Below, piece after piece: positions 1-64,000 of a DNA stretch of 64,000 nucleotides. Position 1 is the stretch's first letter, and every line of letters starts with the position of its first letter. The translations under genes and the position numbers were made by a program. A model generated the notes under the pieces. That model had not been told where the DNA came from. It was given only the letters and a program-made list of their open reading frames with translations, and searched no databases. Origin of the DNA: Kitasatospora sp. NBC_01266 (GTDB lineage Bacteria; Actinomycetota; Actinomycetes; Streptomycetales; Streptomycetaceae); assembly GCF_036242395.1 (NCBI RefSeq), contig NZ_CP108458.1:7068001-7132000 (forward strand), written 5' to 3'.

Positions 1-2239
1 CCTCGGCACCGGTGAACCCCGCGCAGTCGATGGCCAGTTGCATCATCTGCTCCTGGAACAGCGGAACCCCGAGGGTCTTGTCCAGGGCCCGCCTCATCAG
101 CGGGTGCGGGCAGTCGGCCTTCTCCTGCCCGGCCCGGCGGCGCAGGTAGGGGTGGACCGAGCCGCCCTGGATCGGGCCGGGGCGGATCAGGGCGACCTCC
201 ACCACCAGGTCGTAGAACGTGGTCGGCTTCAGCCTCGGCAGGGTGGACATCTGGGCCCGCGACTCGACCTGGAACACCCCGACGGTGTCGGCCCGGCAGA
301 GCATCCGGTAGACGTCCTCGTCGTCCCTGGGGATGCTGGTGAGGTCGAGCCGGCGGCCGTGCTGCTCGGCCACCAGCGTGCAGGCGTCGTGCAGGGCGGA
401 GAGCATGCCGAGCCCCAGCAGGTCGATCTTGACCAGGCCCGCGCCGGCCGTCGACTCCTTGTCCCACTGCAGCACCGAACGGCCCGGCATGCGGGCCCAC
501 TCGGTCGGGCAGATCTGGCCGACCGGCTGACCGGTCAGCACCATGCCGCCCGAATGGATTCCCAAGTGGCGTGGTAGGCCGTGCAGTTGGCTGCCCAGCT
601 CGAGCACGTCGGCCGGGATCACGGCGTCCGCCCCGGGAGCGGAGCGGAAGTCGACCTGCCGGGAGAAGGCGTTGACCTGGTCCATCGGGTAGCCGAGCAC
701 CCGGGCCGCGTCGCGCAGTGCCAGCCGGGGGCGGTAGGTGATCACGTTGGCCACCTGGGCGGCGTGCGCGCGGCCGTAGCGCTGGTAGACGTACTGGATC
801 ACCTCCTCGCGGCGCCGGTGCTCGATGTCCAGGTCGATGTCGGGCGGCCCGTCCCGCTCCATGCTGAGGAAGCGTTCGAAGAGCAGCCCGTAGTGGATCG
901 GGTCGACGGCGGTGATGCCCAGCGCGTAGCAGACCGCCGAGTTGGCGGCCGAACCGCGCCCCTGGCACCAGATGTCCTGGCGCCGGCAGAACTCCACCAG
1001 GTCGTGGACGATCAGGAAGTAGCCCGCCAGCTCCCGCCGCCGGATCACCTCCAGCTCCCTGGCCAGCTGCTCCTCGGCCCGCCGGTGGTCCGGGCCGAAG
1101 CGAACTGCCGCTCCCCGGAGCGTCAGTTCGCGCAGGAAGCTGAACCCGGTGTGCCCGTCCGGCACCGGGAAGACGGGCAACTCCGGTTTCAGGGTGGTGA
1201 ATTCGAAGGCGCAGGCGCGGCCGAGTTCGGCGGTGGCGGCCCGCACCCCGGGGAACCGGTCCAGCCGGGCCGCCATCTCGGCCCCCGACCGCAGGTGCGC
1301 GGTGCCCGCCGCCCTGGTCCATCCGGCCGCCTGGGCGAGCGTCCGGCGGGCCCGCAGCGCGGCCAGCCCCTGCGCCAACCGCCCCTGGGCGGGGGTGGCG
1401 TGGTGCACGTTGTTGGAGGCCACCACCGCGAGGCCGGCCCGGGCGGCCAGCGCCGCCAGCGCGTCGTTGCGCGGGTCGTCCCCGGGCAGCCGGTGATCGA
1501 TCAGCTCGACGAAGACGTTCGCCGCCCCGAACGCCTCGGTGAGCAGGTGCAGTTCGCGCAGTGCGGCGTCCGGTCCGCGCTCCTCCAGGGCCCGTTGCAC
1601 CCGGCCGTTGCGGCAGCCGGTGAGCACCGCCCACTCGCCGCCGTGCGCGCCGGCGACCTCCTCGAACGTGTAGGCGGGGCGGCCCTTGCCCTGGCCGGCC
1701 AGCTGGGCGGCGGCGATCGCGGCGGACAGGCGCCGGTAGCCCTCGGCGGAGCGGGCCAGTACCAGCAGGTGCTCGTCCCGCAGGCCGGGCGCGCCAAGGG
1801 AGTTGGGGGCGTCCGGGGAACCGGGCAGGTTGAGCTCGGCCCCGAAGGCGGTGCGCAGGCCGGTGCCCTGGGCGGCCAGATGGAGCCGGACCGCTCCGTA
1901 GAGGCCGTCGTGGTCGGTGATCGCCAGGGTCTCCACGCCGAGCCGCAGCGCCTCGGCGACCAAGTCCTCCGGTTCGCTCGCGCCGTCCAGGAAGCTGAAC
2001 GCGGAGTGCACGTGCAGCTCGGCCCAGGGCGTGCTCGTGCGGGGCCGGTCGGGGGAGCCGGGCAGGCGCAGCACGTCGGCGAACTGACCCGCGTCCGCGC
2101 GGTGGTCGCTCTCCCTGCCGCGCTCCCGGTCGCTCTCCCCGCCGCGCCCCCGGCCGCTGTCCCGTTTGCCGCCGTCCCGGCCGTGCATCCGGTCGCGGAG
2201 TTCGCTCCAGGGGAGCTTGGACTGACTGTCGAATCCCAT
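1..2239 (-). CDS. dnaE2: Error-prone DNA polymerase III alpha subunit DnaE2 (3' end outside window)
   Basis: C-family polymerase that carries out error-prone synthesis past DNA damage together with ImuA and ImuB. Read on the minus strand from ATG 2239, the frame stays open for about 746 codons to the window edge. A PHP domain starts after about 60 residues (LHVHSAFSFLDGA, then ITDHDGLYG), and the polymerase core has GRGSAANSAVCYALGI and the catalytic-type run PDIDIDIEHRRREEVI. The first 55 residues before the PHP domain are a low-complexity Arg/Asp/Gly/Ser tail. It lies 69 bp after imuB on the same strand, the usual order of the actinobacterial mutasome, so it is probably induced from the LexA box before imuA. 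The missing C-terminus would show whether it lacks the beta-clamp motif, as DnaE2 does. Confidence 0.93.
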   Translation of the reverse strand, partial: MGFDSQSKLPWSELRDRMHGRDGGKRDSGRGRGGESDRERGRESDHRADAGQFADVLRLPGSPDRPRTSTPWAELHVHSAFSFLDGASEPEDLVAEALRLGVETLAITDHDGLYGAVRLHLAAQGTGLRTAFGAELNLPGSPDAPNSLGAPGLRDEHLLVLARSAEGYRRLSAAIAAAQLAGQGKGRPAYTFEEVAGAHGGEWAVLTGCRNGRVQRALEERGPDAALRELHLLTEAFGAANVFVELIDHRLPGDDPRNDALAALAARAGLAVVASNNVHHATPAQGRLAQGLAALRARRTLAQAAGWTRAAGTAHLRSGAEMAARLDRFPGVRAATAELGRACAFEFTTLKPELPVFPVPDGHTGFSFLRELTLRGAAVRFGPDHRRAEEQLARELEVIRRRELAGYFLIVHDLVEFCRRQDIWCQGRGSAANSAVCYALGITAVDPIHYGLLFERFLSMERDGPPDIDLDIEHRRREEVIQYVYQRYGRAHAAQVANVITYRPRLALRDAARVLGYPMDQVNAFSRQVDFRSAPGADAVIPADVLELGSQLHGLPRHLGIHSGGMVLTGQPVGQICPTEWARMPGRSVLQWDKESTAGAGLVKIDLLGLGMLSALHDACTLVAEQHGRRLDLTSIPRDDEDVYRMLCRADTVGVFQVESRAQMSTLPRLKPTTFYDLVVEVALIRPGPIQGGSVHPYLRRRAGQEKADCPHPLMRRALDKTLGVPLFQEQMMQLAIDCAGFTGAE

Positions 2240-2308
2240 GGTGCCGGGCCGTTCGTTCTTCGTTCCGTCCGGGATCCCGCGGGATCCCGCTGATTCGCTG
2301 ATGGTCCG

Positions 2309-4015
2309 TCAGGTATAGGCCGCCTCCACCGCCCAGCCCCCGCCCTCCCGGACGAGCAGCAGCGCCCGCCCGTCGGCCAGGGTGACCTGGAGCCGGGCCC
2401 GGCGTCGCCCCAGGTCCGGCTCCCACCACCGCTCGACGGCGGGCCACGGGCCGGCCCAGCCGGTGACCACCGTCACCCGTCCGTCCAGCACCAGCTGGGC
2501 CGGCGGCGCGGAGACCTCGGCCCGCCCGGTCACGGCGACCGGCAGCCCGGCCGCGTCCAGCACGGCCACCGGCACCGGCGTCGGCGGCACCACGCCGGGC
2601 GCCGGGTGGCCGAGCCGTCCCGGCCAGGGCGCGTCCCGGTCGGTGGCCGGCGCCGGCCGCTCGCCCCAGGGGACCTTGACCAGCACCTCGTCCGGACCGC
2701 GCCCGCCGACCCGTTCGACCCGGGTCAGCCCGCCGTACCCCAGCAGCGCCTGCACCCGGGCCGCCGCCCGCTCCACCCGGTCCTCGACCACCGCCTGTCC
2801 CCAGAGCGCCAACTGCCGCCCGTGGTCGGCCACCAGCTCGTCCGGCACCAGCCGCAGCGCGGTGAACCCGCCGGCGGTGGGCGCGAAGAACCCCGAGCCC
2901 TGCCAGGCCTGCAGCTGCCAGCGCACCCGCTCGGCCAGCGCGGGCGCGGACAGCCGCCCCTCGTGCTGCCAGAGCCGGCTGGCGCTGCCGCCGTCCGCGC
3001 AGGTCACCTCCACGGCCACCCGGCGGCAGGCCAGCCCGGCCCCGGCCAGCGCCTCGTGCAGGCGCTCGGCGAGCGCGCGGCCGACGAAGACCAGCGGCTC
3101 GACCAGCAGTTCGGGCGGGTCGAAGCGCTGCTCGACCGCCAGCTCGGGCCCGGGGGTCCGGCCGGCCGGCGGTCGCGCGGTGCGGCCTTGGGCCAGCCGG
3201 TGCGCGGCCCGCCCGGCGGGCCCGAACCGGTCGGCCACGGTGGCGGCCGGCAGCCGGGCGAAGTCGCCCAGGGTGGGTACGCCGAGCCGGACCAGCAGCT
3301 CGGCCAGCGGTTCGTCCTCCAGCGCGGCGACCGGGTACGGAGCCAGGAACTCGGCCGTCCGTCCGGCGGGCACCACGACCCCGGCACGGGCGGCGAGCAC
3401 GGCGGCGAAGACGCCGTCCGCGGCCCCGAGTCGCGGGGCCGGGGCGCCGGTGGACCCGGGAGCGGCGGCCGTCACCGGGGCCGGCTCCACCGGCCCGCCC
3501 CAGTCCGTGGCGCGGTCCGCCGCCGGGTCCACCGCCACCCGCAGCCCGGCCAGGGCCGCCGACACCGCCGCGACCAGCGCCCGCTCCCCGCCGAAGTACC
3601 GGGCCGGCCCCTTCACCTGGATCGCGCAGAGCCCGGGTCGCAGCACCTCCACCCGAGGCGTGAACGCCTCGACGGCGGCCACCACGGGTTCGAAGCAGCG
3701 GGTCTCGCCCGCCGGGTCCCGCTCCCGCAGCCGCAGCTCGGGGCAGAGCCGGTGGGCCAGCCGCAGCCGCTGCCCGCGCCGCACCCCGGCCAGCCGCGCC
3801 GCGTCCGAACAGGCCAGCACCCGATCACCTGCCACCACGGCCACCGCCCGGCCGGGCTCGGCCAGGCCACCGGTGGCGACGATCGGCCAGTCCGGGTACC
3901 AGACCACCAGCACCCGCACCGGGTCGACCCGGGTGTCGTCGACGCCGTTGACGTCATCGACGCCGACGCCGTTGACGTCGCCCCGTTCACCCGCACCGCT
4001 CTCGACAGCAGCCAT
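2309..4015 (-). CDS. imuB: Y-family polymerase-like mutasome protein ImuB
   Basis: Non-catalytic Y-family polymerase homologue that links DnaE2 to the sliding clamp in SOS mutagenesis. The product is 568 residues. It opens with VLVVWYPDWPIVATGG, where an active Y-family enzyme would have an acidic DxDxFF-type motif, so the active site is lost as is typical of ImuB. The thumb and little-finger region follows (LAPYPVAALEDEPLAELLVRLG and onward). I chose ATG 4015 because the stop of imuA ends one base before it (TGA-G-ATG), which implies translational coupling; the longer open frame to 4102 overlaps imuA. A repetitive D-V-N-G-V stretch sits near the N-terminus. Confidence 0.92.
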   Translation of the reverse strand: MAAVESGAGERGDVNGVGVDDVNGVDDTRVDPVRVLVVWYPDWPIVATGGLAEPGRAVAVVAGDRVLACSDAARLAGVRRGQRLRLAHRLCPELRLRERDPAGETRCFEPVVAAVEAFTPRVEVLRPGLCAIQVKGPARYFGGERALVAAVSAALAGLRVAVDPAADRATDWGGPVEPAPVTAAAPGSTGAPAPRLGAADGVFAAVLAARAGVVVPAGRTAEFLAPYPVAALEDEPLAELLVRLGVPTLGDFARLPAATVADRFGPAGRAAHRLAQGRTARPPAGRTPGPELAVEQRFDPPELLVEPLVFVGRALAERLHEALAGAGLACRRVAVEVTCADGGSASRLWQHEGRLSAPALAERVRWQLQAWQGSGFFAPTAGGFTALRLVPDELVADHGRQLALWGQAVVEDRVERAAARVQALLGYGGLTRVERVGGRGPDEVLVKVPWGERPAPATDRDAPWPGRLGHPAPGVVPPTPVPVAVLDAAGLPVAVTGRAEVSAPPAQLVLDGRVTVVTGWAGPWPAVERWWEPDLGRRRARLQVTLADGRALLLVREGGGWAVEAAYT

Positions 4016-4016
4016 C

Positions 4017-4775
4017 TCACACCGCCGCCAGCCGCCCCCGCCCCACCGCGTCGCCCGACTCCACGTCGAGCCCCACCCCGACAGCGGCGGGCCCGAGGGC
4101 ACCGTCCCGCGTCTCGATCACCTCGGGCGCCGTCCCGGGCGCCGCTTCCTCCGCCGCCCGGACCACCCCGTGCTCGTCCGGCAGCCAGACCCGCGCCGTG
4201 CGGGCACGCGCGGCCGCACCCCGGCCCTCGACCTGGACCAGCGCCCGCCGCCCGGCCAGCAGCCCGTACCCGGGGCCCAGCCCGACCCAGCGGCTCTCCC
4301 GCACGCTCAGCCGCAGCTCCGCCCCGGGCCACTCGCCGGCCACCAGCAGCACACACCCGCTCCGCCGCAGCACCGCGCCCAGCCGGGTCGCCAGCTGCGG
4401 CGCCACCGCCCCGGACGGACGCAGCAGGATCACCTCCACCGCCCCCGCCAGCGCCGCCACCACCTCGGGCCACTGCCGTCCGGGCGCGTCCACCAGCAGC
4501 AGCCGTCCGGGATCGATCCCGTACCCGCTGGCCGCCAGCAGCCCGAGCTCGGGCAGCCCCACCGCCGCGTACCACCCGTCCCGGTTCCCCGAGGCGAGCG
4601 CCAGCAGCAGCCCGGCGTCGTCCGACACCGACACCGCCGCCCCGCGCCGCAGCCCGCCCGCCGGCAGCACCCCGGCCAGCGCGGCGGGCACCGGCAGGGG
4701 CACCGGCGCCGCTCCGTCTCCCGACGGCACCGGCACCGGTGCTGCCTGCTGCTGGAGGAGGACGGGGGTGGCCAT
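4017..4775 (-). CDS. imuA: Mutasome protein ImuA (actinobacterial ImuA')
   Basis: First gene of the SOS mutagenesis cassette; actinobacterial ImuA' is a RecA-related accessory factor of the ImuB/DnaE2 mutasome. It has 252 residues from ATG 4775. The family is recognised from position and from a weak RecA-fold pattern (LLLVDAPGRQWPEVV, then an alternating beta/alpha core); I see no Walker A P-loop. The frame is open to 4835, but the LexA box at 4786-4801 lies inside that extension and an alternative ATG (4793) lies within the box, so the start just downstream of it is preferred. This gives a very short or absent leader. Function is inferred mainly from the imuA-imuB-dnaE2 order. Confidence 0.85.
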   Translation of the reverse strand: MATPVLLQQQAAPVPVPSGDGAAPVPLPVPAALAGVLPAGGLRRGAAVSVSDDAGLLLALASGNRDGWYAAVGLPELGLLAASGYGIDPGRLLLVDAPGRQWPEVVAALAGAVEVILLRPSGAVAPQLATRLGAVLRRSGCVLLVAGEWPGAELRLSVRESRWVGLGPGYGLLAGRRALVQVEGRGAAARARTARVWLPDEHGVVRAAEEAAPGTAPEVIETRDGALGPAAVGVGLDVESGDAVGRGRLAAV

Positions 4776-4785
4776 GGGTCCAGGA

Positions 4786-4801
4786 TCGAACATCCGTTCG
4801 T
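4786..4801. promoter_or_regulatory. LexA (SOS) box of imuA-imuB-dnaE2
   Basis: TCGAACATCCGTTCGT matches the actinobacterial/Bacillus-type LexA operator TCGAAC-N4-GTTCGA with one mismatch in the last base. It ends 10 bp before the chosen imuA start, where LexA would block initiation. Induction of this cassette by DNA damage is established in other actinobacteria; here it is inferred from the site. Confidence 0.88.
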
Positions 4802-5012
4802 AAAGATTCAAGTCAGAATCGAACTCTTGAGCCAATTCGAGGGTGATCGAGATCTCGTGGTGACGGAGAGTGGCTGTGATTGGTCGAAATGGTTGTCACC
4901 TGGTCGCGACAACTGTCACCTCAGGTCTTCAGCGTGGCTGTCGATCTGGCCCGAAAATCGACAGCTGGCACATCATCAGGATCTGTCACCTGGACCACGC
5001 GGAGGGCCTAGG

Positions 5013-5549
5013 GTGATCGGGATGAGCGATGATCCCGTGATGCTGCGTCCTGTGGCCGAGGACGACCTGCCGGTGCTCGAGCGGTTTCTCACGGATCCTG
5101 AGGCGACCGGGCCGTTCCAATGGCTCGGTTGGTCGGATCCCGGGCGGTGGCGACGGCGCTGGGAGCAGGACGGTCTGCTCGGCGATGACGGCGGCCAGCT
5201 GATGGTGGTGACTGGTGCCGACAGGTTCGGCTTCGTGGCATGGCGGAAGGTCGTGATGTCGCGGAGCTCGTACTGCTGGAATGTTGGAGCCCAGCTGCTG
5301 CCGGAGGGCCGGGGCCGTGGGGTCGGCACGCAGGCCCAGCGGCTGCTGGTGCGCTACCTTTTCGCGCACACACCGGTGGTCAGACTTGAAGCGGACACCG
5401 AGACGGAGAACATCGCCGAGCAACGCGCACTACAGAAATCCGGCTTCACCCGCGAAGGCGTGCTGCGCAGCGCTGTGTTCCGGGACGGGCAGTGGCGGGA
5501 CGTCGTCCGCTACAGCGTGCTCCGCAGCGACAGCCTCGGACAGCGGTGA
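5013..5549 (+). CDS. GNAT family N-acetyltransferase (RimJ/RimL-like)
   Basis: Acetyl-CoA-dependent N-acetyltransferase of 178 residues. It follows the RimJ/RimL pattern: LRPVAEDDLPVLERFL at the start, a substrate loop, the acetyl-CoA pyrophosphate loop LLPEGRGRGVGTQAQRLL around residue 100, and the late NIAEQRALQKSGFTREGVLR segment where an N-acetyltransferase places its conserved Asn. GTG 5013 is 6 nt after GGAGGG (5001-5006); ATG 5022, three codons on, is the alternative but is poorly spaced. The substrate cannot be told. The octamer TGTCACCT occurs three times upstream and once inverted downstream. Confidence 0.88.
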   Translation: MIGMSDDPVMLRPVAEDDLPVLERFLTDPEATGPFQWLGWSDPGRWRRRWEQDGLLGDDGGQLMVVTGADRFGFVAWRKVVMSRSSYCWNVGAQLLPEGRGRGVGTQAQRLLVRYLFAHTPVVRLEADTETENIAEQRALQKSGFTREGVLRSAVFRDGQWRDVVRYSVLRSDSLGQR

Positions 5550-5706
5550 CAACTGAGCCGAAAGCTCGGAGCAGGTGACAATAGGCGAGCCACGTCCGAG
5601 ATCCGGTGGCAGCAGGTGGCGACCTCGTCGAGGATCTCGTCGGCTGCTCGATTGCTCGGCTGCTCGGTTGCCGCCGGCCCGACCAACGCACAGGAGCAGT
5701 GCCCGC

Positions 5707-6372
5707 ATGTCACCGTCGACACCGACCGACGACCCCCGACCTGTGACCGGTCTCTGGGGGCAGATCCACGCCGAGCGGGCCGCCTTGGCCGCCGACCTGG
5801 TGGGGCTGGATGAGGAGCAGTGGGCCACCCGGTCCCTCTGCGACCGGTTCACGGTCCGCGAGGTACTCGCGCACATGACCGCGGGGGCGAGCCTCACCCC
5901 CGTGCGGTGGATGGCGGGTGTTGTCCGCTGCCGCTTCGACTTCGACCGGCAGGTCGCACTGCGGCTGGCCGAGCACATGGGCGCGGCTCCGGCCGAGACG
6001 CTCGCACGGTTCCGCCGGGTGATCACCAGCACGACCAAGCCGCCCCTGCCGAGAGTGGCGATGCTCGGGGAGACGGTCGTGCACGCGGAGGACATCCGCC
6101 GACCGCTTGGCATCAAGCGCGACTATCCGGTCGACGCCCTGACCGCCCTGGCCGCCTACTACCAGGGCTCCGACTTGCCCGTCCTGTCGAAGAAGCGCGC
6201 AGTCGGCCTACGACTGGCGGCGACCGACGGCCCCTTCGTCGCCGGTGACGGCGTGCCGGTGTCCGGCACCACGCTGGCCCTGGTGATGGCGATGGCCGGC
6301 CGCGCACCCTACTGCGACCAGCTCGACGGCGAAGGGGTCGCCCTCCTGCGCGAGCGCCAGGCGATGGCCTGA
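5707..6372 (+). CDS. Maleylpyruvate isomerase-family mycothiol-dependent (DinB-fold) enzyme
   Basis: 221-residue member of the mycothiol-dependent maleylpyruvate isomerase N-terminal family, a four-helix DinB fold that binds a metal. His56 in REVLAHMTAG and the pair Glu122/His126 in GETVVHAEDIRR are the expected three metal ligands. The family transfers or isomerises small molecules using mycothiol, the actinobacterial thiol; the substrate here is unknown. The start at ATG 5707 follows AGGAG about 11 nt upstream and agrees with the usual beginning of the family; the open frame to 5575 has a non-conserved prefix. Confidence 0.85.
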   Translation: MSPSTPTDDPRPVTGLWGQIHAERAALAADLVGLDEEQWATRSLCDRFTVREVLAHMTAGASLTPVRWMAGVVRCRFDFDRQVALRLAEHMGAAPAETLARFRRVITSTTKPPLPRVAMLGETVVHAEDIRRPLGIKRDYPVDALTALAAYYQGSDLPVLSKKRAVGLRLAATDGPFVAGDGVPVSGTTLALVMAMAGRAPYCDQLDGEGVALLRERQAMA

Positions 6373-6436
6373 CCGACGGCACGACCACCGGGCAAACGGG
6401 TCGACAGGGCGGGTGCGGAGGGAGCAGGGTGCACGC

Positions 6437-7357
6437 ATGTCTGATCTTCTGCCACTGCCGCTGCCGACCGGCTATCGGAGCCGGCCGGCAACCATCGCCG
6501 ACGTCGACGCGATCCATCGCCTGGTCGCGACCTGCGAGCGTGCACTGTACGGCCGCGCCGAGGTCGATCCCGACGGTGTCGCCGCCGACCTCGCCCGTCC
6601 CGGCCTGGACCTGGCCCTGGACACGTTGCTCGTGCACGACCCGGCGGGGGAGCTGGCCGGCCGGGCCTGGGTGAACCGGCGCTCCGAGGTCGACGTCCAT
6701 CCCGACCACCAGGGGCGGGGGTTGGGCGGCTCACTGCTCGCCTGGGTCGAGGCGCGGGCCCGTGAAGCGGGCGGCGAACGGATCGTCCAGACGGTCCCGG
6801 ACGGCGACCGGCGGGCCGTCGCGCTGCTGCGCTCGCACGGCTACGAACCGCACGCCATCGCCTGGTTCCTGGAGATCGCGCTGCCCGTCGAACCGGTGGT
6901 GCCCGAGCCGCCGGCGGGCATCACGGTGCGGCCGTTCCGGGCCGGCGACGAGCGGGCGGCGTACCAGCTCACCGAGGACGCGTTCGACGAGTGGCAGCAG
7001 CGGCGGAAGTCCTACGAGGAGTGGGCCCTGTTGACCGTCGAGCGCGACATCTTCGCGCCGGCGGTCTCGTCGGTGGCGTTCGCCGGCGACCAGATGGTCG
7101 GCGCGGTGCTCTCGCTGGACCTCCCGGATACCGACGAGGGGTACATCGAGCGGGTCGCGGTCCGACGTGACCACCGCAACCAGGGCATCGCCCGCGTGCT
7201 GCTGCGGCACACCTTCCGTGACGTCCACCGGCAGGGGCGGCGGACCTGCACGCTGTGGACGCACTCGCAGACCGGTGCGCTGTCGCTGTACGAGCGGGTG
7301 GGTATGACGGTCCGGCACAGTTCCACGGTCTTCGGCAAGGCGCTCACCACCCGGTAG
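6437..7357 (+). CDS. Tandem-domain GNAT N-acetyltransferase
   Basis: 306-residue protein with two GNAT domains in series. The first carries the acetyl-CoA loop HPDHQGRGLGGSLLAWVEAR near residue 90; the second carries VRRDHRNQGIARVLLRHTF near residue 240 and a terminal SLYERVGMTVRHSS strand. Two-domain GNATs of this layout include mycothiol synthase MshD, but nothing here proves that activity and the gene is not beside other mycothiol genes. ATG 6437 is preceded by a GGAGGGAG stretch. It lies 64 bp after the mycothiol-dependent enzyme, same strand, so the two may be co-transcribed. Confidence 0.87.
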   Translation: MSDLLPLPLPTGYRSRPATIADVDAIHRLVATCERALYGRAEVDPDGVAADLARPGLDLALDTLLVHDPAGELAGRAWVNRRSEVDVHPDHQGRGLGGSLLAWVEARAREAGGERIVQTVPDGDRRAVALLRSHGYEPHAIAWFLEIALPVEPVVPEPPAGITVRPFRAGDERAAYQLTEDAFDEWQQRRKSYEEWALLTVERDIFAPAVSSVAFAGDQMVGAVLSLDLPDTDEGYIERVAVRRDHRNQGIARVLLRHTFRDVHRQGRRTCTLWTHSQTGALSLYERVGMTVRHSSTVFGKALTTR

Positions 7358-7410
7358 CGGAGCAGCTCCTGCGGGCCGGCCCCGGTGCGCCGGCCCGTGG
7401 CCTGTCCGGC

Positions 7411-7437
7411 CCCGCCGCCCGGGCTCCGGGCGGCGGG
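7411..7437. terminator. Bidirectional hairpin terminator
   Basis: A 12-bp perfect GC stem (7411-7422 with 7426-7437) and a 3-nt loop sit between two convergent genes. As in many actinobacteria there is no clear U tract. Confidence 0.7.
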
Positions 7438-7449
7438 CCCGGCGATCCG

Positions 7450-8025
7450 TCATGCCCGGGCGGCCCGCCAGCCGGTGTCCGCCGCCCAGCGCTCGGCCGC
7501 GGCCATCAGGATCTCCCAGGCGGGCGCTTTGATCTGCCCGTAGTCGCCGAGGTCCGGCACGCTCTGCGCCAGCCGCTGCTTGAAGGCGCCCCAGGAGCGG
7601 CGGGCGGCCTCGTCCGCGCGCAGGTAGTCGCGGAACAGCAGTGCGTGGCGCGCGGCGCGGCCGTCGCTCTCGCGCAGGTGGACGTTGCAGCGGCGGGCGC
7701 CGACCGGGGGAGCGAAGACGAGCTTTCGGCTCTGCCGGCCGGCGGTCACCTCCAGGTGGTTCCACGGCTCGGGCCGGCAGCGGAAGCCGATCGTGGCGAA
7801 CAGCGCGACCTCGCGAGCCTGCTCGATCGACCGCATCCGCACCTGGACGTCGATGCAGTCCTTGGCCGCCAGTCCGGGTACCGAGGTGGACCCCACATGG
7901 TCGACAGCGAGCGCGAGTTCGCCCAGCACGGCACGTAACCGCTCGGCCAGCAGCTCGAATTCGGCCGACCAGCCGGCCTGGTAGTCGACGACCGCGACGG
8001 GAGCCTGCTCATCGGGAAAGGGCAT
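7450..8025 (-). CDS. GrpB family (UPF0157) nucleotidyltransferase-fold protein
   Basis: 191-residue GrpB/UPF0157 protein. The diagnostic run DHVGSTSVPGLAAKDCIDVQV is near residue 44, followed by HLEV and NVHLRESDGRAARHALLFRDYL, all typical of this nucleotidyltransferase-superfamily group. Members occur alone or fused to CoaE dephospho-CoA kinase; this one stands alone. The biochemical role is unproven. ATG 8025 is chosen; GTG 8031 two codons earlier is possible. Confidence 0.88.
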   Translation of the reverse strand: MPFPDEQAPVAVVDYQAGWSAEFELLAERLRAVLGELALAVDHVGSTSVPGLAAKDCIDVQVRMRSIEQAREVALFATIGFRCRPEPWNHLEVTAGRQSRKLVFAPPVGARRCNVHLRESDGRAARHALLFRDYLRADEAARRSWGAFKQRLAQSVPDLGDYGQIKAPAWEILMAAAERWAADTGWRAARA

Positions 8026-8064
8026 GCCCACCAGATTAGTGGCGTACCGGCTCCGTCGGACGGC

Positions 8065-8949
8065 TTACGCCGGGTGCTGCCGGCCCAGTTCGGCGAACCC
8101 CGCCCGCCAGGACGCCCGGGTCGGGCGCCAGCCCCGGGCCTGCCGGGCCAGCGTGTTGTCGGCGCCGCGCTCCCAGCCGGCCCGCCCGCCGCCCCGCCCG
8201 TCGGTGGCTCCCACCACCGGCGGCGGTGCCCCGACGGCGGCGGCCAGCACCGGGACCCAGTCGCGGGCCGCCGCCGGTTCGTCGTCCACGATGTTGACCG
8301 TCCCGCTGGGCCAGTCCAGCGCCGCGAGCGCCGCCAGTGCCGCGTCCTCGACGTGCAGGAAGGAGCTCACGGCGGCGCCGGCGGTCAACTCGCCCCGGTG
8401 CAGCCGCTGCGCCGTCAGGCCGTCCGGCGCGTACCAGGTGCCCGGTCCGTAGAGGGTGCCGTAGCGCAGCACCACGTGCTCGGGCAGCTCGGCGGCGGCC
8501 TCCTCCAGGGCGCGCAGGCCGGCGACCGTGGTGGCGCGCGGCTGCTCGGTGGTGTCGTCCAGCGCGGTGGCCTCGGTGGCCGGGGTGTCACCGCCCTGGT
8601 AGGCCCAGGAGATGGACTGCGCGACGATCCGCCCCACCCCGGCGCGGTGCGCGGCGTCCACCAGGTTGCGGGTGCCCTCCCGGCGGATCCTGGCGTTCGC
8701 GGCGAAGTCGAGGGCGGCGAGCGCGGTCAGCTGGTGCATGATCGCGTCCGGGGCGGCCTCGGCGACGGCCCGTTCGACCGCCGCCCGGTCGAAGACGTCC
8801 AGCCGGATCGCCTCGGCACCGCGCTCGCGCAGCGCGGCCACGCCCTCGGCGGAGCGGGAGGTGGCGGCGACCTGGTGGCCGGCGTCCAGCAGCAGCGGCA
8901 GCAACTGGCGGCCGATGGCGCCGGTGGCCCCGGCGAGGAGGATGCGCAT
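8065..8949 (-). CDS. NAD-dependent epimerase/dehydratase (extended SDR)
   Basis: 294-residue extended short-chain dehydrogenase. It begins MRILLAGATGAIGRQLL, a classical GxxGxxG nucleotide-binding turn at residues 7-13, and has the family pattern RNLVDAAHRAGVGRIVAQSISWAYQ and VLRYGTLYGPGTWY. The strict YxxxK catalytic pair is not obvious, as in atypical SDRs. It lies 88 bp downstream of the MFS gene on the same strand and may be co-transcribed with it. Three exact copies of GGCAGGGGT precede it. Confidence 0.85.
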   Translation of the reverse strand: MRILLAGATGAIGRQLLPLLLDAGHQVAATSRSAEGVAALRERGAEAIRLDVFDRAAVERAVAEAAPDAIMHQLTALAALDFAANARIRREGTRNLVDAAHRAGVGRIVAQSISWAYQGGDTPATEATALDDTTEQPRATTVAGLRALEEAAAELPEHVVLRYGTLYGPGTWYAPDGLTAQRLHRGELTAGAAVSSFLHVEDAALAALAALDWPSGTVNIVDDEPAAARDWVPVLAAAVGAPPPVVGATDGRGGGRAGWERGADNTLARQARGWRPTRASWRAGFAELGRQHPA

Positions 8950-8981
8950 GGCGGTGAACTCTTTCGCTTCGTGCTGACGAT

Positions 8982-9008
8982 GGCAGGGGTGGCAGGGGTG
9001 GCAGGGGT
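8982..9008. repeat. 3 x 9-bp tandem repeat
   Basis: GGCAGGGGT is repeated three times without change between the MFS gene and the epimerase start. Such a tract can vary in copy number by slippage. Confidence 0.85.
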
Positions 9009-9037
9009 GGCTGGGAGCGAGGTGAGCTGACGGTACG

Positions 9038-10270
9038 TCAGACAGGCGGCGCGGCACGCCGATCGGTGAGCCAGAGCCCGCCCGCGAGTACGGCGAGGCC
9101 GAGGCCGCTCAGGCAGCTGCCGGACCAACCCGCCTCGCTGTACAGGGTGGTGGCGACGCCGGCGCCGGCCGCCCCGCCGAGGAAGTAGGCGGTCATGTAG
9201 GCGGTGGTCACCCGTGAGCGCACTGCCGCCGGGTAGGCGTAGATCCGGGCCTGGTTGAGCACGTTGACGCCCTGCGCCCCGGCGTCCAGCAGCAGGATCC
9301 CGGCGATCAGCGGCAGCAGGTGGTGACCGCCGGTCAGCAGGGCCCAGGCGATGCCGACGGTGAGCAGCAGCAGTCCGGTCGCGCGGTGCGCGATGCCCCG
9401 GTCCTGCAGCCGTCCGGCGGGCTGCGCGCCGGCGGCACCGGCCGCACCGAGCAGGCCGAACAGGCCGATGGTGGCGGGGGAGTAGTGGTACGGGCGGTCG
9501 GTGAGCAGGAACGGCAGTGCGGTCCACAGGAGTTGGAAGCAGGCGAAGGCGAGCGCGCCCGCCGCCATCCGACGGCGCAGGAAGGGCTCGCGCCGGACCA
9601 GGGCGACGATCGAGCCGAGCAGTCGCGGGTAGCTCTGCCCCTGGTCGGCCGCCGGCAGCCGCGGCAGGCCGAACCGCAGCGCGAGGGCCAGCAGGGCGAC
9701 GGCCGCCGCCGCGATGCCGTACACCGCGCGCCAGCCGGCCAGTTCCTCGAGCAGGCCGGAGGCGGTGCGGGCCAGCAGGACCCCGAGCAGCAGCCCGGTC
9801 ATCAGGGTGCCCACCACCCGCCCGCGCTGCTCGGGGCGGGCGAGCGTGGCGGCCAGCGGGATCAGCACGCTGATGGCCGAGCCGGTCAACCCGACCACGG
9901 CCAGCAGCGGCAGCAGCACCCCCATCCCCGGCGCCAGCGCGACGCCCGCCAGCGCCACCGCGTCCACGCAGAGCATCACCACCACCAGTCGCCGCCGGGC
10001 GAGCAGATCGCCGAGCGGCACCAGCAGGACCAGGCCGAGCGCGTACCCGACCTGGTTGACCGTCATGCAGAGCCCGGCCACCCCGGACGACACCCGCAGG
10101 CTGCGGGCCAGCACGGGCAGCAGCGGCTGCGCGTAGTAGTTGTCGGCCACGACCAGTCCGCACGCCGTGGCCAGCAGCAGCACCAGCGGCCTGGACAGCC
10201 CGGCGGCGGGAGCGGGTGGGGGAGCGGGTGGCGGGACAGGGGTGGCGGCGACGGCCCGAGGAATGGTCAC
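9038..10270 (-). CDS. MFS transporter (drug/metabolite exporter type)
   Basis: 410-residue major facilitator with about 12 hydrophobic segments and a Pro/Ala-rich cytosolic N-tail. Motif A-like loop VLLVPLGDLLARRRLVV lies between helices 2 and 3, and NYYAQPLLPVLARSL near residue 44 is typical of the YfcJ/NepI-like exporters. The start is GTG 10270. It is divergent from a MocR regulator with only 70 bp between, a layout that usually means direct control by that regulator. The cargo is unknown. Confidence 0.9.
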   Translation of the reverse strand: MTIPRAVAATPVPPPAPPPAPAAGLSRPLVLLLATACGLVVADNYYAQPLLPVLARSLRVSSGVAGLCMTVNQVGYALGLVLLVPLGDLLARRRLVVVMLCVDAVALAGVALAPGMGVLLPLLAVVGLTGSAISVLIPLAATLARPEQRGRVVGTLMTGLLLGVLLARTASGLLEELAGWRAVYGIAAAAVALLALALRFGLPRLPAADQGQSYPRLLGSIVALVRREPFLRRRMAAGALAFACFQLLWTALPFLLTDRPYHYSPATIGLFGLLGAAGAAGAQPAGRLQDRGIAHRATGLLLLTVGIAWALLTGGHHLLPLIAGILLLDAGAQGVNVLNQARIYAYPAAVRSRVTTAYMTAYFLGGAAGAGVATTLYSEAGWSGSCLSGLGLAVLAGGLWLTDRRAAPPV

Positions 10271-10304
10271 GTGATCAAATTAGAAGCCGATCGGACCAAT
10301 GACA

Positions 10305-10337
10305 TGAGCCAATCGCCTGCCAGTGAAGTGAGCCAAA
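10305..10337. promoter_or_regulatory. Candidate MocR operator (direct repeats)
   Basis: TGAGCCAA at 10305-10312 and again at 10329-10336 (24 bp apart) lie in the 70-bp space between the divergent MFS and MocR genes. MocR proteins commonly bind spaced direct repeats. No DNA-binding evidence exists here. Confidence 0.45.
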
Positions 10338-10340
10338 ACC

Positions 10341-11783
10341 ATGCCCAGCCCGCACCCCTCCGCCGGTCTCGACCTGCTGATCGAACTCGGCCCCCCGGGG
10401 CCCCGGGGCGCACGCCGCCGCTCGGTCGAGGAGGCGCTGCGCACGGCGATCCGGGAGGGGCGGCTGGCGCCCGGGGTCCGGCTGCCGGCCACCCGTGACC
10501 TGGCCGAGCAACTCGGCCTGGCCCGGGGCACGGTGACCCAGGCCTACGAGCAACTGATCGCCGAGGGCTGGCTGACCGCCCGCACCAAGGCGGGCACCCG
10601 GGTCGCCGCCGGTGGTGCCGCTCAGGCGGTGCGCGCCACCGACCCGCCGCCGTCCCCGCCGCCGCCCGCCGCGCCGACCGAGCCGCGTCACGACCTCAGC
10701 CCCGGCCGCCCCGACCTCTCCTCCTTCCCGCGCGCCGCCTGGTCCCGCGCCCTGCGCCGGGCGATCCACGAGGCGCCGGCGGAGGCGTTCGGCTACGGCG
10801 ACCCGCGCGGCCGGATCGAGCTGCGCACCGCGCTGGCCGCCTACCTCGGCCGGGTGCGCGGGGTCCGGGTGGCCCCGGAGCAGCTGCTGATCTGCTCGGG
10901 CTTCACCCAGGCACTCGGCCTGCTCGCCGAGGTCCTCGCCGGGACGGGCGTGCGCGCCCTCGCGATCGAGAACCCCGCGATGCCCGAGCACGTGGCGATC
11001 GCCGCGGCCCGGCTCGCGGTGCGGGACGTCACCGTGGACGACCAGGGCCTGCGGGTCGGCGAGTTGGCCGACGGCGATGCCCGGGCGGTGGTCTGCACCC
11101 CGGCGCACCAGTTCCCGCTGGGGGTCAGCATGTCCCCGGCCCGCCGGGCGGCCCTGCTGGCCTGGGCCGAGGAGTGCGACGGCTGGATCGTGGAGGACGA
11201 CTACGACGGCGAATTCCGGTACGACCGAAGGCCAGTGGGCGCCCTCCAGGCCCGCCGGCCGGACCGGGTGGTGTACGCCGGATCGGTCAGCAAGGCGCTG
11301 GGCCCGGCGGTGCGGCTCGGCTGGATCGCCTGCCCGCCCCGGCTGTTGGAGCCGCTGGTGACGGCCAAGTACCTGGCGGACCGTCAGACCCCGGTGATGG
11401 AGCAGCTGGCACTCGCGGAGCTGCTGGATTCCGGTGCCTACGACCACCACCTGCGCACCATGCGGCGCGGCTACCGGCGTCGCCGGGACACCCTGGTGCG
11501 GGCGGTGGCCGAGCAACTGCCGCCGGGTGCCCGGCTCTCCGGGATCGCCGCCGGCCTGCACGCGATCGTCCGACTCCCCGCCGACCGGGGCCTGGACGAG
11601 CAGCGGATCGGCGCCGCGCTGCGCCAGGGGTCGGTCCGGGCCCGACTGCTCGGCGAGTACCTGCGCGGTGCGGCCGGGGCCGAGGCGCCGCCTGCCCTGG
11701 TGGTCGGCTACGCGACCCCGAGCGCGCACGCCTACGCCGGCGCGGTGGACGCGCTGCTCGGCGTGCTGCGCGGTCTGGGGTAG
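10341..11783 (+). CDS. MocR-type (GntR-HTH / aminotransferase fold) regulator
   Basis: 480-residue PLP-binding transcription factor. A GntR winged helix occupies about residues 25-85 (REGRLAPGVRLPATRDLAEQ, GLARGTVTQAYEQL), joined by a Pro-rich linker to a fold type I aminotransferase domain. Lys318 in YAGSVSKALGPAVRLGW is the expected PLP Schiff-base lysine and VEDDYDGEFRY is the Asp-containing cofactor motif. MocR proteins sense PLP or amines and often control the divergent gene, here the exporter. The effector is unknown. Confidence 0.92.
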   Translation: MPSPHPSAGLDLLIELGPPGPRGARRRSVEEALRTAIREGRLAPGVRLPATRDLAEQLGLARGTVTQAYEQLIAEGWLTARTKAGTRVAAGGAAQAVRATDPPPSPPPPAAPTEPRHDLSPGRPDLSSFPRAAWSRALRRAIHEAPAEAFGYGDPRGRIELRTALAAYLGRVRGVRVAPEQLLICSGFTQALGLLAEVLAGTGVRALAIENPAMPEHVAIAAARLAVRDVTVDDQGLRVGELADGDARAVVCTPAHQFPLGVSMSPARRAALLAWAEECDGWIVEDDYDGEFRYDRRPVGALQARRPDRVVYAGSVSKALGPAVRLGWIACPPRLLEPLVTAKYLADRQTPVMEQLALAELLDSGAYDHHLRTMRRGYRRRRDTLVRAVAEQLPPGARLSGIAAGLHAIVRLPADRGLDEQRIGAALRQGSVRARLLGEYLRGAAGAEAPPALVVGYATPSAHAYAGAVDALLGVLRGLG

Positions 11784-12128
11784 CGGTCCGGGTGGGCGGG
11801 GCCGAGGTAGTGGTCCGGGGAGGCGGGTCCGAGGTGGTGATCCGGGGCTGCGGGCGGGCAGCACGGGGAGCCGCCCGCCCGCGTGGGGGTGCGGGCGGGC
11901 GGCGGTCCGGTGGGGGGAGAGAAGCGGCGTGGGTGACCGCGGTGGCGGCGCCATGCAGATGGGTGGGCATGGCGAACGACACGTGAAGATTCAACTATTC
12001 GGATAACACTATTCCGTGTCTGCATGTCCCTGTCCAGCTTTTCGTGCATTAATGCGTGATGGCTGTACCTACTAGTATGTACAGTGTTCCGCGAAAGCAG
12101 CAGCCGGACCGAACAGGGGAGGCGCCCG
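11784..12128. other. 345-bp intergenic region with a palindrome
   Basis: No gene is seen. The first 200 bases are GC-rich repeats of the form GGTCCGGG. The last 130 bases are clearly more AT-rich and promoter-like, with ACTATTC repeated twice and the palindrome at 12064-12083. Confidence 0.6.
12064..12083. promoter_or_regulatory. 20-bp palindromic operator candidate
   Basis: TGTACCTACTAGTATGTACA is a 20-bp inverted repeat with a single mismatched pair and a CTAG centre. It ends 45 bp before the start of the DUF4865 gene and is the right size for a TetR- or PadR-family dimer. Confidence 0.6.
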
Positions 12129-12722
12129 ATGCACGCGATGCAGTACGAGATCACGCTGCCGGCCGACTACGACATGGAGATCATCCGCCACCGGGTCGCG
12201 ACCAGGGGCGGGCAACTGGACCGGTTCCCGGGCCTGGCGCTGAAGGCCTACCTGATCCGCGAGCGCGGGGTGGCCGGCTCGACCGTCAACCAGTACGCGC
12301 CGTTCTACCTCTGGCGGACGGACGAGGGGGCCAACCGCTTCCTCTGGGGCCCCGGATTCCGCGGCCTCAGCCAGGACTTCGGGCGGCCGGTGGTCCGCTC
12401 CTGGCTCGGCCTGGCCGTGCAGGACGGGCCGGACCGCGCCGCGGACCCGACCGTCGCCGACCGCCTGCGCACGCCCATCGGGCCCGACCGGGACCCGGCC
12501 GAGGCGATCGAGCAGGCCCTGGCCGAGCTGCCCGCCGACCGTCCGGGCGTGCACACCATCGCGCTGGCCGTCGACACCGCCCGCTGGGAGCTGCTGACCT
12601 TCACCCTCTGGGCCGGGGAGCCCGAGGCCGACGCGCCCGGCCCCGAACTCGGCGAGCGCTACCGGGTGCTGCACCTCAGCCGCCCGGAGCTGGCGGACCT
12701 GCCACGCGGCCGGCACTGGTGA
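12129..12722 (+). CDS. DUF4865 family protein
   Basis: 197-residue protein starting MHAMQYEITLPADYDM, with the family pattern RHRVATRGGQLDRFPGLALKAYLIRERG, NQYAPFYLWR and FLWGPGFRGLSQDFGRP. DUF4865 has no established biochemical role. AGGGGAGG ends 6 nt before ATG 12129. It is followed 94 bp later by the phosphotriesterase-like gene on the same strand, and the pair is flanked by an SDR and a TetR regulator, so a shared small-molecule or stress function is likely but unproven. Confidence 0.85.
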   Translation: MHAMQYEITLPADYDMEIIRHRVATRGGQLDRFPGLALKAYLIRERGVAGSTVNQYAPFYLWRTDEGANRFLWGPGFRGLSQDFGRPVVRSWLGLAVQDGPDRAADPTVADRLRTPIGPDRDPAEAIEQALAELPADRPGVHTIALAVDTARWELLTFTLWAGEPEADAPGPELGERYRVLHLSRPELADLPRGRHW

Positions 12723-12816
12723 CCGGCGGTCAACTCCAGCCCTCCGACAGCGCCGGCAGTCCCGCCGGCGCCGACAGCCCAGACCACGCCGCCCCCCAGA
12801 GCCGAGGAGCCCGGGT

Positions 12817-13728
12817 ATGACCACCCCAGCCGTCCGCACCGTGCTCGGCGATCTCGACCCCGCCGAACTGGGCGTCACCGACGCGCACGACCACCTCTTC
12901 CTGAGCAGCGCCAAGCTCCCCGGCCAGGAGCTGGACGACCCGCTCGCCGCCGCCGCCGAACTCGCGGCGTTCCGCGCGGCGGGCGGCCGGGCGGTGATCC
13001 AGTGGACGCCGTACGGCATGGGCCGTCGCGCCGCCGAACTGCCCGCCCTGTCCCGGGCGAGCGGGGTGCACCTGGTCGCGGCCACCGGGTTGCACCAGGC
13101 CGGACACTACGAGCGGCTCCCCGACCTGGACACCCTGGCCGAGCTCTTCGTCCGTGAGCTGACCCGGGGCATCGGCGGCGGGGAAGCGCCCAGGGTCGGT
13201 CTGATCAAGGTGGCCGGCGGCTACCACGGGCTGGATCCGCACGCCCGCCGCACCATGACGGCCGCCGCCGAGGCGCATCACGCCACCGGCGCGCCGATCG
13301 CCGTCCACCACGAGCACGGCACGGCCGCGCCCGAGGTGGTCGAACTGCTCTGCGGGCGGCTCGCGGTGCCGCCGAGCAGCGTGATCCTCGGCCACCTCAA
13401 CCGCTTCCCCGAGCCGGGGATCCACCAGGAGCTGGCCGCCACCGGCGCGTACCTGGCCTTCGACGGGCCCTCCCGGGCGCACCACGCCACCGACTGGCGG
13501 TTGCTCGACTGCCTGGCCGCACTCGCCGGGGCCGGCCACGGCGAGCGCCTGCTGCTGGGCGGGGACACCGTGGTCAGGTCGGCCCGCGCGGCCGACGGCG
13601 AAGGGCCGGGGATGCCGTTCCTGCTCACCGGCCTGCGCCCGAGGCTGCGCCGCGCGCTGGGTGAGGAGCAGACCGACCTGATCTTCCGGCAGAACCCGGC
13701 CCGCGCCTTCGCGGCCGACTGGCGCTGA
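12817..13728 (+). CDS. Phosphotriesterase-family metal-dependent hydrolase
   Basis: 303-residue amidohydrolase-superfamily protein of the phosphotriesterase branch. The HxH metal motif is His24/His26 in TDAHDHLFL, a lysine in VGLIKVAGGYHG (Lys131) fits the bridging, carboxylated lysine, and later His/Asp ligands are suggested by IAVHHEHGT, ILGHLNRFP and LLLGGDTVV. Members act as lactonases or esterases; the substrate is unknown. GAGGAG sits 7 nt before ATG 12817. Probably co-transcribed with the DUF4865 gene. Confidence 0.85.
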   Translation: MTTPAVRTVLGDLDPAELGVTDAHDHLFLSSAKLPGQELDDPLAAAAELAAFRAAGGRAVIQWTPYGMGRRAAELPALSRASGVHLVAATGLHQAGHYERLPDLDTLAELFVRELTRGIGGGEAPRVGLIKVAGGYHGLDPHARRTMTAAAEAHHATGAPIAVHHEHGTAAPEVVELLCGRLAVPPSSVILGHLNRFPEPGIHQELAATGAYLAFDGPSRAHHATDWRLLDCLAALAGAGHGERLLLGGDTVVRSARAADGEGPGMPFLLTGLRPRLRRALGEEQTDLIFRQNPARAFAADWR

Positions 13729-13734
13729 CGCCTG

Positions 13735-13766
13735 CGGGCCGGGGGATCCGCCTGTCCCCCGGCCCG
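13735..13766. terminator. Bidirectional hairpin terminator
   Basis: A 12-bp perfect stem (13735-13746 with 13755-13766) and an 8-nt loop lie between the convergent hydrolase and SDR genes. Confidence 0.72.
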
Positions 13767-13788
13767 ATGCCTCCCCGGCCCGCGGGGG

Positions 13789-14553
13789 TCACATGTGGGT
13801 GCCGCCGTCGATCCGGATCTCGGTGCCGGTGACGAAGGCGCCGTCCTCGCTCGCCAGCATCGCGATCACGCCGGCCACCGTCTCCGGGCCGGCGAAGCCC
13901 GAGCCGAGCGCGGGCGAGAGCTTGGCCAGCAGGCTGAAGTCGGCATCGGCCGGCAGGCCGGGGTTGTTGGTCATGCCGCTGTCGATGCTGCCCGGCGCGA
14001 CGCAGACCGCGCGCAGGCCCTGCTTGCTGTACTCCTGCGCGATCGCGTGGGTGAAGGACTGGATGCCGCCCTTGGTCGCGGCGTACGCGGCCATGTACGG
14101 GTGGGCGAAACTCGCCGAGGTGGAGCTGAAGTTGACCACCACGCCGGAGCCCGAGGCGAGCAGCGCGGGCAGCGCCTCGCGGGTCATCAGGAAGGTGCCG
14201 GTCAGGTTCACCTTCAGCAGGGTGTTCCAGAACTCCAGGCTGGTCAGGTGGGTGTGCGAGGAGCGCAGGATCCCGGCGGCGTTGACCAGGACGTCGAGGC
14301 CGCCCAGGCGCTCGATCGCGGCGGCCACCCCGGCCTGGACCGACGACTCGTCGGAGATGTCCAGCACGGCGGTGGTCAGCCGCTCGGCGGTGCCCTCGGC
14401 GGCGGCCCGCTCGGCGGTCTCGCGCAGCCCGGCCTCGTTCACGTCCACCGCGACGACCTGGCCGCCCTCGGCCAGCAGACGGTGCACGGTGGCCCGGCCG
14501 ATGCCGGAACCGCCGCCGGTGACCAGGATTCGACGACCGGAAAAGCGCTGCAT
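13789..14553 (-). CDS. SDR family NAD(P)-dependent oxidoreductase
   Basis: 254-residue classical short-chain dehydrogenase. The Rossmann turn VTGGGSGIGRATV is near residue 11, NAAGIL gives the structural Asn motif, NFSSTSASFAHPYMAAYAATKGG holds the catalytic Ser and YxxxK, and CVAPGSIDSGMT closes the cofactor loop. The substrate is unknown. It is divergent from a TetR regulator, with a perfect palindrome between them, which suggests that regulator controls it. Confidence 0.92.
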   Translation of the reverse strand: MQRFSGRRILVTGGGSGIGRATVHRLLAEGGQVVAVDVNEAGLRETAERAAAEGTAERLTTAVLDISDESSVQAGVAAAIERLGGLDVLVNAAGILRSSHTHLTSLEFWNTLLKVNLTGTFLMTREALPALLASGSGVVVNFSSTSASFAHPYMAAYAATKGGIQSFTHAIAQEYSKQGLRAVCVAPGSIDSGMTNNPGLPADADFSLLAKLSPALGSGFAGPETVAGVIAMLASEDGAFVTGTEIRIDGGTHM

Positions 14554-14629
14554 GGTGGTGCTCCGTTCTCAGGGCTGCTCTCAAGCGGCGAACGCTGTGC
14601 CGCGGTCGCACAGTCACCGTACGCCGGGA

Positions 14630-14644
14630 TGGCACGTTGTGCCA
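14630..14644. promoter_or_regulatory. TetR-type operator candidate between SDR and tetR
   Basis: TGGCACGTTGTGCCA is a perfect inverted repeat (6-bp arms, 3-bp centre) in the divergent promoter region. A further TGCCAGGTAGGCA follows at about 14656, possibly a second half-matched site. Confidence 0.6.
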
Positions 14645-14691
14645 CTTTGACATGCAATGCCAGGTAGGCAGGAACGGCGTAGCGTGGGGGC

Positions 14692-15384
14692 ATGACCGAC
14701 CGTCCCGTTCCGACCGCCGACCGCCTGTCCCCGCTCGCCCAGGGCCTGCCCGCTGCCGCCCGCCCGTCCCTCACGGACCGGCGCCGGGCCGAGACCCAGC
14801 TGGAGATCGCCATCACGGCCGCCGCGCTCTTCGCCGAACGCGGCGTGGAGGGGACCGGGGCCGAGGAGATCGCCCGCGCCTCGGGCGTCGCGCTGCGCAC
14901 CTTCTACCGCTACTTCCGCACCAAGGAGGAGGCCGTCGCCCCGCTGCTCGCCGCCGGGGGCCGGCGCTGGCTGGAGCTGGTCGCCGCCGGCCCGGCCGAG
15001 CTGCCGGTGCCACTGGTGCTGGAGCGGGCGGCCGTCGAGGCGCTCGCGGCGGCGGACGAGCGGGCGGTGACGGCGCTGCGCTGGACCCGCGCGCTGCTCA
15101 CCGATCCGGGGCTGCGCCGGGTCTGGCAGGGGGTGCACCAGGACTCGGAGGAGGCGCTGGTGCCGATCCTGGCCGAGCGCTGCGGCGCGGGCGTCGACCC
15201 GCTGGAGGTGCGGCTGGCGGCGGCGGCGGCCACCGCCGCGATCCGGGTCGCACTGGAGACCTGGGCGGCCGCCGAGGACGCCCCGACCGAGGGCCCGCAG
15301 GCGCCGGGCCCGCTGGCCGCGCGCTGCCTGCGTGAGTTGACGGCGGGGCTGCGGCTCTGGAACGGCGAGGCCGGCCGGGACTGA
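14692..15384 (+). CDS. TetR/AcrR family transcriptional regulator
   Basis: 230-residue repressor. The N-terminal HTH at about residues 28-75 reads TAAALFAERGVEGTGAEEIA then SGVALRTFYRYFRTKEEA, typical of the family; the C-terminal helical domain is variable and would bind a ligand that cannot be predicted. Divergent from the SDR gene with a perfect palindrome between, so autoregulation and control of the SDR are likely. Confidence 0.92.
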   Translation: MTDRPVPTADRLSPLAQGLPAAARPSLTDRRRAETQLEIAITAAALFAERGVEGTGAEEIARASGVALRTFYRYFRTKEEAVAPLLAAGGRRWLELVAAGPAELPVPLVLERAAVEALAAADERAVTALRWTRALLTDPGLRRVWQGVHQDSEEALVPILAERCGAGVDPLEVRLAAAAATAAIRVALETWAAAEDAPTEGPQAPGPLAARCLRELTAGLRLWNGEAGRD

Positions 15385-15387
15385 GCC

Positions 15388-15444
15388 GGCAGCCGGTGAC
15401 CGACGCGGCAGCCGGTGACCGACGCGGCAGCCGGTGACCGACGC
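15388..15444. repeat. 3 x 19-bp tandem repeat
   Basis: GGCAGCCGGTGACCGACGC occurs three times head to tail directly after the tetR stop. A degenerate GGTCGGTGGACG repeat follows. Confidence 0.9.
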
Positions 15445-15486
15445 GACGGGGTCGGTGGACGGGACGACGGGTCGGTGGACGACGCG

Positions 15487-15526
15487 ACGGCGGGGTCCGG
15501 CCTGCTCCCAGGCCGGACCCCGCCGT
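15487..15526. terminator. Strong bidirectional terminator
   Basis: Perfect 18-bp stem (15487-15504 with 15509-15526) and a 4-nt CTCC loop between the convergent tetR and MoaF-like genes. Confidence 0.85.
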
Positions 15527-15550
15527 CGTCTCAGCGGGAGTGCCGCAGTG

Positions 15551-15886
15551 TCAGGCGACCGGCTCCAGCGTCCCGGTGTGCAGCTCGCCGACCCGGCCGC
15601 CCTCGCCCTCGTAGGTCCAGAAGACCCGCACGGTCAGCGCGCCCAGATCCATCACGTGGCTGACCGTGATGCCGCTCTGCTCGGTCCAGCTCACGAAGTA
15701 CACGTCCGGCGCGACCCGCGCGACGTGCAGGGCCACGTCCTCCCACTGGCCCGCCGACTCGCCCAGGCCCTCCCAGCGCAGGCGCCGGCCGTCGGCCGAG
15801 TAGGCGTTGCGGAAGGCGGCGCCGTTGTCGACCTGGAAGAGGTAGGTCCGGCCGGCGAAGCCGGGCAGGTCAGCGGTCTCGGTCAT
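15551..15886 (-). CDS. MoaF-related domain protein
   Basis: 111-residue single-domain protein resembling the MoaF N-terminal/lipocalin-like domain: an all-beta pattern with TYLFQVDNGAAFRNAYSADG, LRWEGLGESAGQWEDV and PDVYFVSWTEQSGITVSHVMD. The role is unknown; MoaF-like proteins are suspected small-ligand binders or isomerases. The start is ATG 15886, and the gene ends at the strong terminator. Confidence 0.75.
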   Translation of the reverse strand: MTETADLPGFAGRTYLFQVDNGAAFRNAYSADGRRLRWEGLGESAGQWEDVALHVARVAPDVYFVSWTEQSGITVSHVMDLGALTVRVFWTYEGEGGRVGELHTGTLEPVA

Positions 15887-16112
15887 GCGGGCGGGTGTCC
15901 TCGTCTCTGGTCCGGCGTCGAAAAGTCGTGCGCCCCCAAGTTATCCGACCGGTGGCACGGCACGCGTGAAAACGAAGCCCGGGTAGCGGCGAGCGGCGGC
16001 AGAACGGAGGGACAATGGTTGCGCGACACGCCTGTGCCGCCGCGCGCCGGTCCTCGGGCCAGCGGGTGGCCCGCTGACGGGCGGGGCACAGTGGCGGGTC
16101 GGGAGGTCGAAC

Positions 16113-16307
16113 ATGCGCAAGGTCGTCGACTGCCGGGACTTCCCGAGCGAGACCAACTGCTCGCTGGCCATCTCCGGCGAGGAGGAAGAAGTGGTGCGGG
16201 CCGCCACCGAACACGCGGTCTCGGTCCACGGGCACACCGATTCCCCGGAACTGCGGGACCAGATCCGGGCCGGCCTCAAGGACGAGCTGCTTCTCCAGCA
16301 CACCTGA
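16113..16307 (+). CDS. DUF1059 domain protein
   Basis: 64-residue protein with the DUF1059 pattern: MRKVVDCRDFPSETNCSLAI with two cysteines, a Glu-rich helix, AVSVHGHTDSPELRDQIRAGL. Function unknown; the conserved Cys and His residues could bind a metal. ATG 16113 gives the conserved N-terminus. Confidence 0.85.
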   Translation: MRKVVDCRDFPSETNCSLAISGEEEEVVRAATEHAVSVHGHTDSPELRDQIRAGLKDELLLQHT

Positions 16308-16911
16308 GCACGCCCGACGTGGCACCTCTTGACCACGGTGGCACGATGGAGATGAGGGGTGCCGAAGGAGACGAACTTCGGCAACCGCGATCACCACACC
16401 CACCCGGAGGAGACGAACCCCGGGGCCCGACGGTGACCGCGGGTGATCCGGTATCCGGGCGCCGGCTCCGTGGAGCCCGAGGGGTACGGCGATCAAGTGA
16501 CTCCGCGGTGTACCTGGGATCGCGTTCAACGAGTTTTGCACACCCTGAACGGCACGCCCCCGGGATGGGGGACGTTGCCCACCTCGTCAGTGGGCCCCGC
16601 CCGGCACGGCGGACGCCCACCGGGCCGCCGGCCGCGACCGGCCGCCGATCGGCGGCGCGCCGACCGTGCCGCACCACCAGGCGCGACCGATCCCCGGCCT
16701 GCGCGGGACGGCCACCAGCCCAACTGATCTGCCCTAGGCACCCACTGGCCCACGGTCTCGCGAACCGCGGGCCAGTGCGCTGGGTGGGACTGGGGCTGGT
16801 TCTGAGCAGGCGTCAGGAGGCGCGTCAGTAATGCGTCAGGGTCGGGGTGATGGCCGTCGGGATGTCGTCAAGAACGGGCGAACCGGAGGTGAACTCCGGT
16901 GAGCTGGAGGG
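16308..16911. other. 604-bp region without a gene
   Basis: No reading frame here looks like protein in any frame. It contains one imperfect hairpin (16743-16756 with 16764-16777, 13 of 14 pairs, 7-nt loop) and probably the promoter of the WXG100-like pair near its end. Confidence 0.6.
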
Positions 16912-17372
16912 ATGTCGACCCCGCCAGAGAAAACGCCCGACGTACCCGGTCCGACCGGCGGCTACCGCAATGCCCCGGTCTCGGATCCGCCGTACAACGG
17001 GTCGTCGCCGTCGCAGCTGCCGCCGTTGCCGACGCTCGACGGCAGCCTGGTGGTCGACTTCTCCCTGCTGGCCAAGGCGGGCGGTGACGCGAGCAGCGCG
17101 GCCGCCACCATGGACTCCGCCTGGCAGGCGCTGAGTGCCGTCGCCCTGTTCGGTGCGGCGCCCTGGGGGGACGACGCGGCTCTCGGCCAGGGCTTCGACC
17201 AGGCCTTCGCGCAGCCGCGAGACGATCTCCTGAAGGCGGTGCAGGCGCTGCCGGCCACGCTGCGGAACCTCGCCGACGCCCTCGGCGGTGTCCACAGCGT
17301 CCTCAAGAACGGCGATGACACGGCAAAGGAGATCGTCGGGCCGTCCCCGTCCCTCGGTCACGGGAGTGTGTG

Positions 17373-17373
<1 letters not shown>
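16912..17373 (+). CDS. Small WXG100/ESX-like protein
   Basis: 153-residue protein with a Pro-rich N-tail (about 40 residues) and a helical domain resembling WXG100/ESX proteins: [22 protein letters not shown], then [16 protein letters not shown]-type spacing with the Trp-Gly turn, then a second helix ending near residue 140. ESX proteins form helical hairpins secreted by type VII systems, but no secretion ATPase lies nearby. The purine-rich GGAGGG abuts ATG 16912, closer than a normal ribosome site; no better in-frame start exists because a stop lies four codons upstream. Its stop overlaps the next start (TGATG). Confidence 0.6.
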
Positions 17374-19274
<1,901 letters not shown>

Positions 19275-19299
19275 CCGGAGCGCCCGATCGGGCAGCGCG

Positions 19300-19339
19300 G
19301 TGGCCGGGTGGTCCGCAACGTCGGCAACCACCCGGCCAC
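19300..19339. terminator. Bidirectional hairpin terminator
   Basis: 13-bp perfect stem (19300-19312 with 19327-19339) with a 14-nt loop between the convergent WXG100-like gene and the RNase gene. Confidence 0.7.
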
Positions 19340-19358
19340 AGCACGCGAACCAGCTGTC

Positions 19359-19751
19359 TCAGCAGGTGGAGTCGATCAGGTAGAACGACTCGTAGTGGTC
19401 CGAGGTGTAGTAGTCCGACCCGTCCTCGCCGGTCACGATCCGGCGGGTGCTGCGGTTGGAGGCACCCGGGGTGTCGACCGTGTACTCCTGGTAGAAGCCG
19501 TACGGCTCGCTCGGCAGCACGCCCTCGCGGTTCTGGAAGGTCTCGCCGTCCTCGGAGTACGGGAACGGGCCACCCTGGGCGATCAGGTTGAGGGTGTCGT
19601 CGGCCTGGCTGGGCAGGGCGGTCTGGCAGATGTTGCCGCTGACGTCCGCGTGGGCGGCGGAGGCGAACACGGCGGTGGGGGCCAGGGTGAGCAGGCCGAC
19701 GGTGACAACGGAAGCGGTACGCGTCTTCAACGCGCGTAGAAGAGTCTGCAT
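19359..19751 (-). CDS. Secreted guanyl-specific ribonuclease, RNase Sa homologue
   Basis: 130-residue precursor of an extracellular N1/T1-family RNase that cleaves RNA 3' of guanosine. A Sec signal peptide (residues 1-35, ending SAAHA) precedes a 95-residue mature enzyme. DVSGNICQTALPSQADDTLN, NREGVLPSEPYGFYQEYTV, STRRIVTG and YYTSDHYESF follow Streptomyces RNase Sa closely. The catalytic Glu, Arg and His are precursor residues 89, 104 and 119 (RNase Sa Glu54, Arg69, His85), and two Cys (42 and 130) can form the known disulfide. No barstar-like inhibitor gene is adjacent; inhibitors of this family may be encoded elsewhere. Confidence 0.95.
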   Translation of the reverse strand: MQTLLRALKTRTASVVTVGLLTLAPTAVFASAAHADVSGNICQTALPSQADDTLNLIAQGGPFPYSEDGETFQNREGVLPSEPYGFYQEYTVDTPGASNRSTRRIVTGEDGSDYYTSDHYESFYLIDSTC

Positions 19752-19969
19752 GGACAGCAGTGTGAGGGGCCGTCAGGAAGCCTGGGAAGGAGCTGGGAGC
19801 AGACTGAGTGAGTCTTCATGTCCATGTAACTGGGGCGGCGGCCAGGCGACGGGAGTGCTTCGCTTTTGCGGCGGATGTGAAGCTGTGTGACTCGTGTGAC
19901 ATTGATGATGATCAGTTCATCTGCCTACTCTGCAGACGGCTCGCCACCCAGCGGCGGGCCCAGCCACGG

Positions 19970-20175
19970 GACGCCTAGTCCTGCCTGCCCGGGGTCGGAA
20001 CCAGAGCACCGCACCAGGCAGGAGCGGGGGACCCAGGTAGTACTGCCGTGTCCCCGCCCGCCCGCGTATCGCCAGGGTGTGTGAGGGTGCGGCTCGGGGT
20101 GAGGCCGACCGGCAGTGCCGGCTCGGCCGGGCCATCTTGCGGTCCGAACCCGACAGCTCACCTCGCAGGCGTCGC
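19970..20175 (+). ncRNA. Cyclic-di-AMP riboswitch (ydaO/yuaA type)
   Basis: The leader of the GH16 gene contains the conserved core of this class: GCCTGCC...GGAACC..., GAGCGGGGGACCCAGGTAGTACT near 20022-20044, and the 3' signature CCGAACCCGACAGCTCACC followed by TCGCAGGCGTCG at 20143-20174. The CCTGCCTG/CAGGCAGG pairing (19981-20022) would form P1-like helices. It ends a few bases before the ribosome site. In actinobacteria this class commonly controls secreted cell-wall hydrolases and osmotic genes. Boundaries are approximate. Confidence 0.85.
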
Positions 20176-20188
20176 AAGAGGAACTCCC

Positions 20189-21421
20189 GTGATCCCTACC
20201 GCCACCCCTGCCCGCCTCGGCGTCGTCGCCGCCGCGCTCGGCCTGGTCGCCGTCCCGATGGTCGGCCAGGCGAACGCCCTCACCCGGCACCCGGCGACCA
20301 GCGCCGCGCCCACCGTGACCCAGGACCGGCTGACCCCGACCACCGCCACCGCCGGCGCGGCGACCACTGCCGCCCTGACGCTGCACGCAAGCTCCTGCTT
20401 CACCGCGAAGACGGTGGGCGTGGGCGTGCGGGACGCCGCGGGGAACAACCTCGACTTCCCCGGGGACCTCAGCAACCAGCAGATCTGCCCGAGCGGCCTG
20501 TCGCTGACCACCGGCGCGCGGACCTTCGCGAGCGGGGCGTACACCGTCTTCGGCTTCTACCAGGACCAGGCCGGCGCCTGGCACAACCTGGCCTCGCAGA
20601 CCCTGACCGTCTCGGCGGCCGGCAGTGCGGCCGGCAGCGGCACCAGCACCCCGACGCCCGCTCCGGCGCCCACCCCCACCCCGGCGCCCACCCCGGCGCC
20701 GGCTCCCGCGCCGACCCCCGCCCCCAGCGGCTCGCCCGTCCCCGGCAAGACGCTGACCTGGTCCGACGAGTTCAACGGCCCGCTCGACGCGACCAAGTGG
20801 AACGACAGCTCCACCACCTCGTACCAGTACGGCAACCACAACCCGAACGACAACAAGCTCGACTGGATCGACCCGTCCGACGTCTCGGTCGCGGGCGGCG
20901 TGGCCACCTTCACCGCCCAGCCCTCCAGCCACACCCTGGAGAACGGCAAGCAGGCCTGGACCACCGGCCTGCTCACCACCGAGGGCACCCAGCAGGGCTT
21001 CAAGGTCAAGACCGGTGACTACGCCGAGGCCCGGGTCCAGATGCCGTCCGCGCCCGGCGCCTGGCCTGCCCTGTGGACCTGGGCGAACGGTGGCAGCGAG
21101 ATCGACTCCTTCGAGTACCACCCGGACAACCCGAACCTGCTGGAGCTGACCAACCACGTCAACTTCGCGCAGAAGTACTACACCGACGCGAACGCGGTGC
21201 AGCCGGGCCAGTGGGTGACCATCGGCACCTACTACGGCGCCAACTCGGTCGACTACTACGTCAACGGCGTCAAGGTCTTCTCCGACAACACCGGTGTCGG
21301 CGCCAACTGGTCGGCCTACCTGATCCTCAACCTGTCGATCAGCGCGGGCGAGTACCACCCGGCCCCGAGCGGCTCCGCGCCGATCAGCTTCGCGGCCGAC
21401 TACGTGCGGGTCTACCGCTGA
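20189..21421 (+). CDS. Secreted glycoside hydrolase family 16 enzyme
   Basis: 410-residue exported beta-glucanase-type enzyme. The start is GTG 20189, 6 nt after AGAGGAA; it gives a clean signal peptide ending VGQANA near residue 30. An approximately 110-residue beta-rich module with two Cys follows (LHASSCFTAKTVGVGV, QQICPSG), then a Pro/Thr/Ala linker (about residues 150-180) and a GH16 domain to the end. The catalytic motif is Glu304-Ile-Asp306-Ser-Phe-Glu309, the nucleophile and acid/base pair of the family. Polysaccharide specificity (laminarin, lichenan, agar) cannot be told. Expression is probably set by the riboswitch just upstream. Confidence 0.92.
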   Translation: MIPTATPARLGVVAAALGLVAVPMVGQANALTRHPATSAAPTVTQDRLTPTTATAGAATTAALTLHASSCFTAKTVGVGVRDAAGNNLDFPGDLSNQQICPSGLSLTTGARTFASGAYTVFGFYQDQAGAWHNLASQTLTVSAAGSAAGSGTSTPTPAPAPTPTPAPTPAPAPAPTPAPSGSPVPGKTLTWSDEFNGPLDATKWNDSSTTSYQYGNHNPNDNKLDWIDPSDVSVAGGVATFTAQPSSHTLENGKQAWTTGLLTTEGTQQGFKVKTGDYAEARVQMPSAPGAWPALWTWANGGSEIDSFEYHPDNPNLLELTNHVNFAQKYYTDANAVQPGQWVTIGTYYGANSVDYYVNGVKVFSDNTGVGANWSAYLILNLSISAGEYHPAPSGSAPISFAADYVRVYR

Positions 21422-21449
21422 CCCCCACCGGCCGACCCTGACGAGCACG

Positions 21450-21491
21450 ACGGCTGTGGCCCGGATCCCCAAGGATCCGGGCCACAGCCGT
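21450..21491. terminator. Strong bidirectional terminator
   Basis: Perfect 19-bp stem (21450-21468 with 21473-21491) and a 4-nt CCAA loop between the convergent GH16 and allR genes. Confidence 0.88.
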
Positions 21492-21504
21492 CTCTGACGG
21501 AGTG

Positions 21505-22302
21505 TCAGGGTGCCAGCACGGCCCCCAGGCGCTGCGCGATCTGGCGCATCACCGGGACCAGGGCCGAGGCGCCGGTCTGCTCCTCCAGGGCGCGGATCCG
21601 CGCCTCCGGGCCCGACACCGAGAGCGCGGTCGGGGTCGGGGCGCCCGGCACCGCGACGGCGATGCAGCGCACGCCGATCTCCTGCTCCTGGTCGTCCACC
21701 ACATAGCCGGCCTCCCGGGCGGTGGCCAGCTGGGCGAACAGGGCTTCGGGGTCGGTGACGGTGAACTCGGTGTGCGCGGGCAGGGCTTGGGTGCCGAGCA
21801 CGGCGCGCGCCTCGTCCTCGGGGAGCTGGGCGAGCAGTGCCTTGCCGACGCCGGTGCAGTGCGGCTGCACCCGGCGGCCGACCTCGGTGAACATCCGCAT
21901 CGAGCGGCGCGACTGCACCTGGCCGACGTAGACCACCTCGCCGCCCTCCAGGACGGCCAGGTTGGCGGTCTCGCCGGTGGCCTCCATCAGCTCGGCCAGG
22001 TAGGGGCGGGCCCAGCTGCCGAGCAGCCGGCCCGCGGTCTCGCCGAGCCGGATCAGCCGGGGGCCCAGGGTGTAGCGCCGCGCGGTGTCCTGGCGGACAT
22101 ATCCCTGCTGTGCGAGGGTACGAACCAGCCGGTGGATGGTCGGCATCGGGAGGCCCGAGGTGGTGGACAGCTCGCTGAGGGTCGCGACGCCACCCGAGTC
22201 GGCCAGGGCCTCCAGGAGTTGGAAAGCGCGCTCGACGGACTGCACGCCCCCCGCGGAGGCGCGCTCGGATCCGGTCGAAGCTGCGGCAGGGGTGCTGGCC
22301 AC
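21505..22302 (-). CDS. allR: IclR-family regulator, AllR-like (allantoin/glyoxylate genes)
   Basis: 265-residue IclR protein. The winged helix is at about residues 20-75 (QSVERAFQLLEALADSGG, TSGLPMPTIHRLVRTLAQQGYVRQ), followed by the effector domain with GVGKALLAQLPEDEARAVLG. GTG 22302 follows AAAGGGAA by 7 nt; the open frame to 22395 runs through the operator. It is divergent from malate synthase, the arrangement of Streptomyces coelicolor allR beside aceB1, where AllR is known to control the allantoin pathway. Palindromes like the one at 22352-22366 recur before gcl, hyi, uraD and allB, so it is the likely regulator of all of them. The name rests on context. Confidence 0.82.
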   Translation of the reverse strand: MASTPAAASTGSERASAGGVQSVERAFQLLEALADSGGVATLSELSTTSGLPMPTIHRLVRTLAQQGYVRQDTARRYTLGPRLIRLGETAGRLLGSWARPYLAELMEATGETANLAVLEGGEVVYVGQVQSRRSMRMFTEVGRRVQPHCTGVGKALLAQLPEDEARAVLGTQALPAHTEFTVTDPEALFAQLATAREAGYVVDDQEQEIGVRCIAVAVPGAPTPTALSVSGPEARIRALEEQTGASALVPVMRQIAQRLGAVLAP

Positions 22303-22351
22303 CGGCGTTCCCTTTGCTGTCGGGGGAGGAGTAGAGTCCCAGCGATCTACC

Positions 22352-22366
22352 TCAACAAACCGTTGA
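22352..22366. promoter_or_regulatory. Regulon palindrome, allR-aceB site
   Basis: TCAAC-AAACC-GTTGA, a perfect 5-bp-arm inverted repeat followed by A. It lies between the divergent allR and aceB starts and matches the TTCAAC-N5-GTTGAA element found at four other promoters in the window. Confidence 0.72.
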
Positions 22367-22368
22367 AA

Positions 22369-22383
22369 TTCTGTATCGCGGAA
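22369..22383. promoter_or_regulatory. Second-motif site, weak copy (aceB)
   Basis: TTCTGTATCGCGGAA partly fits the TTCCRCATNGTGGAA palindrome seen before gcl and hyi (outer arms kept, three inner bases changed). It begins 3 bp after the first palindrome. Confidence 0.4.
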
Positions 22384-22498
22384 ACTAGTGTCCACCTTAC
22401 AGAATCGAACTCGCCAGTAGGTGGGTCAGATCAGATGAGGGAAGCCCCCTACCGGGAGCTCCCTACACAGGTTCTACCGTCCAAGGAGTGTCCTGCCC

Positions 22499-24175
<1,677 letters not shown>

Positions 24176-24278
24176 GCGCTTCCCGCCGTTCTGTACGGTC
24201 CGCCGGGGCGAACGCGCCCCGGCGGACCATTCCGCTGTTCAGCCTTCAATGTCCAGTGTTCGAAGAAAGGCTCCACCG

Positions 24279-24668
24279 ATGGTCCGGATGTTCCTCAACG
24301 GCCAGGCGATGCGCGGCGGCGAGTTCCACCCGCTGCTCGGCGACGCGCCCTTCCTCGGGGTGGTCCGCACCGCGCCGGGCCACCGCTTCTTCTCGATCCG
24401 GGACACCTGCCCCGGCCTGCTGCCCGACCCGGCGGTGGACAGCGTGATCGAGGGCGAACTGTACGAGGTCAGCCTGGAGTTCCTGCGCGATGTGCTGCTG
24501 CCGGGTGAGCCGGGCGAGTTGGAGTTCGGCGTGATCAAGCTGGCGGACGGCAGCGCCTGCTTCTCGATGCTGCTGGCCCGCGGCGAACTCGAGCGCGGCG
24601 TGCACAAGGAGATCACCGACTTCGGCGGCTGGCGTCCCTACCTGGCGTCGCTGGGGCGCGAGTTCTGA
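24279..24668 (+). CDS. Allophanate hydrolase-related protein (AtzF C-terminal / GGCT-like fold)
   Basis: 129-residue protein beginning MVRMFLNGQAMRGGEFHPLLGDAPFLGVV. It follows the gamma-glutamylcyclotransferase-like fold of the allophanate hydrolase C-terminal domain: TAPGHRFFSIRDTCPGLL, VIEGELYEVSLEFLRDVLLPGEP, then ITDFGGWRPYLAS. Free-standing copies are common beside purine and urea catabolic genes. Probably co-transcribed with aceB (103-bp gap). Its reaction is unproven; a role in allophanate or ureide turnover is inferred. Confidence 0.8.
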   Translation: MVRMFLNGQAMRGGEFHPLLGDAPFLGVVRTAPGHRFFSIRDTCPGLLPDPAVDSVIEGELYEVSLEFLRDVLLPGEPGELEFGVIKLADGSACFSMLLARGELERGVHKEITDFGGWRPYLASLGREF

Positions 24669-25298
24669 CCTGCGCTATACGGCAGGACGTGGGTCACCTT
24701 CAACGCCAGGTGCCTCTGCCTGAAGTGTGGCCCTCAATCCTGCAGGCCCACTGGCCATCCGCGCGTTCAGCGAGCTTCTCCGTCGGCTGTCATTCCAGAG
24801 CCCTGTACCGGGCAGAGGTCTGGTTCGCCGGGGAAGAGCGAGGCACTGACAGACGCTCAGCCAGCGCATGCCGAAGCCCGACCTCTCCCGGCAGGCAGCG
24901 CGAACTGGCCACCGCTGACTTGGCGGCCGGGGTGCTCACGTGGCGCATCCGCGACGACGCGGGCCTTCTGAGCTCCTCGCCGACGAGCACAGTGGATGGA
25001 CGGCGCGTCGCGGCAGCGACATCCAGGATCACTGCTCCCGTCCTCACGCCCTCGACGACGCCGAACCCCCAGGGCATTGCGGCACCCGCCAAGGGGGTGG
25101 CGATCGGTTCAGCCCGCCGACGATGACGCTGGCAGTCGACTCGAGCCAGCTCGCTCGGCTCGCTGGGCGGTTCGCATCCCAGGCGCGAAAACGCTCCTTG
25201 TCCGCAGTTTTGCGGACAAGGAGCGTTCGTCGGCGTGGGACAGCTGGCTCACGCCTCGATCTCTGAGTGCTCGGCCTGACTACCGGTAGCGCAGAAGG
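24669..25298. other. 630-bp region without a recognisable gene
   Basis: Frames here have unnatural composition on both strands and weaker third-position GC bias than the neighbours; it looks like decayed DNA at the left edge of the accessory block. Apart from the strong hairpin at 25190-25227 I see no ordered structure. Confidence 0.55.
25190..25227. terminator. Strong terminator-like palindrome
   Basis: Perfect 17-bp stem (25190-25206 with 25211-25227) and a GTTT loop, 72 bp past the stop of the minus-strand NUDIX operon. It can serve both directions. Confidence 0.8.
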
Positions 25299-25721
25299 TC
25301 AGCTGACGGCCGGCCCGATCAGAACGTCATCCAGGTAGCGCTGTACCGGCTCGAACAGCCCGTACGGCACGTAGTCGGCGATCTGATCGTGGGTGACCCA
25401 GGCCAGCTCGGCCAGCTCCTCGGTGTCGACCACCGTGGCGATGCCGCTCACGATCTCGCAGGCGCTGTACGACATCTGCCGGCCGGTCTTCGGGTGGATG
25501 CGCTCACCGAGTAGCCGAGTCGCCTTGACCGTCAGGCCGACCTCTTCACCAGTCTCGCGGACCGCAGCCGCCTCGGCCGTCTCGCCCGGCTCGATCTCAC
25601 CGGCCGGGAACTGCCACGACAGCTCACCTTCCTTGACGCGGCGCTGCACCATCAGGACGCGGCCGTCCTGGACCACGATGGCGGCGGCGATGCCCGGCTT
25701 ATCGGTGATCTGCTCAGTCAT
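25299..25721 (-). CDS. NUDIX hydrolase
   Basis: 140-residue single-domain NUDIX protein. The Nudix box is intact, GEIEPGETAEAAAVRETGEEVGL (GX5EX7REUXEEXGU), at about residues 41-63, inside WQFPAGEIEPGET. It would hydrolyse a nucleoside diphosphate linked to another group in a Mg-dependent reaction; the substrate is unknown. It overlaps the end of the upstream NUDIX gene by 8 bp and is the last gene of the XRE-flavoprotein-NUDIX-NUDIX operon. Confidence 0.92.
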   Translation of the reverse strand: MTEQITDKPGIAAAIVVQDGRVLMVQRRVKEGELSWQFPAGEIEPGETAEAAAVRETGEEVGLTVKATRLLGERIHPKTGRQMSYSACEIVSGIATVVDTEELAELAWVTHDQIADYVPYGLFEPVQRYLDDVLIGPAVS

Positions 25722-26364
25722 GCTGCGGCTCCTCCAGGGCGGCCAGGATGGGCGGGAAGATCGTATCGACGGGGATGAACCGGGGCACCGCGTTTCTCGG
25801 AACCCACATCACGTCGGCGTTCTCGACCGTGTCCTGGTTCTGGGCTTCCCCGGCCAGATACTCAGTCAGGAAGTACTCGCACCAGACCCCGGTAGCCGGA
25901 TGGAGCCGGCCCCCGAGGTCTTGGCGTACGGCGCAGTGAACCCCTGTCTCGGCCAACGTCTCGCGGACGGCCGCCGACGCCGGGTTCCCCCCTGGCTTGA
26001 TGACGCCTGCGGGGAACTGCCAGCGGATGCCGGCGCTCTCGTCGTCCCGGCGGCAGACGAGCAGCACCTCGGAGCCGCGCACCACTACCGCGATGGCCAC
26101 GCACAGGGCTTGGCCCGCAGTCTGTGGGCTGGCTTCGGTGGTCAGCAACGCGAACCGCTTCTGCACCGCAGGCGGCGCCGTCTCCAGGATCTGGTCGAGC
26201 AACTGCCGCATCTCGGTGCGGGGGACCAGCTCCGGATCGGCGTGCCAGGTCGCCACCGTCCGTAGGCCAATGCCCAGCCGGCCGGCGAACCCCTCGTTGG
26301 TGTCGCGCAGTGCCTCTTGGAGCACACAGGCGGACTTGCCCGTCCAGGTCCCCACCACGTCCAC
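25714..26364 (-). CDS. NUDIX-domain protein with degenerate Nudix box and N-terminal HTH-like region
   Basis: 216 residues. The first 70 resemble a small helix-turn-helix (NEGFAGRLGIGLRTVATWHA), followed by a NUDIX fold from about residue 88 (VAIAVVVRGSEVLLVCRRDD). The box reads GVIKPGGNPASAAVRETLAETGV: the first conserved Glu is Gly and one of the metal-binding Glu pair is Ala, so catalysis may be lost. NUDIX domains with such changes can act as ligand-sensing regulators (compare NrtR), and the HTH-like N-terminus fits. It sits between the flavoprotein gene (26 bp upstream) and the intact NUDIX gene. Confidence 0.8.
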   Translation of the reverse strand: MDVVGTWTGKSACVLQEALRDTNEGFAGRLGIGLRTVATWHADPELVPRTEMRQLLDQILETAPPAVQKRFALLTTEASPQTAGQALCVAIAVVVRGSEVLLVCRRDDESAGIRWQFPAGVIKPGGNPASAAVRETLAETGVHCAVRQDLGGRLHPATGVWCEYFLTEYLAGEAQNQDTVENADVMWVPRNAVPRFIPVDTIFPPILAALEEPQHD

Positions 26365-26390
26365 CTGCTGCTCCTCCCCGAACTGGCCTG

Positions 26391-26930
26391 CTACGCCTTG
26401 GTCTTGGCTTCGAGTACCGGGCGCAGCAGGCGCAACGGTGTGCTCCAGTCGTACTGGTCACGGCCCCCGCCGGCTTTCGGCTTGTGCGGAACGTAGTCGC
26501 CGAACAGCACGCCCATCGCCTTCAGTCGCTCCACGTTGGCCGGGTAGGCCGGATGGGCGGCCTGGGCCGAGTTGACGTACGGCTGGGCGGCCACCGGGAT
26601 GCCCAGACCGTACGCCTCGGTGAGGATGCCGAGGGCCAGGGTGTCGGCGTGGCCATCCGCCCACTTGTTGATCGTGTTGAAGGTGGCGGGCGCGACCGCG
26701 ATGGCGTCGGCCGACGGCAGTGAGGCCGGCACCTCGGGCGTGCGCCAGGCCGAGCGGATCGGGTGGCCGGTCTGCTTCTCGATGGCGGCCTGATCGATGA
26801 ACCCCATTGCGTTCGGCGTCGCCACCACCCCGACCGCCCAGCCTTCGGCTTGGGCGACTGAGATCAGCTGGCCCACGTCGTCGGCGATGCCCGACGCGCA
26901 CACGACGACGTAGAGGAACGGCTTGCTCAA
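26391..26930 (-). CDS. Flavoprotein of the HFCD/Dfp family
   Basis: 179-residue flavin-binding protein related to the CoaC half of Dfp. It begins LYVVVCASGIADDVGQLISVAQAEGW, has the SADAIAVAPATFNTINKWADGHADTLALG cofactor region typical of HFCD proteins, and ends with an Asp/Lys-rich tail. HFCD enzymes oxidatively decarboxylate cysteine-type substrates (coenzyme A precursor, lantibiotic C-terminal Cys), but this subfamily has no assigned substrate. It overlaps the XRE regulator stop by 4 bp (ATGA), so both are translated as a unit. Confidence 0.85.
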   Translation of the reverse strand: MSKPFLYVVVCASGIADDVGQLISVAQAEGWAVGVVATPNAMGFIDQAAIEKQTGHPIRSAWRTPEVPASLPSADAIAVAPATFNTINKWADGHADTLALGILTEAYGLGIPVAAQPYVNSAQAAHPAYPANVERLKAMGVLFGDYVPHKPKAGGGRDQYDWSTPLRLLRPVLEAKTKA

Positions 26931-28204
26931 GGTCGGACTCCCAACTCACGGCTGAACTGGCGTAGCTCCGGCAGGGCACCGCGGCGGTCGCGTGCTGCCA
27001 TGTCGGCCACCAGCTCCCGGATGTCCGGACGACGCCGGATGTCTTCGGCAGCGTGACGTTCGGCGATGCGCAGGGCGCGGTAGCCCTCGGACAGTTTGCC
27101 CTGCTGGTTGAAGGCCCTGGCAAGGTCCACCCACAGTGCCGCTTGTCGTTCCGGCGCTGGGATGCGGCGGTGCAGCAGCGGCCGGGCCGTGTCGATGGCG
27201 GCGCCGGCGTCGCCCAGGGCCACCGCAGCGGACGTCCGGTGCAGCGCCACGTTGGTCTGGCTGAAGTTCGCCCAGGCATCCGGGTGGTCGCGGTCGACGT
27301 ACTGGGCGACTTCGTCGGCCTGGTCCAGCAGCTCGGCTGTGGTGGAACGGTCACCGCCGGTGCTGGCGGCCGTCACCCCGCGCAGCAGCATCAGGCCGAA
27401 GGCGGCAAGGTCACCGGGCTCGCGCTGGTCGTAGTGGCCGCCGAGTTGGTCGGCAGTGTGCTGGACCATCGTGACGGCCGGCGCGTGGTGGTGCTCGCGG
27501 GCCATAAGGTGGGTCTGGACCCGGACGCTGGACGCCAGCACTATCGGGTTGCCGCTGCGCTCTGCCTCGCTCATCGCCCGCCCGACCGCGAGCCAGGCGT
27601 TGCCGTTGTCGCCGAGCTTGATCAACATGCTGACGGTGGTCTGGTAGGCGGTGGCGGCCAGGCTGGTCAGCGTCAGGCTGCCGGGAGTCTCGTGCTGGGT
27701 GCGACGCAGGTCGGTGAGCAGTGTCGGCAGCAGGGTCTCGAGTTCGGTGTAGCGGCAGCTGTAGAGGAGGCGCCGGGCCTTCGAGAGCCCGTGACGCAGT
27801 GCCGCCTCGGTGAGCGGCTGCCGGTCGGGCAGCATGGCGGCCGTTGGCAGGAGGGCCTGGACCAGATCGAGGCCGGCGGTGTGGGGGCGAGCTGGAACCG
27901 CGAGGGCCGCCACGCCGGCAGCCAGGAAGCCTTGACGCTGCATGTCGTCCGTCCTGAGGTCCGCGCTTCTGGGGGAGGTGGTTAGGCCCAGGCTTTCCAG
28001 GGGAATGTCGAGCTCCGCCGCGACGGCCCGGAGGACCCGTACGTCGTCGGTGCCGATGCCCTTCTCCAGTCGGCTCAGCTTCGACTGGTGGTAGCCCAGC
28101 TTGGAAGCCACGTCGTGCTGCGACCGATCGGCGATCACCCGGGCGCGCCGGATCACCGATCCGATCTGGCGTGCGCCGATGGGCTCCGGTGCCGCCTCCG
28201 ACAT
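26927..28204 (-). CDS. XRE-family regulator with TPR-like C-terminal domain
   Basis: 425-residue regulator. An XRE/Cro HTH at about residues 15-65 (IRRARVIADRSQHDVASKLGYHQSKLSRLEKGIG) is followed by a long helical region with tetratricopeptide-like periodicity, the layout of Streptomyces actinobacterial XRE-TPR regulators that respond to small ligands or peptides. ATG 28204 has AGGAGGAGCC directly upstream; the 11-codon extension is not needed. First gene of the four-gene minus-strand operon, and it probably controls it. Confidence 0.88.
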   Translation of the reverse strand: MSEAAPEPIGARQIGSVIRRARVIADRSQHDVASKLGYHQSKLSRLEKGIGTDDVRVLRAVAAELDIPLESLGLTTSPRSADLRTDDMQRQGFLAAGVAALAVPARPHTAGLDLVQALLPTAAMLPDRQPLTEAALRHGLSKARRLLYSCRYTELETLLPTLLTDLRRTQHETPGSLTLTSLAATAYQTTVSMLIKLGDNGNAWLAVGRAMSEAERSGNPIVLASSVRVQTHLMAREHHHAPAVTMVQHTADQLGGHYDQREPGDLAAFGLMLLRGVTAASTGGDRSTTAELLDQADEVAQYVDRDHPDAWANFSQTNVALHRTSAAVALGDAGAAIDTARPLLHRRIPAPERQAALWVDLARAFNQQGKLSEGYRALRIAERHAAEDIRRRPDIRELVADMAARDRRGALPELRQFSRELGVRP

Positions 28205-28713
28205 GGCTCCTCCTGCCACCTTCAGTCTGCCTGGCACGGGCCGCGCCGACCGACCTGGATCAAGACGTCATGCACGATCTGCATAGTCCATGCAGGACGC
28301 GCGGCGAAGCCAACCGGGCCGCACCTTCATGGAGTTGACTCGGCAGCAGCCGCATCGTTCCGGGAGGAGAGCGCTCCTTGTTGCCCATCCGTCGTCCACC
28401 GCCCGCCAGCCTGCTTGCTGCACTCCGAGTGCACCGCCGCCGCACTGTGGCGGCATGGCGCCGGGAGGGTGGCGACTTCAGACTGGGGAGCGTGACCAAA
28501 GCTCGCACTTGCACGGACAGTTGCGAGGCCAGTACTGGCTGATTCTAGGCCAGCGCCGGCCGCAGTGGGGGAGCGATCAGGAAGCCCCGCGGTCTGGCGC
28601 TCGGCTGGTCGGCTCCGCGAATCGAAAATCGCTTCACCCGCGCAGGTAACCTCAGTGTCGGACGGGCTTGATGCACCGTCATATCGCCACTCTGGCAAGC
28701 CGAAAGGGAACAA
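28205..28713. other. 509-bp divergent promoter region
   Basis: No protein-like frame is present. It must hold promoters for the XRE operon (minus) and the NDK-like gene (plus). A GAAAGGGA ribosome site precedes the latter. I see no clear palindrome. Confidence 0.55.
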
Positions 28714-29223
28714 ATGACCGAGGAGAACCAGGCTCAGGTCGAGCGCACGCTCGTGCTTCTCAAGCCCGACGCGGTGGCCCGCGGTCTGGCCGGCCGGATC
28801 CTGCAGCGGTTCGAGGACGCCGCGCTCAAGGTCGTCGGCACGAAGATGAAGTGGATGGACGCGGAGTTCACCCGCCGGCACTACTTCGACCTGGAGGAGC
28901 GGCTCGGCTCCGAGGTCTACAACCTGACCGCCACCTTCATGCAGCAGGGGCCGGTCATCGCTCTGGTGCTGGAGGGCTACGACGCCATCGCCACGGTCCG
29001 GAAGATCGTGGGCAGCACCTACCCGAACCAGGCGCCGGCCGGCACCATCCGCGGCGACTTCTCGCACATGAGTTCAGGGGCGAGCCTGGCCGTGGGCAAG
29101 GCGGTGGCCAACCTGGTCCACGCCTCCGGCAACCGCGAGGAAGCCGCGCAGGAAGTCGACCTCTGGTTCGCGAAGGACGAGCTGTTCGACTACAAGACGC
29201 TGGCCGAGACCTACATCTACTGA
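28714..29223 (+). CDS. Nucleoside-diphosphate kinase-like protein
   Basis: 169-residue NDK-fold protein. VERTLVLLKPDAVARGLAGRILQRFED is the family N-terminus, and IRGDFSHMSSGASLAV then NLVHASGNREEAAQEVDLWF carries the His expected to be phosphorylated (NLVHAS; NLIHAS in true NDKs). It is about 30 residues longer than the housekeeping 137-residue Ndk and lies among accessory genes, so it is probably a paralogue with a special nucleotide role. Phosphate transfer between NTP and NDP is inferred. Confidence 0.87.
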   Translation: MTEENQAQVERTLVLLKPDAVARGLAGRILQRFEDAALKVVGTKMKWMDAEFTRRHYFDLEERLGSEVYNLTATFMQQGPVIALVLEGYDAIATVRKIVGSTYPNQAPAGTIRGDFSHMSSGASLAVGKAVANLVHASGNREEAAQEVDLWFAKDELFDYKTLAETYIY

Positions 29224-29308
29224 TCGGTGGCCGTCCGAGCGTCACCCCGGTGGCGCTGGCCAAGTTCACCACCACAGAACGACCGGCACGAGGAAAGGGC
29301 ACCGACTG

Positions 29309-29608
29309 ATGACGAACACGACCCACCTGGCTTCCGCGGCCGAGCTGGAGGCCGCGTTCCAGCAGGAGCTGGCGACGGACACCTGGGCGGCGACCGAGAC
29401 CGCGTACGCCCTGGCGCTGCGGCTGCGCGACGCCGGCGAGTGGGACACCTCGCGCGAGTGGGTCAAGCAGTGCCTCCAACTGCTGGAGGGCTTCCCGTCC
29501 GACACCTTGGACCAGGTGGCCACCCGGCGCACCAGCGTTGGCGGTGTGCCGCTGCCGAACTACCTGCACGAGGGCGTGGTCCGCGAACGGTTCGGCGAGC
29601 TGGCCTGA
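29309..29608 (+). CDS. Hypothetical protein (99 aa)
   Basis: I do not recognise this family. It is a soluble, largely helical 99-residue protein with the runs ASAAELEAAFQQELATDTWAA and SREWVKQCLQLLEGFPSDT; a C-terminal loop ends PLPNYLHEGVVRERFGELA. ATG 29309 is 85 bp after the NDK-like gene and preceded by AGGAAAGG. Codon use is normal for the genome, and it is probably part of the same transcript. Confidence 0.7.
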   Translation: MTNTTHLASAAELEAAFQQELATDTWAATETAYALALRLRDAGEWDTSREWVKQCLQLLEGFPSDTLDQVATRRTSVGGVPLPNYLHEGVVRERFGELA

Positions 29609-29757
29609 CGTAACGCACGGTTGGTGGTGCGGCGAGGAGAGCAGCGGCCAGCCGCACCACCATCGAACAACTTCACAGCTACCATCCGGGCCGGCCAGGG
29701 ATACCTGGCGCCGGCCCGGCCCCATCAGGCATGCCCGAATCAGGAAGGACGACTGCC

Positions 29758-30354
29758 ATGGCCATCGAGATCGAGATGCGCGCCCGCTTCGACAAGGATG
29801 CCCACGACGCCCTCGTGGAGCGGCTGACCAAGGACGGCGAAGACCTGGGCCAGGACGACAAGCACATCCACTTCTTCGTGCTGCCGGACCAGCTGCTGAA
29901 GGTCACCGACAACCAGTCCGCCGGCACCGCCAAGATCACGCTCAAGGACAGCAGGATCGGCCAGGGCGCGGCCTTCGGCGAGACCGAGTTCCCGATCGCC
30001 CGGGACGACGTGCCCAAGGCCGTACAGCTCTTCGCCGCCCTGGGATTCGAGGACGACCGGCACGAAGCCTTCAACTTCCGCCGCAACTTCCTCTTCAGGG
30101 GTGTCGAGATCGCGGTCAAGTGGAGCGAAGCGTGGGGCTACCACGCCGAGTTCGAGCGGGTGCTGCCGGGCGACGCTCCGGCCGCCGCCAAGGACGAAGC
30201 CACCACCGAGATCATCGACGTGGCCGCCGAGCTGGGCGTCACCCTGATGACCGAAGACGAGCTGGCCGCCTTCACCGCTGCCTTCGAGGCCGAGGAGGCC
30301 GCGCGCAAGGCTGCCCGGTCCGTCGAGATCCGGCAGGGCTCCCAACCGTCCTGA
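29758..30354 (+). CDS. CYTH-domain protein (class IV adenylate cyclase / thiamine-triphosphatase fold)
   Basis: 198-residue protein with the CYTH N-terminal signature as MAIEIEMRARF (ExExxxK/R pattern) and alternating charged strands (HIHFFVLPDQLLKVTD, GTAKITLKDSR, FGETEFPIARDDV). CYTH enzymes bind triphosphate groups in a beta tunnel and include adenylate cyclases, thiamine triphosphatases and inorganic triphosphatases. Which of these it is cannot be told. ATG 29758 follows GGAAGGA by about 9 nt. First gene of a compact block CYTH-HD-460 aa-methyltransferase. Confidence 0.82.
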   Translation: MAIEIEMRARFDKDAHDALVERLTKDGEDLGQDDKHIHFFVLPDQLLKVTDNQSAGTAKITLKDSRIGQGAAFGETEFPIARDDVPKAVQLFAALGFEDDRHEAFNFRRNFLFRGVEIAVKWSEAWGYHAEFERVLPGDAPAAAKDEATTEIIDVAAELGVTLMTEDELAAFTAAFEAEEAARKAARSVEIRQGSQPS

Positions 30355-30377
30355 CCACCGAGGGGGTGGGCTGCACC

Positions 30378-31139
30378 ATGAGCACGACCCACACGGACAG
30401 CTTGGTCGAGTTGGCTGCCCGCAAGGAACTGCCGCACCACCAGTTCACCGACGCCGTCACCGTCGAGTGGATCAAGGCCAACCGGCCCGACTTCCCGGTG
30501 GCCTGGCCGCCGCCGCTGCGCCCCACCACGAAGGCCCTGATCGAGTCGGCCGCCATCCCCACCCGGTGGCTGGCCCAACCTCAGCTCGCCGACTCCATCC
30601 ACGGCCACCGGCACGGCCTGCGGACGGCAGTCCTCGCCGCGCTGCTGGCCGACTGGTACGGGCTGAACGAGTCGGACGCCGCCGCCGTGGTCATCGCGGC
30701 GGCAGTGCACGACTGCCAGCGGCACCACGACAAGGGCGACCCGGGCCATGGTGGACGGGCCGCGGTCTGGCTGGCCGCCAACGCCGACCTGGTCTGGACG
30801 CACTTCCGTCGCCGGCCCAGCCCGAGCGAGGTGATCAGGGCCGCCATCGCCGTGCGGCTGCACGAGGTGGCGTACGAGGCGTTCACCGCCGACGACCGCG
30901 TCGACCACACCCGAAACCGGCAGATCTGTGACCTGGTGAAGGTGGCGGACGCCCTTGACCGCTTCCGGCTGCCGAAGCTCTCCTGGTGGCCGAACGCCCG
31001 GTACGTCCGAGAGCCGGCCTTCGGCCAGCTCGAACCTCTGGCCTTCGACCTGGTGGTTACCTCGGAGGCGGCCTTCCTGGCCGGCGCCTCCAGCATCGAG
31101 GCGGTCCGGTTCGCGGTGGCCGAGAAGGGGCTGGTGTAG
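30378..31139 (+). CDS. HD-domain metal-dependent phosphohydrolase-like protein
   Basis: 253 residues. HGHRHGLRTAVLAALLADWYG and VIAAAVHDCQRHHDKGDPGHG give the H...HD metal pattern, and a later Asp in CDLVKVADALDRFRLPKL completes it. HD proteins hydrolyse phosphates of nucleotides or signalling molecules; the substrate is unknown. ATG 30378 is 23 bp after the CYTH gene and its stop is 4 bp before the next gene, so the three are tightly coupled. Confidence 0.82.
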   Translation: MSTTHTDSLVELAARKELPHHQFTDAVTVEWIKANRPDFPVAWPPPLRPTTKALIESAAIPTRWLAQPQLADSIHGHRHGLRTAVLAALLADWYGLNESDAAAVVIAAAVHDCQRHHDKGDPGHGGRAAVWLAANADLVWTHFRRRPSPSEVIRAAIAVRLHEVAYEAFTADDRVDHTRNRQICDLVKVADALDRFRLPKLSWWPNARYVREPAFGQLEPLAFDLVVTSEAAFLAGASSIEAVRFAVAEKGLV

Positions 31140-31143
31140 GGCC

Positions 31144-32526
31144 GTGGACTTCGTGGACGCCTACGAAAGCTGGGCCGACGCGCACGCCTTCTTCGGCGCC
31201 AGCCTCGTCCCGGAGATGCCTAACCCGGATGATCCGCTCGGCGTGCAGAAGGCGGCCTGGACCGACCGCCTGTCCTCCGGCACCCCCAACGGCCACCTGC
31301 TGCGCCGCAACGCGCTGTTCGACTCGCTGGGCAGCGGCGGCAAGCTCCACCTGCTGCACGTCACCCACGCCCTGGAGAAGATCAGCCGGGATGGCGTGCT
31401 GTACCCGTCCGGCGGGTGCCTGGTCGGCAGCATCTACTGTGCGCCGCTCACCGAGGCGGACCACGGCTTCCGGCCGCACAACCTCGGCTCGTACGTGCTC
31501 ACCCGCGAGGCGCCGGCGTTCCTGGCGAAGATCGGGCGGCCGGACCACGAGCCCACGCCGCTGGTCTTCGAACTGGACCTGCCGCCGCAGGCGTACCAGG
31601 GGCTGGCCGGGGTGGACTACCTCCGGCTTGGGGCGATCCACCTGGCCATCTACTCCCACCTCGAGTACCTGCTGAGCAAGGGCGAGCGGCACCGGCTGCG
31701 CGAGACGGTGGTCAGCCGGGTGAAGAACTCCACCGCCTTCCTCGCGCTGGCCGCCGCCATCGCCTACCAGGGCGCGACCGTGGCGCCCGCGGACTTCCTG
31801 CGTCAGCTCGACGCGACGATCCCGCGCCTTCCGATCCTCGGCTACCTGTTCTTCGAGGCCCTGTCCGAGTACGTCATGCTGCACTCCACCAGTTCCCGTA
31901 CCCGGCGACTGGCCGAACTCGGCGAGTTAAACAACTGGCTCTACAAGGAGCTGCTGTTCGCCGTGCCGGGGATGATCGGCCGGTTCGACCTGGCCAAGTT
32001 CCACGTGCCCGATCTCGGCGACACCCTCCGAAAGGTCGACACCACCCTCGACCCGAACGCGGCGGCGGCCTACCTCACCGACCGCATCAGCCACCTGGTG
32101 GCCGCCCGCCTCTTCACCGCCGGTCAAGTGCCGGACCGTTGGCGCCACACCAAGTGGGAGTTCGACAGCCTCGCCACCCAGCTCGGGCCGTTGCTCGGCC
32201 ACCTGATCCACCGCGAGCTGCGCACCTTCGGCCGCTCGCCGGACTTCTACTTCTACTTCGACCAGGTCAAGGCACTCCAAGCCTGGAACTACTGGAACCA
32301 CCTCGACATCCCGGTGCCCTTCAACGGCACCATCCCCAAGGGCGAGATCGGCATCAACCCGGCCTACCCGGACCTCCAGTACAGCGTCTGGCGCGCGGTC
32401 GCCGACGAGGCCGGCAACCTGCACCCGACCGAGCAGCTGGACCTGACCGTCACCCCGCGCCTGGTCGACCTCCGCTCCACCCTGATGCGCAACAACCAGT
32501 GGGCCGCTGCGCCTGCGGTCGCCTGA
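31144..32526 (+). CDS. Uncharacterised 460-aa protein with ART-like N-terminal motif
   Basis: I do not recognise the family. It starts at GTG 31144. Residues about 60-110 read LHLLHVTHALEKISRDGVLYP...CLVGSIYCAPL, resembling the opening of DarT/DUF4433 and other ADP-ribosyltransferase-fold proteins (a His/Thr strand, helix, then -I..DGL). The rest is mixed alpha/beta with aromatic-rich segments (FYFYFDQVKALQAWNYWNHLDI near residue 390) and no other known motif. It is coupled to the HD gene (4-bp gap) and followed 78 bp later by a methyltransferase. The ART idea is inference only. Confidence 0.6.
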   Translation: MDFVDAYESWADAHAFFGASLVPEMPNPDDPLGVQKAAWTDRLSSGTPNGHLLRRNALFDSLGSGGKLHLLHVTHALEKISRDGVLYPSGGCLVGSIYCAPLTEADHGFRPHNLGSYVLTREAPAFLAKIGRPDHEPTPLVFELDLPPQAYQGLAGVDYLRLGAIHLAIYSHLEYLLSKGERHRLRETVVSRVKNSTAFLALAAAIAYQGATVAPADFLRQLDATIPRLPILGYLFFEALSEYVMLHSTSSRTRRLAELGELNNWLYKELLFAVPGMIGRFDLAKFHVPDLGDTLRKVDTTLDPNAAAAYLTDRISHLVAARLFTAGQVPDRWRHTKWEFDSLATQLGPLLGHLIHRELRTFGRSPDFYFYFDQVKALQAWNYWNHLDIPVPFNGTIPKGEIGINPAYPDLQYSVWRAVADEAGNLHPTEQLDLTVTPRLVDLRSTLMRNNQWAAAPAVA

Positions 32527-32604
32527 TTCCACCTTCGCGACCTTCGCGCCGTAGCTGACGCCCGGTCCCTTCCACCTTCATCACGTGACGAGGAGACGCT
32601 TGCC

Positions 32605-33345
32605 ATGCCCCGGGACATTTCCGGCCCACCGTCGATCGACCTGCTCGGTGAACAGATCGCTGCGCTGCTGGCCGACCCCACGCTCAGCCACGGCTTGGCC
32701 CGCACCCTGCGCGCCGCCGCCAAGGAAGTCGAGCTGAACCGCTACCACCGGGCCAGCCAGCGCGCCTGGCCGAACGGCTTGGAGCAGCGGCCGGCGAAGG
32801 TCCAGATCGGTGGTGGCAGCCACCAGATCGACGGCTTCTTCAACATCGACCTGGTCCCGCCGGCCGATCTGCTCTGGGACGTGCGCGAGGGAATTCCCCT
32901 CCGGGACAACACCGTCGAGTTCATGTTCTCCGAGCACTTCCTGGAGCACATCGACTACCCGCGGTCCGCCAAGCAGTATGCCCGCGAGGCCTTGCGGGTG
33001 CTCAGCTCCGGCGGTCAGCTGATCACCGGCGTGCCGGACGCGAGCTTCGTGCTGAACCGGTACCCGGCCCCGCCGGAGCAGAGCGCCGAGATGGTCGAGC
33101 GCTGGTACGCGAAGCGTGACTGCCGGGAGGACATCAACACCTTCCTCGACCTGATCAACTACGTCTTCCGCGACCAGGACGACGACCCGACCTACAACCC
33201 CCACCTCTGGGCCTACGACCACGAGAAGTTGGTCCAGCTGTTCACGGAGGCCGGCTTCACGACGGTGGAGCCCTGGACCTTCGACCCGACCCTGGCCAAC
33301 CCCAAGCGCGAGTGGGCCAGCGTCTACGTCATCGCCACCAAGTAG
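32605..33345 (+). CDS. SAM-dependent methyltransferase
   Basis: 246-residue class I methyltransferase. KVQIGGGSHQIDGFFNIDLVPPADLLWDVREG is motif I, in the form common to methyltransferase-11-like proteins that read 'NxD', followed by EFMFSEHFLEHIDYPRSAKQYAREALRVLSSGGQLITGVPD (motifs II and III). An N-terminal helical extension of about 60 residues precedes it. The substrate is unknown. Last intact gene of the CYTH-HD-460 aa block. Confidence 0.88.
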   Translation: MPRDISGPPSIDLLGEQIAALLADPTLSHGLARTLRAAAKEVELNRYHRASQRAWPNGLEQRPAKVQIGGGSHQIDGFFNIDLVPPADLLWDVREGIPLRDNTVEFMFSEHFLEHIDYPRSAKQYAREALRVLSSGGQLITGVPDASFVLNRYPAPPEQSAEMVERWYAKRDCREDINTFLDLINYVFRDQDDDPTYNPHLWAYDHEKLVQLFTEAGFTTVEPWTFDPTLANPKREWASVYVIATK

Positions 33346-33379
33346 GTACTCGGCTCTACCCACGCACCACAGTCACCTC

Positions 33380-33700
33380 ATGCTCGCCGACACACCGAAC
33401 GCCGTCGGCTGGGCCAGGAAGCACACCCGTGACGTGCTCCGCTGCTGGCAGGCACCGCCAGACCTGATCGACGCCGCGCTGCTGGTGGTGTCGGAGCTGG
33501 CGACCAACGCCATCCGGCACCAGGACACCAAGCAGCCCGAGCCGCTGACCTCGGCGGAGCTGACCACGGTGCGGTTGTTCGGCCTGGACCTCCAGCTGCG
33601 CGGCCAGGCCGTGTTCGTGGCCCTGCTGGTGGGAGTGCCGGGCAGTCAGCAGCTGGTCGACCTTGCGGCGGCAGTCCATGGCCGTGTCGAAGACGAGTTG
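33380..33700 (+). pseudogene. Truncated ATP-binding (HATPase_c/RsbW-like) protein fragment
   Basis: The frame from ATG 33380 starts like a Streptomyces ATP-binding regulator: AVGWARKHTRDVLRCWQAPPDLID, then LLVVSELATNAIRH, which is the N box. The expected G boxes (DxGxGxG and GRGL) never appear; after about 50 residues the sequence becomes unrelated. The frame stays open to 34168 through what looks like non-coding DNA. This is a decayed end of an anti-sigma-type kinase gene at the right edge of the accessory block. Confidence 0.65.
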
Positions 33701-33820
33701 CGGCGGCTTGCCGGAGGAGGCGTCAGAAGTCGCCAACCCACACGCCCCTCCCGGTCGTTGACCAGGATGCACCGTCGGTCCGCCCGGCCTGCCCCAACCC
33801 CCCGGAGGAGAGTCACACCG

Positions 33821-33989
33821 ATGAGCACCCCCCAAGTGCAGACGCCCGAGCAGCCGTTCAGCAGAATCAAGGTCCGCGTCACCGGCCCGGTCTTCTGCGG
33901 CGACGACGTCGCGCTGCTGCGCCGGGACCGCGCCGACACGGGACTTCGAGCTGGAACCTGTCATCGACGAGAACTACACCTGGATCTGA
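33821..33989 (+). pseudogene. Small peptide gene, apparently frameshifted
   Basis: ATG 33821 follows GGAGGAGAG by about 10 nt and opens MSTPQVQTPEQPFSRIKVRVTGPVFCGDDVALL. In this frame the product runs on into unlikely sequence. Removing one G in the ACGGGACTTC run at about 33940-33945 would continue it as DFELEPVIDENYTWI and stop at 33989, a natural 55-residue peptide with an acidic, aromatic end. It is either a broken small gene or a sequencing error. Function unknown. Confidence 0.45.
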
Positions 33990-34151
33990 ATCGGATGGCA
34001 CGGGCTTCCCAGCACAGGTGGGGAGCCCGTGCCGGCGGCGGGGCTGGGAGAGGGCCCTCGCACCCGAAGGGTACGTATGCGAATGGTGTATTCGTTCCGA
34101 ATGGCCGACCGACCGCGAGGCCGCTGATGGATGGATCGCCAATGGCTGTCG

Positions 34152-34170
34152 CTTCAACGAGTTGTTGAAG
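34152..34170. promoter_or_regulatory. Regulon palindrome, gcl site (best copy)
   Basis: CTTCAAC-GAGTT-GTTGAAG is a perfect inverted repeat with 7-bp arms. It ends 17 bp before the -35 TTGACG (34188-34193), with an 18-bp spacer and TACCGT (34212-34217) as a possible -10, and lies 112 bp before the gcl start. Confidence 0.78.
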
Positions 34171-34240
34171 ATGGACCCCGGAAACCCTTGACGCCCCGTC
34201 GGGCTGCCGCCTACCGTAATTTCGCATCCTAAAAGCAATA

Positions 34241-34255
34241 TTCCGCATGGTGGAA
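34241..34255. promoter_or_regulatory. Second-motif palindrome, gcl
   Basis: TTCCGCATGGTGGAA, extended by TA on each side (TATTCC...GGAATA). The same element occurs before hyi. It lies between the promoter and the gcl ribosome site. Confidence 0.6.
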
Positions 34256-34281
34256 TACGAGCCGACCGCAGGAGTACCCCG

Positions 34282-36069
<1,788 letters not shown>

Positions 36070-36101
36070 CCGGTCGCCGCGGCCGGCCGGCCGACAAGCG
36101 A

Positions 36102-36144
36102 AGGCCCGTCGACTCCCCGGTACTCCCCGGGAGTTGACGGGCCT
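36102..36144. terminator. gcl terminator hairpin
   Basis: A stem of about 16 pairs with one G-U (36102-36117 with 36129-36144), 11-nt loop, 33 bp after the gcl stop; convergent with the membrane protein gene. Confidence 0.78.
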
Positions 36145-36150
36145 GCTCGC

Positions 36151-36178
36151 CGTCAGCCGTCAGCCGTCAGCCGTCAGC
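36151..36178. repeat. 4 x CGTCAGC heptamer repeat
   Basis: Four exact CGTCAGC units and a fifth changed one (CGTCGGC) overlap the stop codon of the minus-strand membrane protein gene (36174-36176). Unit loss or gain would alter the C-terminus. Confidence 0.85.
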
Positions 36179-37820
36179 CGTCGGCCACCTCCTTGGCCAC
36201 GCCGGACGGGCAGGGGCTGCCCCGGTCGAAGGAGTACCTCCCGGTGATCCGGTAGGTGCCGGGGGACGGCGCGTAGAGCACCGTCCAGTCGCCCTGTTCG
36301 GCCAGGCAGCCACTGGCGTCCCCCTGGTCACCGGCGATGCCCAGCCACGGCGACCAGGGCAGCAGCAGGTGCACCGGGCCCGCGCTGGGCACCTGGACGG
36401 TCAGCGCGGCCGGCCCGGCCTGCTGCACCACGGCGGGCGGCGCGGCCAGCGGGGTGGCGTCGGTGACCCGGTAGAGCCGCCAGCTGCCGTGCTCCCAGAT
36501 CTGGTCCAGCCAGGGCTGCCCCGCCGAGACCAGCGCCGCCTCCTCCACCGCCGCGTCGTCCGGCTTGTCACTGGAGAGCGCCACATAGCCCACGCCCCAG
36601 CGCCGCAGCCAGGCGTGGTAGTCGGCCGGGGCCAGCTTGGCGGTGTAGAAGAGCGGGTTGCGGGTGACGTCCGCCTGCCGGTTCCAGCCACGGGCCAGGT
36701 CCACGTACGGTGCCACGCCGCTGGCCTCCCAGTGCGAGGCCAGCGGGACCACCTCCACCCGGGTGCGGTCCGCGCCGACCGCGTGCAGTTCGCCGATCAG
36801 CGCGTTGCCGTCGGCGGTCGCCCGGGCCACCGGAACGGTCACCAGCAGGTCGCCCAGCGTCCGCCCGGCCAGCCAGGCGGCCACCGAGACGAAGCCGACC
36901 GCCACCAGCAGCGCCCGACGCCGGGTCAGTCGGGTGTCCAGCAGCACCGCGAGCAGCACGGTGCCCGCGAAGAGCAGGCTGAGCCGCTCGACGTTGCTGC
37001 CCACCGGCGAGGGGATCAGCCAGACCAGCACCACCCCGACCGCGTAGACCAGCGCCCCGCGCCGCACCGTCGCCCAGCCGGCCGGCACCAGCGCGGCCAC
37101 CGCGAGTGCCGCCGCCACCACCGGCGCCGCCGCCCACCAGTCGAACGGCTGCACCCCGTAGAACGGGAAGAGCAGCGAGGTGCCCGCCACCACCACGACC
37201 GGGGCCACCGCCAGCGGGTAGCTGTCCCGCCGACGCCCCGTCAGGAAGAGCGCGGCGGCCACCACCTCCAGGAACAGGCCGACCACCGGGCTGCCCATGG
37301 TGGCCAGCGCCGCCAGCGCGAAGAGCGCGGTGCCACGCAGCCGGGGGCCGGTGCGGGTGCAGGCGAGCACCGTGGCACCCAGCCCGAAGGCCACCCCGAT
37401 CGCGAACGTCACCCGTCCTGAGGCGACGTCACACCAGAGGGCGAAGGCCGTCCAGAGCGCCGGCGCCAGCGGTCGGCGCAGACCCGAGCGGGTCAGCAGG
37501 GTGGCGGCCAGCGTCGCCGAGGCGGTGCCGGCCAGCATGCCGGTGGTCCGCACCCCGAGCAGGCCCATCAGGTAGGGCGACAGCACGCTGTACGAGGCGG
37601 TGTGGATCCCGCCGTACCAGGACAGGTTGTAGGCCGCGTCCGGGTGCTGGCGGGTGAACTCGGTCCAGGCGTACTGGGCCGCCAGGTCGCCCGCGTCGTT
37701 GGCCAGAGCCACGGCCCAGACCAGGTGCAGCACCGCGGCCAGCAGGGTCGCGGCGAATACCGGATGGCGCAGCGCGGCGGGCAGGCGGGCAGCGGGAATC
37801 GCCGACCCCACGGTGGTCAT
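36174..37820 (-). CDS. Polytopic membrane protein of unknown function
   Basis: 548 residues with about 10-11 hydrophobic helices between residues 20 and 370, then a soluble C-terminal domain of about 180 residues. The pattern (helical pairs, a loop with YAWTEFTRQHPDAAYNLSWYGGIH after helix 1, and an extracellular tail with VVPLASHWEASGVAPYVDLARGW) resembles GT-C-like or DUF-type actinobacterial membrane proteins, but no catalytic motif is certain. ATG 37820 avoids a non-conserved prefix. It is transcribed toward gcl and bounded by hairpins on both sides. Confidence 0.75.
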   Translation of the reverse strand: MTTVGSAIPAARLPAALRHPVFAATLLAAVLHLVWAVALANDAGDLAAQYAWTEFTRQHPDAAYNLSWYGGIHTASYSVLSPYLMGLLGVRTTGMLAGTASATLAATLLTRSGLRRPLAPALWTAFALWCDVASGRVTFAIGVAFGLGATVLACTRTGPRLRGTALFALAALATMGSPVVGLFLEVVAAALFLTGRRRDSYPLAVAPVVVVAGTSLLFPFYGVQPFDWWAAAPVVAAALAVAALVPAGWATVRRGALVYAVGVVLVWLIPSPVGSNVERLSLLFAGTVLLAVLLDTRLTRRRALLVAVGFVSVAAWLAGRTLGDLLVTVPVARATADGNALIGELHAVGADRTRVEVVPLASHWEASGVAPYVDLARGWNRQADVTRNPLFYTAKLAPADYHAWLRRWGVGYVALSSDKPDDAAVEEAALVSAGQPWLDQIWEHGSWRLYRVTDATPLAAPPAVVQQAGPAALTVQVPSAGPVHLLLPWSPWLGIAGDQGDASGCLAEQGDWTVLYAPSPGTYRITGRYSFDRGSPCPSGVAKEVADG

Positions 37821-37912
37821 ATGGTCTCTTTCGGCCGTCGAGGAGCGGTGTTCGGTCAGCTGAGCTGAGCTGAGTAGCAGTAACCTACGTCGCCTTCCCG
37901 CACGGTACGCCA

Positions 37913-37945
37913 CAGCCCCGGACCCTCGCCGTGGGTCCGGGGCTG
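37913..37945. terminator. Terminator of the urate operon
   Basis: 13-bp perfect stem (37913-37925 with 37933-37945), 7-nt loop, 135 bp past the stop of the minus-strand amidohydrolase gene. Confidence 0.75.
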
Positions 37946-38079
37946 CGGTCCGCCCGACCTGACGGTCGGACGGAGTCCGGGTCACGCACCGTCCCTGGGC
38001 GGCCCGGAGTCCTGGTTCGCCGACCGGTCTCGGCCGGTCGGTGGTGGTGGTCGGTGGTGGTGGTCGGTCTGTGGCGGCG

Positions 38080-39462
38080 TCAGCCGCGGGCGGCCAGCTC
38101 CTTGGCGGCGCGGGCGCAGGCCAGCGCGATCTGGTCCTCGTTGACGGTGGTCAGGGTGTCCTTCTCGACCACCGCGTTGCCGTTGACGAAGAGCACCGCC
38201 AGCGGCGGCAGCGCGCCCATGGTCAGCGCGGCCACCGGGTCGGCGATCGAGGAGTGCATGATCCCGTCGACCTTCCAGAGCGCCAGGTCGGCGAGCTTGC
38301 CCACCTCGATCGAGCCGATCTCGTGCTGCCGGCCCAGCACCCGGGCGCCGCCCATGGTGCCCAGCCGCAGCGCGCCGCGCGCGGTCAGGGCGTTGGGGCG
38401 GCCGTGCAGCCGGTTGATCAGCAGCGCGTTGCGCAGCTCGGTGCCCAGTTCGCCGGACTCGTTGGAGGCGGTGCCGTCCACGCCCAGACCCACCGGGACG
38501 CCGGCCTTCAGCATGTCCGGGACCCGGGCGATGCCGGCCGCCAGCCGCGCGTTGGAGGACGGGCAGTGCGCCACGCCGGTGCCGGTCTCGGCGAACTTGG
38601 CGATGTCGGAGTCGTTCATGTGGACGCAGTGCGCCATCCAGACGTCCTCGCCCAGCCAGCCGGTGGACTCGAAGTAGTCGGTGGGGCCCATGCCGAACAG
38701 CTCCTTGCAGAACTGCTCCTCCTCGGCCGTCTCCGAGCCGTGGGTGTGCAGCCGCACGCCCTTGCGGCGGGCCAGCACGGCGGCTTCCCGCAGCAGCTCG
38801 GTGGAGACCGAGAACGGCGAGCAGGGCGCGATGGCGACGTGCAGCATCGAGCCGAACGAGGCGTCGTGGTAGGTGTCCACGGCCGCCTCGGAGGCGATCA
38901 GGATCTCCTCGGTGGTCTCCACCGCGTGGTCCGGCGGCAGGCCGCCGTCCTTCTTGCTGCGGTCCATCGAGCCGCGCAGCGCGGTGAAGCGCAGGCCGAG
39001 CGACTGGACGGCTTCTATCGAGGCGCCCAGGATGTCGCCGCCGTCCTTCGGGAACACGTAGTGGTGGTCCGAGGCGGTGGTGCAGCCGGACTTGAGCAGC
39101 GCGGCGGCCGAGCCGAGGGTGGCCGCGTGGACCAACTGGTCGTCTATCCGGGCCCAGGTCGGGTAGAGCGCGACGAGCCAGTCGAAGAGGATGTCGTCCT
39201 GGGCCAGGCCGCGGGTGATCCACTGGTAGAAGTGGTGGTGGGTGTTGACCAGGCCCGGGGTGATCAGGTGGCCCTCACCGTTGATCCGGCGCACCACGTT
39301 GTCCAGCCACTGCGGCGCCGGACCGTTGCCGACCGACTCGATGAGGTTGCCCTTGATCACCACGTGGCCGCGGGTGTACTCGGTGTCCTCGGCGTCGACG
39401 GTGGCGATGGCGACGTTCTCGATCACGATCCGCTGGTCGGCGGGCGGGGGCTGGACTGCCAT
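38080..39462 (-). CDS. 8-oxoguanine deaminase (guanine deaminase-type amidohydrolase)
   Basis: 460-residue metal-dependent amidohydrolase of the cytosine/guanine deaminase branch. LITPGLVNTHHHFYQW holds the HxH pair, LHTHGSETAEEEQF the third His, WMAHCVHMNDSD the fourth, and GLGVDGTASNES the catalytic Asp. The close fit is to 8-oxoguanine deaminases, which yield urate from 8-oxoguanine; ordinary guanine deaminase is the alternative. Being next to uricase supports a product entering the urate pathway. Last gene of the uraD-uraH-pucL operon. Confidence 0.85.
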   Translation of the reverse strand: MAVQPPPADQRIVIENVAIATVDAEDTEYTRGHVVIKGNLIESVGNGPAPQWLDNVVRRINGEGHLITPGLVNTHHHFYQWITRGLAQDDILFDWLVALYPTWARIDDQLVHAATLGSAAALLKSGCTTASDHHYVFPKDGGDILGASIEAVQSLGLRFTALRGSMDRSKKDGGLPPDHAVETTEEILIASEAAVDTYHDASFGSMLHVAIAPCSPFSVSTELLREAAVLARRKGVRLHTHGSETAEEEQFCKELFGMGPTDYFESTGWLGEDVWMAHCVHMNDSDIAKFAETGTGVAHCPSSNARLAAGIARVPDMLKAGVPVGLGVDGTASNESGELGTELRNALLINRLHGRPNALTARGALRLGTMGGARVLGRQHEIGSIEVGKLADLALWKVDGIMHSSIADPVAALTMGALPPLAVLFVNGNAVVEKDTLTTVNEDQIALACARAAKELAARG

Positions 39463-39664
39463 GGTGACTCCTGGGGTGAGGGATGCGCGGGGGACCCGCG
39501 CGGTCTGACGGCGCGTGGGGGAGGCGGGAGACGGGCCGTCAGACCGCGCCGGTCCGGCTGGGGGTCACCGCCGTCAGCGGTACTGCGGGACTGCGGTACT
39601 GCGGTACTGGAGTCCCGAGGGCGGGACGGCGGAGCGAGAGTCCCTCGGGTGGGCGAACTCCAGG

Positions 39665-40579
39665 TCAGGCGACGGGTATCACCGGGGTGACGCCCTCGCG
39701 GTGCACGGTGCCCTCGATCAGGCCGTACATCCGGTCGGCGGCGTAGTAGACCTCGTTGTCGTTGCTGAGGTCGAAGGGCGACAGGTCGACCAGGAAGTGG
39801 TGCTTGTTCGGCAGCTCCAGCCGGACCTCGTCCACCTCGGCGCGGTTGTTCAGCACCCGGGTGCCCATCGCGTGCAGGGTCTGCTGCAGCGAGTAGGAGT
39901 AGGTCTCGGCGAAGGCCTCCAGCAGGTGGCGGCGGACATGCTGGTAGGAGCGGTTCCAGTTCGGCTGGGCCTCGTCCGCCCGGCCGCGGTAGGAGTACGC
40001 CCAGCGGGCCGTCACCTGGGTGGCCAGGATCCGGTCGTAGGCCTCCTGCAGGGTGGTGTACTTGTCCTTGATGTAGCCCCAGAACTCGGAGTTGGTCGTG
40101 TTCAGCACGACCAGGTCCTTGAGACCGGAGATCACCTGGACGATCTCGCCGTCGTAGCCGATCTCGGTGGTGCGGACCTCACCGCCGTCGCGGACGAAGG
40201 AGTGGCCGACCTCCTCGGAGCCGATGAAGCGCGAGGTGCTGTCCGGGGTCCTGATCCGGTTCCAGGAGTACTCCTCGATCCGGATCCGGGCGCCGTGCAC
40301 CGGCGGGGTGTTGTCGACGAAGTGCCGCGCCAGCGTGATGCCGAACGCCTCCGCCGACTCGATGCCGTGCTCCTTGGCGAAGGCGTAGACGGTGTTCTTG
40401 GTGGTGTCGGTGGGCAGGCAGTTGGCGTTCGAGCCGGTGAGGTGGACGTCCTCGAAGTCGCCCTGGAGGGCCACCGAGACGTTCAGGTCCTTGATCTCGT
40501 GACGGGTGCTGTCACGGTAGACCCGGACGATGCGGTTCTCCGCCTTGCCGTACTGGTTCTGACCGAGCACGTGGGCCAT
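39665..40579 (-). CDS. pucL: Urate oxidase (factor-independent urate hydroxylase)
   Basis: 304-residue cofactor-free uricase, converting urate to 5-hydroxyisourate with release of H2O2. HVLGQNQYGKAENRIVRVYRD at the N-terminus contains the catalytic Lys; LPTDTTKNTVYAFAKEHGI carries the catalytic Thr; NTTNSEFWGYIKDKYTTLQE and the KHHFLVDLSPFDLSNDNEVYYA end segment are typical of both T-fold halves. Length is normal. It is the third gene of the minus-strand operon and supplies the substrate of UraH. Confidence 0.96.
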   Translation of the reverse strand: MAHVLGQNQYGKAENRIVRVYRDSTRHEIKDLNVSVALQGDFEDVHLTGSNANCLPTDTTKNTVYAFAKEHGIESAEAFGITLARHFVDNTPPVHGARIRIEEYSWNRIRTPDSTSRFIGSEEVGHSFVRDGGEVRTTEIGYDGEIVQVISGLKDLVVLNTTNSEFWGYIKDKYTTLQEAYDRILATQVTARWAYSYRGRADEAQPNWNRSYQHVRRHLLEAFAETYSYSLQQTLHAMGTRVLNNRAEVDEVRLELPNKHHFLVDLSPFDLSNDNEVYYAADRMYGLIEGTVHREGVTPVIPVA

Positions 40580-40609
40580 GGCCGTCGGCTCCTTTGCTGT
40601 GTTGACCGT

Positions 40610-40963
40610 CTAGCTTCCGCGGTAGACGGAATATCCGAAGGGGTTCAGCAGCAGCGGCACGTGGTAGTGGTGCTGCGCGGGCGCGACCGTGAAGACGATC
40701 GAGACCTCGGGGAAGAACGGCGTCCCGTCCGAGGCGGCCGCGGCGTGATCCGCCGAGCGGTGGTACGCGGCCACATCGAAGCGGAGCCGGACGACCGAGC
40801 CCGCCTCCACGGCCGGCAGGTCCTTGACCCGGCCGTCGGAGTCCGTGGCGGAGGTGCCGAGCACCGTCCAGCCACCCTCGGTGTTGAGTGCGAGCTCGAC
40901 CGGCACACCCTCGGCCGGGCGGCCGAGGCTGGTGTCGAGCACGTGGGTGGAGATGCCAGTCAT
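40610..40963 (-). CDS. uraH: 5-hydroxyisourate hydrolase (transthyretin-like)
   Basis: 117-residue HIU hydrolase, turning 5-hydroxyisourate into OHCU. ISTHVLDTSLGRPAEGVPVEL at the N-terminus and the terminal HYHVPLLLNPFGYSVYRGS (the YRGS signature) are diagnostic, with catalytic His, Arg and His residues in these blocks. It lies 30 bp upstream of uricase in the operon. Confidence 0.95.
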   Translation of the reverse strand: MTGISTHVLDTSLGRPAEGVPVELALNTEGGWTVLGTSATDSDGRVKDLPAVEAGSVVRLRFDVAAYHRSADHAAAASDGTPFFPEVSIVFTVAPAQHHYHVPLLLNPFGYSVYRGS

Positions 40964-41040
40964 GGCAGAAGTGACCTTACTGGTGGCGGGAGTGACGATC
41001 GATCAGCTGATGGTCCGTCAGATGACTGACGGTACGTCGG

Positions 41041-41074
41041 TACGCCAGGTACCTCGGTACGCCAGGTACCTCGG
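41041..41074. repeat. 2 x 17-bp tandem repeat between uraD and uraH
   Basis: TACGCCAGGTACCTCGG is repeated twice head to tail; each holds the palindrome AGGTACCT. It is within the 136-bp gap between uraD and uraH. Confidence 0.85.
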
Positions 41075-41099
41075 TTCGGCCGGCGGTACGTCGGTCGGG

Positions 41100-41630
41100 T
41101 CAGACGACCGGCTCGTCCAGGAGGCGGTTGAGCCGGATGTCGTTGATCCTGCGCAGCTCACCGCGGACGATCTCGGCCTCGGTGGCCGCGTCGTTCGGGA
41201 AGCGCTCGCGCAGTGCGGCGAGCATGGTGGCCGCGGTGCGCCCGGTGGCGCAGATCAGGAACACATGGCCGAACTTCGCCTCGTAGGCGGCATTGGCCTG
41301 CTGCAGTTCGTCGAGGAGTGTCCGGTCCACTCCCTGGATGCCGGCCTGCTCGCGCTCCGAAGTGGCGTCGCCCGCCTTGGGCTTGCCGATCCGGGCGTGG
41401 CCGGCCATCGCGTCGTTCAGGTCGGCGGCCGTCAGGCTCGCCATGGCCGCCGCGTTGGTGGCCAGCAGGGCCGCGCGGTCGGACCAGGGCCGATCGCCGG
41501 CGACGGCGGCGGCCCAGCTGGGGCTGGAGCAGACGTCCAGCAGAGTCCGCTCCAGTTCGGCGGCCGGAGCCGCCGCCAGCGCCCCGAGGGCGCCGGGCGC
41601 GTCAACTGACGCGTGGGGGTGGTTGGTCAC
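41100..41630 (-). CDS. uraD: OHCU decarboxylase
   Basis: 176-residue 2-oxo-4-hydroxy-4-carboxy-5-ureidoimidazoline decarboxylase, forming S-allantoin. AAAMASLTAADLNDAMAGHARIGKPKA holds the catalytic His (GHARIG), and LQQANAAYEAKFGHVFLICATGRTA the second conserved block. GTG 41630 is chosen because AGGAGGT is 7 nt before it; the frame is open to 41768 through promoter DNA. First gene of uraD-uraH-pucL-deaminase. Confidence 0.94.
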   Translation of the reverse strand: MTNHPHASVDAPGALGALAAAPAAELERTLLDVCSSPSWAAAVAGDRPWSDRAALLATNAAAMASLTAADLNDAMAGHARIGKPKAGDATSEREQAGIQGVDRTLLDELQQANAAYEAKFGHVFLICATGRTAATMLAALRERFPNDAATEAEIVRGELRRINDIRLNRLLDEPVV

Positions 41631-41664
41631 GGGTGGACCTCCTGAAGAGTGGTGCCACCCGCAC

Positions 41665-41693
41665 AAGCTAGATCCACCACCCCCGGCCGTCAA
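41665..41693 (-). promoter_or_regulatory. uraD operon promoter
   Basis: On the minus strand TTGACG (41688-41693) and TAGCTT (41665-41670) are separated by 17 bp, a good sigma-70-type pair. The -35 lies in the right arm of the regulon palindrome. Confidence 0.7.
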
Positions 41694-41704
41694 CACTTTG
41701 TTGA
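41690..41704. promoter_or_regulatory. Regulon palindrome, uraD site
   Basis: TCAAC-ACTTT-GTTGA (perfect 5-bp arms, followed by AG), overlapping the -35 of the uraD promoter, so a bound repressor would block it. Confidence 0.75.
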
Positions 41705-41816
41705 AGCCTTGGTGGTTACGTTTCGAACCGCCGGTGTGATCCGCCCGCTTCCGTGTGCGATCCGCCAAGTGCGCCGGACTCGCCGCTCGGTGAGACTTGC
41801 CTGGTCGGCCGGGGTG

Positions 41817-42200
41817 TCAGCCGCCCTTCGGACCGTCCACCTGGCGGTTGAGGTAGTTGTACACCGTGAAGCGGCTGACGCCCAGGGCGGCGGCGACGGT
41901 CTCCACGCCGTGCCGCACGGTGAAGGCGCCGCGCTCCTCCAGCAGGGCGACGACCCGCTGCTTCTCCAGCCGGTCCAGCTCGCTGAGCGGCCGGCCGTCG
42001 AACTGCCGGGTCATCTCGGCCAGCAGGCGGTCGAGCGCGCTGCTCAGGTGGGGCAGTCGCACGGCCACCGCCGGTGCGCCGTCCCACTCCAGGATCACGT
42101 CGTCGGGCTTGGCCTCGGCGGGGTCCAGGGCGGTGGCGCCGACGGCGTCCAGCAGTGGCTTTATCGCCCGGGTCAGCGAGTGTTCCAGGGCGTCGGTCAT
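41817..42200 (-). CDS. Helix-turn-helix protein linked to purine catabolism
   Basis: 127-residue protein with a C-terminal HTH, ETVAAALGVSRFTVYNYLNR, at about residues 99-118 and an N-terminal helical domain. It resembles the short HTH proteins encoded beside uricase genes in Streptomyces. The start ATG 42200 overlaps the stop of the upstream gene (ATGA), so the two are coupled. It may be a local regulator, but no target is known. Confidence 0.75.
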   Translation of the reverse strand: MTDALEHSLTRAIKPLLDAVGATALDPAEAKPDDVILEWDGAPAVAVRLPHLSSALDRLLAEMTRQFDGRPLSELDRLEKQRVVALLEERGAFTVRHGVETVAAALGVSRFTVYNYLNRQVDGPKGG

Positions 42201-42502
42201 GACGTGCCCGCTCCTTCCGGGGAGTCGGGGCCGGTCGGGGCCTCGGGGTTGGCGTCGGCGTCGGCTTCGGGGACCACGCTGACCTGGAAGGAGATCCGGC
42301 TGGCGCCGGCCTCCAGCGAGTCGTGCAGCAGTCGGGTCACCGCGCCGAGCACCTGCTCGGCCGCGCCTTCGGCGCTGGTGCCGAACGGGCCGACCGAGAC
42401 GGCCAGGCCGGCCTCGTCGACCACCCGCCGGGCCGCCACCGCGTGGTCCGGGAAGTTGACCAGTTCGAACGGTTCTGTCGTGAACTCCACCATCAATCGC
42501 AC
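42197..42502 (-). CDS. Small ferredoxin-fold-like protein (possible thiamine-binding/MTH1187 type)
   Basis: 101 residues: MRLMVEFTTEPFELVNFPDHAVAARRVVDEAG, then VSVGPFGTSAEG, then LEAGASRISFQVSVV and an acidic tail. The beta-alpha-beta-beta pattern resembles the MTH1187/DUF77 thiamine-binding group, but the match is weak and I would not rely on it. It forms a two-gene unit with the HTH protein, upstream of the urate genes. Confidence 0.6.
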   Translation of the reverse strand: MRLMVEFTTEPFELVNFPDHAVAARRVVDEAGLAVSVGPFGTSAEGAAEQVLGAVTRLLHDSLEAGASRISFQVSVVPEADADANPEAPTGPDSPEGAGTS

Positions 42503-42576
42503 GCGCTCACTCTAGCGAGCGGGCGACCGAGGGCTGGGTGGGCGGGACGGTTCGGCCGGCCGGCGAGAGCAGCTGT

Positions 42577-42593
42577 TTCAACAAACTGTTGTA
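42577..42593. promoter_or_regulatory. Regulon palindrome, hyi site
   Basis: TTCAAC-AAACT-GTTGTA: the left arm is perfect and the right arm has one change. It ends 6 bp before a -35 TTGACA (42600-42605) for hyi. Confidence 0.7.
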
Positions 42594-42645
42594 GAGCCCT
42601 TGACACTCCCTCGGGTGCCCGTGGCAAGCTTCCACCAAGCAGAAT

Positions 42646-42670
42646 CCCACTTCCACATTGTGGAAGTGGG
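42646..42670. promoter_or_regulatory. Second-motif palindrome, hyi
   Basis: CCCAC-TTCCACATTGTGGAA-GTGGG is a 25-bp inverted repeat broken only at its centre. It lies just before the ribosome site. The core matches TTCCGCATGGTGGAA before gcl. Confidence 0.65.
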
Positions 42671-42694
42671 AGAGAGAAGTGAAAGGTGAGGGAC

Positions 42695-43528
42695 GTGACA
42701 GCCGCTTCCGAGCACAGCTACACGATCAACCTGTCGATCCTGTTCAGTGAGCTCCCGCTCCTGGAGCGCCCCGCCGCCGCGGCCGGTGCCGGCTTCACCA
42801 GGGCCGAGCTGTGGTGGCCCTTCGGTACGCAGACCACTCCTGACGCGGCCGAGCTGGACGCGCTGCGCAAGGCCTTCGCCGACGCGGGGGTGCGGCTGAC
42901 CGGCCTGAACGTGCTGGACGACCTCACCGCGGGCGCCAAGGGCACCGCCTCACTGCCGGCCGAGCGCGAGCGGTTCCGCGAGAACCTTCCGGTGGCCGCC
43001 GCGCTCGCCTCCTCGCTCGGTGCCGGAGCGCTCAACGTGCTCTACGGCAACCGGATCGAGGGCGTCAGCGCCGAGGAGCAGGACGCGCTCGCGCTGGAGA
43101 ACCTCACCCTGGCCGCCGAGGCGGCGCACTCCATCGGCGCGATCCTGCTGATCGAGGCGCTGAACAAGGTGGACGCCCCCGACTACCCGCTGCACACCGC
43201 GAAGGCCGCCGTCGAGGTGGTCGACCGGGTCAACGCGGCCACCGGGCTGGGCAACGCGAAGTTCCTCTGCGACTTCTACCACCTGGCCGTCAACGGCGAG
43301 GACCTGGTCGCCGTGATCGACAGCTACGCCGACCGGATCGGGCACGTGCAGATCGCCGACCACCCGGGCCGCAACGAGCCCGGCACCGGCACGCTCGACG
43401 TCCAGGACCTGCTGGCCCGGCTGACCGCCGCCGGGTACGCCGGCCGGATCGGCCTGGAGTACCGGCCGGCCACCGGGGTCAGCGCCGACAGCTTCGGCTG
43501 GCTGCCGCGCGAGCTGCGCGCCCGCTGA
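42695..43528 (+). CDS. hyi: Hydroxypyruvate isomerase (TIM barrel)
   Basis: 277-residue AP-endonuclease-2-type TIM barrel interconverting hydroxypyruvate and tartronate semialdehyde. YTINLSILFSELPLLERPAAA is the typical start; LLIEALNKVDAPDYPLHTA carries the metal Glu, and FLCDFYHLAVNGEDL and GHVQIADHPGRNEPGTGTLD later ligands; GLEYRP the last Glu. GTG 42695 follows GGTGAGGG; GTG 42686 is the alternative. First gene of hyi-glxR, behind two palindromes. Confidence 0.93.
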   Translation: MTAASEHSYTINLSILFSELPLLERPAAAAGAGFTRAELWWPFGTQTTPDAAELDALRKAFADAGVRLTGLNVLDDLTAGAKGTASLPAERERFRENLPVAAALASSLGAGALNVLYGNRIEGVSAEEQDALALENLTLAAEAAHSIGAILLIEALNKVDAPDYPLHTAKAAVEVVDRVNAATGLGNAKFLCDFYHLAVNGEDLVAVIDSYADRIGHVQIADHPGRNEPGTGTLDVQDLLARLTAAGYAGRIGLEYRPATGVSADSFGWLPRELRAR

Positions 43529-43574
43529 CCACCCCTTTTCTCGAACTTCCCCCGTAACAAAGGACATTGACGCG

Positions 43575-44468
43575 ATGAGCGCCTCCCGCAAGATCGCCTT
43601 CATCGGCCTCGGCATCATGGGCAAGCCCATGGCCGTCAACCTGGTCAAGGCCGGCCACCACGTCACCGGTTTCAACCTGGAGCAGTCCGCGATCGACGCG
43701 CTGGTCGCGGCCGGCGGCCACGGCGCGACCAGCATCGCCGACGCCGTCAAGGACGCCGAGATCGTCATCACCATGGTCCCGGCGGACCCGCACGTCGAGC
43801 AGGTCATCCTCGGTGAGGGTGGCGTGCTGGAGAACGCGAAGGCCGGCGCGCTGGTGATCGACATGTCCTCGATCACCCCGCAGACCTCGATCAAGGTCGA
43901 GGCCGCCGCCAAGGAGAAGGGCATCCGCACCCTGGACGCCCCGGTCTCCGGCGGCGAGGCCGGCGCGATCGAGGCGGTGCTCTCGATCATGGTCGGTGGC
44001 GGCGCCGAGGACTTCGCCGAGGCCAAGCCGCTCTTCGACGTGCTCGGCACCACCGTGATCCACGTGGGTCCGGCGGGTGCGGGGCAGACCGTGAAGGCCG
44101 CCAACCAGCTGATCGTGGCCGTGAACATCCAGGTGGTGGCCGAGGCCGTGGTCTTCCTGGAGAACGCGGGCGTCGACCTGCCGGCCGCGCTGGACGTGCT
44201 CGCGGGCGGCCTGGCCGGTTCCACGGTGCTGAACCGCAAGAAGGCCAACATGATCGGCCGCGAGTTCGCCCCGGGCTTCCGGATCGACCTGCACCACAAG
44301 GACATGGGCATCGTGACGGCCGCCGCGCGCGCCGTCGAGGCCCCGCTGCCGGTCGGCTCGCTGGTCGCCCAGCTGGTCGCCTCGGCGCGGGCCAACGGTG
44401 ACGGCTCGCTGGACCACTCGGCCCTGCTGCGCGGCGTGGAGCGCCTCGCGGGCCGCGAGCTGAAGTAA
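43575..44468 (+). CDS. glxR: 2-hydroxy-3-oxopropionate reductase (tartronate semialdehyde reductase)
   Basis: 297-residue beta-hydroxyacid dehydrogenase reducing tartronate semialdehyde to glycerate. FIGLGIMGKPMAVNLVKAGH is the Rossmann motif and substrate loop; LDAPVSGGEAGAIEAVLSIMVGG the signature; VGPAGAGQTVKAANQL holds the catalytic Lys. Spaced 46 bp from hyi, with AAAGGA upstream. Its product is used by glycerate kinase encoded next. Confidence 0.96.
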   Translation: MSASRKIAFIGLGIMGKPMAVNLVKAGHHVTGFNLEQSAIDALVAAGGHGATSIADAVKDAEIVITMVPADPHVEQVILGEGGVLENAKAGALVIDMSSITPQTSIKVEAAAKEKGIRTLDAPVSGGEAGAIEAVLSIMVGGGAEDFAEAKPLFDVLGTTVIHVGPAGAGQTVKAANQLIVAVNIQVVAEAVVFLENAGVDLPAALDVLAGGLAGSTVLNRKKANMIGREFAPGFRIDLHHKDMGIVTAAARAVEAPLPVGSLVAQLVASARANGDGSLDHSALLRGVERLAGRELK

Positions 44469-44827
44469 CGAGCTGAAGTAAGGGGCTGCCGCCCCGTTCA
44501 GCACAGACTCCTCCTGGTGGCGTGTACCTGTCCGGTCGTGCCCGCGCCACCAGGAGGGCACTTTCGACCAGCGGGCGGGTGTGGGGCTCATCCACTCCCG
44601 GACCAACCCGGGGGTTTCCCCGCCCGCTGGTCGTGCCAACCGGTGGTGCCGCGCACTTCGGTCGTGCGCGGCACACCGCCCGACCCCCTCCTGCGCCGAG
44701 GGGAGCCTCCCGTACGTCGGAAGCGGGACGGGAGGAACGGCGGGGAGGGGGTCGCAGCCCGTTTCGGCGGTCGCGATTCCGCATGATTGAAAGACCATCA
44801 GCTCGTCTCGGAAGTGAGGCCCGCACC
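44469..44827. other. 359-bp intergenic region packed with inverted repeats
   Basis: Between glxR and glxK are at least four large hairpins: 44510-44557 (13-bp arms, 23-nt loop), 44565-44633 (15-bp arms), 44646-44674 (11-bp arms, 7-nt loop) and 44681-44754 (11-bp arms with an inner 8-bp stem). A weak second-motif element follows at 44777. Confidence 0.8.
44777..44791. promoter_or_regulatory. Second-motif site, partial copy (glxK)
   Basis: TTCCGCATGATTGAA matches the gcl element TTCCGCATGGTGGAA at 13 of 15 bases. It is 36 bp before the glxK start. Confidence 0.45.
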
Positions 44828-45973
44828 ATGCCCGCCAACCCCACTCAGGGCCATGTGGTCGTAGCTCCCGACAAGTTCAAGGGCACCCTGGAAGGCGCCG
44901 AGGTCGCCGCGCGCCTGGCCGCGGGCATCCGCCGGGTGCGGCCCGGCCTCGAGGTGCGCGAACTGCCGGTCGCCGACGGCGGCGAGGGCACCCTGGCCGC
45001 CGCGCTCGCGGCCGGCTTCACCCGGATCCCGGCCAAGGTGGCCGGCCCGACCGGCCTGCCGGTGGACGCCGCGATCGCCGTCAAGGGCGAGGTCGCCGTG
45101 GTCGAGCTGGCCCAGGCCGCCGGCCTGGCCCGACTGCCCGGTGGCCGCACCGCCCCGCTCGCGGCCGGCTCCTTCGGGGTCGGCCAGCTGATCGGCCGCG
45201 CGGTCTCGCTCGGCGTCCGGCGGATCGTGCTGGGTCTGGGGGGCAGCGCCTGCACCGACGGCGGCGCGGGCCTGGTCCAGGCGCTGGGCGTCGGCCTGTT
45301 CGACGCCCAGGGCGTCGAACTGCCGCCCGGCGGTGCGGCCCTGCGCCGGCTGCACCGCCTGGATCCCGGCTCGCTGGCCGACACCTTGGCCGGGGTGGAG
45401 ATCGTGGTGGCCGGCGATGTCGACAACCCGCTGCTCGGCCCTCGTGGTGCCGCCGCCGTCTACGGCCCGCAGAAGGGCGCGGACGGCGCGGACCTGGTGG
45501 TGTTGGAGGAAGGTCTGACCCGCTGGGCCGACGTGGTGCGCGACAGCACCGGCGTGGACTTCCGTGACGCCCCCGGCGCCGGGGCCGCGGGCGGGGTCGG
45601 CTTCGCCGCCCTGGCCCTGCTCGGTGCCACCATGCGGCCCGGCATCGAGCTGCTGCTCGAGCTGCTGGGCTTCGACGAGGCCGTGCGTGGGGCACGCCTG
45701 GTCGTGACCGGCGAGGGATGCCTGGACGCGCAGACACTGCACGGCAAGGCGCCCGCCGGAGTCGCCGCGGCGGCCACCGGGGCGGGGGTTCCGGTGGCCG
45801 CTGTGGCCGGACGGGTCGAACTGGCCGAGGACCAGTGGCGTGGGGCCGGCTTCGTGGCCGCGTACGCGCTGGTCGAGCTGGCCGAACAGCCGGGGGACAG
45901 CATCAGCAAGGCGGCGGAGCTGGCCGAGCTGGCGGGGGAGACGCTGGCCCGGGACCTGCTCGGAGCCGAGTAG
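44828..45973 (+). CDS. glxK: Glycerate kinase (GlxK type I)
   Basis: 381-residue glycerate 2-/3-kinase, phosphorylating glycerate from GlxR for entry into glycolysis. VVVAPDKFKGTLEGAEVAARLAAGIR is the family start; LPVADGGEGTLAAALA, LGLGGSACTDGGAGLVQALG and LVVTGEGCLDAQTLHGKAPAGVA are conserved glycerate kinase blocks. ATG 44828 is used; the open frame to 44522 crosses the hairpin array. It follows hyi-glxR and may have its own promoter. Confidence 0.96.
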   Translation: MPANPTQGHVVVAPDKFKGTLEGAEVAARLAAGIRRVRPGLEVRELPVADGGEGTLAAALAAGFTRIPAKVAGPTGLPVDAAIAVKGEVAVVELAQAAGLARLPGGRTAPLAAGSFGVGQLIGRAVSLGVRRIVLGLGGSACTDGGAGLVQALGVGLFDAQGVELPPGGAALRRLHRLDPGSLADTLAGVEIVVAGDVDNPLLGPRGAAAVYGPQKGADGADLVVLEEGLTRWADVVRDSTGVDFRDAPGAGAAGGVGFAALALLGATMRPGIELLLELLGFDEAVRGARLVVTGEGCLDAQTLHGKAPAGVAAAATGAGVPVAAVAGRVELAEDQWRGAGFVAAYALVELAEQPGDSISKAAELAELAGETLARDLLGAE

Positions 45974-46022
45974 CGGCGCCTGACTGCCCTGGCTTGGCCA
46001 AGAGTTCATCGTATTTTCCTAC

Positions 46023-46039
46023 ATTGACGTTTTGTTGAA
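46023..46039. promoter_or_regulatory. Regulon palindrome, allB site (weakened left arm)
   Basis: ATTGAC-GTTTT-GTTGAA: the right arm is a perfect match and the left arm keeps three of six bases. It is 55 bp before the allB start. Read on the other strand it gives TTCAACAAA, the run shared by most of the sites. Confidence 0.55.
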
Positions 46040-46094
46040 GGCGGGCCTAGGCTCCGAGCCACTCCCACCGCAGCAGTTGAGCCCGGAGGTCCTG

Positions 46095-47447
46095 ATGCAG
46101 CAGTCGACCGTGCTGATCCGCTCCCGTCGCGTGGTCCTGCCCGACGGCGAACGCCCGGCCGACGTGCTGGTCCAGGACGGCCGGATCGAGCGGATCGCCG
46201 AGCACGGCTCGCTGCCCGCGCAGGCCGGCGAGCTCACCGACCTCGGCGAGGTCGCCCTGCTGCCCGGCCTGGTCGACACCCACGTGCACGTCAACGAGCC
46301 GGGCCGGACCGAGTGGGAGGGCTTCGCCACCGCCACCCGGGCCGCCGCGGCCGGCGGGGTCACCACCATCATCGACATGCCGCTCAACTCGATACCGCCG
46401 ACCACCACGCCGCACGGCCTGGCGGCCAAGCGGAAGATCGCCGACGGGCAGGCCTGGGTCGACCTCGGCTTCTGGGGCGGGGCGATCCCCGGCAACACCG
46501 CTGACCTGGAACCGCTGCACCAGGCCGGTGTGTTCGGCTTCAAGAGCTTCCTCGCCCCGTCCGGGGTGGACGAGTTCCCGCACGTCGGACCCGCCGACCT
46601 GAGCGCCGCGCTCGCCGAGCAGGCCCGGCTCGGGGCGCTGGCGATCATCCACGCCGAGGATCCGGCGGTGCTGGACGCCGCCCCGCAGGAGCCCGGCACG
46701 CACTACCGCGACTTCCTCGCCTCCCGTCCGGCCGACGCCGAGACGGCGGCCGTGGCCCGGCTGCTGGACACCGCGCGGCGCACCGGTGCCCGGGTACACG
46801 TCCTGCACGTCTCCTCCGCGGCCGTGCTGCCGCTGCTGGCCCAGGCCCGCGCCGAGGGCGTCCAGGTCACCGCGGAGACCTGCCCGCACTACCTGACGCT
46901 GGCCGCCGAGGAGGTGCCGGACGGCGACACCGCCTTCAAGTGCTGCCCGCCGATCCGCGACGAGTCCAACCGGGACCAGCTCTGGGCGGCGCTGGCCCGC
47001 GGCGAGTTCATCGGCATCGTCTCCGACCACTCGCCCTCGACGCCCGACCTGAAGGAGCTTCAGGAGTACGGCGGCAGCGGCGACTTCGCCAAGGCCTGGG
47101 GCGGCATCGCCTCGCTGCAACTGGGCCTGGCGGCGATCTGGACCGAGGCCCGCAGGCGCGGCCACTCGCTGGGCGACGTGGTCCGCTGGATGGCCGCCGG
47201 CCCGGCCCGACTGGTCGGCCTGGACGGCACCAAGGGCGCGATCGCCGTCGGGTGCGACGCCGACCTGGTCGCCTTCGACCCGGACGCCGCCTTCCAGGTC
47301 GACCCGGCCGGGCTGCACCACCGCAACCCGGTCACCCCGTACGCGGGGAAGACGCTGACCGGTGCCGTGCGCACCACCTGGCTGCGCGGGCGGGTGGTGG
47401 ACGTGCGTGCCGAGCCCTTCGGCCGGCAGCTCCGTCGCACCCGCTGA
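46095..47447 (+). CDS. allB: Allantoinase
   Basis: 450-residue cyclic amidohydrolase opening allantoin to allantoate. [23 protein letters not shown] contains the HxH metal pair, [10 protein letters not shown] the lysine that becomes carboxylated, IIHAEDP and VHVLHVSSA later His, and [14 protein letters not shown] the catalytic Asp. ATG 46095 follows CGGAGG by about 6 nt; the open frame to 46032 lies in promoter DNA. It precedes allantoicase by 47 bp. Confidence 0.96.
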
Positions 47448-47494
47448 CGCCGCGCGCCCATTTCCCTTCATCACCGCTGAGGAGCGACGACGAT

Positions 47495-48775
47495 ATGAGT
47501 GACAGTCAGACCCCGGCCGCTCCCTTCACCGAGCTGGTCGACCTCGCCTCCCGGCTGCTGGGCGCCGGCGTGGTGGCGACCAACGAGGACACCTTCGCGG
47601 ACGCGGAGAACCTGCTGGTCGCCAAGCCCGCCGAGTTCCGCCCGCACACCTTCGGCCACAAGGGCCAGATCATGGACGGCTGGGAGAGCAGGCGCCGACG
47701 CGGCGTCAGCGCCGAGCAGCCGCACCCCACCGACGAGGACAGCGACTGGGCGATCGTCCGGCTCGGTGTCGCCGGCCGGATCCACGGGGTGATCGTGGAC
47801 ACCGCGCACTTCACCGGCAACTACCCGCAGAGCGGCTCGGTGCAGGGCGCCTCGATACCCGGCATCCCCTCGGTCGAGGAGCTGGCCGGGGCCGAGTGGA
47901 CCGACCTGGTGCCGCGCACCGCGCTGCGCGGCGACACCGCGCACGAGTTCGCCGTCCAGGACCCGACCCGCTACACCCATGTGCGCCTGAACATCTGGCC
48001 CGACGGCGGGGTGGCCCGGCTGCGGGTGTACGGCGAGGTGCTGCCGGACCCGCGCGACCTGGACGGGCTCACCTTCGACCTGGCCGCCCAGGAGTACGGC
48101 GGGGTGGCCGAGGCGGCCTCGGACCGCTACTTCGCCTCCCCGCACAACCTGAACGCTCCCGGCCGCGCCACCGTCATGGGCGAGGGCTGGGAGACCAGGC
48201 GTCGGCGCGACAAGGCCAACGACTGGGTACAGATCGCCCTGGCCGGGAGCGGCGAGGTGCTGGCCGTCGAGGTGGACACCACCCACTTCATCGCCAACGC
48301 TCCCGGCTGGGCCGACCTGGTGGGCTACGACGCCTCCGGCGGCGGGGATCCCGCCGCCGACCCCGACGGCTGGTTCGAGCTGCTGCCGCGCACCCGGATC
48401 CAGCCGGACACCCGGCACCGGCTGCGGCTGCCCGGGTCGTCCGCCGCGACCGGCCGGCCGGTGACCCATGTGCGGATCAACGTCTACCCGGACGGCGGCG
48501 TGGCCCGGCTGCGGCTGACCGGCCGGCTCACCGAGGCCGGCCGGGCCGCCCTCGCGCTGCGCTGGTTCGACGCGCTGCCGGGCGCCGAGGCCGCGCGGGC
48601 GCTGACCGAGGCGGGGCTGACCGAGGCCGAGGCGCGGAGCCTGGCCGAGGCCCGTCCGCTGGGCGCGCCCGCCGAGGTGACCCGGGCCGTGGCGGCGCTG
48701 CGGCCCGCCGACGGGCCGGACGGCACCGAGACCTCGCGGCGGGCCGCCGCGATCTGGCGCCTGCTCGGCGTCTGA
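47495..48775 (+). CDS. alc: Allantoicase
   Basis: 426-residue allantoate amidinohydrolase, releasing urea and ureidoglycolate. Two repeated beta domains are visible: MDGWESRRRR...DWAIVRLGVAGRIHGVIVDTAHFTGNYP and GEGWETRRRRDKANDWVQIALAGSGEVLAVEVDTTHFIANAP, each ending with VRLNIWPDGGVARLRVYG-type runs. After the second domain there is a roughly 80-residue Ala/Arg-rich helical tail (about 345-426) not needed for the fold. Second gene of allB-alc. I use the general gene name; the product feeds glyoxylate. Confidence 0.93.
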   Translation: MSDSQTPAAPFTELVDLASRLLGAGVVATNEDTFADAENLLVAKPAEFRPHTFGHKGQIMDGWESRRRRGVSAEQPHPTDEDSDWAIVRLGVAGRIHGVIVDTAHFTGNYPQSGSVQGASIPGIPSVEELAGAEWTDLVPRTALRGDTAHEFAVQDPTRYTHVRLNIWPDGGVARLRVYGEVLPDPRDLDGLTFDLAAQEYGGVAEAASDRYFASPHNLNAPGRATVMGEGWETRRRRDKANDWVQIALAGSGEVLAVEVDTTHFIANAPGWADLVGYDASGGGDPAADPDGWFELLPRTRIQPDTRHRLRLPGSSAATGRPVTHVRINVYPDGGVARLRLTGRLTEAGRAALALRWFDALPGAEAARALTEAGLTEAEARSLAEARPLGAPAEVTRAVAALRPADGPDGTETSRRAAAIWRLLGV

Positions 48776-48878
48776 CCTTTCCTCCCGCCCTTCGCAGAGC
48801 TCGCCCGGCCGGTCCCAACGGCTCCGCACCGTCTGCGAACCCGCAACTCCCGTAGCTGCCCGTACCTGAAGGACCCCC

Positions 48879-50339
48879 ATGCCCAAGAACCTCACCACCG
48901 AGTCCGGCGCCCCGATCGCCGACAACCAGAACTCGGCCTCGGCCGGCGAGTACGGCCCGCTGCTCATCCAGGACCAGCAACTGCTGGAGAAGCTCGCCCG
49001 GTTCAACCGCGAGCGGATCCCGGAGCGGGTGGTGCACGCCCGCGGCTCCGGCGCCTACGGCTACTTCGAGGTGACCGACGAGGTCGCGAAGTACACCCGG
49101 GCCGACTTCCTCTCCGAGATCGGCAAGCGCACCGAGGTCTTCCTGCGCTTCTCCACCGTGGCCGGCAACCTGGGCGCCAACGACGCGGTCCGCGACCCGC
49201 GCGGTTTCGCGCTGAAGTTCTACACCGCCGAGGGCAACTACGACCTGGTCGGCAACAACACCCCGGTCTTCTTCATCAAGGACCCGCTGAAGTTCCCCGA
49301 CTTCATCCACTCGCAGAAGCGCGACCCGTTCACCGGCATCACCGAGGCCGACAACGTCTGGGACTTCTGGGCGCACGCCCCCGAGGCCACCCACCAGATC
49401 ACCTGGCTCTTCGGCGACCGCGGCATCCCGGCCTCGTACCGCCACATGAACGGCTACGGCTCGCACACCTACCAGTGGGTCAACGAGTCGGGCGAGGCGT
49501 TCTGGGTGAAGTACCACTTCAAGACCAACCAGGGGGTGCGCTCGCTGGACGGTGCCCAGGCCGCCGAGGTGGTGGGCGGCGACGCCGACAGCCACCAGCG
49601 CGACCTGCACCAGGCGATCGAGCGCGGGGTCTTCCCGTCCTGGACCCTGTACGTCCAGCTGATGCCGGTGGCCGAGGCGGCCGAGTACCGCTTCAACCCC
49701 TTCGATCTCACCAAGGTCTGGCCGCACGCCGACTACCCGCTGGTCAAGGTCGGCCGCCTGGTCCTGAACAGGAACCCGGAGAACGTCTTCGCCGAGGTCG
49801 AGCAGGCCGCCTTCTCGCCGAACAACTTCGTGCCCGGCATCGGTCCCTCCCCGGACAAGATGCTGCAGGGCCGCCTGTTCGCCTACGCCGACGCCCAGCG
49901 CTACCGCCTCGGCGTCAACCACACCCTGCTCGCCGTCAACGCCCCCAAGGCGACCGAGGCGAACAACTACGGCCGCGACGGGCTCTCGGCCGTCAACAAG
50001 GCCGGGCGCGGCAAGAACTACGAGCCCAACTCGTACGAGGGCCCGGCGCAGACCGACCGGGCACTGGCCGCCCCGGTGGCGCTGAACGGCTACACCGGCG
50101 GCTATCCCACCCCGGCGCACACCAAGGACGACGACTTCTTCCAGGCCGGTGAGCTCTACCGCCTGATGTCCGAGGGCGAGCGGAGCCGGCTGATCGACAA
50201 CCTGGCCGGGTTCCTGGCCCAGGTCGGCCGCGAGGACGTCATCGAGCGGAACCTGGCGCACTTCCACGCCGCCGACCAGGAGTACGGCTCGCGCCTGGCG
50301 GCTGCCGTCGCCAAGCTCCGGGCCGGCGACGAGGGCTGA
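48879..50339 (+). CDS. katA: Catalase (small-subunit, monofunctional haem)
   Basis: 486-residue clade-3-like catalase. The distal His is in RVVHARGSGAYGYFEVTDE, the Asn in FALKFYTAEGNYDLVGNNTPVFFI, and the proximal haem-ligand signature is RLFAYADAQRYRLG. Spaced 103 bp after allantoicase, same strand. Uricase makes H2O2, so a peroxide-clearing role within this pathway is plausible, though it may serve general stress. Confidence 0.96.
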   Translation: MPKNLTTESGAPIADNQNSASAGEYGPLLIQDQQLLEKLARFNRERIPERVVHARGSGAYGYFEVTDEVAKYTRADFLSEIGKRTEVFLRFSTVAGNLGANDAVRDPRGFALKFYTAEGNYDLVGNNTPVFFIKDPLKFPDFIHSQKRDPFTGITEADNVWDFWAHAPEATHQITWLFGDRGIPASYRHMNGYGSHTYQWVNESGEAFWVKYHFKTNQGVRSLDGAQAAEVVGGDADSHQRDLHQAIERGVFPSWTLYVQLMPVAEAAEYRFNPFDLTKVWPHADYPLVKVGRLVLNRNPENVFAEVEQAAFSPNNFVPGIGPSPDKMLQGRLFAYADAQRYRLGVNHTLLAVNAPKATEANNYGRDGLSAVNKAGRGKNYEPNSYEGPAQTDRALAAPVALNGYTGGYPTPAHTKDDDFFQAGELYRLMSEGERSRLIDNLAGFLAQVGREDVIERNLAHFHAADQEYGSRLAAAVAKLRAGDEG

Positions 50340-50388
50340 ACCGGGCCCGACACCGGCGGGACCACCAGGGCTGACTGACGCACCCTCG

Positions 50389-50428
50389 GACGGGCCGCTC
50401 CTCCCGGGCAGTGGAGGAGGGGCCCGTC
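50389..50428. terminator. Catalase terminator hairpin
   Basis: 16-bp stem with one mismatch (50389-50404 with 50413-50428), 8-nt loop, 49 bp after the catalase stop. Confidence 0.8.
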
Positions 50429-50588
50429 GTCCGTTTCCCGCCCCGACGTTTCCCGCCCGGACCGACCGCCTGGCATATGCCATTCGGCCAATACCCGTCA
50501 CCTGCGGGATTCTCGCCGGACCACTGGGTACGAACACCGCTCGGTGGATAGGCTGGGGAGAATATCCGGGACGGCGGAAGGGGAGGCC

Positions 50589-51368
50589 ATGCCGGCACAT
50601 GGACAGGGTCATCAAATCACGCTGGACCAGGGCGAGTCCGGCCCGCACACCTCGCTGCGGCGGGCGTTGCGGCTGCTGGAGGCCGCTGACCGCCACCCCT
50701 ACGGGGCGGGGCTGTCCGACCTGGTCCGGGAGACCGCGCTGCCCGAGCCGGTGGTGCGCGAGCTGGCCGCCCTGCTCTGCGCCGAGGGCTACCTGCAGCC
50801 GAGCGACGGCGGTTGGGTGCTGGGCGGCACCTTCGCGATGCTCGGCCAGTACAACCGCGAGCAGCTGATCCGGATCCGGCTGCAGCACAAGCTCACCGAG
50901 CTGCGCGACGAGTTGGGTGCCGCGGTCTACTTCAGCCGCTACCACGACGGCGAGCTGCGGGTGGAGGCGGTGGCCGAGGCCGCGCACGCACCCGCCGTCC
51001 ACGAGTGGGTCGACTTCAAGGCCACCGCCCACGCCAGCGCGATCGGCAAGTGCCTGCTCAGCCAGCTCGACCACGACGGCCGCCTCGACCACCTGGCCCG
51101 GCACCCGATCGCCCGGCTCACCTCGCGCACCATCACCGACACCGACCAGCTGATGCACCGCCTGGAGCGGCAGCCCGCCACCCTGCCGATGCTCGACCTG
51201 CAGGAGTACGCGCTGGGCACGGTCTGCGCCGCCGTCCCGGTCATCGCCGGCAGCACGGTCGGCTGCCTGGCGATGTCGCTCCCGCTCGACAACGCCCATC
51301 GGCTGCGTGCGGCCGCCGAGTTGCTGGCCGAGCGGGCGGCGCCGCTGATGCTCGCGATGGCGGTCTGA
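50589..51368 (+). CDS. IclR-family transcriptional regulator
   Basis: 259-residue IclR protein. N-terminal winged helix at about residues 18-75 (SLRRALRLLEAADRHPYGAGLSDLVRETALP) and an effector domain with ATAHASAIGKCLLSQLDHDGRLDHLARHP. It differs clearly from AllR. The position between catalase and the lanthipeptide locus does not show a target; the purine genes are one possibility. ATG 50589 follows a GGGGAGG tract. Confidence 0.88.
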   Translation: MPAHGQGHQITLDQGESGPHTSLRRALRLLEAADRHPYGAGLSDLVRETALPEPVVRELAALLCAEGYLQPSDGGWVLGGTFAMLGQYNREQLIRIRLQHKLTELRDELGAAVYFSRYHDGELRVEAVAEAAHAPAVHEWVDFKATAHASAIGKCLLSQLDHDGRLDHLARHPIARLTSRTITDTDQLMHRLERQPATLPMLDLQEYALGTVCAAVPVIAGSTVGCLAMSLPLDNAHRLRAAAELLAERAAPLMLAMAV

Positions 51369-51435
51369 GGGCCGACCGCCGGGATCACCCGCCCGGACCG
51401 CCTGGCCGACGGTCCCGGGTGTGCTCGGCGGGGGC

Positions 51436-51468
51436 GTTGATCGGGCGTTGATCGGCTGCTGCGAGGCT
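51436..51468 (+). promoter_or_regulatory. SARP-box direct repeat and -10 before the peptide gene
   Basis: GTTGATC (51436-51442), four bases, GTTGATC (51447-51453), nine bases, GAGGCT (51463-51468). Heptamers with an 11-bp period and the second repeat 8-9 bp before the -10 define AfsR/SARP targets. The same layout occurs before lanB. Confidence 0.72.
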
Positions 51469-51532
51469 CGGCGCAGAACAGCCGGCCGAGCGCGCGAGGC
51501 CCGGCCGCACTGCTGATGAAGGGGCACCTTTG

Positions 51533-51748
51533 ATGACGCACCGGACCTGGTCCCTCCCCGCCCGTCTGCGTGGCACCGTGGCCGCCCTGGGCCTGACCGC
51601 CGCCCTGGCCGTCGGCGTCACCGGCGCGCTGGCCGTCCCCGCGAGCGCCGCCACGGCCGCTTCGGTGCGGATGGCCCACGCCCCGAAGAAGGACGACTGG
51701 AACAGCAGCACGTCCGACCAGTGCATCTCCTGCGTCGTCCGGAACTGA
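51533..51748 (+). CDS. Small peptide, candidate lanthipeptide-type precursor with Sec-like leader
   Basis: 71 residues. Residues 1-39 look like a Sec signal peptide (Arg-rich start, long Ala/Leu/Val core, ending PASA); 40-71 is a short basic then Ser/Thr/Cys tail DWNSSTSDQCISCVVRN, with Cys64 and Cys67 and five Ser/Thr within reach. ATG 51533 follows AAGGGG by 8 nt. Same-pattern SARP boxes stand before this gene and lanB, so it probably belongs to the locus. It lacks the FNLD-type leader motif of ordinary class I lanthipeptides, so it may instead be a secreted disulfide peptide. Precursor role is inference. Confidence 0.6.
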   Translation: MTHRTWSLPARLRGTVAALGLTAALAVGVTGALAVPASAATAASVRMAHAPKKDDWNSSTSDQCISCVVRN

Positions 51749-51810
51749 TCGCCCCGGCCCACGACCGAGCTCCGCTCGATCGGACACCTCCGGTCGAGCG
51801 GCAGCCGTCG

Positions 51811-51880
51811 GCCCGGCCCAGCCCGGCCCGGCCCGGCCCAGCCCGGCCCAGCCCGGCCCAGCCCGGCCCAGCCCGGCCCG
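51811..51880. repeat. 7 x 10-bp GC-only tandem repeat
   Basis: Seven units of GCCCGGCCCA (two ending in G) between the peptide gene stop and the SARP stop. The tract is all G+C and purine/pyrimidine alternating, with no hairpin-type terminator between the convergent genes. Confidence 0.9.
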
Positions 51881-51891
51881 GCTCGGTCGGG

Positions 51892-54800
51892 TCAGGCCTC
51901 GTCCAGCTCGGCCAGCAGCACCGTGACGTCCTCGGCATTGGGCAGCGCCAGCCGTTCGAACAACTCGCGGGCCCGGGTCAGCCGTTCGCGCGCGGCGGCC
52001 AGGTCCCCCAGCTGCGCGAGCGCCCGCCCGATCACCACCAGGGCCAGCCCCTGGTCCCGCTCCGCACCGAGCTCCTGGCAGATCTCCAGCGCCGTGCGCG
52101 CCTCGCGCAGCGCCTGCCGTGGCCGGCCCATCGCCCGCAGGGTGTCGGCCAGGCGGTAGCGGGCGTGCGCCTCCCGGGCCCGGATGCCGGTGTCGGTGGC
52201 GATGGTCAGGCACTCGGTGTACCGCAGCGCGGCCTCCTCGTACCGCCCCAGGTCGTACAGCGCGAGGCCCAGGACGTACAGCCCGTACGCCGTGCCGGGG
52301 CTGTCCCGCAGCTCCCGCAGCTCGGGCAGCGCCGCCTCGCAGGCGTCGGCCGCCTCCTGCGCGCGCCCGCTGCGCAGCCGGGACATGGCCGCGTTCACCC
52401 GGGTCATCAGCTCGCCCGAGCGGTCGCCCAGTTCGCGGGCCAGCGCGATCGCCTCGTCGTAGCAGGCGATCGCCTCCTGGTAGTGGCGCTGGGAGTGCTC
52501 GATCAGCCCCAGGTCGTTGAGCGCCTGACGCAGGATCACCGTGTCGCCCGCCGCCCGGCAGGCCGCCACCGCCCGCCGCGTCTCGGTGCGTGCCTCGCCG
52601 AGCCGGGTGGCACCCAGCGCGACGGTGCCGCAGAGGAAGGCGGCCCGGCCCCGCGCACCCTGGTTCCCGGTCAGCGCCGCGGCGTCGGCCAGCGCCCGCG
52701 CGGCCAGCGACAGCTGCCCGTAGTGGGCGTCCTGGCTGAAAGCGCTGAGGGCGATCAGCAGGTCGACCGCGGTCGCCAGCCGCGCGCTGCCGGCGGCGTC
52801 GGCGGCGGTGGTGCTGGTGCTGGCGCTGGTGGCACCGAGGGCCTCCCCGGCCAGCCGGGCCGCCAGCTCGATCGCCCCTTCGGACTCGGCGGCCACCCAG
52901 GCGCGGGCCTGCGGCAGGTTCGCGAACGCCCGGCCGCTCGGCCGGGTGGCCCGCCCGAGCGCGCCCGCGGTGGGATCGCCCGGCACCGCCTGCTGGAGCG
53001 CCGCGCACGCGCCGGCCAGCAGCACGTCGAGCAGCCGCTCGGTGGTCCGGGCGGCCTCGTCCACCGCCTCGGCCTCGGAGCGGCGCCGGGCGAAGGCCCG
53101 CAGCAGGTCGTGGTAGCGGTAGCGGCCCGGCGCCGGTGACTCCAGCATCGCGACGTCGACCAGGGACTCCAGCAGGTCCTCGGTCGCGCGCTCGTCCAGC
53201 GCCAGCACCGCCGCCGCCACCGCGAGCCCGACATCGGGCCCGTCGACCCAGGAGATCACCCGGAACGCGTCCGCCTGAGCGGTGGTCAGCTGCCGATAGC
53301 CGAGCTCGAAGGCCGCCTCCACCGCCAGATCGCCGATCCGCAGCTCGTCGATCCGGCGGCGCTGGTCGGTCAGCCGCTCGGCCAGGCCGCGCACCGTCCA
53401 GGCCGGGCGGGCCGCCAGCCGGGCCGCCACGATCCGCACCGCCAGCGGCAGGAAGCCGCAGGCCCCGACCAGCTCCAGGGTCTGGGCCCGGTCGGCGGCG
53501 AGCCGGTCGGCGCCGATCACCGCGGCCAGCAGGTCGGTCGCCTCCGCCGGAGTGAACACCTCCAGGTCCAGCTGGAGCACCGAGGGCAGCCCGACCAGCC
53601 TGGTCCGGCTGGTGACCAGCACCGCACAGCCGGCGGTGCCCGGCAGCAGCGGCCGCAACTGGGCGCTGTCCCGGGCGTTGTCCAGCACGATCAGCAGCCT
53701 GCGCCCGTCGGCCATCGAGCGGAACAGCGCCGATCTGGCCTCGACGCCGTCGGGGATGCTCTCCGGCGGGGCACCGAGCGCGGCCAGGAAGGTCGCCAGC
53801 AGCAGCTCGGGCGCCAGCGGGTCGGGGCCGCTGCCGCGCAGGTCGGCGTAGAGCTGGCCGTCGGGGAAGGCGGGCCTGGCCCGGTGGGCGGCGTGCAGCG
53901 CCAGCACGGTCTTGCCCACCCCGCCCATGCCGGCCACCGCGACGACGGCGGGGGCGCATCCGCCGGTGCGGGTGAGCGCTTCGCGGACCCGCTCGACCTG
54001 CGCCGCGCGCCCCGTGAAGTCGGAGACGTCCGAGGGGAGCTGGGCCGGGCGGGGGAGCGCGGGCCGGGCCGGGGCGGAGCCCGTGGGCGCGGCGGCCCGG
54101 TCGGCCGGGACGCCCGGGGCCTGCGGTTCGGCCGGAGCACCGACCAGCTCCAGGTCACCGTCCAGGATGCGCCGGTGCAGGCCGGAGAGCTCGGGGCCCG
54201 GCTCGACCGCCAGCTGGTCGATCAGCAGTTCCCGGGCCCGGCGGAACACGGCGAGCGCGTCGGCCTGCCGTCCGGCCTGGCAGAGCGCGCGCATCAGCAG
54301 CGCGTAGGGACGCTCCTGGAACGGGTAGTCGGTGGTCAGCATGCTCAGCTCGGGGACGCAGCGCGCCCCGTGACCCAGCCGCAGGTCCAGCTCGATCCGC
54401 TCGGCCAGCAGCCGCAGGCGCAGCTCGCCGAGCCGGGCCCGCTGGTGCTCCGCGAACGGCCCGGGGATGCCCGCCAGCGGCTCGCCCTGCCACAGCCGCA
54501 GTGCCCGGGCCAGCAGCTCGCGGGCCTCCTCGGGGCGTTCGGCGGCGGCGAGCTCGGCCTGCGCGGCCAGCTGCTCGGCCTGGTGCGCGTCCACCGCCCC
54601 CGGCTTCAGCAGCAGTTGGTAGCCGTCGCCCAGCGAGACCAGCACCTCGGGGTTCGCCCGGTTCGTCTCCAGCACCTTGCGGCACCGCCAGGCGTAGGTC
54701 CGGACCGTGGTGGTCGCCGCCGACGGCGGGTCCTCACCCCAGAGCGCGTCGATCAGCTCGGCCGCGCCGGCCGCGCCGCCCGGGCGCAGCAGCAGGACCG

Positions 54801-54897
54801 CCAGCATCGCCTGCTGCTGGGGGCTGCCCAGCCGCAGGCTCGCCGAGCCGCGGCTGCCCCGCAGCGGGCCGAGGACCGAGAAATTCAGCTCCTCCAT
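51892..54897 (-). CDS. AfsR-type SARP transcriptional regulator (SARP-NB-ARC-TPR)
   Basis: 1001-residue regulator. Residues 1-250: OmpR-type winged helix plus BTAD domain (MEELNFSVLGPLRGSRGS, TVRTYAWRCRKVLETNR, LSGLHRRILDG). About 320-330 is a P-loop, GMGGVGKTVLALHAAH, followed by an NB-ARC ATPase (LLIVLDNARDSAQLRPLLPG). The last 300 residues are tetratricopeptide repeats. ATG 54897 follows GGAGGG by about 5 nt; the open frame to 54972 adds a non-SARP prefix. Divergent from lanB and convergent with the peptide gene, both with SARP boxes, so it is the pathway-specific activator. Confidence 0.93.
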   Translation of the reverse strand: MEELNFSVLGPLRGSRGSASLRLGSPQQQAMLAVLLLRPGGAAGAAELIDALWGEDPPSAATTTVRTYAWRCRKVLETNRANPEVLVSLGDGYQLLLKPGAVDAHQAEQLAAQAELAAAERPEEARELLARALRLWQGEPLAGIPGPFAEHQRARLGELRLRLLAERIELDLRLGHGARCVPELSMLTTDYPFQERPYALLMRALCQAGRQADALAVFRRARELLIDQLAVEPGPELSGLHRRILDGDLELVGAPAEPQAPGVPADRAAAPTGSAPARPALPRPAQLPSDVSDFTGRAAQVERVREALTRTGGCAPAVVAVAGMGGVGKTVLALHAAHRARPAFPDGQLYADLRGSGPDPLAPELLLATFLAALGAPPESIPDGVEARSALFRSMADGRRLLIVLDNARDSAQLRPLLPGTAGCAVLVTSRTRLVGLPSVLQLDLEVFTPAEATDLLAAVIGADRLAADRAQTLELVGACGFLPLAVRIVAARLAARPAWTVRGLAERLTDQRRRIDELRIGDLAVEAAFELGYRQLTTAQADAFRVISWVDGPDVGLAVAAAVLALDERATEDLLESLVDVAMLESPAPGRYRYHDLLRAFARRRSEAEAVDEAARTTERLLDVLLAGACAALQQAVPGDPTAGALGRATRPSGRAFANLPQARAWVAAESEGAIELAARLAGEALGATSASTSTTAADAAGSARLATAVDLLIALSAFSQDAHYGQLSLAARALADAAALTGNQGARGRAAFLCGTVALGATRLGEARTETRRAVAACRAAGDTVILRQALNDLGLIEHSQRHYQEAIACYDEAIALARELGDRSGELMTRVNAAMSRLRSGRAQEAADACEAALPELRELRDSPGTAYGLYVLGLALYDLGRYEEAALRYTECLTIATDTGIRAREAHARYRLADTLRAMGRPRQALREARTALEICQELGAERDQGLALVVIGRALAQLGDLAAARERLTRARELFERLALPNAEDVTVLLAELDEA

Positions 54898-55191
54898 GGC
54901 TGCCCTCCAGGCGGCACGCAATCTCCCTCGGCTCGATTGACAGGCACAGGGTAGCCGCCGCCGGACCGCCATCCTATGCGTCGCGCACGTATGTTCCGGT
55001 CACGTACCGGCATGTCGCGGGCCAGCTCCGACGATCTTGTTCAACGCGCGTAGAAGGCCTGGTCACCGTACCGCCCGCGCGGGTTGATTCGCTGTTGACC
55101 GGCGTTGCCTAGGGTCGATGGCGTCGGAGGCGGGGCCGGCCACCTTTGGCGCCGCAGAGCCCTCGCCGCGCCGCAATCGGGACGGAGCCCC
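54898..55191. other. 294-bp divergent promoter region, SARP gene and lanB
   Basis: Contains the lanB SARP box. I looked for a short precursor gene; frames from 54976 and 55118 give no Cys-bearing, leader-like peptide, so none is called. Confidence 0.6.
55083..55115 (+). promoter_or_regulatory. SARP-box direct repeat and -10 of lanB
   Basis: GTTGATT (55083-55089), four bases, GTTGACC (55094-55100), nine bases, TAGGGT (55110-55115), a strong streptomycete -10. A partial third heptamer GTTGCCT lies at 55104. Geometry is identical to the peptide-gene site. Confidence 0.78.
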
Positions 55192-58100
55192 ATGCCGCAC
55201 CTCGCACCCGCCCAGCCCGCCGCCCGCGCGCTGCCCCCCGCCACGGGGATCTTCGCCTGCGCGCGGGTGGCGCTGCTGCGCGCGGCCGTCCGCCCGCCCC
55301 AGGGACCGCCGCAGGCCGGGCAGAGCGACCTGGAGCTGCTGCGCGCCGCCGACCACGACCCGCTGCTGCGCGAGGCGATCGCGGTGGCCAGCCCCTCGCT
55401 GAGCCGCACCCTGGACCGGATCGCGGCCGATGAGCCGGTCGCCGCCGAGCAGCAGCGCCGGGCCGCCCGCGCGGTGACCCGCTACCAGCTGCGGATGACC
55501 GGCCGGGCGACCCCGAGCGGGCTGATGGCCGGGGTCGCCGCGGTCGGCTTCGGTGCGACGCCCGAGGTGCGGTGGGGCTACCAGCACGTCAAGTCGGTGC
55601 GCCCGGACCTGGAGTGGCTCACCGCGCTGCTGGACCGCCTGGAGCCGGAACCCGAGGTGCTCGCCGGGCTCCGGCTCACCACCAACGAGTTGTGCCGGCA
55701 GCGCGGGGACCGGCTGGTCCTGAACTACCGTCCGATGTCCGGTGCGGCGGACGGCGTCGCGGACGGCGTCGCGGACGGCGTGGCTGACGGCGTGGCTGAC
55801 GCGGCGGCGGGCAGTTCGGCGGGCGGTGCGGCGGGCGGTGCGGCGGGCGGCGCCGCCGGTCCCGAGGCCTCGGTGCGCCGGACCGAGCTGATCGCCCGGG
55901 TCTTCGAGCTGGCCGAGCGGCCGATCGGCTACCCGGAGCTGCGCGAGGCGCTGCTCGCCGGCCGTCCGGGCGCGGCGCCGGCGGCGGTCGACCGGCTGCT
56001 CGGCGAACTCGTCCGGGCCCGGCTGCTGCTGACCGACCTGCGGCCACCGCTGGACGCCGCCGACCCGCTGGGGCACCTGCTCGACCGGCTGCCCGACTCC
56101 GCGACCGCCCGTGAGCTGGCCGCCGTCCGGCAGGCGCTGGCCGGCTACGCGGACGCCCCGCTGGGCGCCGGGCGGCTGGCCTGGCAGACCGCCACCGCCC
56201 GGATGCGCCGGCTGCACCCGACCGACCAGCTGATCCAGGTCGACCTGGCACTCGACGCCGAGGTGCGACTGCCGCCCCAGGTGCGGGCCGAGGCGGAGCA
56301 GGCGGCGCACGCGCTGTGGGCGGTCAGCGCCGGGCGGCCGGGCCCGGCGCACCTGCGCGAGTACCACCGTGACTTCCTGGCCCGCTACGGCACGGTGCGC
56401 GCCGTGCCGCTGCTGGAGCTGCTCGATCCCGAGACCGGCCTGGGCGCCCCGGCCGGCTACCGGCTGCCCGGTGGCGCGCGGCGGCCGACCGGTGCCGCCG
56501 AACTCCCCGACGAGCGCGACCAATTGCTGCTCGCGCTGGCCCAGCAGGCCGCCATGAGCGGTGAGCCGGAGCTGCTGCTCGACGACGAACTGCTCGCCCG
56601 GCTCTCCGGCGCCGGCAGCCCGCCGGCCTCCTTCGAGCTGCTGGCCCAGCTGCGCGCCGACGGCGCGACCGAGCTCCAGGAGGGCCGGTTCGAGCTGGTG
56701 GTGGTGGGCACCGGGCCCACCGCGGGGGGCAGTGCCGGGCGGTTCGGCGAGTTGCTCGGCCCGGCCGGTGCGGGCTTCGCCGACCTGCTGCGGCAGTTGC
56801 CCACTGACAACCCGCAGGCCGTCCGGGCCCAGCTGGTCTTCGCGCCGGCCCGGGCCGGGACCGCGAACCTGCTCCGGGTGCCGCGCAGGCTGGAGCACAC
56901 CATCACGGTGGCCGAGTTCGCCGACCGGGGCGAGCCGGGCGCGCTCGGCCTGGCCGACCTCGCCGTGGTCGCGGGCCCCGACCGGCTGGCGCTCGTCTCG
57001 CGGCGGCTCGGCCGCGAGGTGGTGCCGACCGTCCTCAACCCGCCGGCCACCGAGGCACAGGCGCCGGACGCCGCCCGGCTGCTGGCCGAACTCGCCCGCA
57101 GCGGTGAGTCGCCGTGGCCGCGCTGGCACTGGGGCCCGGCCGAGGAGCTGCCCTACCTGCCCCGGGTGCGCCGCGGCCGGACCGTGCTCGCCCCGGCCCG
57201 CTGGCGGCCGGACGACCCGGCGCTGTGCCAGGCCGAGACGGGCGCGGCTCAGTGGCAGACCCGCTTCGCGCGCTGGCGCCGGCGCTGGCGGGTGCCGCGG
57301 CTGGCCCAGTCGGTCAGCGGCGACCACCGGATCACCCTGGACCTGGACCACCCGCACCACCAGGAGCTGCTGCGCGACGAGTGGGGAAAGCGGCCCGACG
57401 CCGTGCTGGTCGAGCTGCCGGCCGGCGGCACCGGCTGGCTGGCGGCCGCCGGGCGCGCCAACGAGATCGCCTTTCCGATGGTCCGCAGCACCCCGGGCCG
57501 GTGCGCCGCCCCCGACCTCTCGCCGGCCCGCCCCCGGCCCGCCCACCTGCCGGGATCGCCGTGGCTGGACGCCGAGCTGTTCTGCCCGACGGACCGTCAG
57601 AACAAGCTGCTCACCGATCAGTTACCAGCCCTGCTGGCCAGACTGCCGGCCGTGGTGGACCGTTGGTTCTTCAGTCGCCAGTCGGACCCCGAACCGCACC
57701 TGCGGCTGCGCTTCCACGGCGACGCCGCGGTGCTCAACTCCCGTCTGCTGCCCGCGCTGAGCAGCTGGGCCAGCGGGCTGCTGGCCACCGGACTGGCCGG
57801 GCGGCTGGTCCTGGACGGCTACCAGCCGGAGCTGGAGCGCTACGGCGGACCGAACGCGCTGGCTGCCGCCGAGCGGGCCTTCGAGGCCGACAGCCAGGCC
57901 TGCCTGGCGCAGCTGGCGCTGCTGCGGGACGGTCGGCTGCGGCTGGACGCGACCGTGCTGGCGGCGGCCAACTACCTCGACCTGGCCGACCGGTTCGGCG
58001 ACCCGCGGTTCTTCCTGCGCCCCGGCGCGGCGATCGGGCCGGCCGAGCCGCCCGCCGAGCTGTGGGCGCGGGCGAAGCCGCTGCTCGATCCGGCGGACCG

Positions 58101-58353
58101 CCCGCGGCGGCTCCGCGCGCTGCCGGGCGGTCCCGAGCTGGTCGAGAGCTGGGCCCGCCGAGCGGCTGCCGTCAGCCACTACCGGGCCCAGCTCGACCCG
58201 GCGTGGAGCACTCCCGACGCGGCGCTCGGCGCCCTGCTGCACACCCATCACAACCGCCTGCTGGGCAACGATGCCGCCAGGGAGGGCCGTTGCCTGGCAC
58301 TCGCCCGCAAGGCCGTCCGCACCCACCACGATCGCCGAAGGGCCCTCGGATGA
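55192..58353 (+). CDS. lanB: Class I lanthipeptide dehydratase LanB (full length)
   Basis: 1053-residue lantibiotic dehydratase that uses glutamyl-tRNA to dehydrate Ser/Thr and then eliminate glutamate. The N-terminal glutamylation domain has RYQLRMTGRATPSGLMAGVAAVGFG and RWHWGPAEELPYLPRVRRGR; the C-terminal SpaB_C-type elimination domain starts near residue 785 (WLDAELFCPTDRQNKLL, RWFFSRQSDPEPHLRLRFHG). Both halves are in one chain, as in lantibiotics rather than thiopeptides. Residues about 183-222 are a GVAD and AGGA repeat insert. ATG 55192 has GGACGGAG upstream. Its stop overlaps lanC by 4 bp. Confidence 0.92.
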   Translation: MPHLAPAQPAARALPPATGIFACARVALLRAAVRPPQGPPQAGQSDLELLRAADHDPLLREAIAVASPSLSRTLDRIAADEPVAAEQQRRAARAVTRYQLRMTGRATPSGLMAGVAAVGFGATPEVRWGYQHVKSVRPDLEWLTALLDRLEPEPEVLAGLRLTTNELCRQRGDRLVLNYRPMSGAADGVADGVADGVADGVADAAAGSSAGGAAGGAAGGAAGPEASVRRTELIARVFELAERPIGYPELREALLAGRPGAAPAAVDRLLGELVRARLLLTDLRPPLDAADPLGHLLDRLPDSATARELAAVRQALAGYADAPLGAGRLAWQTATARMRRLHPTDQLIQVDLALDAEVRLPPQVRAEAEQAAHALWAVSAGRPGPAHLREYHRDFLARYGTVRAVPLLELLDPETGLGAPAGYRLPGGARRPTGAAELPDERDQLLLALAQQAAMSGEPELLLDDELLARLSGAGSPPASFELLAQLRADGATELQEGRFELVVVGTGPTAGGSAGRFGELLGPAGAGFADLLRQLPTDNPQAVRAQLVFAPARAGTANLLRVPRRLEHTITVAEFADRGEPGALGLADLAVVAGPDRLALVSRRLGREVVPTVLNPPATEAQAPDAARLLAELARSGESPWPRWHWGPAEELPYLPRVRRGRTVLAPARWRPDDPALCQAETGAAQWQTRFARWRRRWRVPRLAQSVSGDHRITLDLDHPHHQELLRDEWGKRPDAVLVELPAGGTGWLAAAGRANEIAFPMVRSTPGRCAAPDLSPARPRPAHLPGSPWLDAELFCPTDRQNKLLTDQLPALLARLPAVVDRWFFSRQSDPEPHLRLRFHGDAAVLNSRLLPALSSWASGLLATGLAGRLVLDGYQPELERYGGPNALAAAERAFEADSQACLAQLALLRDGRLRLDATVLAAANYLDLADRFGDPRFFLRPGAAIGPAEPPAELWARAKPLLDPADRPRRLRALPGGPELVESWARRAAAVSHYRAQLDPAWSTPDAALGALLHTHHNRLLGNDAAREGRCLALARKAVRTHHDRRRALG
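55740..55860 (+). repeat. In-frame GVAD / GAAGG repeats inside lanB
   Basis: Four near-identical 12-bp units (GACGGCGTCGCG and variants) then GGCGGTGCGGCG-type units code for GVADGVADGVADGVAD and AGGAAGGAAGG. The insert lies in the N-terminal domain and could change length without shifting the frame. Confidence 0.85.
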
Positions 58354-59648
58354 GGACAACTGCTGAACTGCCGTCGACGCCCGGGCTCGACCCGTTGCGC
58401 GAGCGGGCCGCGGCGGCGGTGGCCCGTACCGCCGAGCTGCTCGCCGACCCGACGCGGCCCACCGTGCGGCCGGCCGCCGGGGCCGCCGCGCTCGGCTCGG
58501 GTGCGGCCGGTACCGCGCTGCTCTTCGCCGAGCTGGCCCACACCGAGCCGCTCCACCGCCAGGCCGCGCACGCCTGGTTGACCGAGGCGGCGGCCCACGC
58601 GAAGGCCGATCGCACGGCGCGGCCAGGCCTCTACCAGGGCGCGCCCGCGCTCTCCTTCGCGATGCACCGGGTGGCGCTGGGCACGGACGACCACCGGGTG
58701 GCCCGGGACCGGTTGGGCGGTCAGCTCGGCCTGCTCGCCGAGCGGTTGGCGGCGGCCGAGCTGGGCCGGGCCGAACTCGGCGAGGAGTGCGCCGACCTGG
58801 AGGCCTACGACCTGTTCTCCGGCCTGGCCGGGCTCGGCGCCCACCTGCTGGACCGGCACGAGGCGGGGGAGAGCGTCCCGTTGGAGCCGGTGCTGACCGC
58901 GCTGGTCGCGCTGACCCGGCCGCTGACCCGGCACGGCCTGCCCGGCTGGTGGGTCGCCCAGGACGTGCGCGGCTACGTGCCCACCGCGCCCCGGGCCGGA
59001 CACGCCAGCCTCGGTCTGGCGCACGGGGCGCCGGGACCGCTCGCCCTGCTCGCGCTGGCCTGGCGCGCGGGTGTCCAGGTGCCGGGGCAGGGCGATGCCA
59101 TCGCCCGACTGGCGGACTGGCTGCTGGTCCGGCGCTGGGAGGACGCGGCCGGTCCCTGGTGGCCGGAGTACGTCGAACTGGACGGCCCGTTGGCGGTCCA
59201 CGCGCCCCGCCCCGCCTGGTGCCACGGCACCCCCGGGATCGCCCGCGCGCTGCACCTGGCCGGCCTGGCGCTGGGCTGCGCGCGCTGGCGGACCACGGCG
59301 ATCAGCGCGCTGCGCGCCGCGCTGACCCGGCCCGGGCCGCGGGGCCGGCTCACCGACGCCGGGCTCTGCCACGGCTGGGCCGGGCTGCTGCAGACCACCT
59401 GGCGGATGGCCCAGGAGAGCGGCAGCCCCGAGTTGGCCGACCAGGTCCCGAGATTGGCCGAGCGGCTGCTCGAACTGCACGACCCCGAAGAGCCGTTCGG
59501 CTTCATTCCGGCGGCCCGGTGCGGTGCGCGGACGGACGATCCGGCGGGCTTCCTGACCGGTGGGGTGGGCGCGGCGCTGGCGCTGCACACCGTCGCCACC
59601 GGCGTTGCCCCGGCCACGGGTTGGGACCGTGCCCTGCTGCTGGCCTGA
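58350..59648 (+). CDS. lanC: Lanthionine synthetase C family cyclase
   Basis: 432-residue LanC-fold zinc cyclase, joining Cys thiols to dehydrated residues. Zinc ligands are visible as Cys291 (PAWCHGTPGIARAL) and Cys340-His341 (DAGLCHGWAGLLQ), with the GG-rich inner helices LYQGAPALSFAM and LTGGVGAALALH. ATG 58350 overlaps the lanB stop (ATGA), so the two are translated together. No LanT transporter, LanP protease or immunity gene follows; the next genes are unrelated. Confidence 0.92.
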   Translation: MRTTAELPSTPGLDPLRERAAAAVARTAELLADPTRPTVRPAAGAAALGSGAAGTALLFAELAHTEPLHRQAAHAWLTEAAAHAKADRTARPGLYQGAPALSFAMHRVALGTDDHRVARDRLGGQLGLLAERLAAAELGRAELGEECADLEAYDLFSGLAGLGAHLLDRHEAGESVPLEPVLTALVALTRPLTRHGLPGWWVAQDVRGYVPTAPRAGHASLGLAHGAPGPLALLALAWRAGVQVPGQGDAIARLADWLLVRRWEDAAGPWWPEYVELDGPLAVHAPRPAWCHGTPGIARALHLAGLALGCARWRTTAISALRAALTRPGPRGRLTDAGLCHGWAGLLQTTWRMAQESGSPELADQVPRLAERLLELHDPEEPFGFIPAARCGARTDDPAGFLTGGVGAALALHTVATGVAPATGWDRALLLA

Positions 59649-59682
59649 CGGTTCGGCCCGGCCGTGCTCGCGCGTCCAAGGA

Positions 59683-59716
59683 GCGGGCCGGGTCCGGCAC
59701 TTCGGACCCGGCCCGC
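59683..59716. terminator. lanBC terminator
   Basis: 14-bp perfect stem (59683-59696 with 59703-59716) and a 6-nt loop, 35 bp past the lanC stop; convergent with the CBS gene. Confidence 0.85.
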
Positions 59717-59781
59717 GACCGCGCGGCAGCCGCGCCACCGCGTCGGGCGGCAGTGCGGCAGTACGTCAGCGCGGCAGTACG

Positions 59782-60216
59782 TCAGTGCGTCACGAACATG
59801 CTGTCCATGAACTCGATGATCTGCTGGTCGGTCAGCTTCTTGGACATCTTGTGGGCGTCCGCCAGGTCCTTCTCGGTGATCATGCCGACCAGCATCCCGT
59901 CCTCGATCACCGGCATGCGGCGGATCTGGTGCTGCTCCATCTTCCGCAGCACCGTGTCCATGTCGTCGTCGGCGCGCACGCAGTGCAGGTGGCCGCCCAG
60001 GTCCATCGCCGTCATGGTCGACGGATCCTTGCCCTCGGCGATACATCGGGTGACGATGTCACGGTCCGTGATGATGCCCTTGAGCTTCTTGTCCGGCCCG
60101 CAGATCGGGAGGGCGCCCACACCCTTGTCCCGCATCATCTTGGCCGCCGCCATCAACGTCTGACTGGCGTCGACGCACTGGGCCCCACGGTGCATGATGT
60201 CACGCGCTGTGATCAC
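59782..60216 (-). CDS. CBS-domain protein
   Basis: 144-residue protein made of two CBS motifs: ITARDIMHRGAQCVDASQTLMAAAKMMRDKGVGALPI and then LHCVRADDDMDTVLRKMEQHQIRRMPVIEDG, followed by a short helix. CBS pairs bind adenosine nucleotides. GTG 60216 follows AAGGAGAG by about 7 nt; the longer frame to 60258 has a poorly matched prefix. Stand-alone CBS proteins in Streptomyces are often redox/stress-linked; a target here is unknown. Two GCGGCAGTACGTCAG repeats overlap the 3' end. Confidence 0.9.
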   Translation of the reverse strand: MITARDIMHRGAQCVDASQTLMAAAKMMRDKGVGALPICGPDKKLKGIITDRDIVTRCIAEGKDPSTMTAMDLGGHLHCVRADDDMDTVLRKMEQHQIRRMPVIEDGMLVGMITEKDLADAHKMSKKLTDQQIIEFMDSMFVTH

Positions 60217-60502
60217 GATTTCTCTCCTTCCGACGCCGGAGGGTACCGGCTCGTTCACGGTAGGTGTCGATCTCGGGGCTCGCGAGCGGAACCGACGCCG
60301 TTCGGCGGCGCCCCGGTCCCGCCCCCGGTCCCGCCCCAGGCGGGCGCTGCGGGGTCCGGCCCGGGGTCAGGTTCTCATCGGGTTCTGCGAATTCCGGGGG
60401 ACCCGTCTCATCTGCCCTTGCCAACATCTGCGTTGGATGGCGCGGTGTACCGTCTGGGGGTCGACCGCGAGACCATTGCCTTTGCGCTGAACGGAGTATG
60501 CC

Positions 60503-61237
60503 TTGACCCTGAAGACCGTCGTGGTGATCCCGACCTACAACGAGGTCGAGAATCTTCCGCGGATCGTCCAGGAGATACTCGGTCAGGACGTCCCCGGCCT
60601 CGGTGTCCTGGTGGTCGATGACGGGAGCCCGGACGGCACCGGAGAGGTGGCCGACAAGCTCGCCGAGACCCACCCCGGCGTGATCGACGTGCTGCACCGG
60701 ACCACCAAGGACGGCCTGGGTCGGGCCTACCGGGCGGGGATGAGCAAGGCGATCGCGGACGGCGCGGACCTCGTGGTCCAGATGGACGCCGACTTCTCGC
60801 ACCCGCCGACGGCGCTGCTGCCCATGATCGAGGCCGCGCGGCGGGGCGCCGGACTGGTCATCGGCTCGCGCTACACCCCGGGCGGTTCGCTGGACGAGGC
60901 CTGGGGGCTGCACCGCCGACTGCTCTCCCGGTGGGCCAACTTCTACGTCAAGACGATCCTGGGAGTGCCCGCGGCGGACGTCACCGCCGGCTTCAACCTC
61001 TGGTCCAAGGGGGCGCTGGAGAGCATCGACCTGGAGCGGGTCGAGTCCAGCGGCTACTCGTTCCAGGTGGAGATGAAGTACCTCGCGTCGCGCGCCGGGG
61101 TGCGGATCGCCGAGGTGCCGATCCGCTTCGCGCAGCGGGTCGCGGGGACCTCCAAGATGTCGATCGGTGTCCAGCTGGAGTCGGCCTGGATGCCGTGGCG
61201 GCTGCGGGCCAAGCACCAGGGCGGCGTGCAGGCCTGA
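60503..61237 (+). CDS. ppm1: Polyprenol-phosphate mannose synthase (DPM1-like GT2)
   Basis: 244-residue GT2 enzyme transferring mannose from GDP-mannose to polyprenyl phosphate, the donor for O-mannosylation and lipoglycans. VVVIPTYNEVENLPRIVQEIL is the GT2 start, VVQMDADFSHPP the DXD-type motif, and GLHRRLLSRWANFYVKTILGVPAADVTAGFNLW the C-terminal signature. No C-terminal Lnt acyltransferase half is present, as in streptomycetes. The start is TTG 60503, 7 nt after CGGAG; no ATG lies in frame nearby. Confidence 0.93.
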   Translation: MTLKTVVVIPTYNEVENLPRIVQEILGQDVPGLGVLVVDDGSPDGTGEVADKLAETHPGVIDVLHRTTKDGLGRAYRAGMSKAIADGADLVVQMDADFSHPPTALLPMIEAARRGAGLVIGSRYTPGGSLDEAWGLHRRLLSRWANFYVKTILGVPAADVTAGFNLWSKGALESIDLERVESSGYSFQVEMKYLASRAGVRIAEVPIRFAQRVAGTSKMSIGVQLESAWMPWRLRAKHQGGVQA

Positions 61238-61379
61238 TCCGTTCGGCGGCCCGCGGCTCGGGGCGGCGCGGCGGCAGCGGTTCGACAGGGGCGGGTGACG
61301 GCGATGGCCGGCGCCCGCCCCTGTCGCGTGCCCGGGGGCGCGCGGACGTCTCCGGGTGCCTTCGGGCGCGCCTTGATCT

Positions 61380-61403
61380 CCTTATTAGACTCGATGTCGA
61401 TAA
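61380..61403. promoter_or_regulatory. Palindromic operator candidate before the metal-hydrolase gene
   Basis: CTTATTAGACTCGATGTCGATAAG has CTTAT/ATAAG ends around a CGAT-containing centre. It lies in a locally AT-rich promoter region 85 bp before the gene. Confidence 0.4.
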
Positions 61404-61487
61404 GAACGGTCGAAACCCTTGTGGCCCGCCATACCCGCCAGTAGTTTGAGGTGCTGCCGCCACACCCGCAGGTCAGGAGGGTCTCCC

Positions 61488-62372
61488 ATGCCCAGAACCG
61501 CCCCCGAGGTGCACGCCGACCTCGTGCTGGAGCCGCGCGACGTCAGGTTCGACTGGAGCGCACTGCCGCTGCACTGGATCCCGGACGAGCCGTTCGCCAC
61601 CCACACGATCAACGTGCTGCACCTGCTGCTGCCCGAGGGCGAGCGCTGGTTCATCAAGGTGTTCAAGGACGCGCTGCCGCTGATCACCGACGAGCAGCTG
61701 CGCGAGGAGGTGCTCGGGTTCATCGGCCAGGAGTCGATCCACGCCGAGGCCCACCAGGAGGTGCTCGACCACCTGCTCGCCCAGGGGCTCGACCCGCGTC
61801 CGTACGTGCGCCAGATCGCCTGGCTGTTCCAGCGGGTGCTGGGCGAGAAGCCGCAACTCGGCCCCCGGCAGCGGCGGGAGAACATCATCGAGCGGGTGGC
61901 CTTCGTCGCCGCGATCGAGCACTTCACCGCCTTCCTCGGCAACTGGGCGCTCAACTCGCCCGGTCTGGACCGGGCCCAGGCCGACCCGACGATGCTGGAC
62001 CTGCTGCGCTGGCACGGCGCCGAGGAGGTCGAGCACCGCAGCGTGGCCTTCGACCTGATGACCCATCTGGACCCGGGCTACCTGCGGCGGATCCGCGGCA
62101 TGGCGGTCTCCGGGCCGCTGCTGGTGCACCTGTGGGTGCGCGGGGTGCGGTTCCTGCTGGCGGCCGACCCGACGCTGGAGGGGCGGATCGTGCCGAGCTG
62201 GCGCAAGGCGCTGGACGTCTCCCGGCGCGGGCTGCTGCCGGAGCCGATGCAGTCGCTGCGCTCGGGCCTGCGCTACCTCAGGCGCGGCTACCACCCCACC
62301 CAGGAGGGTTCCAGCGCCCAGGCGCTGAGCTACCTCGCCACCTCGCCGGCCGCCCGCGCCGCCGCCCGCTGA
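61488..62372 (+). CDS. Predicted metal-dependent hydrolase (PF10118 type)
   Basis: 294-residue helical protein with two ferritin-like metal half-sites: GQESIHAEAHQEVL (ExxH) near residue 86 and RWHGAEEVEHRSVAFDL (ExxxH) near residue 187. This family is annotated as metal-dependent hydrolase and commonly accompanies a PDR/VanB-type reductase, so an oxygenase-like di-iron role is possible. AGGAGGG lies 6 nt before ATG 61488. The gene is followed by the oxidoreductase after a 70-bp repeat tract. Confidence 0.85.
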   Translation: MPRTAPEVHADLVLEPRDVRFDWSALPLHWIPDEPFATHTINVLHLLLPEGERWFIKVFKDALPLITDEQLREEVLGFIGQESIHAEAHQEVLDHLLAQGLDPRPYVRQIAWLFQRVLGEKPQLGPRQRRENIIERVAFVAAIEHFTAFLGNWALNSPGLDRAQADPTMLDLLRWHGAEEVEHRSVAFDLMTHLDPGYLRRIRGMAVSGPLLVHLWVRGVRFLLAADPTLEGRIVPSWRKALDVSRRGLLPEPMQSLRSGLRYLRRGYHPTQEGSSAQALSYLATSPAARAAAR

Positions 62373-62375
62373 CGC

Positions 62376-62445
62376 TGCCAGGGACCGCCCGATGCCAGGT
62401 AGCCACCCGATGCCAGGGACCGCCCGATGCCAGGGAACCACCCGA
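62376..62445. repeat. 4 x 17/18-bp tandem repeat before the PDR gene
   Basis: Four units TGCCAGGGACCGCCCGA (17 or 18 bp, minor changes) fill the space between the hydrolase stop and the reductase start; the A of the chosen ATG (62445) closes the last unit. An in-frame ATG is present in each repeat junction, so start choice and spacing may vary. Confidence 0.85.
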
Positions 62446-63629
62446 TGAAGAAGCAGAGCACCCCTTCGCGCGAGACCGCGCCCGCGCCCGCCGCCGTCTT
62501 CGGCCGCACCACCCAGCTGGACGTGGAGAACCCGCCGCCGGACCTCTACGGCCGCCCGCAGCCGGACCGCTTCATGCGGGCCGTCACCGCCTTCGGCGAC
62601 ACCTACACCCCCGCGATGGGCCGCCCGCTGCTGCGCCGCAGCCCCCGGCTGCCCGCCCCCCGCGCGCGGGCCCCGCTCTCCCTGGTGGTCACCGCGCACC
62701 GCGCGGTCGCCGAGGGGGTCGTCGAGCTGCGGCTGGCCGACCCGTCCGGGGACCGGCTGCCCGGCTGGCAGCCCGGCGCCCACCTGCGGCTGACCCTGCC
62801 CTCGGGCCGCGAGCGCCACTACTCGCTCTGCGGCGACCCGGCCGACCGCACGAGCTACCGGATCGCCGTGCGCCTGATCGCCGACGGTGGCGGCGGCTCC
62901 CGCGAGATCCACCAGGACCTGCACCTCGGCGCCCGCCTGACGGTGCGTGGGCCGCGCAACGGCTTCGCCTTCTGCGGCGAGCCGAAGCTGCTGCTGCTGG
63001 CCGGCGGGATCGGGATCACCCCGCTGCTGCCGATGGCCCGCGAGGCCCAGCGGCGCGGCCTGGACTGGCACCTGGTGCACGCCGGCCGCAGCGAGGCCTC
63101 GATGCCCTTCACCGAGGAGCTGCGCGCGCTGGCGGCGATGGGGGTCCCCCCGGCCGGCAGCCGGGGGCGGGTGACCATCCGCACCGAGGACGCCGGGGGT
63201 GTGCCGACCGCCGCCGAACTGCTCTCCCTGGCCCGCCCCGGCAGCGCCGTCTACTGCTGCGGCCCGGCCCCCATGCTGGCCGCCGTGCAGGCCGCCTTTG
63301 ACGCCTCGCCCGCCACCGCGCTGCACTTCGAGCGGTTCGGCGCCGCCCCGGTCCTGGACGGCCGCCCGTTCACCCTGCAACTCGGCGCGGACGGCGAGCG
63401 GTTGCCGGTGCCCGCCGACCGCTCCGCGCTCGACGTGCTGCGCGCGGCCAGGCCCGACCTGCCGTACTCCTGCCACCAGGGCTTCTGCGGCACCTGCCGG
63501 GTCCAACTGCTGGCCGGCACCCCCGAACACCGCGACCGCCGGCTCACCGCCGAGGAGCGCGCGAGCGGCGCCCTGCTGCCCTGCGTCTCCCGCGCGGCCG
63601 AGGGCGAGACCCTGGTCCTGGAGGTCTGA
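62445..63629 (+). CDS. PDR/VanB-family oxidoreductase (FMN/FAD, NAD, 2Fe-2S)
   Basis: 394-residue electron-transfer protein. Order: N-terminal tail, flavin domain (GRERHYSLCGDPADR), NAD domain (LLLAGGIGITPLLPMAREAQRRG, VYCCGPAPMLAAV) and a C-terminal plant-type ferredoxin, CHQGFCGTCRVQ then LPCVS (C-x4-C-x2-C...C). It can pass electrons from NAD(P)H to a partner oxygenase, plausibly the upstream metal protein. Start ATG 62445 (MKKQSTP); 62427 is possible. Close coupling to the next gene (3 bp). Confidence 0.92.
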   Translation: MKKQSTPSRETAPAPAAVFGRTTQLDVENPPPDLYGRPQPDRFMRAVTAFGDTYTPAMGRPLLRRSPRLPAPRARAPLSLVVTAHRAVAEGVVELRLADPSGDRLPGWQPGAHLRLTLPSGRERHYSLCGDPADRTSYRIAVRLIADGGGGSREIHQDLHLGARLTVRGPRNGFAFCGEPKLLLLAGGIGITPLLPMAREAQRRGLDWHLVHAGRSEASMPFTEELRALAAMGVPPAGSRGRVTIRTEDAGGVPTAAELLSLARPGSAVYCCGPAPMLAAVQAAFDASPATALHFERFGAAPVLDGRPFTLQLGADGERLPVPADRSALDVLRAARPDLPYSCHQGFCGTCRVQLLAGTPEHRDRRLTAEERASGALLPCVSRAAEGETLVLEV

Positions 63630-63632
63630 CCG

Positions 63633-64000
63633 ATGGCTTTCGGCTACTCCGACCACGACCTCGACCGGTTCCGCGAGGTCCAGCAACTCGCCTACCACTG
63701 CGCCGAACAGGTCGCCGCCTGGATCGAACCCGGGGTGACCGAGCGGCAGGCCACCCGGAAGCTGCGCCACTGCCTGGTGGCCGAGGGCGTGGACGACTTC
63801 TTCCACGTGCCGTTCGCCTGGTTCGGCGACCGCACCGCCTTCCGGCACTTCCACACCCCGCTCCAGTTCTTCGCCGGCTCCCGGGTGCTCCAGGAGGGCA
63901 TGCCGTACGTGCTGGACTGCGCCCCGGTGGTGGACGGCTACACCGCCGACATCGGCTACGGCGGCAAGGTCGGCGCCAACCCCGTCTGGGACCGGCTGGC
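63633..64000 (+). CDS. M24 family metallopeptidase (5' part)
   Basis: First 122 residues of a pita-bread-fold peptidase. ERQATRKLRHCLVAEGVDDFF, HVPFAWFGDRTAFRH and VLQEGMPYVLDCAPVVDGYTADIGYGG (the beginning of the D-x-D metal region) support it. GGAGGT is 8 nt before ATG 63633. It shares the operon with the PDR reductase, a common trio; whether it is a true aminopeptidase is not known. The 3' end is outside the window. Confidence 0.8.
   Translation, partial: MAFGYSDHDLDRFREVQQLAYHCAEQVAAWIEPGVTERQATRKLRHCLVAEGVDDFFHVPFAWFGDRTAFRHFHTPLQFFAGSRVLQEGMPYVLDCAPVVDGYTADIGYGGKVGANPVWDRL

What the first reader, a model, noticed from the sequence alone, without database searches (positions are those of the whole stretch)
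28714..33345. Nucleotide-chemistry cluster: NDK-like, CYTH, HD, 460-aa ART-like protein, methyltransferase
Seen: genes in one direction with small gaps (CYTH-HD 23 bp, HD-460 aa 4 bp, then methyltransferase 78 bp). The 460-aa protein has a DarT/DUF4433-like opening (LHVTHALEKISRDGVLYP). NDK-like, triphosphate tunnel, HD phosphohydrolase and possible ADP-ribosyl transfer all act on nucleotides. Inferred: a nucleotide-based modification, signalling or defence cluster; divergent NUDIX operon next to it could handle its products.
Basis: inference. Interest (0 to 1): 0.6.

Follow-up and report, generated by a model that had tools for sequence, protein, structure and literature searches.

The report
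Conserved ADP-ribosyl and phosphohydrolase gene cassette
This is a conserved, mobile set of about eight genes, found in Streptomyces relatives and in tiny uncultured bacteria and archaea, whose core is an unnamed enzyme predicted to use the cofactor NAD plus a partner that cuts phosphate bonds; it probably builds a modified nucleotide or sugar, but nobody has tested it.

Summary
The 460-aa protein (P460) matches no Pfam, NCBIfam or PADLOC family. Its confident AlphaFold model has a split beta core; the PDB alignments that cross its helical insert are nearly all ADP-ribosyltransferase (ART) folds, and H72, Y98 and E401 are invariant in 46 of 46. The ART call is probable, but no hit is statistically significant. 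The HD protein keeps its metal ligands (43 of 43); its best structural matches are Legionella SidE/Dup phosphodiesterase domains, which act on ADP-ribosylated ubiquitin. In 293 genomes, 12 of 12 strong HD hits lie next to P460, as do 8 of 8 CYTH and 9 of 9 strong methyltransferase hits. Thirty loci carry NUDIX-NUDIX/NDK-99aa-CYTH-HD-P460-methyltransferase. CPR and DPANN contigs carry CYTH-HD-P460 with kinases or cytidine deaminases; a sister clade adds nucleotide-sugar enzymes. Best reading (0.4): P460 ADP-ribosylates a small acceptor and HD cleaves the adduct to phosphoribosyl-X. CYTH lacks the cyclase signature, so cyclic-nucleotide signalling is disfavoured. DarT membership and phage defence are unsupported. 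No function is shown.

The parts
25299..25721 (-). NUDIX1, hydrolase with intact Nudix box
   Evidence: Pfam NUDIX 3.2e-23; box residues G41, E47, R55, E56, E59, E60, G62 conserved in 34 of 34 loci
25714..26364 (-). NUDIX2, degenerate Nudix domain behind an N-terminal stretch that looks like a helix-turn-helix (read by eye, no model hit); probable ligand sensor
   Evidence: Pfam NUDIX 3.5e-17 at residues 89-193; the Glu of GX5E is absent in 33 of 33 aligned homologues
26391..26930 (-). flavoprotein, variable accessory gene
   Evidence: Pfam Flavoprotein 9.9e-11; near P460 in only a few loci
26927..28237 (-). HTH regulator of NsdA-like make-up, variable accessory gene
   Evidence: Pfam HTH_31 6.5e-7; NsdA family 1e-12, below its cut-off
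28714..29223 (+). second nucleoside diphosphate kinase
   Evidence: Pfam NDK; catalytic-type residues K17, Y57, R96, T102, R113, N133, H136, S138, E147 invariant in 13 of 13; the genome has another NDK elsewhere
29309..29608 (+). conserved 99-aa gene of unknown role
   Evidence: no family above cut-off; present in 44 of 84 loci
29731..30354 (+). CYTH / triphosphate tunnel protein
   Evidence: Pfam CYTH 0.0052, 1.7e-8 for a paralogue in L083; tunnel residues invariant in 22 of 22; ExExR in 53 of 53 loci, no HF cyclase motif
30378..31139 (+). HD phosphohydrolase, partner of P460
   Evidence: H75, H79, H111-D112, H124, H162, D191 invariant in 43 of 43; AlphaFold pLDDT 95.6; SidE/Dup PDE domains best matches
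31144..32526 (+). P460, probable ART-fold enzyme with a large helical insert
   Evidence: AlphaFold pLDDT 90.9, pTM 0.91; RES and other ART chains lead the structural list
31357..31359 (+). P460 codon H72 (first strand, H-x-T)
   Evidence: invariant 46 of 46
31435..31437 (+). P460 codon Y98 (second strand)
   Evidence: invariant 46 of 46
31630..32301 (+). P460 helical insert, residues about 163-386
   Evidence: secondary structure of the model
32344..32346 (+). P460 codon E401 in PKGE
   Evidence: invariant 46 of 46
32605..33345 (+). class I SAM methyltransferase
   Evidence: Pfam Methyltransf_11 1.4e-5; linked to P460 in 54 of 84 loci

Best explanation
P460 is an ART-fold, NAD+-using enzyme that attaches ADP-ribose to a small acceptor X, most likely a nucleotide or nucleotide-sugar. 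The adjacent HD protein then cuts the pyrophosphate of ADP-ribosyl-X, releasing AMP and leaving (or handing on) phosphoribosyl-X, in the manner of the ART and phosphodiesterase domains of SidE. In the window version, NDK and CYTH set the phosphate state of the nucleotide acceptor or product, the methyltransferase finishes it, NUDIX1 destroys surplus or damaged product, and the degenerate NUDIX2 senses the product and controls the divergent promoter. Shown here: gene set, linkage, conserved residues, predicted folds, context by clade. Inferred: NAD+ use, acceptor, order of steps, product, sensing role.
For: P460 model is confident. In one search, 7 of the 50 rows shown align on both sides of the insert (end at or beyond residue 418): RES toxin twice (Z 4.7, 127 aligned, rmsd 4.7; Z 4.5, 130 aligned), diphtheria toxin twice (3.8, 3.6), a streptococcal NAD+ glycohydrolase complex (2.7), an anti-CRISPR protein (6kyf, which I recall as an ART; 2.6) and one phage ejectosome chain (4.4): 5 ART-superfamily by title and 1 by recall, of 7. 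H72, Y98, E401 invariant in 46 of 46. HD: 17 of the first 19 rows are chains of Legionella SidE/Dup/Lpg1496 effectors (best Z 13.5, 192 aligned, rmsd 3.4), domains that cleave ADP-ribosyl-ubiquitin to phosphoribosyl-ubiquitin and AMP (PMC6941232 and PMC10143409, passages). HD is an obligate partner: 12 of 12 strong hits in 293 genomes lie next to P460, and HD is directly upstream in 67 of the 69 loci that have it. Acceptor: CPR/DPANN loci add kinases, cytidine deaminases, a thymidylate-synthase relative and NUDIX; the sister clade adds epimerases, DegT, GT2 and UDP-sugar dehydrogenase. NUDIX2 degenerate, NUDIX1 intact.
Against: Foldseek finds nothing significant for P460 (best E 1.0; viral best 0.11) or HD (best E 0.027). 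The ART rows have Z below 5. Profile comparison with RES and KptA is not significant, though RES against KptA, both ARTs, is not either. SidE rows are many entries of a few proteins, and a plain HD hydrolase (2pq7, Z 12.1, 149 aligned) is close behind. The window HD keeps a full set of metal ligands, whereas SidE-type PDEs are described with a His-Glu-His triad; that triad was not mapped. P460 occurs without a detected HD in 11 of 23 genomes, so HD is not always needed.
Confidence: 0.4

Rival explanations
1. A nucleotide-based signalling or anti-phage system: CYTH or P460 makes a nucleotide messenger, HD and NUDIX destroy it.
For: Patchy, mobile distribution (14 of 61 relatives; plasmids; viral-collection contigs); PADLOC candidate model PDC-S07 hits both NUDIX proteins (2.8e-18, 9.3e-10); nucleotide enzymes throughout.
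Against: CYTH lacks the HFxxxxExExK cyclase signature in 53 of 53 loci (PMC8233210). No effector protein (membrane, nuclease, protease) is among the genes that travel with the cassette. No PADLOC model for P460, HD, CYTH, NDK. No match in the phage collection.
Confidence: 0.2
2. An RNA or DNA end-repair or base-modification module: P460 acts like Tpt1/KptA or a DNA-modifying ART, HD as end phosphatase, CYTH as RNA triphosphatase, methyltransferase as end methylase.
For: Weak P460-KptA profile alignment that superposes H72-x-T on KptA's HGT (E 0.014-0.046 for a single comparison, probability 1-3%); a kinase (AAA_17/18) and CYTH in CPR loci.
Against: No ligase, RtcB, RtcA or nucleic-acid-binding domain recognised in the loci read (not searched by profile). 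Sister clade sits with sugar-nucleotide enzymes and glycosyltransferases.
Confidence: 0.17
3. A toxin-antitoxin pair: P460 an ART toxin, HD its neutralising enzyme.
For: HD directly precedes P460 with a few bases between them in most loci; best fold match of P460 is the RES toxin.
Against: P460 exists without detected HD in 11 of 23 genomes and, in type III plasmid and viral-collection loci, without HD but inside a sugar cluster; the six further conserved enzymes are unexplained.
Confidence: 0.1
4. P460 is not an ART; it is a new fold or unknown enzyme class in a nucleoside natural-product pathway.
For: No significant fold or profile match; invariant residues also lie in the helical part (E238, Y243, E261, R360, R364, K376, YWN 383-385).
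Against: The rows that cross the insert are nearly all ART-superfamily and H72, Y98, E401 fall where the ART scheme expects (scheme recalled).
Confidence: 0.13

Closest known systems
SidE/Dup phosphoribosylation enzymes of Legionella (mART plus PDE)
   Same: An ART-like enzyme coupled to an HD-fold phosphodiesterase; HD's best structural matches.
   Different: Separate genes in a metabolic operon, no sign of secretion looked for or seen; full HD metal ligands; P460 appears to be of His-Tyr-Glu rather than Arg-Ser-Glu type (scheme recalled); no ubiquitin.
RES domain of RES-Xre toxin-antitoxin systems
   Same: Best structural matches of P460 (Z 4.7 and 4.5).
   Different: P460 has a helical insert of about 220 residues, no RES Pfam hit, no paired Xre antitoxin directly beside it, multi-enzyme operon.
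KptA/Tpt1 RNA 2'-phosphotransferase
   Same: ART superfamily; H-x-T motif aligned.
   Different: Not significant; the genome has its own KptA elsewhere (G000:C1:6232732-6233235).
CYTH triphosphate tunnel enzymes
   Same: ExExR/K and ExE motifs, basic tunnel residues.
   Different: No HF cyclase motif; substrate unknown.
NrtR-type Nudix regulators (recalled)
   Same: A DNA-binding-like segment with a Nudix domain that has lost catalytic residues.
   Different: Order of domains differs (recalled); ligand untested.

Membership tests
ADP-ribosyltransferase superfamily (P460) | ART beta core | tested here: inconclusive
   Model confident; 5 of 7 rows crossing the insert are ART by title, a sixth by recall, but Z below 5; Foldseek not significant
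ADP-ribosyltransferase superfamily (P460) | His-Tyr-Glu triad conserved | tested here: met
   H72, Y98, E401 in 46 of 46; spatial arrangement not measured, coordinates not available
ADP-ribosyltransferase superfamily (P460) | uses NAD+ | not testable with these tools
   needs an enzyme assay
DarT (DUF4433) | matches the curated family model | tested here: not met
   no Pfam family at E up to 1 for P460
DarTG | paired with a macrodomain antitoxin | not tested
   partner genes scanned are HD, CYTH, MT, NDK, NUDIX; no macrodomain profile was searched in the loci
HD phosphohydrolase superfamily | H...HD...D metal ligands | tested here: met
   H79, H111-D112, D191 in 43 of 43
HD phosphohydrolase superfamily | Pfam HD gathering score (22 bits) | tested here: not met
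   19 bits, E 0.0018 for the window protein; 33 of 43 members match at E up to 0.1
SidE/Dup PDE | fold | tested here: inconclusive
   best rows Z 13.5-9.8; Foldseek best E 0.027 and to other PDEs
SidE/Dup PDE | catalytic triad H277-E340-H407 | not tested
   residue mapping not available; effector sequences were not fetched
Class IV adenylyl cyclase (CyaB) | HF four residues before ExExK | tested here: not met
   0 of 53 loci; criterion from PMC8233210
Triphosphate tunnel enzyme | ExExK/R and ExE | tested here: met
   ExExR in 53 of 53; E75-x-E77 invariant in 22 of 22
Nucleoside diphosphate kinase | family match and catalytic residues | tested here: met
   PF00334 1.4e-38; nine catalytic-type residues 13 of 13 (roles recalled)
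Known anti-phage defence system | PADLOC model for core genes | tested here: not met
   none for P460, HD, CYTH, NDK; NUDIX hits the candidate PDC-S07 only; MT hits mad2 weakly, 0.018

The most novel reading that the evidence does not exclude
A so far undescribed NAD+-fuelled phosphoribosylation pathway: SidE-type two-step chemistry (ADP-ribosyl transfer, then AMP release) carried by stand-alone P460 and HD genes that spread between actinobacteria, CPR bacteria and DPANN archaea, acting on nucleotides or nucleotide-sugars to make a new class of phosphoribosylated metabolites used as antibiotics, signals or anti-phage compounds, with a product-sensing Nudix-type regulator.
Probability: 0.22. 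Interest if true: 0.85.

Novelty: new variant of a known kind. Interest (0 to 1): 0.62.

Why it matters
If the reading holds, it moves ADP-ribosyl-to-phosphoribosyl chemistry, known from secreted Legionella effectors, into a conserved prokaryotic gene cassette with metabolic partners, and gives an assay-ready entry point (NAD+ turnover, one operon) to a protein family that none of the libraries searched here names and that spans Streptomyces relatives and CPR/DPANN lineages. Even if the ART call is wrong, a core of CYTH, HD, P460 and usually a methyltransferase kept together across actinobacteria, CPR bacteria and an archaeal contig calls for an explanation.

Tried and rejected
Full-length P460 profiles against PDB sequences gave nothing at E up to 1 and only chance hits at E up to 10; HD gave only weak hits (best 0.33). 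Foldseek against PDB and viral models gave no significant match. In one search SidE mART, PARP, DarT and KptA are not listed; that excludes nothing. Profile-profile comparison of P460 with RES and KptA was not significant, and the control RES-KptA was not either. PARP sequences were sought in 149 genomes for a comparison; 1 had a match, below the family's cut-off, so it was dropped. A class IV cyclase reading of CYTH was rejected on the missing HF motif. DarT was dropped for lack of a Pfam match. Toxin-antitoxin was set low because P460 occurs without detected HD. A phage link was not supported by the phage collection; seven contigs of the viral collection carry P460, and whether these are true proviruses was not tested. 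Paper searches for a description of this gene set: (open-licence library only); none of the listed titles and abstract starts describes it. Papers seen: PMC6941232, PMC10143409, PMC8233210, PMC9503650 passages only; PMC12977470 abstract and outline only; all others search listings only. In the methyltransferase scan 60 of 293 genomes match at E 0.001; only the 9 genomes with E below 1e-70 are counted as this family (51 dropped; one of them, G212, has a broken copy at about 1e-25 without a P460 hit). In the HD scan three matches at E 3e-4 to 9e-4 were dropped as generic. These scans scored only part of the first-look candidates per genome, so misses are possible. My ORF caller for high-GC neighbours is crude; neighbour calls were used only as leads.
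Full report
Observation. The genes are present as described, with one conserved 99-aa gene overlooked. P460 matches 14 of 61 relatives and 23 of 293 genomes of the order, so it is a patchy, accessory trait. The window copy lies between malate synthase and glyoxylate carboligase genes (function names by eye and recall); in the four closest relatives examined, those genes were not found within about 8-10 kb, so the position differs.

Linkage. In the same 293 genomes, all 12 strong HD hits (E below 1e-80), all 8 CYTH hits and all 9 genomes with a strong methyltransferase hit (E below 1e-70) lie beside P460 by coordinates. P460 is found without strong HD in 11 of 23 genomes. A genome-collection scan found 119 relatives, of which the 80 best (77 loci) were kept, and a viral-collection scan 7. 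Over these 84 loci: HD 69, methyltransferase 54, CYTH 53, NDK 44, 99-aa gene 44, NUDIX2 35, NUDIX1 34; 30 loci have the complete set in window order. In the Micromonosporaceae-type loci L073 and L075 the same eight genes stand in another order, all on one strand, which shows that the NUDIX pair belongs to the module.

Context by clade. The tree of 46 P460 proteins groups by gene context with the smallest possible number of changes (4 for five groups). Type I is the window arrangement. Type IV lies in contigs named as Parvarchaeota/Nanoarchaeota, Woesebacteria, Parcubacteria, Sungbacteria and two unplaced bacteria: CYTH, HD and P460 in each of 7 loci, with the methyltransferase in 6 of 7, plus a P-loop kinase in 5 and a cytidine deaminase in 4; L083 has instead a thymidylate-synthase relative (2.2e-10), a second CYTH, a kinase and two genes that read as NUDIX by eye. 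The contig of L082 also carries genes that read by eye as archaeal prolyl-tRNA synthetase and EF-1 alpha, so it is unlikely to be a misbinned fragment. Type II (Kitasatospora, Streptomyces) is epimerase, GT2, HD, P460, with DegT, a second epimerase and a Gfo/Idh oxidoreductase in some; type III is TauD, GT2, UDP-sugar dehydrogenase, P460, GT4 without HD, on plasmids and viral-collection contigs. Type V has P460 without these partners (L072, L076, L077; L074 keeps an HD 258 bases away).

P460. The AlphaFold model is confident (pLDDT 90.9, pTM 0.91): strands at 67-74, 97-105, 138-145, 154-157, then about 220 residues of helix, then strands at 402-404, 412-420, 426-432. No Foldseek match is significant. 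In the second look the alignments that use both halves of the split core are RES toxin, diphtheria toxin, an NAD+ glycohydrolase, an anti-CRISPR protein (recalled as an ART) and one phage chain; the helical insert alone resembles HEPN-like bundles. H72 (H-x-T), Y98 and E401 are invariant in 46 of 46 and lie at or beside the expected strands; I recall the same H-Y-E layout from PARPs and diphtheria toxin. Call it probable, not proven.

HD. The model is very confident (pLDDT 95.6). All metal ligands of an HD hydrolase, and an extra His four residues before the first, are invariant in 43 of 43. Of the first 19 rows of the second look, 17 are Legionella SidE/Dup/Lpg1496-type chains (Z 13.5 to 9.8), which are several entries of a few proteins (some titled only as Legionella effector); a plain HD hydrolase has Z 12.1 over fewer residues. 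The papers (passages only) state that SidE PDEs turn ADP-ribosyl-ubiquitin into phosphoribosyl-ubiquitin with release of AMP. An ART-like enzyme whose obligate neighbour resembles that PDE suggests the two-step scheme. It remains an inference from fold and linkage.

Other members. CYTH keeps the tunnel residues but not the cyclase motif (0 of 53), so it is likely a triphosphatase. NDK keeps all its catalytic-type residues (13 of 13) and is not the only NDK of the genome. NUDIX1 keeps the Nudix box (34 of 34); NUDIX2 has lost its key Glu (33 of 33 aligned) and carries an N-terminal segment that reads as a helix-turn-helix, which fits a sensor. The 99-aa protein is unexplained.

Conclusion. The finding is a genuine, unnamed, mobile nucleotide/sugar-chemistry cassette. 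Function is not shown; the mechanism is put at 0.4.

Noticed in passing
window 33380-34168: The gene after the methyltransferase begins like a histidine-kinase-type ATP-binding protein but seems to leave its frame part-way, compared with the intact form that follows the cassette in other loci (e.g. L034:12956-13546); likely a broken copy.
   Followed up: partly
window 22499-24175, 34282-36069, 38080-39462, 39665-40579: Genes that read as malate synthase, glyoxylate carboligase, a deaminase and uricase flank the cassette, as if it were inserted into a purine/allantoin degradation region.
   Followed up: no
L119:3267-5892: On a Streptomyces plasmid near HD-P460, a B12-binding radical SAM protein, a dTMP kinase and a NUDIX protein form a tight row, another possible nucleotide-modification set.
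   Followed up: partly
L121:13371-14477: The glycosyltransferase beside type III P460 matches Pfam GT4-conflict (5e-8), a family named for conflict systems.
   Followed up: no
L118:18372-18962: A gene annotated as Pycsar effector family protein lies about 5 kb from P460 on a Nonomuraea plasmid.
   Followed up: no
L083:11353-12000: A 216-aa thymidylate-synthase relative (2.2e-10) directly follows P460 in a Woesebacteria contig, in the place of the methyltransferase.
   Followed up: partly
window 29309-29608: Conserved 99-aa protein of the cassette without a family; 44 of 84 loci.
   Followed up: partly
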